Below the pieces are notes generated by a model. The model made no database searches, was not told the DNA's origin, and saw only the letters and a program-made list of their open reading frames with translations. Shown one piece after another: positions 1 through 34,864 of a stretch of DNA of 34,864 bases (positions are counted from its first letter, which is position 1; each line of letters starts with the position of its first letter). The DNA lies in assembly GCA_015231435.1 (NCBI GenBank), contig JADGBN010000020.1, positions 1 through 34,864 on the forward strand, in the 5' to 3' direction. A program made the translations under genes and the position numbers. The DNA comes from Gammaproteobacteria bacterium (GTDB lineage Bacteria > Pseudomonadota > Gammaproteobacteria > Thiohalomonadales > Thiohalomonadaceae).

Positions 1-237
1 ATTTCGCGTATTCGCCCCATTCAGGTATTGCCCGACACCAAACCCGTAGCGGCAACCCTTGTCAGTAATGCGGCTTATGCGCTTCATGCGGGTTTTCACT
101 TTCTTAAAGTGGAGTCTGTGAGTTTTGACCCTAAGCTTGTCAAGAATCTCCTTTACACACTGCACTTTAGACGCCCGCAAGTTGAGGTTCTGGCAACTCT
201 GATGTACACCCTTGAGCAGATGGCTAAAAGACATTGA
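1..237 (+). CDS. C-terminal part of an unrecognised protein (5' end outside window)
   Basis: The reading frame is open from the first base of the window and ends at a TGA. A TTG near base 28 could act as a start, but the frame continues upstream without a stop, so this is most likely the last ~78 residues of a longer protein. The tail is mixed alpha/beta in character, with a basic end (LEQMAKRH). I see no cysteine pairs, metal motif or membrane segment and do not recognise the family. A strong terminator lies about 70 bases downstream, which supports this being a real gene end. Confidence 0.55.
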   Translation: MSRIRPIQVLPDTKPVAATLVSNAAYALHAGFHFLKVESVSFDPKLVKNLLYTLHFRRPQVEVLATLMYTLEQMAKRH

Positions 238-305
238 CAATAGATTATTGGCATTATTTCTATCTACCTAATTCCGTCTCTTCTCGGCACCAATTCCTGA
301 AAGTA

Positions 306-334
306 AAAAAGCCGCATTTTGCGGCTTTTTTTTT
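306..334. terminator. Bidirectional rho-independent terminator
   Basis: GCCGC and GCGGC form a stem around a five-base loop. An A run precedes it and a run of nine T follows it, so it works on both strands. It sits between the end of the left-edge gene and the end of the convergent DUF1456 gene and can serve both. Confidence 0.9.
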
Positions 335-346
335 CGCCTGAAACAA

Positions 347-883
347 TTAGCAGTGGCTAATCTGCTCATCCTCAGATTGAACACCGTTAGGCGTTTGACG
401 TGCTTTTGCTGCCGCCTCTGGGCGGAGTTTCAGGCTAAGTCCTTTTAAAAATTTTCTTAACACCTGATCGCCACATTGACGGTAATTTTTGTGATCAGGA
501 TGACGGAAAAGGGCGCTGAGCTCTGCTTTTGCCAAGGTAATCCCGCCTTGGGTTAACAAATTTTGCATATCCTCATCACGCAGTTCAAAGGCAACACGCA
601 GCTTTTTCAGAACCAGATTATTGGTTAACAACTCTTTTTCAACCGTTGGCCGCCCTTGGGAGGGTGACTGCGGGCCACGACGTTTAAGAATTAGGCCGTT
701 AAGAAAAGCGATCAGTTGCGCCTCGCTACAGAGTTGAAAATGCGGATCATCTTCGCGCAACAACAGTTGATTGACCTCGGCAACGGTTATCCCCTTCCCC
801 CCCTGTTGCAGCAGGGCAGCGACCTGATGATCGGGCAGATCCAGGGCATAACGTATGCTGCGTAAGACAAAACTGGTTTCCAT
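347..883 (-). CDS. DUF1456 (YehS-type) protein, two tandem domains
   Basis: This 178-residue protein has two copies of one helical unit, at about residues 5-66 and 90-152. Each has the pattern of a short helix (RSIRYALDL / KKLRVAFEL), a D-D/E acidic turn, a QGG-I-T/L step (QQGGKGITVAEV / TQGGITLAKAEL), then a C-x-x-x-x-L-x-x-FL-x-GL helix. This is the arrangement of DUF1456 proteins such as E. coli YehS, and the length fits. The molecular function is unknown; the repeat is small, soluble and has no catalytic motif I can point to. The ATG start has a good AAGGAG site 7 bases upstream. The basic, flexible C-terminal tail (about 155-178) is outside the domains. It is a single gene, transcribed towards the terminator on its left. 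Confidence 0.88.
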   Translation of the reverse strand: METSFVLRSIRYALDLPDHQVAALLQQGGKGITVAEVNQLLLREDDPHFQLCSEAQLIAFLNGLILKRRGPQSPSQGRPTVEKELLTNNLVLKKLRVAFELRDEDMQNLLTQGGITLAKAELSALFRHPDHKNYRQCGDQVLRKFLKGLSLKLRPEAAAKARQTPNGVQSEDEQISHC

Positions 884-958
884 TAAACGACTCCTTGATA
901 AGAATTGACGCCTTGCAGTTCGCCTTTATATCACGATGTGGGCTACTTAGTTCTCTTC

Positions 959-988
959 GACGCCCCTTTTTTACCAAACCTGGGCGTC
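959..988. repeat. Imperfect hairpin GACGCCC...GGGCGTC
   Basis: A 7-bp perfect inverted repeat flanks a 16-base loop that contains a T run. It lies between the DUF1456 start and the MITE-like element. No function can be assigned; it lacks the T tract after the stem needed for a terminator. Confidence 0.4.
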
Positions 989-1009
989 ACACCTCACGCT
1001 TTACCCTTA

Positions 1010-1137
1010 TATACCCAAACTACTTGGAAATGCAGGTAGGCGGCAAAGTCGCGAATCCCCATGAGCATAGATTAACTATGTGATTGGGGTGAGCGACTGT
1101 AGCTAACGACCCTGCAATTTCAAGTAGAAAGGGTATA
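1010..1137. mobile_element. 128-bp MITE-like inverted-repeat element
   Basis: The element begins TATACCC and ends GGGTATA. Its outer ~28 bases are imperfect inverted repeats: the left arm continues AAACTACTTGGAAATGCAGG, and the right arm read backwards continues TTTCTACTTGAAATTGCAGG. Inside is a second hairpin (AATCCCCATGAGCATAG... pairing with ...CTATGTGATTGGGG). It has no coding capacity. The plan resembles the short palindromic elements I know from intergenic regions of enterobacteria (Yersinia, Photorhabdus), with TATACCC ends, a GCGGC stretch and a central CCCC/GGGG hairpin. The whole could form a long hairpin if transcribed. The TATA end merges into a TATAAT just before the lipoprotein gene. 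I see no second copy in the window. Confidence 0.75.
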
Positions 1138-1139
1138 AT
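1134..1139 (+). promoter_or_regulatory. Possible -10 box formed by the end of the MITE-like element
   Basis: TATAAT is made from the terminal TATA of the repeat element plus two flanking bases. It lies about 30 bases before the GTG of the lipoprotein gene, a normal distance for a short leader. No convincing -35 is present at 16-18 bases upstream, so the promoter is weak or activator-dependent if it is real. Confidence 0.3.
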
Positions 1140-1168
1140 CGTCTGCAGTTCATTGTGAGGAGTACTCT

Positions 1169-2851
1169 GTGATTATGCGACGACATCTTTTTTACCTCTA
1201 TCTGACGATAAGTCTGATTGGCTGCAGCGACAGTGCCCCCTCTTCATCCGGCAGTAACAGTAGTAGCGCTAATATCGATAATAGCCATACGGTGGAGTAC
1301 AACACCGCAACAGCGACCGCTGATGAGGGCGAAGTGCTGCTGTCTGGTGAGATAACCTATACCCGCTATCTGCCTGATGGTGAAAATGGCCTTGACTACA
1401 ACGCCCCTGTTTATCTGCCGGTGCGCGGCGCAGTGATTGAACTTTGGGATAAAAACGATGAGGTGATTAGCAGTACCAATAGCACTGACGGGGGTAAATA
1501 CAGCTTCTCGGTGGCTAAAAAATCACAGGTGACGGTCGTCTTTAAGGCCGTACTCGGACACCCGAAAAGTCCCACGGTTGAAGTGGTTGATAACACTCAG
1601 GGGGAAGCTATCTACGCACTCGCCCGATCGATCTATATGCCTATTGACGATATTAAAAACTTTAATATTAACGCCGAATCGGGTTGGTCAGAGAACGGTT
1701 ACACCGCTACCCGTGAAGCGGCTCCCTTTGCCATTCTTGATGATATCTACACCGCACAGCAACGTATTCTGACGATTGACCCAACGCTGCGTTTTCCCCT
1801 GTTGCAGGTCAACTGGAGCAGCGAAAATAACGGGAGTTCGGGCGCCGTCAGCAATGGTGACATTGGTACCTCCTATTACGATCCCGCCAGTAAAAAATTC
1901 TACATTCTTGGTGCTGCTGACAGCGATACCGATGAGTACGATTCGGCAGTGGTAATTCATGAGTGGTTCCACTACTTTGAAGATAACTTCAGCCGTACCG
2001 ACAGCCTTGGCGGTGAGCATGGTGAACGCGACATTCTCGACCCCAGTGTCGCCTTCTCTGAAGCCTACTGTAACGCCCTCTCCAGCATTGTGCGCGATGA
2101 TTCCACCTACATTGATACCTATGGTCGGCAACAGGGGAGTACCGCTATCTATATGAACATGGATGAGGATTCCGTCAGTGACAGCAGCAGCCATCGCAAG
2201 GGGCTGCGCTATGACGGCTTTTATAGTGAAAGCTCCATTCAGGAGGTCATTTACGATCTCTATGATGGCGGTGGCAGCAGCGATGATGATAACCTCGAAC
2301 TCGGTTTACGACCGTTGCATCTAGCGATCGTCAAGCAGCAGAAAACAACGCCCGCCTTCACCTCTATCTTCAGCTTTCTTCAAGCGCTTAAAGAGGATAA
2401 CAGCGGTGTAGCGGGAGAGATCGAACGCATTGCCAGCGATGAGAATATTACCGCCCATGATGAATATGAGGCAATCGCTACCCCGCTCTATACCGACATA
2501 GAGATCGACAGCGGCGATGTCACCGAGGATATTCTCGGCGACCCGCTGCAAACCTGGAGTACCTATGGCGCAATTAGCGGTGACGACCCGGGTAATAAAC
2601 TCTATAACCGCCTCTTTTTCCGTTTTACGCCACAACGAAATGGCTGCCACACGATTACCGCCACGCCAACCGATCGCAGTGGTGATCTGCTTATCTACCT
2701 GACCGATAGTTTGGTGGTGGATGATGACTTTGGCCAGAGTGAAAAAGCCGTTGTCGATCTCAAAGCGTATCAGGCAACCACCTTTGCTGTCGGCAGTTAT
2801 GACCGCGCCACCCCCTTCACCGTCCGCGTTGATAGCGGCGGCAACTGTTAG
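1169..2851 (+). CDS. Surface lipoprotein with gluzincin-type zinc metallopeptidase domain
   Basis: The 560-residue product starts with a lipoprotein signal: basic MRR, a hydrophobic stretch, then lipobox LIGC with Cys19 as the lipidated residue, followed by a Ser-rich linker. Residues ~60-135 look like a beta-sandwich of the carboxypeptidase-regulatory type (GAVIELWD... DGGKYSFSV). The central part carries HEWFH (His264, Glu265, His268), and the sequence AFSEAYCNAL 34 residues on puts Glu298 where gluzincins place their third zinc ligand. The C-terminal ~100 residues (WSTYGAISG... LFFRFTPQ... DLLIYLTD) resemble a pre-peptidase C-terminal beta domain. The GTG start is chosen because TGAGGAG lies 6 bases upstream; an ATG two codons later is the alternative. 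The next gene starts 9 bases downstream and encodes a secreted partner candidate. The exact peptidase family is not recognised, nor is its substrate. Confidence 0.72.
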   Translation: MIMRRHLFYLYLTISLIGCSDSAPSSSGSNSSSANIDNSHTVEYNTATATADEGEVLLSGEITYTRYLPDGENGLDYNAPVYLPVRGAVIELWDKNDEVISSTNSTDGGKYSFSVAKKSQVTVVFKAVLGHPKSPTVEVVDNTQGEAIYALARSIYMPIDDIKNFNINAESGWSENGYTATREAAPFAILDDIYTAQQRILTIDPTLRFPLLQVNWSSENNGSSGAVSNGDIGTSYYDPASKKFYILGAADSDTDEYDSAVVIHEWFHYFEDNFSRTDSLGGEHGERDILDPSVAFSEAYCNALSSIVRDDSTYIDTYGRQQGSTAIYMNMDEDSVSDSSSHRKGLRYDGFYSESSIQEVIYDLYDGGGSSDDDNLELGLRPLHLAIVKQQKTTPAFTSIFSFLQALKEDNSGVAGEIERIASDENITAHDEYEAIATPLYTDIEIDSGDVTEDILGDPLQTWSTYGAISGDDPGNKLYNRLFFRFTPQRNGCHTITATPTDRSGDLLIYLTDSLVVDDDFGQSEKAVVDLKAYQATTFAVGSYDRATPFTVRVDSGGNC

Positions 2852-2860
2852 GAGTCTCTC

Positions 2861-3355
2861 ATGAGTTTAACCACCACAATGCGTCTCGGCTTTACCCTTT
2901 TACTGCTACTACCCCTCACCCTTTATGCCGCAAAAGTCCCGGTTCCGGTTGAGGTCGAGCTCATTTTTCCACAAACCGTCAGCGCTGGTGAGCCCTTCTA
3001 CGCCACCCTGCGCCTTCAGGCAACACAACCACTGCAACAGTTAGAGATTCACCTTTCGCCCTGGCGTAATCTTGAAGTTCGCAGCCACCCCCTCAGCTAC
3101 CAATTAAAAAACATGGAGGCTGGCGAGTGGCGCGAATGGCTCATTGAACTGCGCCAAATCTACCCCGAACCCAGCTATTTGAATCTTGAAATAGTGACGA
3201 TCAATGCCTTCGCACAGCGCCGTGGCGCAAGCCGGATGTTTCTTATCGGCGAAAAAAGCGCAGCGCAGATAGAGCAACAACGTTATAAACAGCAGCAACA
3301 ACCAAGACCCCGCGATATAAACGGCAGACCACTGCTCATTATGCGTAGTGAATAA
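2861..3355 (+). CDS. Small secreted protein with a beta-sandwich-like domain, function unknown
   Basis: This 164-residue protein has a clear Sec signal peptide (basic MRLGF, hydrophobic LLLLLPLTLYA, cleavage near residue 23-24). The body (VPVEVELIFPQTVSAGEPFYATLRL... LRNLEV-like strands) looks like an Ig/BatD-type beta domain. The C-terminus is rich in Gln and Arg (EQQRYKQQQQPRPRD) and probably disordered. It begins 9 bases after the metallopeptidase stop with an AGGAG site, so the two are very likely co-transcribed. rapA follows 24 bases later. It could be a substrate-binding, inhibitory or envelope partner of the metallopeptidase; there is no direct sign of which. I do not recognise a named family. 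Confidence 0.65.
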   Translation: MSLTTTMRLGFTLLLLLPLTLYAAKVPVPVEVELIFPQTVSAGEPFYATLRLQATQPLQQLEIHLSPWRNLEVRSHPLSYQLKNMEAGEWREWLIELRQIYPEPSYLNLEIVTINAFAQRRGASRMFLIGEKSAAQIEQQRYKQQQQPRPRDINGRPLLIMRSE

Positions 3356-3379
3356 CCGCCCATATTACTGAAATCACTA

Positions 3380-6271
3380 ATGAAAGAGAGCCGTTTTACC
3401 CTAGGGCAACGCTGGATTAGCGATGCCGAACTCGAAATGGGGCTGGGCATTGTCGCTGAGGTTGATTTACGCCGTGTCACCCTCTTCTTCCCCGCCACCC
3501 AGACCGAGCGCATCTACGCCTGCGATACAGCGCCACTGACCCGTATTATCTTTGCCGTAGGTGACCAGATTAGACTCGCGAGCGGCGAAAATGCGACGGT
3601 GCTCTGTGTCACCCAGGAGAAGGGGGTTATCCGCTATGAAATTCAACACGCCGCTGGTAAACGCGATGCTGTTAGCGAGTTAATGCTCGACAGCCGGGTG
3701 ACGCTCAACCGCCCCGGAGAGCGCCTTTTTAACCTGCAATTCGACGCCCCCCGCGCCTTTGAGCTGCGCTGGCACTGTCGCCAGCAGCAGCACCGACTGG
3801 CCCATAGCGAAGTCCACGGGCTTTGCGGCGCACGCATGAACCTTATTCCCCACCAACTCTATATTGCCCATGAGGTGGCACGTCGCTACGCCCCTCGGGT
3901 GCTGCTTGCCGATGAGGTCGGCTTAGGGAAAACCATTGAAGCGGGGCTGATTATTCACCATCAACTGCTTAATGGTCTGGCAAGCCGTGTGCTTATCGTC
4001 GTTCCCGCAGCACTGCAACATCAGTGGCTGGTAGAGATGCGCCGCCGCTTCCATCTCATCTTTAGCCTGATGAACGCTGAACGTCTTACCGAGGCGCTGT
4101 CCGATGCGAATGCTGAAAATGCCCTTTGCCCAACGGCAACAGAGAACCCCTTTGATAGTGAACAACTCCTGCTGATCTCCAGTGATCTACTAAGTAATCC
4201 CAAAACTTTGCAACTCACCCTGGCGACAAGCTGGGATCTACTGGTGGTTGATGAGGCGCATCATCTTGAGTGGTCAGCGACGCATGTCAGTGACGCCTAT
4301 ACAGCCGTTGCCGCCCTGAGCGCCCAAATCAAGGGGGTATTGCTGCTCACTGCCACACCTGAGCAACTGGGAAAAGAGGGGCACTTTGCCCGCCTGCGTC
4401 TGCTCGATCCGGCCCGCTTTCCCGATTATGCGCAATTTCTTGCAGAAGAAGCCAACTATCGGCCTATCGCCACCCTAGTCGGCAGGCTGCTGGATAATGA
4501 AAGCATTGATACTGCACTGCGACAACAGCTGTTTGCAACCACACAAATTGACCTAGCGCTACAGCAGCAACTGACCCACATTGAGACGCTAACTGCCCAA
4601 GAGCGGCAAGCGCTGATTAATAATCTGCTTGACCGCCACGGCACCGGACGACTCCTCTTTCGTAACCGTCGTCTCGCTATGAGCGGCTTTCCGCCCCGCC
4701 GTGCCCACCTCTATCCGCTGCAACCAGAGCAGGCAATCACCGCAGCAGATCTGGCCGCACAGCTTACCCCCGAAATTAGCTTCAATGATCGCGATAGCTG
4801 GTATCACCACGATCCGAGGGTTGCCTGGCTGTTACAGCAGCTGCGCCAACTGCGTCCTCATAAGGTGCTGCTAATTACCGCCCATGCGACAACCGCTATC
4901 GATCTCTGTGATCACCTCTGGCGACAAAGCGGCCTGCAACCCGCCCTCTTTCATGAAGAACAGACGCTTATCGAACGCGACCGCGCGGCAGCCTTTTTTG
5001 CTCAGGCGGAGGATGGCACCCAACTGCTCATCTGCTCCGAAATTGGCAGCGAGGGGCGCAACTTCCAATTCGCACACCATCTGATTCTTTTTGATATCCC
5101 CTTTAACCCCGATCTGCTTGAACAACGCATTGGCCGCCTTGATCGCATCGGACAGCAGCAGGCGGTGGAGATCCATCTTCCCTATCTGCTCAACAGCGCC
5201 CAGGCGGGGCTGATTCAATGGTATCACCGCGCCGTTAACGCCTTTGAAGCGCACTCCCCCGCTACCCAACGCCTCTTTGGCGAGGTGGCAAAGGAGCTCG
5301 AACAACTCATTTGTAACCACAGCGCTGCCGACTATGCACAACAGCTGGAGAACCTAATTAGCCGCAGCCAGCAGCGTCATGAACAACTTAAACAACAGCT
5401 ACAGGCAGGGCGTGACCGTCTGCTGGAAGCTAACTCCTGTCGCACCGCCGAGGCAGAGCAGCTTTGTCAAGCGATTAACCGCTCTGAAGAGGAGAGCCCG
5501 CTTGACAGCCATCTTGAAGCGCTCTTTGATCACCTCGGTGTCGTTAGCGAAGAGCAGCACGACGGCAGCACCATTATTCATCCCGGCGATGAGCTGCGCG
5601 CCACCCTACCGGGCTTAACTGAGGATGGCCTCACCTTTACCACAAGGCGGCAACTCGCCGTCAGTCACGAAGCTATCGACTTTTTTACCTGGGAGCACCC
5701 GCTGGTCATTAGCGCGATGGATCAACTCCTCGCGGATGAGCTGGGAAACAGCGCCATAGCGCTCTGCAAACCCCCTGCGCCCCTTGCCGACCTGCCGCCC
5801 GGCACCCTGCTACTGGAGAGTCTCTTCCTAATTGAAGCCACCGGTGATACCAGCCTGCTAACACACCGCTATCTGCCCGCCACCAGCCTACTACTAAGAG
5901 TCGATAATCACGGAACAGATCGTCGGCAACTGCCAGCGGAAAGTTTTACCCCCTACCTCAAACGCCTGCCGGTAGAGATTGCAAGACAAGTGATTCAACA
6001 CTTTACCCCACTACTCAAAACCCTCATCACCAAGAGTGAGGCGATGGCAATGGCCGCCATGCCCGATCTGGTACAAACGGCTCGCAACCGTAGCACACTG
6101 CTGCTGCAGGGGGAGATCGATCGCCTTGAAGCACTGGCAAAGCAGAACCCCCATATTCGTCATGAGGAGATCAACTTCTTCCGTCAGCAACTGGAGGGGG
6201 TAAACCGCGCCCTAACGCAACCTTCACTCCGCCTCGACGCCCTGCGGGTCATCGTCATCAGTGACCGTTAA
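3380..6271 (+). CDS. rapA: RNA polymerase-associated SWI2/SNF2 ATPase RapA
   Basis: RapA is an ATPase that binds RNA polymerase and helps recycle it after transcription. At 963 residues the protein matches the usual length. The N-terminal ~110 residues (GQRWISDAELEMGLG, APLTRI) form the paired Tudor-like domains typical of RapA. The helicase motor follows: Walker A ADEVGLGKTIEAG (Lys184), DEAHH (291-295), LLTATPEQLG as motif III, and the C-terminal RecA lobe ending in QRIGRLDRIGQ (motif VI). The acidic, Gln-rich C-terminal third is the RapA-specific region. The start ATG has no clear ribosome-binding site and lies 24 bases after the preceding gene, so translation may be coupled. No hairpin-plus-T terminator is visible after the stop. 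Confidence 0.95.
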   Translation: MKESRFTLGQRWISDAELEMGLGIVAEVDLRRVTLFFPATQTERIYACDTAPLTRIIFAVGDQIRLASGENATVLCVTQEKGVIRYEIQHAAGKRDAVSELMLDSRVTLNRPGERLFNLQFDAPRAFELRWHCRQQQHRLAHSEVHGLCGARMNLIPHQLYIAHEVARRYAPRVLLADEVGLGKTIEAGLIIHHQLLNGLASRVLIVVPAALQHQWLVEMRRRFHLIFSLMNAERLTEALSDANAENALCPTATENPFDSEQLLLISSDLLSNPKTLQLTLATSWDLLVVDEAHHLEWSATHVSDAYTAVAALSAQIKGVLLLTATPEQLGKEGHFARLRLLDPARFPDYAQFLAEEANYRPIATLVGRLLDNESIDTALRQQLFATTQIDLALQQQLTHIETLTAQERQALINNLLDRHGTGRLLFRNRRLAMSGFPPRRAHLYPLQPEQAITAADLAAQLTPEISFNDRDSWYHHDPRVAWLLQQLRQLRPHKVLLITAHATTAIDLCDHLWRQSGLQPALFHEEQTLIERDRAAAFFAQAEDGTQLLICSEIGSEGRNFQFAHHLILFDIPFNPDLLEQRIGRLDRIGQQQAVEIHLPYLLNSAQAGLIQWYHRAVNAFEAHSPATQRLFGEVAKELEQLICNHSAADYAQQLENLISRSQQRHEQLKQQLQAGRDRLLEANSCRTAEAEQLCQAINRSEEESPLDSHLEALFDHLGVVSEEQHDGSTIIHPGDELRATLPGLTEDGLTFTTRRQLAVSHEAIDFFTWEHPLVISAMDQLLADELGNSAIALCKPPAPLADLPPGTLLLESLFLIEATGDTSLLTHRYLPATSLLLRVDNHGTDRRQLPAESFTPYLKRLPVEIARQVIQHFTPLLKTLITKSEAMAMAAMPDLVQTARNRSTLLLQGEIDRLEALAKQNPHIRHEEINFFRQQLEGVNRALTQPSLRLDALRVIVISDR

Positions 6272-6443
6272 CCCGTTCCTATCCACTGTTTAATTCACCA
6301 GCGCAGGATGAGTAACGAATGCCGTACAGGATAGCAATTAAAGAAGATTCGCTGCCCGATTGCCGGGTGTCGGCGGCAGGGTCAGATAATTGCTCCTGCG
6401 CCGCCTTGTTGTACTTCTCGATAGTTTGACTATCGTTAACCAT

Positions 6444-6470
6444 AAAAAAAGCCCCCGAAGAGGCTTTTTT
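6444..6470 (-). terminator. Rho-independent terminator of rpmE
   Basis: AAAAAAGCC and GGCTTTTTT form a nine-pair stem with a loop of eight bases. Read on the minus strand it ends in a T run 29 bases after the rpmE stop. By symmetry it could also stop read-through from rapA. Confidence 0.85.
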
Positions 6471-6499
6471 AACCAGCAAGATAGACGCTTGGTAGCGAA

Positions 6500-6706
6500 C
6501 TAGCGCTTTAAACCATACTTCTGACGGAACTTATCAACACGTCCGGCGGTATCAACAACTTTCTGCTTACCGGTATAGAAAGGGTGACACTGCGAGCAGA
6601 CGTCAATGGAGAGATCACGCATGGCTGTGGTACGGGTCACAAAAGCATTGCCACAGCTACAGGTAACCGTCACTTCTTTGCTGTTGGGATGGGTATTACT
6701 TTTCAT
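6500..6706 (-). CDS. rpmE: 50S ribosomal protein L31, zinc-binding (C+) form
   Basis: A 68-residue large-subunit ribosomal protein. Cys16, Cys18, Cys37 and Cys40 form the zinc ribbon, and [20 protein letters not shown] is the family signature. Because all four cysteines are present this is the zinc-dependent paralogue rather than the zinc-free form induced by zinc starvation. The N-terminus MKSNTHPN fits the usual MKxxIHP opening. A GAGG lies 10 bases before the ATG. It is a single-gene unit with its own terminator. Confidence 0.97.
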
Positions 6707-6951
6707 CAGGGTATAGCCTCATCATATAGCGCCGCCACATCAGCCTTCATTGTGATGTACCGCGCCGGGGTTTTAAAACGTTAAAAACCGGAGTTTAAAA
6801 CAGGGGAGCTGCCTCTTTTACAGGGGTGCGCGATTTTACCAATTTAGCAGAAAACTGCAAGCTTCAGAGCTATTTTGGCTGATAATAGCGCGCTCGCACT
6901 CCAGCCATAAGCGTGGTAATCTTTTCGCAACGTCAACCCGAAGGTAATCAC

Positions 6952-7422
6952 ATGACACCATTCACACCCCAGCTACGCTCTGTCACTCGCATGGTCATTT
7001 CAGGGTTTCTGCTTTTTTTGTCGCTATCCCCAATTACTTATGCCAAGGATATGGATGGTCGCCATGCCGTCTATGCCGTTGGCGGCGAGAGCTGCACCCC
7101 CTATATGCAGGCTCGGCGTCAGGGGGGGGAGATTATGGAGCGCTATAACCATTTTATTCTTGGCTATCTCACCGCTTTTAATCTAATTGTCGAAAATACC
7201 CATAACATTCTGGGTGACAAGGGGTACGCCAAGGCACTCGCCTGGCTCGACGGCTTCTGCCAGATTAATCCCAAAGAGAACTTCACCACCGCCATCGCCA
7301 CGATGACCGAAATCTTCTACAGCGAACGTGCGAACTTTGCTGACGATCCCAATCGCCCCTTCTTCTCCAACTCCACGGCGGACAATATTATGGGAAGAAA
7401 GATGCCGCCGCCCAATCAATAG
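6952..7422 (+). CDS. Small exported protein, Rap1a/Tai-like
   Basis: The product is a 156-residue periplasmic or secreted protein. It has a signal peptide (basic ...LRSVTRMV, hydrophobic ISGFLLFLSLSPITYA, cleavage about residue 31). The mature part contains two cysteines (GESCTPY and DGFCQINP) that could form a disulfide, and a central YLTAFNLI... AWLDGFC pattern like that of the Rap1a/Tai immunity-protein superfamily: Gly-x-Leu-x-x-x-Asn, then a Trp-Leu-x-x-x-Cys helix. I chose the ATG with GAAGG 7 bases upstream; an in-frame GTG 13 codons earlier lacks such a site and would spoil the signal peptide. No T6SS effector or other immunity gene is next to it, so an immunity role is unproven. Its stop lies 7 bases from the end of the convergent PII gene. 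Confidence 0.6.
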   Translation: MTPFTPQLRSVTRMVISGFLLFLSLSPITYAKDMDGRHAVYAVGGESCTPYMQARRQGGEIMERYNHFILGYLTAFNLIVENTHNILGDKGYAKALAWLDGFCQINPKENFTTAIATMTEIFYSERANFADDPNRPFFSNSTADNIMGRKMPPPNQ

Positions 7423-7429
7423 CGTCCCG

Positions 7430-7786
7430 TTACAGCAGCTCTTCCGCCAGATCGGGCAGCGCGAACAGGGTCGCCGCAGAGGCTTTTTGCATATAGATAA
7501 TGCCGCCATGGGGACGATTGATCTCGGCTGCGTGATAGATCTTGGTAAAAATTTCATCGGCACGATCCTCAGGCACCACTGCGGTGACCACCTCGCGCTC
7601 TGAAGTCTCGCCAATACCGCGATACTGCATTGGCGTCATCTTGCCAACCCCACGGGCGAAGTGCACATCAACCCCGGTGATCCCACACTCCTGCACGAGA
7701 AAGCGCATGAGTGCTGCGGCCCGCCCTTTCGGCAGTACGGCGGTAATCACACGATGCGGCGGTATGGAGTCTGTTGAGTTAAACAT
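7430..7786 (-). CDS. PII-like signalling protein (second of a pair)
   Basis: At 118 residues, the protein has the PII ferredoxin-like fold pattern: strand RVITAVLPKGRAAALMRFL, then VDVHFARGVG, the second half REVVTAVVPEDRADEIFTKIYHAA, and GGIIYMQ near the end. The T-loop is short (KMTPMQYRGIGETSE) and lacks the classic uridylylated tyrosine context of GlnB/GlnK, so it is not a standard nitrogen PII. It is the last gene of the operon, 11 bases after the other PII-like gene, with AGGA upstream of the ATG. PII trimers bind nucleotides and gate a partner; by position the likely partner is the DUF1538 membrane protein. The ligand is not deducible from the sequence. Confidence 0.8.
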   Translation of the reverse strand: MFNSTDSIPPHRVITAVLPKGRAAALMRFLVQECGITGVDVHFARGVGKMTPMQYRGIGETSEREVVTAVVPEDRADEIFTKIYHAAEINRPHGGIIYMQKASAATLFALPDLAEELL

Positions 7787-7797
7787 TTGCAGAGTTC

Positions 7798-8157
7798 CTA
7801 CTGTGACAACTTTTCGACCAACTCAGGAGGAACAAAGGTCGCTGCTTTCTCCAGCGGCGTCACCCACATAATCCCCATTCCCGGGGTATCCAGCTTGGCT
7901 TCAAGGTAGATGCGCTCAAATATGCGGCCAACCTGCTCGCTGGAGACGAGAATATTAATCACCTCTTTCTCTGCCTCAATTGCCAACCCCAAAATACCCA
8001 GGCGCTCGCGCACGCCCCGCCCATAGGCATAATGCACAGTGGCCCCCTGCGCCCCCGCCATCTGCGCGGCTTTAACCAAATCGTCAGCCATCCCCCGCTG
8101 CACAACCGCAGTGATTAGCATAACGTCGGTTAGAACAACAATTTCACGGGTTTTCAC
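7798..8157 (-). CDS. PII-like signalling protein (first of a pair)
   Basis: This 119-residue protein has the PII core: TDVMLITAVVQRGMADDLVKAA, ATVHYAYGRGVRER, KEVINILVSSEQVGRIFERIYLEAKL and GMGIMWVTPLE. It differs clearly from its downstream neighbour, so the two are ancient paralogues, not a recent duplication. The T-loop is short (VRERLGILGLAIEA) and without the GlnB/GlnK tyrosine. It starts with GTG overlapping the stop of the DUF1538 gene by four bases (GTGA), with GGGAG upstream. That coupling implies stoichiometric production with the membrane protein. It might form homotrimers, or hetero-oligomers with the second PII; the sequence does not say. Confidence 0.82.
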   Translation of the reverse strand: MKTREIVVLTDVMLITAVVQRGMADDLVKAAQMAGAQGATVHYAYGRGVRERLGILGLAIEAEKEVINILVSSEQVGRIFERIYLEAKLDTPGMGIMWVTPLEKAATFVPPELVEKLSQ

Positions 8158-9908
8158 GACACGACTCCCTCAGCTTGTAGTGACTCATCATAGTGGCGAT
8201 GTTTGCGTGCCACCTTCCAGTTAATCCACAGGCCGGTCATGAGCACTGAAAGAATAGGGCAGATTGAGGCCATTGCCAAAACGCCGAACCCCTCTACCGC
8301 CGCCACTGCGTGGCCAAACCCCAACCCCATGGAGAGCACCAAAGGGACGGTTATCGGCCCCGTGGTCACGCCGGCACTATCCCAAGCGATATTCACAAAC
8401 TCTTCACTGGAGAAGATGGTTAACAACAACGCCAGCAGGTAGAGCGGCAACAGCAGCAGTGCAAGGTCAAGCGTAAAAACGATTTTCGCAACCCCTAGGG
8501 CAATCCCTACAGCAACCCCTAAAGAGACGGCAATCATTAAAAGGGAGCGACGAAACGCCCCGTTGGTCAAATTTTCCACCGTCAGCCCCAGGGCATTTAA
8601 CGCAGGTTCTGCCAAAGTAGCGCCAAAACCTAATATCCAGGCAAAACCGATTGCCAACGTCAAGCCAAAAAAGGTACCGTAAAGCGGCGAGCCCATCACC
8701 GCATCGATATTGGTAAACGCAGCCGGTACCAGCCCCCCTGACTGCCCTCCCAGCTTCGCCAAACCATAGGTCAGACCTAAATTAAAAATGATCATCCCCA
8801 GCACCGCAAGCGTAATTCCGTAAGCGATATAACCGGGGTTATGCAGCCGCTCTTTTAACAGCACCCGCAGCACCAAATAGAGAAATATCACCAGCGGTAC
8901 GATTGCCTGCAGTCCGGCGATAATCTCTAATGCCGGGGATAGCTCATACCACATCGGCAGCGTGGTTAGCTGTGAAACTCCCGCCGCCTCGGCAATAATC
9001 GCTTCCGGTGTCGTCACCAGTGATAACCACACGGCGAGAAGCTCCACACCTAATATGGGAAATATCGATGCTAGGGTGACAATACCGAATCCCGACAGGG
9101 ATGATTGCCCCTGCCCTGCTGCAGCGGCAATGCCAATACCTAACGCGAGCACCAGCGGTACAGTGACCGGCCCAGTGGTCACCGCGCCGCAGTCCCAGGC
9201 CAACCCCAGCACACTATTGAGATGGGGATCGAGCCACAAATAGAGGGAGAGCAGCAGCGTGGGAATAATGGTGATAAAGATAAGTGGTTTGAGACTCCAG
9301 CCATAGATAAAACGCAGGGTGCCGATAATCGCAGCCGCACCGACGCCAATACCGACCACCAGTACCAGTGTCCCGGCCCAACCATTCAGCAAGGCATAAA
9401 GATAGGGCGCATTCTCTACCTCGACAATCTGCCCTGCGGTGCGCAGTGCGCCAATCGCCGGTTCTGCAAAAGTGACGCCAATGCCAAGCAGAAAAACGAT
9501 TAACAACACCAGGCGTAGCGATGCCTTTGCCGGCAGGGTATTTCCCAGCACCTCGCCAAAGGGCATCAGACCAACCTTAAGCCCCTCCATAAAGAACATT
9601 AAACCGACAATAACCGCCACGATTCCGGCGCTAATCACCCACGACTCGGCAAGCCCCTGACGCAAAATAAGTAGCTGAAAAAGCACCAGATAGAGCGCCA
9701 ACGGCACCACTGCTTTTAACTGTTCAACAAAGCGCACCGTCACATAGGGTCGTATCATGCGATAGGCATCCAGACGGCGCAGCTGAATTTTAGGCGCCAG
9801 ATAGGTTGCATCGCCACTTACCGATGGCATTAGGCGATTAGCGCTAATGCACTTCTGGTGCAGCGTCACTTCATGCACAAAATCACCGAAACGGATCTCA
9901 ACGGCCAT
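8154..9908 (-). CDS. DUF1538 membrane protein with an internal duplication
   Basis: The 584-residue polytopic membrane protein is built from two homologous halves. Each half holds an AEPAI/AEPAL motif (148-152, 433-437) and a second signature, AWDCGAVTTGPVTVPLVL (237-254) in the first half and AWDSAGVTTGPITVPLVL (508-525) in the second. Each signature is followed by a Gly-rich helix and a conserved FG-I/V-x-x-x-ASI-x-PIL stretch. A soluble N-terminal ~60 residues precede the first membrane span. The paired-repeat design and conserved polar motifs inside membrane segments suggest a transporter or channel with inverted or parallel repeats, but the substrate is unknown. It heads an operon with two PII-like genes. 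There is no clear ribosome-binding site at the ATG. It is a DUF1538 family member by motif; any function is inference. Confidence 0.85.
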   Translation of the reverse strand: MAVEIRFGDFVHEVTLHQKCISANRLMPSVSGDATYLAPKIQLRRLDAYRMIRPYVTVRFVEQLKAVVPLALYLVLFQLLILRQGLAESWVISAGIVAVIVGLMFFMEGLKVGLMPFGEVLGNTLPAKASLRLVLLIVFLLGIGVTFAEPAIGALRTAGQIVEVENAPYLYALLNGWAGTLVLVVGIGVGAAAIIGTLRFIYGWSLKPLIFITIIPTLLLSLYLWLDPHLNSVLGLAWDCGAVTTGPVTVPLVLALGIGIAAAAGQGQSSLSGFGIVTLASIFPILGVELLAVWLSLVTTPEAIIAEAAGVSQLTTLPMWYELSPALEIIAGLQAIVPLVIFLYLVLRVLLKERLHNPGYIAYGITLAVLGMIIFNLGLTYGLAKLGGQSGGLVPAAFTNIDAVMGSPLYGTFFGLTLAIGFAWILGFGATLAEPALNALGLTVENLTNGAFRRSLLMIAVSLGVAVGIALGVAKIVFTLDLALLLLPLYLLALLLTIFSSEEFVNIAWDSAGVTTGPITVPLVLSMGLGFGHAVAAVEGFGVLAMASICPILSVLMTGLWINWKVARKHRHYDESLQAEGVVS

Positions 9909-10156
9909 AGTTCAGGTCTCTATCCTTATAGTTAACCGCAGCGAAAGAGCGCCCTTTTGCAAGAGACGGTCTATTGTAATGTGATACCTCCCATTATCCT
10001 ACGGCTAAAAAATTAATTAACGACAAAATCAGCAAAATTATCGCTATACCATTACCATCGCCTGTCGCTTTATGCCAGAATTAGGAAGACGATAACTAAC
10101 CCCTATTCACCAGCACAGTTATTAACCTGAATTCTTCTCAATCGGAGCCTCCATCT
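9909..10156. other. Divergent intergenic region, DUF1538 operon / HD-GYP gene
   Basis: These 248 bases must carry the promoters for both divergent units. The middle is AT-rich (CTAAAAAATTAATTAACG). On the plus strand TTGCAA followed after 17 bases by TGTGAT is the best sigma-70-like pair, but it is weak. A GGAG lies 9 bases before the HD-GYP ATG. I see no operator palindrome or riboswitch. Confidence 0.35.
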
Positions 10157-11791
10157 ATGAGTGACCATCAACAACTGGAACAGCTTGAGCGTTTAACCGA
10201 AATTGGCATTGCGCTATCGGCAGAAAAAAATACGCCACGACTGTTGGAGATGATTCTTCTTGGTGCCAAGGCGATCTCCAATGCCGATGGCGGTACGCTC
10301 TACTCAGTGACTGAAGATAACCACATTAAAATGGAGATTGTCCGAACTGACTCGCTTAATTTCGCCATGGGTGGAACCACAGGAAAGAAGATCCCGTTTC
10401 CGGCAATCCCCATTTACGATGAAGATGGTCTTCCCAACAGCCATATGGTGGTCTGTAATGCGGTACTGAACGACTGCACCCTAAACATCCCCGACGCCTA
10501 CAATACAGAGGGCTTTGATTTCTCTGGCACCAAAAAATTTGATAACAACACCGGCTACCGATCCCAGTCGTTTCTTACGGTACCGATGAAAAATCATGAG
10601 GGTGATATTATCGGCGTGTTACAACTCCTCAATGCGACCGATGCAAGGACAGGAGAGGTTATCCCCTTCTCGCAGGAGTCACAGCGACTCACCGAATCGC
10701 TCGCCTCCCTCGCTGCCATTGCCCTCACCAACCGTCGCCTTATTGATGATTTGAAGCGACTGCTCGAATCCTTAATCCAGCTTATTGCCACCGCCATTGA
10801 CGAAAAATCACCCTATACCGCCGGTCACTGTGAACGCGTACCGATTCTGACGATGATGATCGCCGACGCGGCCAACGCCTGCAACGAGGGGCCGTTTGCC
10901 AAGTTTCACATGAGTGACGATGACTTTTATGAGCTGCGTATTGCCGCTTGGTTACACGACTGCGGCAAAATCACCACCCCCGAACATGTGGTTGATAAAG
11001 CGACCAAGTTACAAACTATTTTTGACCGTGTCGAGATGGTTGAAACCCGCTTTGATGTGCTTAAACACCAGGCGCGTATTGCGCTTCTTGAAGAGCGTCT
11101 GCGCATTATCGAGTCTGCTGCCAGTGATGCTGAAAAAGCAGCGGCCGTTGCCGTTAGCGAGGCAACCTATGAAAAAGCGATAGCAGACCTTGATGATGAT
11201 CTCGCCTTTATCATAAAAACAAACAGCGGCGGTGAATTTATGCATCAAGCCGATCAGGAGCGGATACGGATAATTGGTCAGCGACAGCTGCATCTTGCTA
11301 GCGGCAGCAGATCACTGTTAAATGATGATGAGATCTACAACCTCACCATTAGCAAAGGGACGCTCACCCCTGAAGAGCGGGAGATCATTAATAACCATAT
11401 TGTCGCGACGATTAAGATGCTAGAGTCACTCCCCTTCCCCAAACACCTTAGCCATGTCCCTGAATATGCCGGGGGGCACCATGAAAGAATGGATGGCAAG
11501 GGCTACCCCAAAGGGCTGACGGGGGAACAGATGTCACTGCAAGCCCGCTTTATGGCAGTCGCCGATGTTTTTGAGGCACTTACCGCCGTTGACCGCCCCT
11601 ATAAAGATGGTAAAACCCTCACGGAGTCACTAAAAATTCTCGGCTTTATGAAAAAAGAGAACCATATCGACCCCGATGTTTTCGATCTTTTCATTCGCCA
11701 GCGCATCTATCTAAAATACGCCGAAGCAAATATGTCTGCCAAGCAGATTGATAATGTTGACCACAGTAAAATCCCCGGCTACATTGAGTAG
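10157..11791 (+). CDS. GAF-HD-GYP cyclic-di-GMP phosphodiesterase with a coiled-coil insertion
   Basis: Predicted to hydrolyse cyclic di-GMP in the cytoplasm. Residues ~10-195 are a GAF sensor domain (DGGTLYSV, KKFDNNTGYRSQSFLTVPM, GVLQLLNA; the KKFDNN resembles the NKFDE motif of cyclic-nucleotide GAFs). The HD-GYP domain starts near 205 with SPYTAGHCERVP, then WLHDCGKITTPEHV (His267-Asp268), HHERMDGKGYP (His441 to Pro451) and ADVFEALTAVDRPYK. The metal and GYP residues are all present. Between HDCGK and HHE lie ~174 residues instead of about 60: residues ~285-400, Ala/Glu-rich and partly coiled-coil, are inserted before the conserved GTLTPEEREIINNH. No membrane segment is present. The methyltransferase gene begins 6 bases after the stop, so they are probably co-transcribed. 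Confidence 0.92.
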   Translation: MSDHQQLEQLERLTEIGIALSAEKNTPRLLEMILLGAKAISNADGGTLYSVTEDNHIKMEIVRTDSLNFAMGGTTGKKIPFPAIPIYDEDGLPNSHMVVCNAVLNDCTLNIPDAYNTEGFDFSGTKKFDNNTGYRSQSFLTVPMKNHEGDIIGVLQLLNATDARTGEVIPFSQESQRLTESLASLAAIALTNRRLIDDLKRLLESLIQLIATAIDEKSPYTAGHCERVPILTMMIADAANACNEGPFAKFHMSDDDFYELRIAAWLHDCGKITTPEHVVDKATKLQTIFDRVEMVETRFDVLKHQARIALLEERLRIIESAASDAEKAAAVAVSEATYEKAIADLDDDLAFIIKTNSGGEFMHQADQERIRIIGQRQLHLASGSRSLLNDDEIYNLTISKGTLTPEEREIINNHIVATIKMLESLPFPKHLSHVPEYAGGHHERMDGKGYPKGLTGEQMSLQARFMAVADVFEALTAVDRPYKDGKTLTESLKILGFMKKENHIDPDVFDLFIRQRIYLKYAEANMSAKQIDNVDHSKIPGYIE

Positions 11792-11797
11792 AACCTC

Positions 11798-12424
11798 ATG
11801 AAGCAACAAAACCGTAAAACGCATTGGGAAGAGGTCTATCGCAACAAGGCCACCCATAACGTCAGCTGGTTTCAGCCCCACGCCGAGCGATCGCTAAGGC
11901 TAATTAAAGAGAGCCAGATCGCCCTGAATGCGACCATTCTCGATGTCGGGGGGGGTGCCTCAACACTGGTTGACGATCTGCTTGGGGCAGGCTACAAACG
12001 CATCAATGTCCTCGATCTCTCCGCTGCCGCACTAGCCCATGCGCAACTGCGCTGCGGCGAACGCGCCAGCAACGTGAATTGGCTGGAGACCGATATTCTT
12101 GAGACTGAATTCGCACCGCAAAGCATTGATCTCTGGCATGACCGCGCCGTCTTTCACTTTCTCACCAGTGCCGAGGATCGCCGTCGCTATGTTGCACAGG
12201 TTCTGCATGCGGTAAAAAAAGATGGTCACGTCATCATCGCCACCTTCGCCGAAGATGGCCCGCTGCAATGCAGTGGTCTGGACGTTCGCCGCTACAGTTA
12301 TACCGCGCTGCATGCGGAGTTTGGCGCACCCTTTACGCTGAAAAAGCATGAACGCGAAACCCACCACACCCCTGCCGGTAAAGAGCAGTATTTCACCTAC
12401 TGTTACTGTCAAAAGTCGGCATGA
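11798..12424 (+). CDS. Class I SAM-dependent methyltransferase
   Basis: A 208-residue soluble enzyme. Motif I is ILDVGGGAS (residues 47-55), the acidic residue at the end of strand 2 is Asp73 (NVLDLS), and WLETDIL then IDLWHDRAVFHFL cover motifs II-III. The opening HWEEVYRNKATHNVSWFQPH is typical of a group of small methyltransferases usually annotated only as class I or type 11/12. The acceptor substrate cannot be read from the sequence; candidates in this group include small molecules and thiols. It follows the HD-GYP gene closely without a clear ribosome-binding site, consistent with translational coupling. Confidence 0.85.
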   Translation: MKQQNRKTHWEEVYRNKATHNVSWFQPHAERSLRLIKESQIALNATILDVGGGASTLVDDLLGAGYKRINVLDLSAAALAHAQLRCGERASNVNWLETDILETEFAPQSIDLWHDRAVFHFLTSAEDRRRYVAQVLHAVKKDGHVIIATFAEDGPLQCSGLDVRRYSYTALHAEFGAPFTLKKHERETHHTPAGKEQYFTYCYCQKSA

Positions 12425-12536
12425 GAAGCGCGTCTGAAGGTATGCGCCGTTTTTAGCCAATAACTGCTATGCTGTCGCTCCCTCGGGGCGTTGGCTCCGT
12501 TTCCCTCTCTTCACCAAATAAAGATAGGTCTCAGTC

Positions 12537-14009
12537 ATGCTGTCGCACCTGAAATTGATTACCACACTGTTGCCGCTCTGGCTCTTTACAACCGCCGCCC
12601 ATGCCGCTCTGCTTGACTATTTTAAGGATGAGCAGGGCGGTACGAAGTGGCAGTATGTGGCTAACTTCTCCAGCGGGGTACTCATTATCCTGCTCACGGT
12701 GGTCTTGGTTAACCTGCTCATTAGCCAGCGCCGCGCCTATCGTGCCAACCGTAAACTGGAGCGCATTCGTGAGGAGCTGGAGCTGCGGGTCACGCAGCGT
12801 ACCGCAACGCTAAACGAATATAACCATCTACTTAAGGATACCAATCGTCTGCTTGAGGGGGAGATTGCCGAGCACCGCGAAACCACCAGCCGTCTGCAAT
12901 CCTCAGAGGCCTATATTCACTGCATTCTCGAGTCGATGCCGATGATGCTAATTGGCCTTAATCAGCACAATACGATTACCCACTGGAATAAGCTCGCCGA
13001 ACAGTTCTCTGGGGTCGCCAGCACCACCGCCATGGGAAAAAATCTCTGGGAGGTCTACCCCGCAATTCCGCTGGAATCAAAAAAACTGACCGAGGTGGTG
13101 GACAAAGGCAAGCCGGTGACGATTAAACATTGTCAACGCGGCCAGTATTACTACGAAATTATTATCTATCCGCTGCGTGATACCCTTGAGGTCGGTGTGG
13201 TGCTGCTAATTGATGATGTCACGCAGCGTAAACTCTCAGAGAATCGCCTTATTCAGCGCGACAAGATGGCCTCCATGGGTGAACTTGCCTCCGCCATGGC
13301 GCACGATATTGAGCTGCCGCTAAAACATATTCTGAAAAATATTAACTCTGTTGCTGAATCCCTTGAACGCACGATGATGCAGCGATCCGGGGGGGAGAGT
13401 GAACTGCCGAATCTCACATTAAGTCAACAGCTGCTTGGCGAAGCGCAGCAGCAGGGCGAGCAGACCTTTGAGGTAATTAACAATCTGCTCGACTTTGCCC
13501 GCGAATTTGGTGACAACAAGCGCTTCACCCCGATTCCCGGCCTGCTCGAACGCACCCTGAAGCTGGCCAGAAATCTAATTGCCGCCCCCTCCGGTCTGCG
13601 CTTTCGCGATATCACCATCGAAAAACAGTATGAAGATGATCTGCCAAATGTCCCCTGCTATGTTTCGGAGCTGCAGCATGTCTTTCTCAGTCTCTTTCGC
13701 CATTCGCTAAGCGCCATGGGGCGGGTAGAGCGTGAGGGGTTTACCCCCCGTCTGCGTCTTGAACTGGCGTTCCACTACGATGTATTGTGGATTAAGGTAC
13801 AGCATAATGGCGTCGGCTTAAGTGGCGAGGAGCAGAACAATCTCTTTGAACCCTACTACGCCGACAGCATCGGGGCGACACCGCCAAGAGCAGGAGAACG
13901 CCTCTCGTTAAGCTATTTTATTATTACCGAACACCATAAAGGGCAGATTGCGGTCACCTCCGATATTAATATCGGCACCACCTTCCATCTGCAACTGCAA
14001 CTCTCCTGA
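12537..14009 (+). CDS. PAS histidine-kinase-like protein with degenerate ATP-binding domain
   Basis: The 490-residue protein has a signal-like N-terminus (1-23), one strong membrane helix (SGVLIILLTVVLVNLLI, ~46-62), a coiled coil (~70-120), a PAS domain (SEAYIHCILESMPMMLIGLN... to LLIDDVTQRK, ~122-232), and a kinase core. The H-box keeps its histidine (MASMGELASAMAHDIELPL, His256). The ATPase domain does not look active. In the N-box, where NxxxNA is expected, it reads HVFLSLFRHSLSAM, with His389-Ser390 replacing Asn-Ala. The G1 box reads QHNGVGL, so the Asp of DNGxG is His423. The G2 region reads GERLSLSYFI, not GxGLGL. The F-like LFEPYY and the final GTTFHLQL are kept. It is probably a pseudokinase or an acceptor for phosphate from another kinase. 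No response regulator is adjacent. Confidence 0.85.
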   Translation: MLSHLKLITTLLPLWLFTTAAHAALLDYFKDEQGGTKWQYVANFSSGVLIILLTVVLVNLLISQRRAYRANRKLERIREELELRVTQRTATLNEYNHLLKDTNRLLEGEIAEHRETTSRLQSSEAYIHCILESMPMMLIGLNQHNTITHWNKLAEQFSGVASTTAMGKNLWEVYPAIPLESKKLTEVVDKGKPVTIKHCQRGQYYYEIIIYPLRDTLEVGVVLLIDDVTQRKLSENRLIQRDKMASMGELASAMAHDIELPLKHILKNINSVAESLERTMMQRSGGESELPNLTLSQQLLGEAQQQGEQTFEVINNLLDFAREFGDNKRFTPIPGLLERTLKLARNLIAAPSGLRFRDITIEKQYEDDLPNVPCYVSELQHVFLSLFRHSLSAMGRVEREGFTPRLRLELAFHYDVLWIKVQHNGVGLSGEEQNNLFEPYYADSIGATPPRAGERLSLSYFIITEHHKGQIAVTSDINIGTTFHLQLQLS

Positions 14010-14050
14010 TCCCAGGTGGTTCACTTAAGATGACGGCTTTTGTGCAAACA

Positions 14051-14086
14051 GAAAAGAGAAAAATGGACAGTTCAGATGAACTGCCC
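14051..14086 (-). terminator. Rho-independent terminator downstream of tRNA-Arg
   Basis: On the minus strand GGGCAGTTCA pairs with TGAACTGTCC around a two-base loop and is followed by ATTTTTCTCTTTT. It lies 15 bases after the 3' end of the tRNA. Confidence 0.88.
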
Positions 14087-14101
14087 ACTCTCCTCGTTTA
14101 T

Positions 14102-14178
14102 TGGCGCGCCCGACAGGACTCGAACCTGTTACCCTCGGCTTAGAAGGCCGATGCTCTATCCAGATGAGCTACGGGCGC
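14102..14178 (-). tRNA. tRNA-Arg (anticodon TCT)
   Basis: On the minus strand the 5' arm GCGCCCG pairs with CGGGCGC, followed by discriminator G and an encoded CCA. The D-arm (AGCTCATCTGGATAGAGC), the anticodon stem-loop with CTTCTAA at its centre, and the T-arm GTTCGAGTCC are all intact. Length is 77 bases including CCA. It decodes AGA/AGG. A terminator follows, and the ferredoxin gene ends about 100 bases upstream on the same strand. Confidence 0.97.
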
Positions 14179-14278
14179 TCTGTTGATGATGACAACCAGA
14201 AGCCAACAATGAACCGCTGGCTTAACTCAGAGGCAATCGCTGTTATTGAAAAACGCATCGCCCCTTGAGGTTCAAAGA

Positions 14279-14545
<267 letters not shown>

Positions 14546-14615
14546 TCAAGTATTGGCAAAAGTGGTTATTAGTAGTGTAGTCGTTCACTATGGTATTCAT
14601 GCAACGGGCGGCATT

Positions 14616-15756
<1,141 letters not shown>

Positions 15757-15757
15757 G

Positions 15758-17065
15758 CTAGCCTCCAGAGCCAACCATCACCGTCACCATCTGTTGCGGA
15801 TGAATACGACGACGAAATGCCTCTCGGATGGCCTCAGCAGTGACCGCTTCGATATTTTGGGTAAAGGTATCAATATAATCCAGCGGTAGCTGATAAAACC
15901 CAATGGTTAGCAAAAAGCCCAGCAGATCACTATTGGAATCAATGCTTAGCGGGAAACCACCGGTAATATTATTTTTTGCGCGTTGCACCTCTTCGGCAGT
16001 TGGCCCCTCCTCAATAAAACGTTTAAGCGTCGCATTCAGCACGCTCAACGCCTCGTCACGTTTGGCATTTTTTGTCTGTAACCCTAACATAAAGGGGCCC
16101 TGCAGCTGCATCGGTGAAAAGTAGCTGTAAGCACTGTAGGAGAGGCCGCGCTTCTCACGAATCTCTTCAATAATGCGCGAAGTCAGACCGCTCCCGCCTA
16201 AAATATGGTTTCCTAAATAGAGCGCAAAACGATCCACATCACCATGCGCATAGCCGGGTTGCCCCATTAACAGGTGGGTTTGACTGGAGGGGTAGTCAAT
16301 CACCTTTTGTACAGATTCACTAACAGCAGCCACTGCCGGTAGCGTCGGCGCTGCCTCACCTTGCGGCAGTTTACCCATCACCGACTCCACCAACGCCTCC
16401 ACCTGGGGACGACTGAGAGCACCAACCACCGCCACAGTGGCGTTACGCTGCACATAATATTGCTGATAAAACTTCTGCAAATCCTTCGCTGTGAGATCAC
16501 TGACGATCTGCTTCTCCCCCGAGGTGGTATGGGCATAGGGGTGATCGCCATAGAGCGTACTAAAAAAGGCTTTACTGGCAATCGATGCTGGCGACTGCTC
16601 CTCTGCGGTTAATGAGACCATAATCTGCTGCCGCACCCGCTCCAGCGCATCCTCAGGAAAGTTGACCTCAGTTAACAGTGTAGCAAAGAGCGCTGATGCT
16701 GCCTTAAGAATCGGCTCATTGGTTAAACAACGCAGTGACAGCATCGCCATATCGCGGGACGCACTACCACTGTAGTTGGCACCAATGCGATCAAATCCGG
16801 CGGCAATCGCATCGGCATCCAGCCCCCCTGCCCCCTCATTCATCATACTGGCGACAAAATTGGCCAATCCCCACTGCTCAGCATCACGACTACTGCCCGC
16901 CGCGAAGGCGATTTGCAGATCAATCATCGGTAGTTCCGGGGCATGAATAAAGTAGACTGCGGCACCACCGGCGCTCTGCCAATGTTCAATCTTCGGCATC
17001 GCTTGGGCAGCCAGCGAGAAACTAAAGATTAAAAGAGTGATCAACAGACGTTGTAAAGTGCTCAC
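15758..17065 (-). CDS. M16 peptidase homologue, non-catalytic subunit
   Basis: The 435-residue exported protein has a signal peptide (LLITLLIFSFSLAAQA, cleavage near residue 22). The M16 fold is clear, but the zinc site is lost: where the partner has HLLEH this protein has NFVAS (residues 69-73). It keeps the R-x-x-x-Y element of the second domain (KRGLSYSAYSYF, Arg306 and Tyr310), which in two-subunit M16 enzymes helps bind substrate. This is the usual division of labour in M16B heterodimers, so it should pair with the product of the gene just upstream. The GTG start overlaps that gene's stop by four bases (GTGA), implying coupled translation. The compartment is probably the periplasm. Natural substrate unknown. 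Confidence 0.92.
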   Translation of the reverse strand: MSTLQRLLITLLIFSFSLAAQAMPKIEHWQSAGGAAVYFIHAPELPMIDLQIAFAAGSSRDAEQWGLANFVASMMNEGAGGLDADAIAAGFDRIGANYSGSASRDMAMLSLRCLTNEPILKAASALFATLLTEVNFPEDALERVRQQIMVSLTAEEQSPASIASKAFFSTLYGDHPYAHTTSGEKQIVSDLTAKDLQKFYQQYYVQRNATVAVVGALSRPQVEALVESVMGKLPQGEAAPTLPAVAAVSESVQKVIDYPSSQTHLLMGQPGYAHGDVDRFALYLGNHILGGSGLTSRIIEEIREKRGLSYSAYSYFSPMQLQGPFMLGLQTKNAKRDEALSVLNATLKRFIEEGPTAEEVQRAKNNITGGFPLSIDSNSDLLGFLLTIGFYQLPLDYIDTFTQNIEAVTAEAIREAFRRRIHPQQMVTVMVGSGG

Positions 17066-18468
17066 AGGGAGTTCTCCCCGTGCTGTGAATCTATTACCGA
17101 GGGTTGGGCATCGCCCTGGGGTAACAGATGCGCCACGGTTAACTGACTGGAGTCAAGAAACTCCCGTGCCACCTGCTGCAGCTGCGCTGGCGTGACCGCA
17201 TCAATCGCATCCACATAATGCTCCATCTCCTTCCAGCCGATACCGACGGTCTCCAGCGCCCCGATCTGCATCGCCTGATAGTAGATCGAATCAAGCTCAT
17301 ACACTTTTCCCGCCATCACCTGCACCTTTACCCGCTCAAGCTCTTCCGAACTCACCGGCTCCCGCTGCAACCGGTTAATCTGTTCCCGTAACGCCTGTTC
17401 CAGCTCTTTAGCTGAACGCCCTGCCACCGGTGTCCCATTTAAGGTAAACAGGGTTGGCAAGCGTGCGTAGAGATCATATCCGGCACTGGCACTCGCAGCG
17501 ATCCCCTGACCACGCACCAAATCCTTACCTAATCGTGCGCTGTCGCCGCCAGCGAGAATATGCGCCAGCACCTCAAGGGCGTAGGCTTTCCAGCGGGCAT
17601 CGCTATGCAGCAGTGCTGGGGCCTTATAGCCCATTATCACCATGGGTAGCTTCGCCTCTGCAGAGACCACCTGAAGTCGCCGCTCGCCCTTTTGCTGCGG
17701 TTCACTGCGTGATTTAACCGGTTTGATGGCACTCGCGGGAAGCGTGCCAAAATGGGTTTGCGCCAGTCTGAAAACCTCCTCCGCCTCGACATCACCGACC
17801 ACCACCAGTGTCGCATTATTGGGGGCATACCAGCGCTGATACCAGGTCTGCAGATCCTCGCGTTCAAGGGTGCTAACATCATCCATCCAGCCAATTATCG
17901 GATGGTGATATGGGCTGGCAATAAAGGCTGAGGCCATAAACTGCTCCAAAGCCAGTGCCGTGGGCTTATCCTCGGTACGCAAACGCCGCTCCTCAACGAC
18001 AACGGCGCGCTCTTTGACGAACTCCGCATCGGGCAGCAGCAAATTGCGCATTCTGTCGGCCTCCATACGCAGACTGACCGGGAGGCGGCTCTTCTCCAGC
18101 ATCTGATAGTAACCCGTATAGTCAGGCCCGGTAAAAGCGTTCTCCCGACCGCCGTTTTCCGCAATCACGCGGGAAAACTCCCCAGCGGGATATTTTTCGG
18201 TTCCCTTAAACATCATATGTTCAAGCAGATGCGAAACACCGGTAATGCCATCATGCTCATAACTTGAGCCCACTTTGTACCAAACCTGGGAGACCACCAC
18301 CGGCGCCCGGGTATCACGTTTAACAATCACCTTCATCCCGTTTTGCATGGTCATTTCAAAAACTGTTGCCAAGGTGAGGGTCGGCAACCAGAGCAGCAGC
18401 AACAACCCTCCCTGTAACACTCGGGTCACAGGGGATTTAACCTTTGCAGCGTTGACGTTATTCATCAT
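17062..18468 (-). CDS. M16 zinc peptidase, catalytic subunit
   Basis: A 468-residue exported metallopeptidase. A hydrophobic segment (GGLLLLLWLPTLTLA, ~20-34) acts as signal peptide. The inverted zinc motif is HLLEH (His80, Glu83, His84), followed by the ENAFTGPDYTGYYQML region and a downstream Glu in RMEADRM as third ligand. The ATG has GGAG 8 bases upstream; an out-of-frame ATG just before is ignored. It heads the operon M16 (catalytic), M16 (non-catalytic), rsmD, coaD. Together the first two genes encode a periplasmic peptidase that probably degrades peptides; no specific substrate can be named. Confidence 0.94.
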   Translation of the reverse strand: MMNNVNAAKVKSPVTRVLQGGLLLLLWLPTLTLATVFEMTMQNGMKVIVKRDTRAPVVVSQVWYKVGSSYEHDGITGVSHLLEHMMFKGTEKYPAGEFSRVIAENGGRENAFTGPDYTGYYQMLEKSRLPVSLRMEADRMRNLLLPDAEFVKERAVVVEERRLRTEDKPTALALEQFMASAFIASPYHHPIIGWMDDVSTLEREDLQTWYQRWYAPNNATLVVVGDVEAEEVFRLAQTHFGTLPASAIKPVKSRSEPQQKGERRLQVVSAEAKLPMVIMGYKAPALLHSDARWKAYALEVLAHILAGGDSARLGKDLVRGQGIAASASAGYDLYARLPTLFTLNGTPVAGRSAKELEQALREQINRLQREPVSSEELERVKVQVMAGKVYELDSIYYQAMQIGALETVGIGWKEMEHYVDAIDAVTPAQLQQVAREFLDSSQLTVAHLLPQGDAQPSVIDSQHGENSL

Positions 18469-18792
18469 TCATAGCACTCCATGTATTATAAGAAAGGGTG
18501 GTAAGCGGCAGTTGCTCTGCATAATCGCACACCATCGACTGCGTTTGCCATTAAATAGTGGTACGATAGCCCATAGCGTAGCAGTTATCATCGTCGCAGT
18601 TTACATCCTGGAACAGGCATACTGCAGGGCAAGGACAGAATTTACCTGCAGGAGTTCACCCAACGTCAGCTACCAAACTGGCGGCAAACCTTAACTGCGT
18701 GCCCGACAAGTTAAGTGATTATCCTATTCCTGTCACAGACGCAATGGCACGCGCCTAACACAAAATCGTTCAAATAGATCAGAAGGTTATAT
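18469..18792. other. Divergent intergenic region, M16 operon / ftsY
   Basis: This 324-base stretch holds no gene I can support. It must carry the promoters for both directions. Visible structure is limited to a 7-bp inverted repeat, CTGCAGG (18622) and CCTGCAG (18645), with a 16-base loop, and a plus-strand TACGAT at about 18562 without a good -35. AGAAGG lies shortly before the ftsY ATG. No tRNA, riboswitch or terminator is apparent. Confidence 0.4.
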
Positions 18793-19905
18793 ATGTTTGG
18801 TTTTGGCAAAAAAAACCGCGAAGCGGATTCACAAAACGCCCCTGTAGATAAGCGCACGGCTGCGCAGGAGGATGCCGCAGCGGCCGCCGCAACCGTGGTT
18901 AAGGTGGTTCGCGCCACCACAAGTGCTACGCCACTGCCGCCACTGCATGATAAAAATCCTGACGACAGCTCCCTCTACAGCCGCCTGAAGCAGGGGCTAA
19001 GCCGTACCGGTGCGGTTCTTAACAGTGACGTGCGCGATCTGGTCAAGGTTGGCCGCAAAATTGATGATGCGCTGCTTGAAGATCTGGAGAATCAACTTCT
19101 CAGCGCTGATGTCGGTATCGCTGCAAGCAACGAAATCATTGCCGATCTGCATCAGCGCGTGCTGCACAAATCACTTAAAGATGGTGATGCGCTGCTGGCG
19201 GCACTGAAAGAGAAGATGATTGCCATCCTGACACCGGCGGCGCAACCGCTGGTGATCCCCCCTGAACCACGCCCCTTTGTTATCCTCGTGGTTGGCATTA
19301 ACGGTGCGGGAAAAACCACCACTATTGGTAAATTAGCGAAAAAACTGCAACTGCAGGGAGCGAAGGTGATGCTCGCAGCAGGCGACACTTTCCGTGCTGC
19401 TGCGGTTGAACAGCTGCAAATATGGGGTGATCGTAACCAGATCGCGGTCATCAGCCAGAGTGGCAAGGCAGACTCCGCCTCGGTTATTTTTGATGCAGTC
19501 ACTGCAGCTCGAGCGCGTGACAGCGATATTCTGATTGCCGATACCGCAGGGCGACTACACACCCAGAACAATCTGATGGATGAGCTAAAAAAAGTGAAAC
19601 GGGTGCTTACCAAGGCGATGCCCGACGCCCCCCATGAGACGCTGCTAATTCTGGATGCCGGTACCGGCCAGAACGGCCTTATTCAGGCGCAACAGTTTCA
19701 TCAGGCGATTGGCGTCACCGGCATAGCCTTAACCAAACTCGATGGTACGGCAAAAGGCGGGATTCTTTTCGCCATCGCCAAGGAGCTGCAACTCCCTGTC
19801 CGTTTTATTGGCGTCGGCGAGGGTGTCGATGATCTTCGCCCCTTTGATGCCCATGAGTTTGTCAACGCCCTCTTCACCACCCCGCTGTCCTCTAACGCGC
19901 CCTAA
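18793..19905 (+). CDS. ftsY: Signal recognition particle receptor FtsY
   Basis: The membrane-bound GTPase that receives the SRP-ribosome complex and hands nascent membrane proteins to SecYEG. The N-terminus MFGFGKKN can form a small membrane-binding helix. The acidic A domain is short (about 1-60), so the protein is 370 residues against ~500 in E. coli. N domain: ~60-150 (SLYSRLKQGLSRTG). G domain: GINGAGKTTT (168-177), DTFRAAAVEQL (198-208), DTAGR (250-254), TKLDGTAKGG (314-323). LDAGTGQNG replaces the common LDA-T/S-TGQNA, a mild variation. It is the first gene of ftsY-ftsE-ftsX. Confidence 0.97.
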   Translation: MFGFGKKNREADSQNAPVDKRTAAQEDAAAAAATVVKVVRATTSATPLPPLHDKNPDDSSLYSRLKQGLSRTGAVLNSDVRDLVKVGRKIDDALLEDLENQLLSADVGIAASNEIIADLHQRVLHKSLKDGDALLAALKEKMIAILTPAAQPLVIPPEPRPFVILVVGINGAGKTTTIGKLAKKLQLQGAKVMLAAGDTFRAAAVEQLQIWGDRNQIAVISQSGKADSASVIFDAVTAARARDSDILIADTAGRLHTQNNLMDELKKVKRVLTKAMPDAPHETLLILDAGTGQNGLIQAQQFHQAIGVTGIALTKLDGTAKGGILFAIAKELQLPVRFIGVGEGVDDLRPFDAHEFVNALFTTPLSSNAP

Positions 19906-19924
19906 ACCGTTACGCTCACACCCG

Positions 19925-20608
19925 ATGATTCAACTACAACAGGTCAGCAAACGCTATGAGGGGGGATTTGAAGCCTTAAGCCAGGTCTCTTTTAATATTC
20001 CCAAGGGGGGAATGGTCTTTCTTACCGGCCCTTCAGGGGCAGGAAAAAGCACCCTGCTAAAACTAATTGCACTCATTGAGCGCCCAACCACCGGTCAAAT
20101 TATGGTGGATGAAGAGAACCTCGCAAGGGTTGACCAGGGCAGAATTCCCTATCATCGACGTAAACTCGGCATTATTTTTCAAAATCATCAACTCCTGCTG
20201 GATCGCTCCGTCTACGATAATGTCGCACTGCCGCTGATTATTTCCGGCTACCATCATCGTGATATTCCCGCCCTGGTACGGGCGGCGCTCGATAAGGTCG
20301 GGCTATTGGCCAAAGAGCGTCTCTATCCACTCACCCTGTCGGGCGGTGAACAGCAACGGGTCGGCATTGCTCGGGCGATTATTCACAAACCCCTTCTGCT
20401 GCTTGCCGATGAACCAACCGGAAACCTTGATCCGCAGCTGGCGCTGGAGATAATGAAAATCTTCGAAGAGTTTGTCAGTTACGGCATGACCCTGTTAATC
20501 GCCAGTCACGACATTGCCCTTATTCATCGCCTTAAACGCCCGCAGATAAAACTCATTGCCGGTACAGTAACCGCCAACCAACTGGAGCGGCGTCATGTTT
20601 TGGGGTAA
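19925..20608 (+). CDS. ftsE: Cell-division ABC ATPase FtsE
   Basis: The ATPase of the FtsEX complex, which regulates septal peptidoglycan hydrolysis. The product has 227 residues. Walker A GPSGAGKST (35-43), Q-loop IIFQNHQLL (Gln86), signature LSGGEQQRVGIARA (138-151), Walker B LLLLADEPTGNLD (157-169), and H-loop ASHD. The ATG at MIQLQQVSKRYEGG is chosen because the FtsE fold begins here; the frame is open far upstream inside ftsY but that is not FtsE-like. No ribosome-binding site is evident, and it lies 19 bases after ftsY, so coupling is likely. It overlaps ftsX by 14 bases. Confidence 0.97.
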   Translation: MIQLQQVSKRYEGGFEALSQVSFNIPKGGMVFLTGPSGAGKSTLLKLIALIERPTTGQIMVDEENLARVDQGRIPYHRRKLGIIFQNHQLLLDRSVYDNVALPLIISGYHHRDIPALVRAALDKVGLLAKERLYPLTLSGGEQQRVGIARAIIHKPLLLLADEPTGNLDPQLALEIMKIFEEFVSYGMTLLIASHDIALIHRLKRPQIKLIAGTVTANQLERRHVLG

Positions 20609-21662
20609 GCGGTCGCGTCGTGGGGCAACCAAATCACGCCCCTTCAGCGTTAAATTCAAAAAGTTTTTTGCCTCACTGATCTCCCAGACAAACGCCCGTC
20701 CCAAACGCCAGCCACGTCCTGCACGGCAGCACTCAAGACTCATTGTCAAGGTAGAAAATTATCTGCAACTGCACCTCGCTACCTTGGTTGACAGTTTTGC
20801 ACAACTGAGTTTAAAACCGCTAACCACCCTCATGACCGCCGCCGTCATTGGCATCTCCCTGTCACTGCCGGCGCTGTTGCAGCTTGTTTTGGATAATGGT
20901 AAAGCGGTGGTCTCCGGCTGGGATGAGTCAACTAACATCACCCTCTATATTAGGGATAGTGTCAGCAACACCCAGATTGAAGCACTCTCCCAAAGCCTGC
21001 AACTTGCGACGATTAAAGCAGTCCATTACATCTCGCGTGAAGAGGCACTCGCCGAGTTTCGCCAGCTCTCGGGGTTTTCGGCGGCGCTGGATATGCTGGA
21101 AAACAACCCCCTACCTGCGGTACTGGTTATCACCCCCGCCACCGCACAGGGCGACGCTGCAGCACTAGAGGCACTACGCCAACAGTTAAGCAGCCTGCCT
21201 GAAGTAGAGTTGGCACAACTCGATATGGCGTGGGTAGAGCGCCTTTTTGCACTCATTCATCTTGGCGACCGTGCTTTGTGGATTCTCTCCCTTCTGCTCG
21301 CCTTTGCGGTTCTACTCATTGTCGGTAATACCATTCGACTGGCGATTCTCAACCGTCGTGAGGAGATTGTCATTAGCAAACTGATCGGTGCTACCGATGG
21401 TTTTATTCGTCGCCCCTTTCTCTACACCGGGTTCTGGTATGGTCTTTTTGGCGGCCTCATTGCCGCACTGCTCACCGAGATTGCCGTCTGGTCGCTAACG
21501 GCACCCCTTGAACACTTTACTGGTCTCTATGAGAGTGACTTTACAATAAGTGGGCTGAGTTTATCGGCACTACTCGAGATCCTCTGTTTTAGCTCACTAT
21601 TGGGATTAGTCGGCTCGGCAATTGCCGTCGGACGTCATCTCAAAGCAATAGAGCCGACTTAA
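20595..21662 (+). CDS. ftsX: Cell-division membrane protein FtsX
   Basis: A 355-residue inner-membrane partner of FtsE. A long basic cytoplasmic N-terminus (about 1-70, many Arg/Lys) precedes TM1 (LMTAAVIGISLSLPALLQLV). A periplasmic loop of about 110 residues (from DNGKAVVSGWDES to the LDMAWVERL region) would contact the murein-hydrolase activator. Three more helices follow, around LWILSLLLAFAVLLIV, GLFGGLIAALL and ILCFSSLLGLVGSAIAV. NRREEIVISKLIGATDGFIRRPFLY is the conserved FtsX coupling region. The start overlaps the ftsE end, with GGAGCGG upstream. Confidence 0.96.
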   Translation: MFWGKRSRRGATKSRPFSVKFKKFFASLISQTNARPKRQPRPARQHSRLIVKVENYLQLHLATLVDSFAQLSLKPLTTLMTAAVIGISLSLPALLQLVLDNGKAVVSGWDESTNITLYIRDSVSNTQIEALSQSLQLATIKAVHYISREEALAEFRQLSGFSAALDMLENNPLPAVLVITPATAQGDAAALEALRQQLSSLPEVELAQLDMAWVERLFALIHLGDRALWILSLLLAFAVLLIVGNTIRLAILNRREEIVISKLIGATDGFIRRPFLYTGFWYGLFGGLIAALLTEIAVWSLTAPLEHFTGLYESDFTISGLSLSALLEILCFSSLLGLVGSAIAVGRHLKAIEPT

Positions 21663-21681
21663 CCCACTTACTGAACCTCCC

Positions 21682-22878
21682 ATGAATCCAGCACTCACAC
21701 AACTCCACCCCTACCCTTTCGAACAGCTACGCCTACTAAAAGCTGGCATTACACCGTCCGAGCTCCCTCATATTAATCCCTCGATTGGTGCACCCCAACA
21801 TCGCCCCCCGACACTGGTGCTGGAGGCACTTAGCGCCGCACTGGACGGATTGGGAAAATATCCCCTGACGCGTGGCTCTGATACGCTACGACAAACGATT
21901 GCCCAATGGCTGAACCGCCGCTTCTCACTCACCCAAGGGATAGATAGTGAAAGCCAGGTAATACCGGTCAGCGGCACGCGGGAGGCGCTCTTTGCCTTTG
22001 CCCAAGCGATAATTAACCGCGATACGGCCAAACCACCCTATGTCATGATGCCCAACCCCTTCTATCAAATCTATGAAGGGGCGGCACTACTCGCTGGGGC
22101 TGAACCCTACTACTTAAACACCACGGCTGCGAATGGCTACCTGCCGGATCTTGACAGCATCAGCAATGACGCCTGGCAGCGTTGTCAGCTCTTCTACTTC
22201 TGCTCGCCCGCCAACCCCACCGGCACCATTGCGCCGTTCGCCTGGCAAAAGCGCCTACTGGAGCTTGCTGCAGAACATCAGTTTATTGTCGCCGCCGATG
22301 AGTGCTACAGTGAAATTTACATGGATGAAGCGAATCCCCCCATGGGCATTCTCACGGTTGCCGAGGCGATGGGCAACACCGATTATCAGCGAATAGTCAC
22401 CTTTCACAGCCTCTCTAAACGCTCCAGTCTGCCGGGCTTACGTTCGGGATTTGTCGCGGGAGATGCCGCAATTCTTAAGCACTTTCTCCTCTATCGTACC
22501 TATCACGGTGCTGCCCTCCCCCCCCATACACAGGCCGCCAGTACCGTTGCCTGGCAGGATGAGGCGCACGTTATCGCCAATCGCTCTGCCTATCGTGAAA
22601 AATTCGCCATCGTTAACGCCATACTCGCCCCCTTTCTCAACTTTGATCTTCCCGCAGCCGGTTTCTACCTCTGGCCCGAAACTGACGGCGACGCCACGCA
22701 ATTTACACGTCAACTCTATGCCGAGAAAAACGTCACGCTATTACCAGGAAGCTACCTCTCACGACCGGCAAATGGCAGTAACCCCGGTGACCGCCGTGTG
22801 CGTCTGGCGCTGGTTGCCAATATCGGCGAATGTCGTGAAGCCGCCGAACGGATTGCTCACTTCATCCAGCACTATTAG
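21682..22878 (+). CDS. dapC: Succinyldiaminopimelate transaminase (DapC-type aminotransferase)
   Basis: Predicted to make N-succinyl-LL-2,6-diaminopimelate from the 2-amino-6-keto precursor and glutamate, in lysine and peptidoglycan synthesis. A PLP fold-type I enzyme of 398 residues. PLP lysine: HSLSKRSSLPGLRSGF (Lys246, with Arg254). Other markers: SGTREALF (97-104), PNPFYQIYEG (125-133), CSPANPTG (174-181), DECYSEIY (206-213). The opening MNPALTQLHPYPFEQLR matches proteobacterial DapC. It follows ftsX by 19 bases. In many gammaproteobacteria rpoH occupies this place after ftsX. Distinction from other class I aminotransferases rests on overall pattern only. Confidence 0.88.
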   Translation: MNPALTQLHPYPFEQLRLLKAGITPSELPHINPSIGAPQHRPPTLVLEALSAALDGLGKYPLTRGSDTLRQTIAQWLNRRFSLTQGIDSESQVIPVSGTREALFAFAQAIINRDTAKPPYVMMPNPFYQIYEGAALLAGAEPYYLNTTAANGYLPDLDSISNDAWQRCQLFYFCSPANPTGTIAPFAWQKRLLELAAEHQFIVAADECYSEIYMDEANPPMGILTVAEAMGNTDYQRIVTFHSLSKRSSLPGLRSGFVAGDAAILKHFLLYRTYHGAALPPHTQAASTVAWQDEAHVIANRSAYREKFAIVNAILAPFLNFDLPAAGFYLWPETDGDATQFTRQLYAEKNVTLLPGSYLSRPANGSNPGDRRVRLALVANIGECREAAERIAHFIQHY

Positions 22879-22904
22879 CAACCTATTTATGCCACATCCT
22901 TTAA

Positions 22905-22988
22905 TGCTGCAATGTTCAGTCAAAACAACTCCTCGACCAAGCCAAGACCCGCATCAAGCAGCTCATCGAGGAGGGGGTGCGGGCATGA
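22905..22988 (+). pseudogene. Remnant of an antitoxin-like gene (C-terminal end only)
   Basis: The frame ends ...QLLDQAKTRIKQLIEEGVRA, then TGA overlapping the ATG of the next fragment (ATGA). This coupling of a short helical protein with a P-loop kinase is typical of zeta-toxin-like modules. Upstream the frame is blocked by TAA and no start is present, so only about 27 codons remain. It probably lost its 5' end at the junction with the dapC downstream region. Confidence 0.5.
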
Positions 22989-23158
22989 GTGACGCCAACG
23001 AGAAAAAGGTGTACATCATCGCCGGTCCTAACGGCGCGGGCAAAACCACCTTCGCGCTGGAGTACCTGCCCCAGGTGTTTGTCTTTGAACAGCGCGATAA
23101 CGACCGTGAAATTGTGCATGAAGGATCAGACTCAATTGATATTCAGGTTTATGGGTAA
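22985..23158 (+). pseudogene. Truncated zeta-toxin-like P-loop kinase
   Basis: The 57-codon frame opens with KKVYIIAGPNGAGKTTFALEYLP, the Walker A and first helix of zeta-toxin-like ATPases/kinases, which are usually about 190-200 residues. Directly after LPQV it runs into RDNDREIVHEGSDSIDIQVYG and stops. The catalytic Asp, the substrate and sugar-binding regions and the remainder are missing, consistent with a large internal deletion joining start and tail. The ATG overlaps the stop of the antitoxin-like remnant. It should not be an active kinase. Confidence 0.6.
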
Positions 23159-23167
23159 AAGTAAATT

Positions 23168-23860
23168 ATGAGAATTTGGGATGTTCATCCAGGTTACTTA
23201 AATCGTCAGAGCTTGCTAGGCGAGCATCGGGAGCTTCATGGGTTAGTATCGATTTTGGTAAATGGAAAGAAGGGCTATTCTCAACACCCAGAGACATTAA
23301 GGTGGGTTGGCTACGGCTGGGCATTGAAGCAACGTCACAGAGAGCTTGTGTGTGAAATGAAGTTAAGAGGATATACAGATAAATCTCCTGTGAGAACAAG
23401 ATCAAATCAAGGCGTATGGCCAACAGTCTATATTGATAAACCTCATATTCAATTTGAAATACTGAGAGAAAAATATAAAGATAAGGAGGTCGGTCGTATA
23501 CCATTGCCAATTAATGAACAAGAACTATGGAGCCACTATAAATATTCGGTTCTCGCCCGTGACCAAGCAAAATATAAAGAAATTGGGCGTATGGTTTCTA
23601 ACCATTCACTGAGTTTTGAAACGCTATCTAAAGAATTAATTGAAACACTCCGATGCCAACCTTATGAGGGTGGCATTAGAAACTCATTGCAGCATATGTG
23701 GGGTTACGTATCAGAAGCCTGTAACGAAAATAGCAAACGCAATATTGAGTCGTGGTCGTTAAAGAAACTGTTAAGAATTACCCAGGAAAATGTTAAGAAA
23801 TTAAACGAGCCATATCTTAAAAAATCTACTGCGTTAAGTGAGTTAATGGTGTGGCTATAA
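23168..23860 (+). CDS. Pyrimidine-dimer DNA glycosylase (endonuclease V-like) fused to DUF1722
   Basis: A 230-residue protein with two parts. Residues 1-~100 (MRIWDVHPGYLNRQSLLGEH, RELHGLVSIL, HPETLRWVGY, LVCEMKLRGY) match the T4 endonuclease V-like Pyr_excise family: LLGEHRELHGL aligns with the LMAEYRELPRV segment of T4 enzyme, so Glu22 corresponds to catalytic Glu23. Residues ~117-230 (LWSHYKYSVLARDQAKYKEIG, then NSLQHMWGYVS) match DUF1722, the domain of E. coli YbgA, which sits next to photolyase phrB. The expected role is repair of UV pyrimidine dimers. Base composition is visibly AT-richer than both neighbours, suggesting recent acquisition with the adjacent decayed module. The ribosome-binding site is weak. 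Confidence 0.85.
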   Translation: MRIWDVHPGYLNRQSLLGEHRELHGLVSILVNGKKGYSQHPETLRWVGYGWALKQRHRELVCEMKLRGYTDKSPVRTRSNQGVWPTVYIDKPHIQFEILREKYKDKEVGRIPLPINEQELWSHYKYSVLARDQAKYKEIGRMVSNHSLSFETLSKELIETLRCQPYEGGIRNSLQHMWGYVSEACNENSKRNIESWSLKKLLRITQENVKKLNEPYLKKSTALSELMVWL

Positions 23861-23922
23861 TACGCATAATAATTGGCTTCAGGGAGAAAAAGTAGTGGGG
23901 GTCTGAACGATTACCCTTAATT

Positions 23923-25116
23923 TCAGTTCTGCGTTGCGAAATTCTCAAAGCTGGATTCGATAAAACCTCCATGTTCAAGAATAGCCTCGTTTTCTAGCTC
24001 CTGTAGTATCGCTAACACCTCTCCTGATTTCTGTGTTAGCTGGCGCAACAGAGTTGTGATCTTTTCACGATCGGGCTCATTCTGAACCGCCTCGACCAAT
24101 TGCTGAGCGATCTCATGAAGCTCTTGATGGGGCTTCTCAAGCGCATCAAAGACTGCGTGTCCTCTAAAGCGCTGTCCGTGACCGTAATACCACTCACCGA
24201 GCTTACATTTTTTCGGATTAAGTTCTGCAGTCACCGCAATGACAGCAGTCGTTTCTGGCGCCACAAATGCCGCACTCATCGCCTGAGCGACCAGTGAGCG
24301 GCGCCAATGAATATGGTCGAGCTGCGCCATATGGATTAGGCCAATGGGCATCCCAGACCAGCGTTGATCAAGCTCGAGAAAGGGGATGAGATCTGACAGC
24401 GGCATCGGTTTCCCCAACCAGAAACCCTGCGCATCGGTACACCCCGTGCGCAAGAGAAACTCATAAAGCTGGCTACTCTCAACCCCCTCAGCAACCACCT
24501 TGGCACCAAGTTGATGCGCCATACAGATACTTGCCTCAACAATGGTAGTGCTCTTTCCTGAGGTCAACATACGCTTAATCAACCCCTGATCGATCTTGAC
24601 TACACTAAACGGCCATTGACTAAGCGTATCGATAGAGGCGTAGCCAGTACCAAAATCATCCATGGCAAGACTGACACCCGCATCGACCAGACGCTGCACA
24701 TTTTCTCGGACCGACTCGGTGCCTTTTATTAACGATGTCTCTGTCAACTCAACCTGTAAAAACTTAGGATTGAGCTGATAGTTGGCAATATTATCAAGCA
24801 CACAGTTCACCAACGCCGTGGATTCAAAATCCTGTGCCGTTAGATTAAACGACATGACAAATTCAGGTAGCAGATCCTGAATAATCACTAGGTCTGCCAT
24901 CAGATTCTTACACATCACCAACGAAATATCCTTAATAAAACCGGACGCTTCCGCTGCAGGAATAAAACTATTTGGCAACTTTACCGTGCCATCCGCCTGA
25001 ATCCAGCGAATCAGGGCCTCTGCACCACTCACCTTACCACTGGTTAGCGAAATTTTAGGCTGGTAATAAAAAACCAGCTCATCCTTGGCAAGGGCTAACT
25101 CAATATCCGAGTTCAA
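23923..25116 (-). CDS. EAL phosphodiesterase with C-terminal CZB zinc-sensing domain
   Basis: Predicted cyclic-di-GMP phosphodiesterase. The EAL domain spans about 3-250: EALIRW (33-38), NLTAQD (Asn91), ELTET (Glu123-Thr127), DDFGTGYAS (Asp153-154), VKIDQ (Lys174), AEGVES (Glu210) and AQGFWLGKP (Gln230), all catalytic positions kept. Residues ~262-345 are a CZB domain: LDHIHW (His268/His270), the diagnostic CKLGEWY (Cys304 to Tyr310), then His320 and His330/334 for the 3His-1Cys zinc site. CZB domains sense zinc or hypochlorous acid. The frame opens with TTG, lacks a ribosome-binding site, and has an in-frame stop two codons upstream; it begins exactly at the linker where GGDEF-EAL proteins join, so an N-terminal sensor or GGDEF part may have been lost. 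Confidence 0.88.
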   Translation of the reverse strand: MNSDIELALAKDELVFYYQPKISLTSGKVSGAEALIRWIQADGTVKLPNSFIPAAEASGFIKDISLVMCKNLMADLVIIQDLLPEFVMSFNLTAQDFESTALVNCVLDNIANYQLNPKFLQVELTETSLIKGTESVRENVQRLVDAGVSLAMDDFGTGYASIDTLSQWPFSVVKIDQGLIKRMLTSGKSTTIVEASICMAHQLGAKVVAEGVESSQLYEFLLRTGCTDAQGFWLGKPMPLSDLIPFLELDQRWSGMPIGLIHMAQLDHIHWRRSLVAQAMSAAFVAPETTAVIAVTAELNPKKCKLGEWYYGHGQRFRGHAVFDALEKPHQELHEIAQQLVEAVQNEPDREKITTLLRQLTQKSGEVLAILQELENEAILEHGGFIESSFENFATQN

Positions 25117-25282
25117 TTTTTATAATGTCCACAAAAAAATAGGGGGATTGACCAATAGTTGCAGTTTACCCGCACTCCGTCAACTAATATCTACCAAGAA
25201 AGCGCTTAAAACAACACTATCCAAAAGCGCCTCTTTTGCTGCAAAACAGAGAGAGTATTGGCTAAACGGCAGACCGTGACCT
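25117..25282. other. Gap between the EAL-CZB gene and the aldehyde dehydrogenase gene
   Basis: Reading the minus strand I see no GGDEF, PAS or other recognisable remnant in any frame that would complete the EAL protein, and no clear terminator. The minus-strand TATAAA 3 bases before the TTG could be a promoter element for a leaderless message, but it has no -35 partner. Confidence 0.3.
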
Positions 25283-26689
25283 CTAGCCAATCAGGCGCAA
25301 CAGCTTTTTAAGATAGTGAAGGGGGATACGATAGGGTGCGTACTTACGGCTATTATCAAACCTAATGCTGCGATGTAATACGCTTTTATAATGGCTAAAG
25401 GTGCGAAAGGTCGCTTCACCGTGGTAACTTCCCATACCACTCTCCCCGACGCCACCAAAAGGCAGGGTTGTAGAGCTCAGTTGTGACAGTGTTTCGTTAA
25501 TATTGACACTGCCGGAGGAGGTCTCCTGCAAAATCCGCTGCTGCGTTTTCGGACACTCCGAGAAGAGATAGAGCGCCAACGGTTTTGCTCTGGATCGGAC
25601 AAAATGGATCGCTTCATCCAGTGATTGATAGGTGAGTACCGGCAATAGTGGGCCAAAGATCTCCTCCTGCATTATCAGACTCTGCGGCGAGACATCCACC
25701 AGCAGCGTTGGCGCAATATAGAGTTCTGCGACATCACTGTCGCCACCAACATAGAGGGTCTGATTCGCCATCAGACGCTGCAGCCGATGGAAATGTGGCA
25801 GGTTGATTATGCGTCCATAATCGGCTGACTGTTGCACCTCTCTCCCATAAAACTGGGTTATCGTCTCTTTCAACGCTATCAATAGCTTATCGCGAACCGA
25901 CTGCTCAACTAGAAGATAATCGGGAGCCACGCAGGTCTGCCCGGCATTAAAAAACTTGCCCCAGCAGATGCGTTTTGCCGCTGTTTTAAGATCTGTCTGC
26001 GCGGTAACAATACACGGACTCTTCCCCCCCAACTCCAGGGTCACCGGCGTTAAGCGCGGGGCAACTCTTTCCAGAATAACCCTCCCCACTGCGACGCTAC
26101 CGGTAAAAAAGAGATAGTCAAAGGGCTGATCAAGCAACGTCTGGGTGATCTCCGGGCCACCCTGAACCACGGCAATATAGTGCGGTGGAAAATAACGGCT
26201 AATCATCTCGTCAATCACTTTTGCTGAGTGCACGGCGATCTCGGAAACCTTTAGCACCGCGGTGTTGCCCGCTGCGATTGCACCAATCAGGGGCGAGAGC
26301 AAAAGCTGAAACGGATAGTTCCACGGGCCAATAATAAGGGTGTTGCCATAGGGCTCTGGATGGATGTCACTTTTACCAGGTTGTAGCATCCAACTCGTTT
26401 TCACCCGCTGCGGACGCATCCAGGCTTTAAGGTGCTTAACCGTGTGGTCAATCTCCTTAATAATTAGCGCCACTTCGCTGACATAGGCTTCCGCTCCCGG
26501 TCGACGCATATCCTGATAGAGTGCCGCAAGAATCTGGGGTTCATATTCAATAACCGCCTGTTTCAGGGCTTTGCAATGCGCCACGCGAAACGCCAGCGAC
26601 GCAGTTTGCCCCGACAAGAAAAATTCACGCTGACGCTGATAGATATTCGTCATTCTTAAAAATGCGGGGTCGTTGGTTGCATCACTCAT
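25283..26689 (-). CDS. NAD(P)-dependent aldehyde dehydrogenase, ALDH3/coniferyl-aldehyde type
   Basis: Oxidises aldehydes to carboxylic acids. The 468-residue length is that of the short ALDH3-like group. Key sites: GPWNYPFQL (Asn124), FFTGSVAVGR (194-203), LELGGKSP (general base Glu219), FNAGQTCVAPDYLLV (nucleophile Cys253), and EEIFGPLLPV. The C-terminus is basic (YLKKLLRLIG) and may contact the membrane, as in fatty-aldehyde enzymes, but that is speculation. The ATG is 27 bases past the parC stop, so it is likely the last gene of the COG4255-recJ-parE-parC unit. The true substrate cannot be read from the sequence. Confidence 0.9.
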   Translation of the reverse strand: MSDATNDPAFLRMTNIYQRQREFFLSGQTASLAFRVAHCKALKQAVIEYEPQILAALYQDMRRPGAEAYVSEVALIIKEIDHTVKHLKAWMRPQRVKTSWMLQPGKSDIHPEPYGNTLIIGPWNYPFQLLLSPLIGAIAAGNTAVLKVSEIAVHSAKVIDEMISRYFPPHYIAVVQGGPEITQTLLDQPFDYLFFTGSVAVGRVILERVAPRLTPVTLELGGKSPCIVTAQTDLKTAAKRICWGKFFNAGQTCVAPDYLLVEQSVRDKLLIALKETITQFYGREVQQSADYGRIINLPHFHRLQRLMANQTLYVGGDSDVAELYIAPTLLVDVSPQSLIMQEEIFGPLLPVLTYQSLDEAIHFVRSRAKPLALYLFSECPKTQQRILQETSSGSVNINETLSQLSSTTLPFGGVGESGMGSYHGEATFRTFSHYKSVLHRSIRFDNSRKYAPYRIPLHYLKKLLRLIG

Positions 26690-26716
26690 ACTTCAGTCTC
26701 GGCTCTACTGCGCATC

Positions 26717-28978
26717 TCACTCGGCGGTGAGTTTTTCAACCCGCTGAAAACCGCGCGGGAGTTTATTTCCACGTTTGCCGCGCTCGCCACGATAGTGTTC
26801 AATATCACTTTGACGCAGACGCAGGGTCCGTTTTCCGGCTTCAATGGCGAGAATCGCCTCGGGCAGCAGCAGGGTGTAAGCAAGCACAAACTCCTCGCGA
26901 CTGGCGACACGCGCGCCGGGAATAGCGATTAGGCGGTCGCCCTTGCCGCGTGCCATTTTGCTAATTTCACTCAACGGGAAGATGAGCAGCCGCCCTTCAC
27001 TGCTCACTAGGGCAATCAGTTGCTGATCCGCTTCAATCACCCGCTGTGGTGGTAGCAGACGCGCCCCCGCAGAGAGATTTATCAGCCCCTTGCCTGCTTT
27101 GTTGCGACTCTCCATCTGCTCCAGCGAGGCAATAAAACCGTAACCCGCATCACTACTGAGTAACCAGAGATCACCCGGCGCCCCCATGAGTGCCGCGACA
27201 AAAGTGGCCCCCTCCTGCGGATTAATGCGACCACTGAGGGGCTCCCCCTGCCCCCGTGCAGAGGGGAGATTGTGACAGGCAAGGGAGTAAACTCGACCAC
27301 TGGAGTCAATAATCGTTACCAGCTGATTACTCTTGCCCAGGGCGTGATTTCGGTAACTGTCTCCCGCCTTGTAGCTTAAGGTGAGCGGATCAATATCGTG
27401 CCCCTTGGCTGCCCGTATCCACCCCTTCTCCGAGAGGATAACGGTAACTGGATCGGCACCCAGCAACTCACTCTCATCAAGGGCAGCAGCTACCTGACGT
27501 TCAACCAAGGGTGAGCGTCGATCATCGCCGTAGTGATCGGCATCATGCTGTAACTCCTGCTTAATCAGGGTACGCAGACGCCGCTCCGAACCGAGGATCT
27601 TCTCTATTCCGGCCTTCTCTTTCGCGAGCTCATCGAGTTCGCCACGAATTTTCATCTCCTCCAGTCGCGCTAACTGCCGTAGCCGTGTATCAAGAATAAA
27701 GTCGGCCTGCAGCTCACTGAGGGCAAAACGCTGCATGAGCACCGGCTTCGGTTCATCCTCACTGCGAATAATGCGAATCACCTCATCAATATTGAGAAAG
27801 GCGATTAACAGCCCCTGCAAAAGGTGCAGACGTTGATCAATTTTATCGAGCCGATACTGCAGGCGCCGCCGTACCGTCTGGGTACGAAACTGCAGCCACT
27901 CACCGAGAAGGGTCACCAGCCCCTTCACCTGGGGACGGCCATCAAGGCCGATAAGGTTCATATTGACGCGATAGCTGCGCTCCAGATCGGTGGTCGCAAA
28001 GAGATGGCTCATGAGAGGTTCGGCATCGACCCGATTTGAACGGGGAATAATCACCAGTCGCGTCGGATTTTCGTGATTGGACTCATCACGCAGATCCTCG
28101 ACCATCGGTAACTTTTTCGCCTGCATCTGGGCGGCAATCTGTTCGAGAATTTTTGCCCCCGAGGCCTGATGCGGCAGTGCGGTGACAATAATATCCCCCC
28201 CCGCTTCACGCTCCCAGCGAGCCCGCATCCGCACTGAACCGTGGCCGCTTTCATACATTTTTAGCAACTCCTGACGCGGCGTAATTATCTCCGCCTCGGT
28301 GGGATAGTCAGGCCCCGGTAACAGCGCAGCTAACTCCTCGGTGGTCGCCGTCGGTTTTTCCAGCAGCAGAATCGTCGCCGCCACCACCTCGCGCAGGTTA
28401 TGGGGGGGAATATCCGTCGCCATACCAACGGCAATGCCAGTGGTGCCGTTTAGCAGGAGATTAGGCACCCGCGCTGGCAGAACCTGAGGCTCTTCAAGGC
28501 TGCCATCAAAATTGGGCACCCAATCCACCGTCCCCATCGCCACCTCCTGCAACAGGAGCTCGCTGTAGCGCGCTAGACGCGACTCGGTATAGCGCATGGC
28601 GGCAAAGGATTTAGGGTCATCCGGGGCACCCCAGTTCCCCTGACCATCCACCAGCGGATAACGATAGGTGAAAGGCTGCGCCATGAGCACCATCGCCTCA
28701 TAACAGGCGGAATCACCGTGGGGATGAAACTTACCGAGCACATCGCCCACGGTACGCGCCGACTTTTTGTATTTGCTGCCCGCCTTGAGCCCAAGCTCCG
28801 ACATCGCGTAAACAATGCGCCGTTGCACCGGCTTTAGCCCATCGCCAATATGGGGCAGGGCACGATCAAGAATGACGTACATTGAGTAATCTAGGTACGC
28901 CTTTTCACTAAAGGCATGGAGCGCTAACTGCTCGACCCCTTCATAGCTTGTGATTTCACTCTCTGGACGCTCACGCAT
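26717..28978 (-). CDS. parC: DNA topoisomerase IV subunit A
   Basis: The DNA-breaking and rejoining subunit of topoisomerase IV, which decatenates daughter chromosomes. The product has 753 residues. The catalytic tyrosine is in AAMRYTES (Tyr130). The quinolone-resistance region reads [12 protein letters not shown] with Ser90 and Glu94, the wild-type susceptible residues. The [14 protein letters not shown] segment and the C-terminal repeats ([29 protein letters not shown]) are typical of ParC rather than GyrA; the C-terminal domain is short and lacks the GyrA box. GGAG lies 8 bases before the ATG. It starts 41 bases after the parE stop. Confidence 0.97.
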
Positions 28979-29019
28979 CAGCTACACTCCCCAATATCCC
29001 CATAGTGCTAACCAGCAGA

Positions 29020-30909
29020 CTACACCACATCAGCCAGATCCCCCTTCTCCTCAAGCCACGCCTTGCGCGACGATGCACGCTTTTTACCCAACAGCATATC
29101 CATCACCCGCTGGCTCTCTTCATTGTCGCCAATGGTCAACTGTATGAGGCGACGGGTGTCAGGATCGAGGGTGGTTTCGCGCAGCTGTTTGGGATTCATC
29201 TCGCCTAACCCCTTAAAGCGCGTCACCTGAACCTTGCCGCGGCGCTTCTCGGCTTCAATACGCTGCAAAATACCCTGACGTTCGCTATCATCAAGGGCGT
29301 AGTAAACATCCTTCCCGATATCAATGCGATAGAGGGGGGGCATGGCAATAAAGAGATGTCCTGCCGCCACCAAGGGGCGAAAATGGCGCAAAAAGAGGGC
29401 GCAAAGCAGCGTCGCAATATGGGCACCATCGGAGTCGGCATCGGCAAGCACACAGATCTTATGGTAACGCAGCCCCTCGAGATTATCCGAGTCGGGATCA
29501 ACGCCAATGGCAATCGCAATATCATGTACCTCCTGCGAGGCAAGCAGCTCGTCGGCTGCCACCTCCCAAGTATTGAGGATTTTGCCACGCAGCGGCATAA
29601 TCGCCTGAAAATCCTTATCCCGCGCCTGTTTCGCCGACCCCCCCGCAGAGTCCCCCTCAACCAGAAAGAGCCCACCACGTTCCGGATCGCTACTGGCACA
29701 ATCCGCCAGTTTGCCAGGCAGTGCCGGCCCCTGGGTGACGCGCTTGCGCAACACTTTTTTGCCTGCCCGCAAGCGGCGCTGAGCACTGTTAATCGCTAGA
29801 TCCGCAAGCTGCTGCCCTACTTCATGATGCTGATTAAGCCAGAGCGAGAAGGCATCCTTCACCACCCCAGCGACAAAACTTGCTGACTCCCGTGAGGAGA
29901 GGCGCTCTTTGGTCTGCCCCGAGAACTGCGGCTCGTTCATTTTGAGCGAAATAATATAACTGACCCGCTCCCAGACATCCTCTGGTGCCAACTTCACGCC
30001 ACGCGGCAGAAGATTACGACAATCACAAAACTCCCGTACCGCTTCGGTTAAACCGGTACGCAGACCATTGACATGGGTTCCCTCCTGAATCGTTGGCGCA
30101 AGATTGACATAGCTCTCCGCCACGCCGTCGCCCCCCTCAGGCAGCCAGGTCACGGCCCAGGAGACCTCTTCACGACTTGAACGAAAGCTGTCAAGATAAG
30201 GGGGTGAAGGGATGGTTTCGACACCGTTCAGGGTATCGAGCATATAGTCACCCAGACCATCGGCATAACACCACTCCCAGCGCTCGCCGCTACTCTCATC
30301 AATCAGCCGTGTCGTTAACCCCGGAGCAAGCACCGCCTTGGCGCGCAAATTACGTTGCAGACGGTTTAAAGAGAAGTTGGGTGAGTCAAAAAAATGGGGG
30401 TCGGGCCAGAAGCGCACGGTCGTGCCGCTATTACGACGCCCCACCTCGCCGATCATCTTTAACGCCGAAGTACGGTCACCATTGGCAAAGGCGATGTGAT
30501 ACTCCTTGCCATCACGGCGTACCCAGACCTCGAGCCGCTGTGACAGCGCATTGACGACCGAAACCCCAACGCCATGCAGACCGCCGGAGAACTGGTAGTT
30601 TTTATCAGAAAATTTTCCCCCAGCATGCAGTTTGGTTAAGATAACCTCAACCCCCGGCAGCCCCTCACCGGGATGCATATCGACCGGCATACCGCGACCA
30701 TCATCACGCACCTGCAGCGAGTTATCACGAAACAGCGTCACCTCGATAGTTCGGCAGTAGCCAGCGGTGGCCTCATCAACAGCATTATCAATCACCTCTT
30801 GAGCGAGATGGTTGGGACGATCGGTCTGGGTGTACATCCCCGGGCGTTTACGCACCGGCTCTAACCCTTTAAGCACCTCAATGGCATCGGCGTTATAACT
30901 GTTATTCAT
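29020..30909 (-). CDS. parE: DNA topoisomerase IV subunit B
   Basis: The ATPase subunit of topoisomerase IV. At 629 residues it matches ParE and not the longer GyrB. GHKL motifs: EVIDNAVDEA (38-47), RDDGRGMPV (68-76), GGLHGVGVSVVNALS (109-123). TOPRIM: LVEGDSAGGSAKQAR (416-430), MPLRGKILN, and DADSDGAHI. The C-terminus (GLGEMNPKQLRETTLDPDTR) is complete. AGGAACC precedes the ATG. It lies 39 bases after recJ and just before parC, so both subunits come from one transcript. Confidence 0.97.
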   Translation of the reverse strand: MNNSYNADAIEVLKGLEPVRKRPGMYTQTDRPNHLAQEVIDNAVDEATAGYCRTIEVTLFRDNSLQVRDDGRGMPVDMHPGEGLPGVEVILTKLHAGGKFSDKNYQFSGGLHGVGVSVVNALSQRLEVWVRRDGKEYHIAFANGDRTSALKMIGEVGRRNSGTTVRFWPDPHFFDSPNFSLNRLQRNLRAKAVLAPGLTTRLIDESSGERWEWCYADGLGDYMLDTLNGVETIPSPPYLDSFRSSREEVSWAVTWLPEGGDGVAESYVNLAPTIQEGTHVNGLRTGLTEAVREFCDCRNLLPRGVKLAPEDVWERVSYIISLKMNEPQFSGQTKERLSSRESASFVAGVVKDAFSLWLNQHHEVGQQLADLAINSAQRRLRAGKKVLRKRVTQGPALPGKLADCASSDPERGGLFLVEGDSAGGSAKQARDKDFQAIMPLRGKILNTWEVAADELLASQEVHDIAIAIGVDPDSDNLEGLRYHKICVLADADSDGAHIATLLCALFLRHFRPLVAAGHLFIAMPPLYRIDIGKDVYYALDDSERQGILQRIEAEKRRGKVQVTRFKGLGEMNPKQLRETTLDPDTRRLIQLTIGDNEESQRVMDMLLGKKRASSRKAWLEEKGDLADVV

Positions 30910-30948
30910 GGTTCCTGTTTGCCTGTTAAATAATCAGCGGTACAACAC

Positions 30949-32691
30949 TTACGCAGGATTGATCGCCTGCACCAGAATCTGCACCGACTCCTGTCCACGC
31001 CAACGGTTGACCCCCAAGCGGTAGAGAATATGCAGTGCGCCATGCAAGGGGGGCGGTTTCCCCTGGGAGACCGCATTAAAGAAGATAGCCTCAACCTGAT
31101 CCCCACTATTCTGCCAGCGTAACGCCATTTTAAGGTGCTGCTCCTTCAACCAGCGATGCTCTACCACAGTAAAAATGTCATCAAAAAGAGGTGCTTCAAG
31201 CTGCTGTCCCCAGGGGAGGATCTTCAGCAGTTCGTCCACCAATCGCGGGGTCACCGTCACATCCTGCAACGGCCCGTCACTTAAACGCCGCGACACTAAA
31301 TCAGAAGCATGCAGTTGCGCCGCCACCGCAGCGGCAAAAGCCGACTGAAACTGTGGCAGATTCGCCTTGGGCAGGGTTAACCCCGCAGCCATGGCATGCC
31401 CGCCAAAACGGGTCATCAGATCGGGAGATGCAACATCAATTGCCGCCAGCGTATCACGCAGATGCAACGCAGTAATTGAGCGTGCGGAGCCCTTGACCAT
31501 CGCCATCTCCCCCTCGGCAGTAGCATCGGTGAGCACCACTACCGGACGCTGCGTCTGCTCCTTAATGCGTGAGGCGACAATACCAATCACCCCCTCATGC
31601 CACTCAGGATTATAGAGTGTCAGCCCCAACGGCAACGCATCGGCATCTTCAAAGGTCATCGCTGCGACAATGGCCTCAGCATCTTGGCGCATCTCCGACT
31701 CAATCCCCTGACGTTCACGGTTCAACTCATCAAGCTGTTGCGCCAGGGTGAGTGCCTCCAGCGGGTTATCACAAAGGAGCGTTTCTATACCACGCGCCAT
31801 CTCATCAATTCTACCGGCGGCGTTTAGGCGCGGCGCAATCGCGTAGGCCAAATCATCGCTCACCAGATGCGCCGCCTCACGTTTAGCGACATCGAGCAGC
31901 GCAGTAATCCCGGCGACACACTGCCCAGCGCGAATACGCAATAGCCCCTGCTGCACAAGAATACGGTTATTATGATCAAGCGGCACGAGATCGGCGATAG
32001 TCCCCAAAGCGACCAAATCGAGCAGTGAGGCCAAATTGGGTTCGGCAACTGCCGCCGCACTAAACCACCCCTGTTCGCGCAGATGGCTACGCAAGGCCAG
32101 CATCAAATAGAAGATCACCCCGACCCCCGCCAGCGCCTTGGTGGGAAAAGGGCAGCCAGGCTGATTGGGATTAACAATCGCATCAGCCTGCGGCAGTCTC
32201 CCCCCAGGTAGATGGTGATCAGTAATAATCACCCGCACCCCCTGTTGCCGCGCCGCCGCGACCCCGGCAACACTGGCAATGCCATTATCAACGGTCACCA
32301 GCAGATCCGGCTGCTGCTGTAGAGCCAGCGCCACCAGTTCAGGGGAGAGACCATAACCGTAACGCACGCGATTGGGCACCAGATAACTGACCTGCCGCGC
32401 CCCGAGCAGTCGCAGGGCGCGAATCGCCACAGCGGTACTGGTGGCGCCATCAGCATCATAATCACCAACAATCAGAATACGCTGCTGCTCCGCCAGTGCC
32501 GTCGCCAACAGCGCCACCGCCGTCTCAATACCCTTCATCGTCGTAAAAGGGATTAAACCACGCAACGAGAAATCGAGTGCATCTGGCGTATCAATACCGC
32601 GACTATGCACCAGACGCGCCACCAGCGGATGCAGATGGTTTAAGGAAGACGGCAACGTCTGCCACTGCCGACGGTTAAAGGGCTGTTTCAT
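30949..32691 (-). CDS. recJ: Single-stranded-DNA-specific 5'-3' exonuclease RecJ
   Basis: Degrades 5' single strands in recombination and mismatch/base-excision repair. The product has 580 residues. DHH-family motifs: VGDYDADGATST (75-86), TVDNGIAS (133-140), TDHHLPGG (157-164), APRLNAAGRID, and the DHHA1 region with MTRFGGHAMAAGL. A C-terminal OB-like domain follows. I chose ATG (MKQPFNRRQW), which overlaps the COG4255 stop as TAATG; a GTG three codons earlier is an alternative without support. The family opening (MK... RR...) fits. Confidence 0.96.
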   Translation of the reverse strand: MKQPFNRRQWQTLPSSLNHLHPLVARLVHSRGIDTPDALDFSLRGLIPFTTMKGIETAVALLATALAEQQRILIVGDYDADGATSTAVAIRALRLLGARQVSYLVPNRVRYGYGLSPELVALALQQQPDLLVTVDNGIASVAGVAAARQQGVRVIITDHHLPGGRLPQADAIVNPNQPGCPFPTKALAGVGVIFYLMLALRSHLREQGWFSAAAVAEPNLASLLDLVALGTIADLVPLDHNNRILVQQGLLRIRAGQCVAGITALLDVAKREAAHLVSDDLAYAIAPRLNAAGRIDEMARGIETLLCDNPLEALTLAQQLDELNRERQGIESEMRQDAEAIVAAMTFEDADALPLGLTLYNPEWHEGVIGIVASRIKEQTQRPVVVLTDATAEGEMAMVKGSARSITALHLRDTLAAIDVASPDLMTRFGGHAMAAGLTLPKANLPQFQSAFAAAVAAQLHASDLVSRRLSDGPLQDVTVTPRLVDELLKILPWGQQLEAPLFDDIFTVVEHRWLKEQHLKMALRWQNSGDQVEAIFFNAVSQGKPPPLHGALHILYRLGVNRWRGQESVQILVQAINPA

Positions 32692-33710
32692 TATGACCAC
32701 GCCATTTTAAGTCGCTGCAGCCAAGTAATACGGTAGTGGCCACCATCATAGAGAAGATTTAAAGCGCGTAGTGGCGACCACGGTGTTAAGGCGGCAAGCA
32801 GTTCGGGAAGACGCTGGGCAAGGGTGTTAACGCCAGCTACGTCGGCTGGCAGGGTAATCAGCCAGTGCGCCGTCGCCTTGCCGCGCCATACGCCATGACG
32901 ACTGGAGAAGTCACAGGGGTGTGATAACGGTGAAGCAGCCAGCGCCACACCACTATAACGTGCTGCCCCTAGTAACAGCGGATCATCACTACTTAGCAGG
33001 GTGGGCGCACTCAACTTCTGCGGTAAAGACGAAGAGATCTCAGCCTCACCGCCCCAAAGCCAGAAACCACTCACCGCAGGCTGACCCGCCTGCTGCCGCT
33101 GTTGATTAAACGGATGTTCAAAAAGCCCCATCTCCAGTTCGGTTGCAAAGCGCCGCCACGACCGCTGATCTGACGTTTGCGAAAGCGGCAGAGCTGAAAT
33201 GCCGTGCGCTGTCACCACATCAAGCGCTGGTGCACTCACCCCCTGTAACAGCATTGAATTATCACTCAACAGATAGCCCCGATCGGCGGCAGCAGCCACA
33301 AAACGCAAGGTATCGGAAAAGTCAGATAACTGCTGCGAAAGCCAGTGCGACAGCGCGTCATCTACTTCTGGAGGGGCGGAAAAAGCCGCAATGGGAGTGA
33401 TCTGCAACTGCTGCTGCCCGACCTGCAGCTGCACCGGATCAAAACAACCGATAAACGCCGCACCCAGTTGCGTTTGCTGCACAGAATCCGCCTCTCCCGC
33501 ATAGCGCAACCTTGCCAGCGGCGTGGTTGCCGCTTTTGGAAAAAGTGAGCCAATTAGCGCAGAGGGCGATGTCTCCAAGCGCGCCTGCCGGCAAGCATCC
33601 AGCCAGCCCTGCGCTTTTCCCGGACGATGCGCGGCTGCCTTTAAGCTAACGGCGCTCTCCAGCACCAGGGCAAAATCATCGCGGGGGGGGATTAACAGCA
33701 TCACTTCCAT
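32691..33710 (-). CDS. COG4255-type conserved protein, function unknown
   Basis: A 339-residue soluble protein that I recognise as the conserved neighbour of recJ. It has been labelled phosphoglycerate mutase in some genomes, but I see no histidine-phosphatase RHG or alkaline-phosphatase metal motif. Its strongest marker is SGFWLWGGEAE (about residue 216-226), the NG/SxWxWGGG signature of the group. No signal peptide or membrane helix is present. The ATG has no ribosome-binding site, and a TATAAT lies only 7 bases upstream, so either the message is leaderless or the Met three codons later is used. Its stop overlaps the recJ start (TAATG). Function is unknown; coupling suggests a role with RecJ. 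Confidence 0.8.
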   Translation of the reverse strand: MEVMLLIPPRDDFALVLESAVSLKAAAHRPGKAQGWLDACRQARLETSPSALIGSLFPKAATTPLARLRYAGEADSVQQTQLGAAFIGCFDPVQLQVGQQQLQITPIAAFSAPPEVDDALSHWLSQQLSDFSDTLRFVAAAADRGYLLSDNSMLLQGVSAPALDVVTAHGISALPLSQTSDQRSWRRFATELEMGLFEHPFNQQRQQAGQPAVSGFWLWGGEAEISSSLPQKLSAPTLLSSDDPLLLGAARYSGVALAASPLSHPCDFSSRHGVWRGKATAHWLITLPADVAGVNTLAQRLPELLAALTPWSPLRALNLLYDGGHYRITWLQRLKMAWS

Positions 33711-33717
33711 GAGTGCT

Positions 33718-33723
33718 ATTATA
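33718..33723 (-). promoter_or_regulatory. Possible -10 box for the COG4255-recJ-parE-parC unit
   Basis: On the minus strand TATAAT sits 7 bases before the predicted ATG, in a 50-base gap with divergent thioredoxin. No -35 at the right spacing is convincing. If it is used, transcription would begin at or near the start codon. The plus strand has a TAAAAT about 12 bases before the thioredoxin ATG. Confidence 0.3.
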
Positions 33724-33760
33724 CGATGAAGCCACTCAACGAAACGGATAAAATAGTGTC

Positions 33761-34120
33761 ATGCATAACCCCACTCAACACAGCCCCTATATTTTCGACT
33801 GCGATACCGACAACTTTCAGCAGCGTGTCATTGCCGCCTCTGCCACACAGCCAGTACTGGTTGACTTCTCCGCTGACTGGTGTGGCCCCTGTCGTATTTT
33901 AGCCCCGGTACTACATCGCCTAATTCCTGAATATAACGGCAAAGTGCTGCTGGCAAACATTGATGCCGATGAGAATATGAAGCTCTGCGGCCACTACCGC
34001 CTGCGCGGCTTTCCCACTGTTATCCTCTTTGTGAACGGTGAAGAGATCGCACGCTTCTCCGGTGCCCGCTCCGTTGTCGAGACCCGCCATTTTATTGATG
34101 AGCATCTTCAGGCGAAATAG
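33761..34120 (+). CDS. Thioredoxin-fold protein with WCGPC active site
   Basis: The 119-residue thioredoxin has the redox pair in DWCGPCRILAPVL (Cys41, Cys44), the cis-proline in GFPTVILFVNGEE, and a C-terminal helix. It reduces disulfides in the cytoplasm; no signal peptide is present. The N-terminus MHNPTQHSPYIFDCDTDNF, with extra Cys14, resembles the thioredoxin part of CnoX/YbbN proteins, but the TPR repeats are absent, so it is a stand-alone thioredoxin. It is divergent from the COG4255-recJ unit. Confidence 0.92.
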   Translation: MHNPTQHSPYIFDCDTDNFQQRVIAASATQPVLVDFSADWCGPCRILAPVLHRLIPEYNGKVLLANIDADENMKLCGHYRLRGFPTVILFVNGEEIARFSGARSVVETRHFIDEHLQAK

Positions 34121-34251
34121 GGGGGATGGCCCAAATCATCTAAGCGGCGTTGCTCCGCTATCACTCTAAATTCAAACAGCAGCAGAGGGTCGACTTGATC
34201 GGTCGACGGAATCCGCGTTATCAGCGCAATCCGTTTAGTATCTTTCCGGCC
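34121..34251. other. Convergent gap between thioredoxin and the ImmA/IrrE-type gene
   Basis: I see no terminator here. A short directly repeated GGTCGAC (34187-34193 and 34200-34206) with a palindromic GTCGAC core is the only structure noted. Confidence 0.3.
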
Positions 34252-34864
34252 TCAGGCCACGGGAGACGACGCTTGTGCATCCGACGACTCCAACTGGCGT
34301 TCTTTGTGGAAGCGCATCATCGGGATGCCCAACAGTTCAGCAGCCTTGCCCTCTGAAATGTACTGCTCGGCCAGGGCGCGATACACCAGTTGATCGAAAA
34401 GTCGTGGATGTTCTTGCGGCAATGGATCGCTCGGTTCTGCCTTGCGCCAGCCCTTGGCAGAAAACCGCTTGACCATTATCAGATGCGCGGCATCGGTGAT
34501 TACATCGCATTGTTTTGCGCGTTGCAGCCAGCCTGCCATCGACAAGCCGAACTCGTGCTTGAGTACATACAGCTCTTGCCATTCCAGTGCATGACGTTGC
34601 TGCCCAAATAGCTGGGTAACCGCGACACGCGGTGCCAGAAAAGCGCCCGCAAATCGGTCGCAGGCTTTCTCTTCGTTGATACCGTCGGCTAGGCGACCCT
34701 CCAACAGCAGGTGCCCAAGTTCGTGAGCTAGGGTGAACCGTTGCCGGTCCCCAGGCCAGCGCTTGGAAACAGCTACAACCGGATACTCTCGGCCGTCCTC
34801 GGTGCGAGCCGTTGCAGTCAAGCCAGAAAAGCCAAGATTCTCCTCATCGACCACGATGACCAGC
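34252..34864 (-). CDS. ImmA/IrrE-family metallopeptidase, partial (N-terminus outside window)
   Basis: The visible ~204 residues are the peptidase part of a two-domain protein of the XRE-HTH plus ImmA/IrrE type. The zinc motif is FTLAHELGHLLLEG, and the third ligand is the Glu in INEEKACDRFAGAFLAP, the typical E-x-x-A-x-x-FA-x-x-LAP pattern. The frame remains open to the window edge (LVIVVDEENLG), so a GTG near 34854 is not the real start. These peptidases cleave a cognate repressor in phage, ICE or toxin-antitoxin loci. The C-terminal part (LFDQLVYRALAEQYISEGKAAELLG) looks like a partner-binding helical region. It could mark the edge of an acquired region to the right. Confidence 0.85.
   Translation of the reverse strand, partial: LVIVVDEENLGFSGLTATARTEDGREYPVVAVSKRWPGDRQRFTLAHELGHLLLEGRLADGINEEKACDRFAGAFLAPRVAVTQLFGQQRHALEWQELYVLKHEFGLSMAGWLQRAKQCDVITDAAHLIMVKRFSAKGWRKAEPSDPLPQEHPRLFDQLVYRALAEQYISEGKAAELLGIPMMRFHKERQLESSDAQASSPVA

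Follow-up and report, generated by a model that had tools for sequence, protein, structure and literature searches.

The locus raises the question of why a duplicated membrane protein should share an operon with two different PII-like proteins, and whether these control it. In the window, the whole stretch of 34,864 nucleotides analyzed here, three minus-strand open reading frames follow one another in the order DUF1538 protein, PII-1, PII-2. The first (8154..9908, minus strand) encodes a fused UmpAB-type DUF1538 membrane protein of 584 amino acids with two homologous halves of seven transmembrane helices (TM) each, an assignment based on PF07556, the UmpA/UmpB models and a structure model. 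PII-1, the putative core PII partner (7798..8157, minus strand, 119 amino acids), starts with GTG, and PII-2, a divergent PII-fold protein (7430..7786, minus strand, 118 amino acids), starts with ATG. The coordinates agree with the first-pass annotation, which had described a GTGA overlap and a second, divergent PII gene 11 bases on: the PII-1 start and the transporter stop share the four bases GTGA, PII-2 follows PII-1 with a spacing of 11 bases, and its PII fold is supported below. Beyond PII-2, a small, apparently exported protein without a Pfam match (6913-7422) is encoded convergently to the cassette, its gene lying 7 bases from that of PII-2, and a divergent GAF/HD-GYP gene (10157-11791) lies upstream; GAF-type signalling genes stand beside the cassette in the window and in a few other loci only (L020, L030, L036, L043).

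The membrane protein matches PF07556 (DUF1538) with 342.8 bits against a cut-off of 22.6 (E = 7.5e-103) in two stretches, and each half carries one copy of the motif, AWDCGAVTTGPVTVP in the first (9156..9200, minus strand; invariant D239, T244 and T245) and AWDSAGVTTGPITVP in the second (8343..8387, minus strand; invariant D510, T515 and T516), in line with the duplication proposed earlier. The halves match in turn the NCBIfam models UmpA (NF041627, 197.3 bits) and UmpB (NF041628, 154.1 bits), suggesting that the protein corresponds to a fused UmpA-UmpB, with scores that do not reach the equivalog cut-offs of 490 and 500 bits. The structure model (pLDDT 81, pTM 0.81) is consistent with seven membrane helices per half and has helix breaks at TFAEPA and at VTTGP, and a PDB fold search with this model gave no significant match (the best with E = 0.099 and a TM-score of about 0.15). 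The charge distribution would fit cytoplasmic N and C termini and an inverted second half. About 60 residues precede TM1 as a predicted cytoplasmic extension (9729..9908, minus strand), which the fused window-type subfamily shares and split UmpA lacks.

Contrary to the first-pass annotation, which took the substrate to be not established, a transport activity is known for one DUF1538 pair: the split UmpAB of Halomonas zhaodongensis was shown in 2017 to be a heterodimeric, pH-dependent Na+(Li+,K+)/H+ antiporter, which functioned in E. coli although its PII was not supplied (PMC5484666). UmpAB resembles the window protein in its two DUF1538 halves of 7 TMs each and its invariant AEP and D...VTT motifs, and differs from it in being encoded by split genes, whereas the window protein is fused and carries the N-terminal extension; a text search of the UmpAB paper (PMC5484666) found no mention of PII. 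Across 308 halves from all DUF1538 classes, E149, P150, D239, T244 and T245 (numbered as in the window protein) are conserved almost without exception. Since the halves of the window class are only about 32% identical to UmpAB-type halves, cation/proton exchange by the window protein is likely rather than established, and we infer a cation substrate for the fused subfamily. The low identity, together with the failed UmpA/UmpB cut-offs, also means that the substrate of this subfamily may differ, in which case the same design would serve to carry, for instance, a metal or an anion, and the need for it would be what the PIIs report. Such a substrate would be in keeping with the change of the motif from TTST/TTSE to TTGP, with the missing PDB fold match, with a FeoB-type gene that follows in one relative (L225) and with the nutrients carried by most known PII-gated transporters; we nevertheless consider it unlikely, as both DUF1538 classes keep the acidic and Thr-Thr residues of the motif without variation and no substrate-specific gene is conserved in the cassette flanks.

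Turning to the PII proteins, PII-1 scores 38.1 bits against PF00543, above the cut-off of 25, and PII-2 scores 22.2 bits, just below it. A profile built from 50 PII-2 homologues matches PDB PII chains (best E = 3.4e-5), and the 50 best PDB matches of the predicted PII-2 structure (pLDDT 86) are all PII/GlnK chains (Foldseek, best E = 3.6e-7), placing the modelled protein in the PII fold despite its sub-cut-off Pfam score. The core glycines G35, G37 and G89 and the equivalent of GlnB Lys58 are kept in 79/79 PII-1 sequences. At the position of GlnB Tyr51 there is a gap in all 79 PII-1 sequences and mostly Gly, Glu or Lys in PII-2; the Lys90 position is occupied by F/I/M in PII-1 and by I/L/V in PII-2, that of Gln39 by Arg in 78 of 79 PII-1 sequences, and Arg101 and Arg103 are conserved in neither protein, the alignment past residue 96 being less certain. 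Both PIIs thus lack the canonical GlnB/GlnK features, that is, the ATP-phosphate residues Lys90, Arg101 and Arg103 and a Tyr51 in a long T-loop. In GlnK, ATP and 2-oxoglutarate are held by the residues compared here, and Tyr51 is the uridylylation site (PMC8395244); given these changes, it is unlikely, as far as sequence can tell, that the cassette PIIs read the canonical nitrogen signal. The earlier suggestion that the ligand may not be nitrogen-related is thereby strengthened, and the description of short T-loops unlike those of GlnB/GlnK stands in part, namely for PII-1.

Two separate canonical PIIs are encoded elsewhere in this genome, indicating that the cassette pair is an addition to them and not a replacement; a read-out via the ordinary nitrogen PIIs was set aside on the same ground. 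Cyclic di-AMP, the ligand in a PstA kind of system, was rejected as a general ligand because diadenylate cyclase (PF02457) was missing from this genome, which is 94% complete, and from 10 of 14 further genomes that carry the cassette.

To what extent the three genes belong together was apparent from a genome scan that yielded 80 relatives, of which 77 are informative loci, the contigs of L036, L067 and L071 ending too early. PII-1 and then PII-2 follow the transporter in the same order in 76 of the 77, implying that the arrangement is not due to chance, and in 53 of the 77 complete cassettes, window included, the overlap between transporter and PII-1 measures exactly four bases. This close cassette family comprises about 67 distinct sequences, and its carriers include Thiothrix, Thiocapsa, Thiocystis, Sulfurimonas, Pseudomonas and Nitrospira, together with metagenome bins that are unclassified and in part perhaps wrongly binned. 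In the reverse direction, a PII-2 profile run over 398 Pseudomonadota genomes gave about 30 strong matches, each beside PII-1, with the fused DUF1538 transporter also adjoining wherever the contig is long enough; PII-2 was not strongly found in these genomes outside the neighbourhood of PII-1. No other flanking gene is conserved, the best case reaching 9 of 80 loci.

The association extends to the wider family. DUF1538 occurs in 111 of the 398 Pseudomonadota genomes, and a PII gene adjoins it, split or fused, in 53 of 56 distinct Pseudomonadota loci from 55 genomes, a sample of the best-scoring matches that favours the split and 520-aa forms, the window form being sampled separately. Of the 11 DUF1538 genomes in the phylum of a Nitrospira relative, 10 have an adjacent PII, and the eleventh (G515) has a lone, apparently incomplete umpA. 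The possibility that homologues usually lack PII neighbours, which the first-pass annotation had named as speaking against its proposal, was checked and is false for both the close loci and the Pseudomonadota sample. Since several phyla keep transporter and PIIs together, the two co-encoded sensors very probably control the transporter, to judge from gene arrangement.

Alternatively, the PIIs might make no contact with the transporter and carry its signal to another target, a transcription factor or an enzyme. Canonical PIIs have many targets, and the PII genes lie apart from the transporter in the four exceptional genomes that were followed up (those of L062, L147, L148 and L156). In all four, the matching PII was found on another contig: PII-1 and PII-2 for L062, PII-CBS for two and PII for the last, showing that linkage with the transporter can be lost while the PII itself is kept. 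The 4-base overlaps, the near-universal linkage, the persistence of the exact cognate PII in genomes that have lost the linkage, and the lack of a third conserved gene all argue against a separate target, which we regard as improbable.

Comparison of DUF1538 operons distinguishes PII-1 from PII-2. Four architectures were found, namely umpA-umpB-PII-CBS, umpA-umpB-PII, the window form, and a fused protein of about 520 aa followed by PII-CBS, so that the second slot after DUF1538-PII is taken by a CBS-domain protein, a second PII or neither. One umpA-umpB-PII-CBS operon (G000 contig C212, locus L090, 6008-8386) belongs to the window's own genome, as its second DUF1538 operon; like the window cassette it combines DUF1538 and PII, and unlike it the operon has split subunits, a single PII and, in the place of PII-2, a CBS-domain protein. 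Two loci in the phylum of the Nitrospira relative (L208 and L212) have the fused transporter and PII-1 without PII-2, and in L208 a FeoB-type gene follows PII-1. At L225 (478-4485), fused DUF1538 and PII-1 are succeeded by an overlapping FeoB-type GTPase transporter gene that replaces PII-2. Because some relatives have PII-1 alone, or PII with a CBS protein, PII-2 is nonessential to the design; the proposal of a transporter or channel under two dedicated PII sensors thus holds with respect to a transporter with dedicated PIIs, whose PII neighbours are near-universal, and has to be relaxed with respect to the second sensor. L208 also carries the N-terminal extension, indicating that the extension is not specific to PII-2.

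Control of transporters by PII proteins has been described for GlnK acting on AmtB and SbtB acting on SbtA (PMC8395244, PMC10117731), and the cassette shows the arrangement of these systems, with transporter and PII conserved in one operon. GlnK-AmtB likewise pairs a transporter with a co-encoded PII that controls it, but the transporter there is an ammonium channel and the PII a single canonical ATP/2-oxoglutarate protein with a long T-loop and Tyr51. SbtB is a non-canonical PII encoded directly after its membrane transporter, as in the window, but that system comprises a bicarbonate/Na+ symporter and one PII, with adenine-nucleotide and redox control. A precedent for two tandem PIIs on one target is NifI1/NifI2 (PMC6429469, PMC8395244), where two divergent PII genes also stand one after the other within their target's operon; that target is nitrogenase rather than a membrane protein.

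Starting from the directly established gene content, order, conservation, PII fold and transporter family, we consider it probable that the window encodes a cation/proton antiporter together with dedicated PIIs that gate it and are probably not nitrogen sensors, with PII-1 as the core partner and PII-2 added. Antiporter and sensors would form one unit, consisting of a 14-TM antiporter of fused UmpAB (DUF1538) subunits and two PII-fold proteins made with it. PII-1 would be co-produced by translational coupling and, by analogy with GlnK-AmtB and SbtB-SbtA, would dock on the cytoplasmic face of the transporter, with the fused subfamily's N-terminal extension as a candidate site; a small molecule held by PII-1 would then set transport up or down. 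As UmpAB worked in E. coli without PII, the PII would be at most a modulator of transport and would not enable it. In most fused systems of the window type, PII-2 would add a second input, occupying the slot given to a CBS-domain protein in other DUF1538 operons. The CBS-domain family often binds adenosine nucleotides. That either CBS or PII-2 takes the second slot suggests two combined inputs, and the signal would probably be related to energy state or to ions and pH rather than to 2-oxoglutarate.

PII-2 probably either joins PII-1 in a mixed oligomer or acts as a second layer, and a heteromeric PII, as put forward in the first-pass annotation, is plausible. That the two proteins form separate homotrimers, a sub-question within the preferred antiporter reading and not exclusive of it, is somewhat short of an even chance: PII-1 is found without PII-2 (L208, L212) and a tandem PII-2/PII-2 fusion exists in nature (L060), while every strong PII-2 match has an adjoining PII-1 and the pair stays intact even away from the transporter (L198). 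PII-2 changes fastest, with a mean pairwise identity of 34% compared with 56% for PII-1 and 62% for the transporter, and it is more variable than PII-1 at aligned PII positions; like PII-1, it has neither Lys90 nor Tyr51. The divergence of both runs parallel to that of the transporter, most closely for PII-2 (Mantel r 0.82, against 0.72 for PII-1). Partners inherited together would be expected to behave in this way, and shared descent alone also gives such a correlation. In L060 (8142-8885), the two naturally fused PII-2 domains occupy one 247-aa frame after PII-1; among the relatives this was the only fusion seen, and none joined PII to DUF1538.

PII proteins are familiar chiefly for sensing nitrogen and carbon. 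Among the open papers searched, just five name DUF1538, and no report of a DUF1538-PII link was found in titles or abstracts of the open literature on PII and antiporters or on the PII superfamily. Tentatively, and with less than even confidence, the data can be extended to a cation/proton antiporter family in several phyla that is directly controlled by dedicated non-nitrogen PIIs, which in the fused subfamily would form a heteromer of the two PIIs. If this were true, PII signalling would govern ion and pH homeostasis, and a near-universal partnership between PII and Na+(K+)/H+ antiporters would extend the role of PII to ion and pH control. Such a partnership would also open a first way into the regulation of DUF1538 transporters, and PII-1 with PII-2 or CBS would offer a simple two-sensor system for studying signal combination. 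Rearranged loci were also observed: L064 (1-4572) has a tandem pair of fused DUF1538-PII cassettes, of which one contains a single PII and the other two, and at L204/L213 (G429 contig C97) three DUF1538 genes stand in a row ahead of PII and CBS genes.

Follow-up and report, generated by a model that had tools for sequence, protein, structure and literature searches.

A conserved gammaproteobacterial family of putative pseudo-histidine kinases with substituted ATP-binding motifs

The locus and the encoded protein

Within the window (the whole stretch of 34,864 nucleotides that was analysed), a gene for a histidine-kinase-like protein is preceded, on the same strand, by a GAF-HD-GYP gene and then a methyltransferase gene; downstream, and on the other strand, lie a tRNA-Arg gene and a ferredoxin-like gene (Table 1). 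A candidate terminator between the methyltransferase and kinase-like genes (12428-12447) was rejected, as such candidates occur at chance level and its fold is unexceptional. A genomic island at the tRNA-Arg gene was also rejected: a repeat of the tRNA end is absent from the window. In 18 of 18 related genomes whose coaD locus was read, coaD and the ferredoxin gene remain paired, with the HD-GYP and methyltransferase genes not nearby (although some of these stretches reach contig ends), and the arrangement seen at the window tRNA-Arg gene is lacking; the related coaD loci have no tRNA-Arg (tct) gene, and one of them (L126) has a tRNA-Arg (ccg) gene ~7 kb away. Elsewhere in the window (7798-9908, reverse strand), a 584-residue multi-pass membrane protein is followed by a small PII-like protein; judged by eye, the two are probably a pair.

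Table 1. Coordinates in the window of the kinase-like gene, its encoded features and the adjacent tRNA gene
Feature	Position	Strand	Basis or remark
Pseudo-histidine-kinase gene	12537..14009	+	ORF of 490 aa, unbroken frame; orthologue family
Signal-peptide-like N-terminus, residues 1-23	12537..12605	+	Hydropathy peak 7-26; putative cleavage site placed by eye
Short conserved pre-membrane stretch, residues 24-44 (FKDEQGxTxWQYVANFSS-like)	12606..12668	+	Predicted to be on the periplasmic side
Transmembrane segment, residues 45-63	12669..12725	+	Hydropathy (hydrophobic ~44-63); model helix 38-103
PAS domain, ~residues 126-228	12912..13220	+	Pfam PAS_4 131-232; model pLDDT ~64-88
HisKA/DHp domain, residues 247-322	13275..13502	+	Pfam HisKA sub-threshold; model helices 229-283 and 291-322
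Phosphoacceptor His256 (CAC)	13302..13304	+	Family rows: His 25/30, Tyr 4, Asn 1
HATPase_c/CA domain	13668..14003	+	PF02518; CA-domain fold of the model
N-box Asn replaced by His389 (CAT)	13701..13703	+	Sequence; alignment
G1 box Asp replaced by His423 (CAT)	13803..13805	+	His in 30/30 family rows
G2 box replaced by GERLSL, residues 453-458; Arg455 at a G2 Gly column	13893..13910	+	Sequence; alignment
tRNA-Arg (tct) gene	14102-14178	-	Pseudokinase, methyltransferase and HD-GYP genes on its 3' side

The full-length reading frame and the motif placements proposed in an earlier, sequence-only reading of this DNA were borne out, as was its claim that the PAS domain and the membrane segment are intact: PAS_4 (35.8 bits) and HATPase_c (residues 378-489; 39.8 bits) both exceed their Pfam cut-offs, and there is one hydrophobic segment. 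HisKA falls below threshold (16.7 bits vs a cut-off of 26.9), no receiver domain was found with Pfam, and the best NCBIfam match is a partial one to AtoS (119 bits vs the AtoS cut-off of 646). Alignment to solved kinases (FixL chimeras, ZraS and CckA) puts the canonical H-box, N-box, G1 and G2 positions at His256, His389, His423 and GERLSL, respectively. The phosphoacceptor His of an active kinase is present, and the N-box Asn, the G1 Asp and GxGLGL are absent; the features of the histidine-kinase fold are retained, the DHp and CA domains being recognizable by both profile and fold. Since the N-box, G1 and G2 residues hold ATP and magnesium in GHKL kinases, their loss makes normal autophosphorylation very unlikely: judged from its sequence, the protein would, with high probability, have no normal ATP-dependent autophosphorylation activity.

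The short pre-membrane stretch is unique to the pseudokinase family, and residues 1-121, used as a query, had a single strong match in each of the 17 genomes. The N-terminus as a module used elsewhere was discarded as an idea, the other matches having E >= 1e-4 and looking like coiled coil.

The orthologue family and its motif substitutions

The family comprises 30 full or partial orthologues from Gammaproteobacteria, including that of the window, and the relatives are from marine bacteria; contig ends truncate three rows (L032, L046 and L052). Two close orthologues (70 and 62% identical) came from searching 56 related genomes at the protein level. Named genomes, searched by patterns plus tblastn, yielded 23 loci, 22 of which are family members at 43-70% identity; one of these, L031, repeats one of the two close orthologues, and the remaining locus, L053, was dropped as a distant kinase. 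Further members, in G354, G202, G062, G318, G393 and G707, came from profile searches. The scores are two-peaked: family members reach at least 609 bits, and everything else among the matches listed scores at most 344 bits. Named carrier strains include Pseudomaricurvus alcaniphilus and Marinobacterium nitratireducens. In the open-licence PMC literature, judged by title or abstract, we found no description of this pseudokinase family.

Motifs were counted by alignment in 29 rows, the thirtieth (L184) being read separately. At G1, a His is present in all 30; the column of the second G2 Gly holds Arg in 29 (Gly in L032), and GxGLGL occurs in none; the N-box residue is His in 26, with Asn in L043 and L044, Ser in L042 and Ala in L045 (non-Asn, therefore, in 28/30); and an Arg stands immediately ahead of the N-box position in 30/30. 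The peptide patterns used in the search included WIKVQHNG, such that the conservation of the G1 His in L031-L052 is partly ascertained. However, eight non-window members (G009, G055, G354, G202, G062, G318, G393 and G707) came from whole-protein or profile searches, and all of these have the G1 His; moreover, although the profile was built from family members, it would also have given a high score to any close relative whose G1 box was intact. The same substitutions persist among orthologues that are only 43-70% identical. The observation made in the sequence-only reading is thus right, and stronger than stated, as the substitutions are common to the orthologues: those in G1 and G2 are fixed, that in the N-box is nearly so, and an intact G1 or G2 is seen in none of them. 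The contrary evidence named in that reading, orthologues whose N and G1 boxes are both intact, was encountered only for the N-box residue, the two rows with an N-box Asn both being without the G1, G2 and phosphoacceptor residues.

A set of 24 control kinases is near-canonical at the same columns, and the substitutions of the window protein are, therefore, more than chance: the phosphoacceptor His, the N-box Asn and both G2 Gly columns are kept in 24/24, and the G1 Asp in 23/24 (Asn in L073). By inspection, the joint loss of N-box, G1 and G2 is absent from the 46 other HATPase_c matches read in the same genome, none of which has a G1 His (five have Asn and one Gly). This tells against a kinase that is still active through an unusual nucleotide site, as does the absence of the phosphoacceptor in 5/30 rows; we regard such activity as highly improbable, notwithstanding a CA fold with HATPase_c above its cut-off and four residues (the F-box Phe437, Pro439, Gly480 and His467) that are kept in every row of the conservation profile. 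Two further points run against a pseudokinase reading: single-motif changes are tolerated by some histidine kinases and GHKL proteins, G1 Asn being found in L073 and in the five same-genome proteins, and the retention of His256 in 25/30 fits a phosphorylation role kept by most members.

Two observations concern other proteins of the same genome. L156 (G000:C142:10750-11085), a frame of hybrid-kinase size (1543 aa), has Gly for the G1 Asp (RGSGIG) and an intact G2, and is possibly another kinase whose ATP site is damaged. In the HATPase_c proteins L172, L174, L175, L176 and L177, Asn replaces the G1 Asp; all but L177 continue as NxGxI/VP, and those four look like a subfamily.

The phosphoacceptor itself, described in the sequence-only reading as intact, is so in the window protein and dispensable in part of the family: it is Tyr in L034, L043, L044 and L045, and Asn in L184. 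This weakens, as a general function, the earlier suggestion that phosphate is accepted from elsewhere. According to such a relay, His256 would take phosphate from another kinase or a phosphorylated regulator and pass it on in the manner of an HPt protein, and the conservation in most members of His256, Asp257 and the flanking helix is in its favour. However, the five exceptions have kept the rest of the protein, and there is no receiver domain; since the phosphoacceptor is lost in 5/30, phosphate on this residue is not the common function, and the relay is improbable. A phosphatase route is also unlikely. The residue at H+4 (Thr or Asn) plays a role in phosphatase activity: it is Asn, Gln or Thr in 24/24 controls, and Leu, Ala, Ser, Val, Pro or Gly, hence neither Thr nor Asn, in 24/29 family rows.

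The G1 His (30/30), the Arg of the G2 column (29/30) and the Arg ahead of the N-box (30/30) are all more strongly conserved than the phosphoacceptor, from which it could be argued that the nucleotide pocket was not lost but refitted. The CA domain might then bind another ligand, a metal or a partner protein, and the protein would belong to a new type of sensor in which this domain handles input or output; we consider this rather unlikely.

Selection, fold and ancestry

Purifying selection on the degenerate CA domain is strong: dN/dS (NG86) is 0.027-0.162 in 14 of 15 pairs, dS being saturated in one, and for the CA domain (the last 150 codons) it is 0.029-0.104 in the 11 computable of 14 long-enough pairs. 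The conservation profile (calculated without the truncated rows L046 and L052, without L184, and without the near-copies L033, L039, L050 and L038) has its three most conserved stretches at residues 247-258 (the H-box helix), 378-389 (the N-box helix) and 414-425 (the G1 strand). Conservation is among the lowest in the stretch of the lid that, in active kinases, holds ATP (mean pairwise identity 0.25); when this is set against the conservation and dN/dS values, it follows that the CA domain has been kept but its ATP lid has not.

These data bear on whether the gene is a decaying kinase remnant. Its patchy presence, for example in 2/20 genomes of its own order, could be so read. However, no stops were found inside the matched frames of the orthologues, dN/dS is far below 1 even in the CA domain, and identical substitutions recur in divergent orthologues; the dN/dS values already refute decay, to which we assign a negligible chance. 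The sequence-only reading had argued as much from the full-length frame, and its conclusion holds. In a tree of 47 rows (IQ-TREE; without the truncated rows L046 and L052, and without L184), all 27 family rows fall into a single clade (100/100), which has a long stem (length 1.46). Given this and the selection on the CA domain, we take the genes to be a maintained family.

An AlphaFold2 model (23 sequences; mean pLDDT 70.7, pTM 0.47) has its helices and strands in the expected order. Fold searches with it return histidine kinases, active ones among them, including CckA and the NifL structure 9qq6. It matches DivL (4q20) with Z 18.8 over 142 residues (rmsd 2.0) and RetS (6dk7) with Z 18.1 over 199 residues (rmsd 5.8), the shared fold in neither case showing function; for the CA domain, the alignment has an rmsd of ~2 across ~142 residues.

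The sister kinases L091-L094 and L060 have the same TM-PAS-HisKA-HATPase layout and show 27-32% identity across most of the length, whereas their catalytic motifs are all intact (His, N-box Asn, DNG or DHG, and GTGLGLS); they show the kind of ancestor from which the pseudokinase family arose. All are orphan canonical kinases: for L091-L094, no response regulator was seen next door in the short stretches read.

Within the family, the window gene groups with L031 (from G055, of a different taxonomic family) and not with G009 of its own family (99/94). In other sets of genomes, the gene is present in 2/24, 1/11 and 1/3; candidates at family-level score occur in at least 6 of 369 genomes of the class and at least 2 of 398 of the phylum, in scans where four candidates per genome were scored and absence is not proof. 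The patchy presence and the grouping with L031 suggest either horizontal transfer or repeated loss, the two being inseparable here.

Gene neighbourhood, precedents and mode of action

No gene family around the pseudokinase is common to different genera. Porticoccus-type loci do share their surroundings (ribosomal-protein and rpoA-like genes, by eye), which is uninformative on function. The sequence-only reading had proposed that the protein might act with the HD-GYP protein encoded two genes upstream, and, in such a scheme, which is compatible with a pseudokinase, it would control that c-di-GMP phosphodiesterase. Among the 29 stretches fetched (L081 being a repeat of L031), an HD-GYP match is absent from 27 of the 28 other loci, including that of the 70% identical L031, and the window methyltransferase has a match near no other family member at E <= 1e-4; an operon with either gene was, therefore, rejected as a family trait. 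The one exception is in G009, the other carrier in the same taxonomic family. Here, a different HD-GYP gene (L075:7832-9620) lies directly upstream, and its 3' end overlaps the ATG of the orthologue (ATGACTAA), such that the two are possibly a translationally coupled pair. With 113 HD_5 matches in the 17 carrier genomes, ~0.03 HD-GYP genes would be expected within two genes upstream in the other 16 (a hand estimate) and one was seen, a comparison that was chosen post hoc; the overlap is suggestive. However, the two HD-GYP proteins differ in layout: that of the window has a GAF domain, whereas that of G009 has a hydrophobic stretch at its N-terminus and no GAF match. Moreover, Trp523 of CckA, which contacts c-di-GMP, aligns to Gln470, a position that varies across the family (Q/E/H/D/Y/N), and the protein is in this respect unlike a CA domain of the c-di-GMP-binding CckA type. 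Overall, a c-di-GMP partnership is distinctly unlikely, and the idea stays for the G009 lineage only. The core of the earlier interpretation, a pseudokinase not in decay, is, thus, right, and its suggestions of an HD-GYP link and of phosphate acceptance are weak.

A paralogous sister kinase was also rejected as the general heterodimer partner: a canonical, full-architecture kinase is the next-best match (E <= 1e-25) in only 4 of 17 carriers, and the window genome is not one of them.

We consider it likely that the protein is a maintained, membrane-anchored pseudo-histidine kinase of PAS-DHp-CA layout, with a kinase-like fold, that acts through conformation and protein contact. To the narrower claim, that its main action is to bind a response regulator or a further kinase, we give even chances. 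It counts against this reading that neither synteny nor paralogy pointed to a partner. A signal at the PAS domain or the membrane would shift the coiled coil and the DHp helices, with the short pre-membrane stretch and the PAS domain together controlling the output. The protein might then bind a response regulator or another sensor kinase through the conserved face of the DHp domain, either keeping it sequestered or toggling its state between kinase and phosphatase; the CA domain would serve as a structural or docking module, and the partner would be encoded elsewhere in the genome.

There are precedents for such a mode of action, and the family would resemble them in manner rather than by membership. 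DivL of Caulobacter is described in PMC4211667 and PMC5361649 as a pseudo-histidine kinase with no kinase or phosphatase activity, which senses DivK~P and controls CckA; it has Tyr in place of the phosphoacceptor His and keeps its N, G1, F and G2 boxes (PMC4211667). The window protein shares with it the PAS-DHp-CA fold, with the close model match to 4q20, and four relatives have Tyr at the phosphoacceptor; it differs in that His256 is present and the N, G1 and G2 boxes are lost, most members keep the His, and the class of bacteria is another. DivL is the precedent for the reversal to contact-based action. RetS of Pseudomonas aeruginosa, a sensor kinase that acts by binding the kinase GacS (PMC12189002), is matched in fold (6dk7); it is a hybrid kinase, whereas no receiver domain was found in the window protein. 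NifL of Azotobacter combines PAS with a histidine-kinase-like core, and is, according to PMC8063818, kinase-inactive, acting by direct protein contact and encoded in an operon with NifA. The PAS and core arrangement and the fold match (9qq6) are alike, but no transcription factor gene is adjacent to the window gene, its neighbours being those listed above. Finally, an account in PMC9491836 has a ChrS variant of Corynebacterium glutamicum exerting its effect via another kinase, with a non-functional CA domain and no need of the phosphoacceptor. It is similar in these respects; however, it is a laboratory-evolved frameshift with a known paralogous partner, whereas the family described here is natural and conserved. 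The ChrS variant and NifL show that the core of a kinase can work in the absence of chemistry of its own.

Few bacterial pseudo-histidine kinases have been studied, according to PMC5361649, and DivL, the best-known of them, retains its ATP boxes. The present natural family reverses this pattern: it has lost the ATP boxes, and most members still have the phosphoacceptor, which a few have secondarily lost. A kinase fold is maintained by selection without its catalytic residues in many Gammaproteobacteria, and the role of such a fold without ATP chemistry is testable in named strains. The Tyr at the phosphoacceptor of L034 and L043-L045 echoes that of DivL in another class of bacteria.
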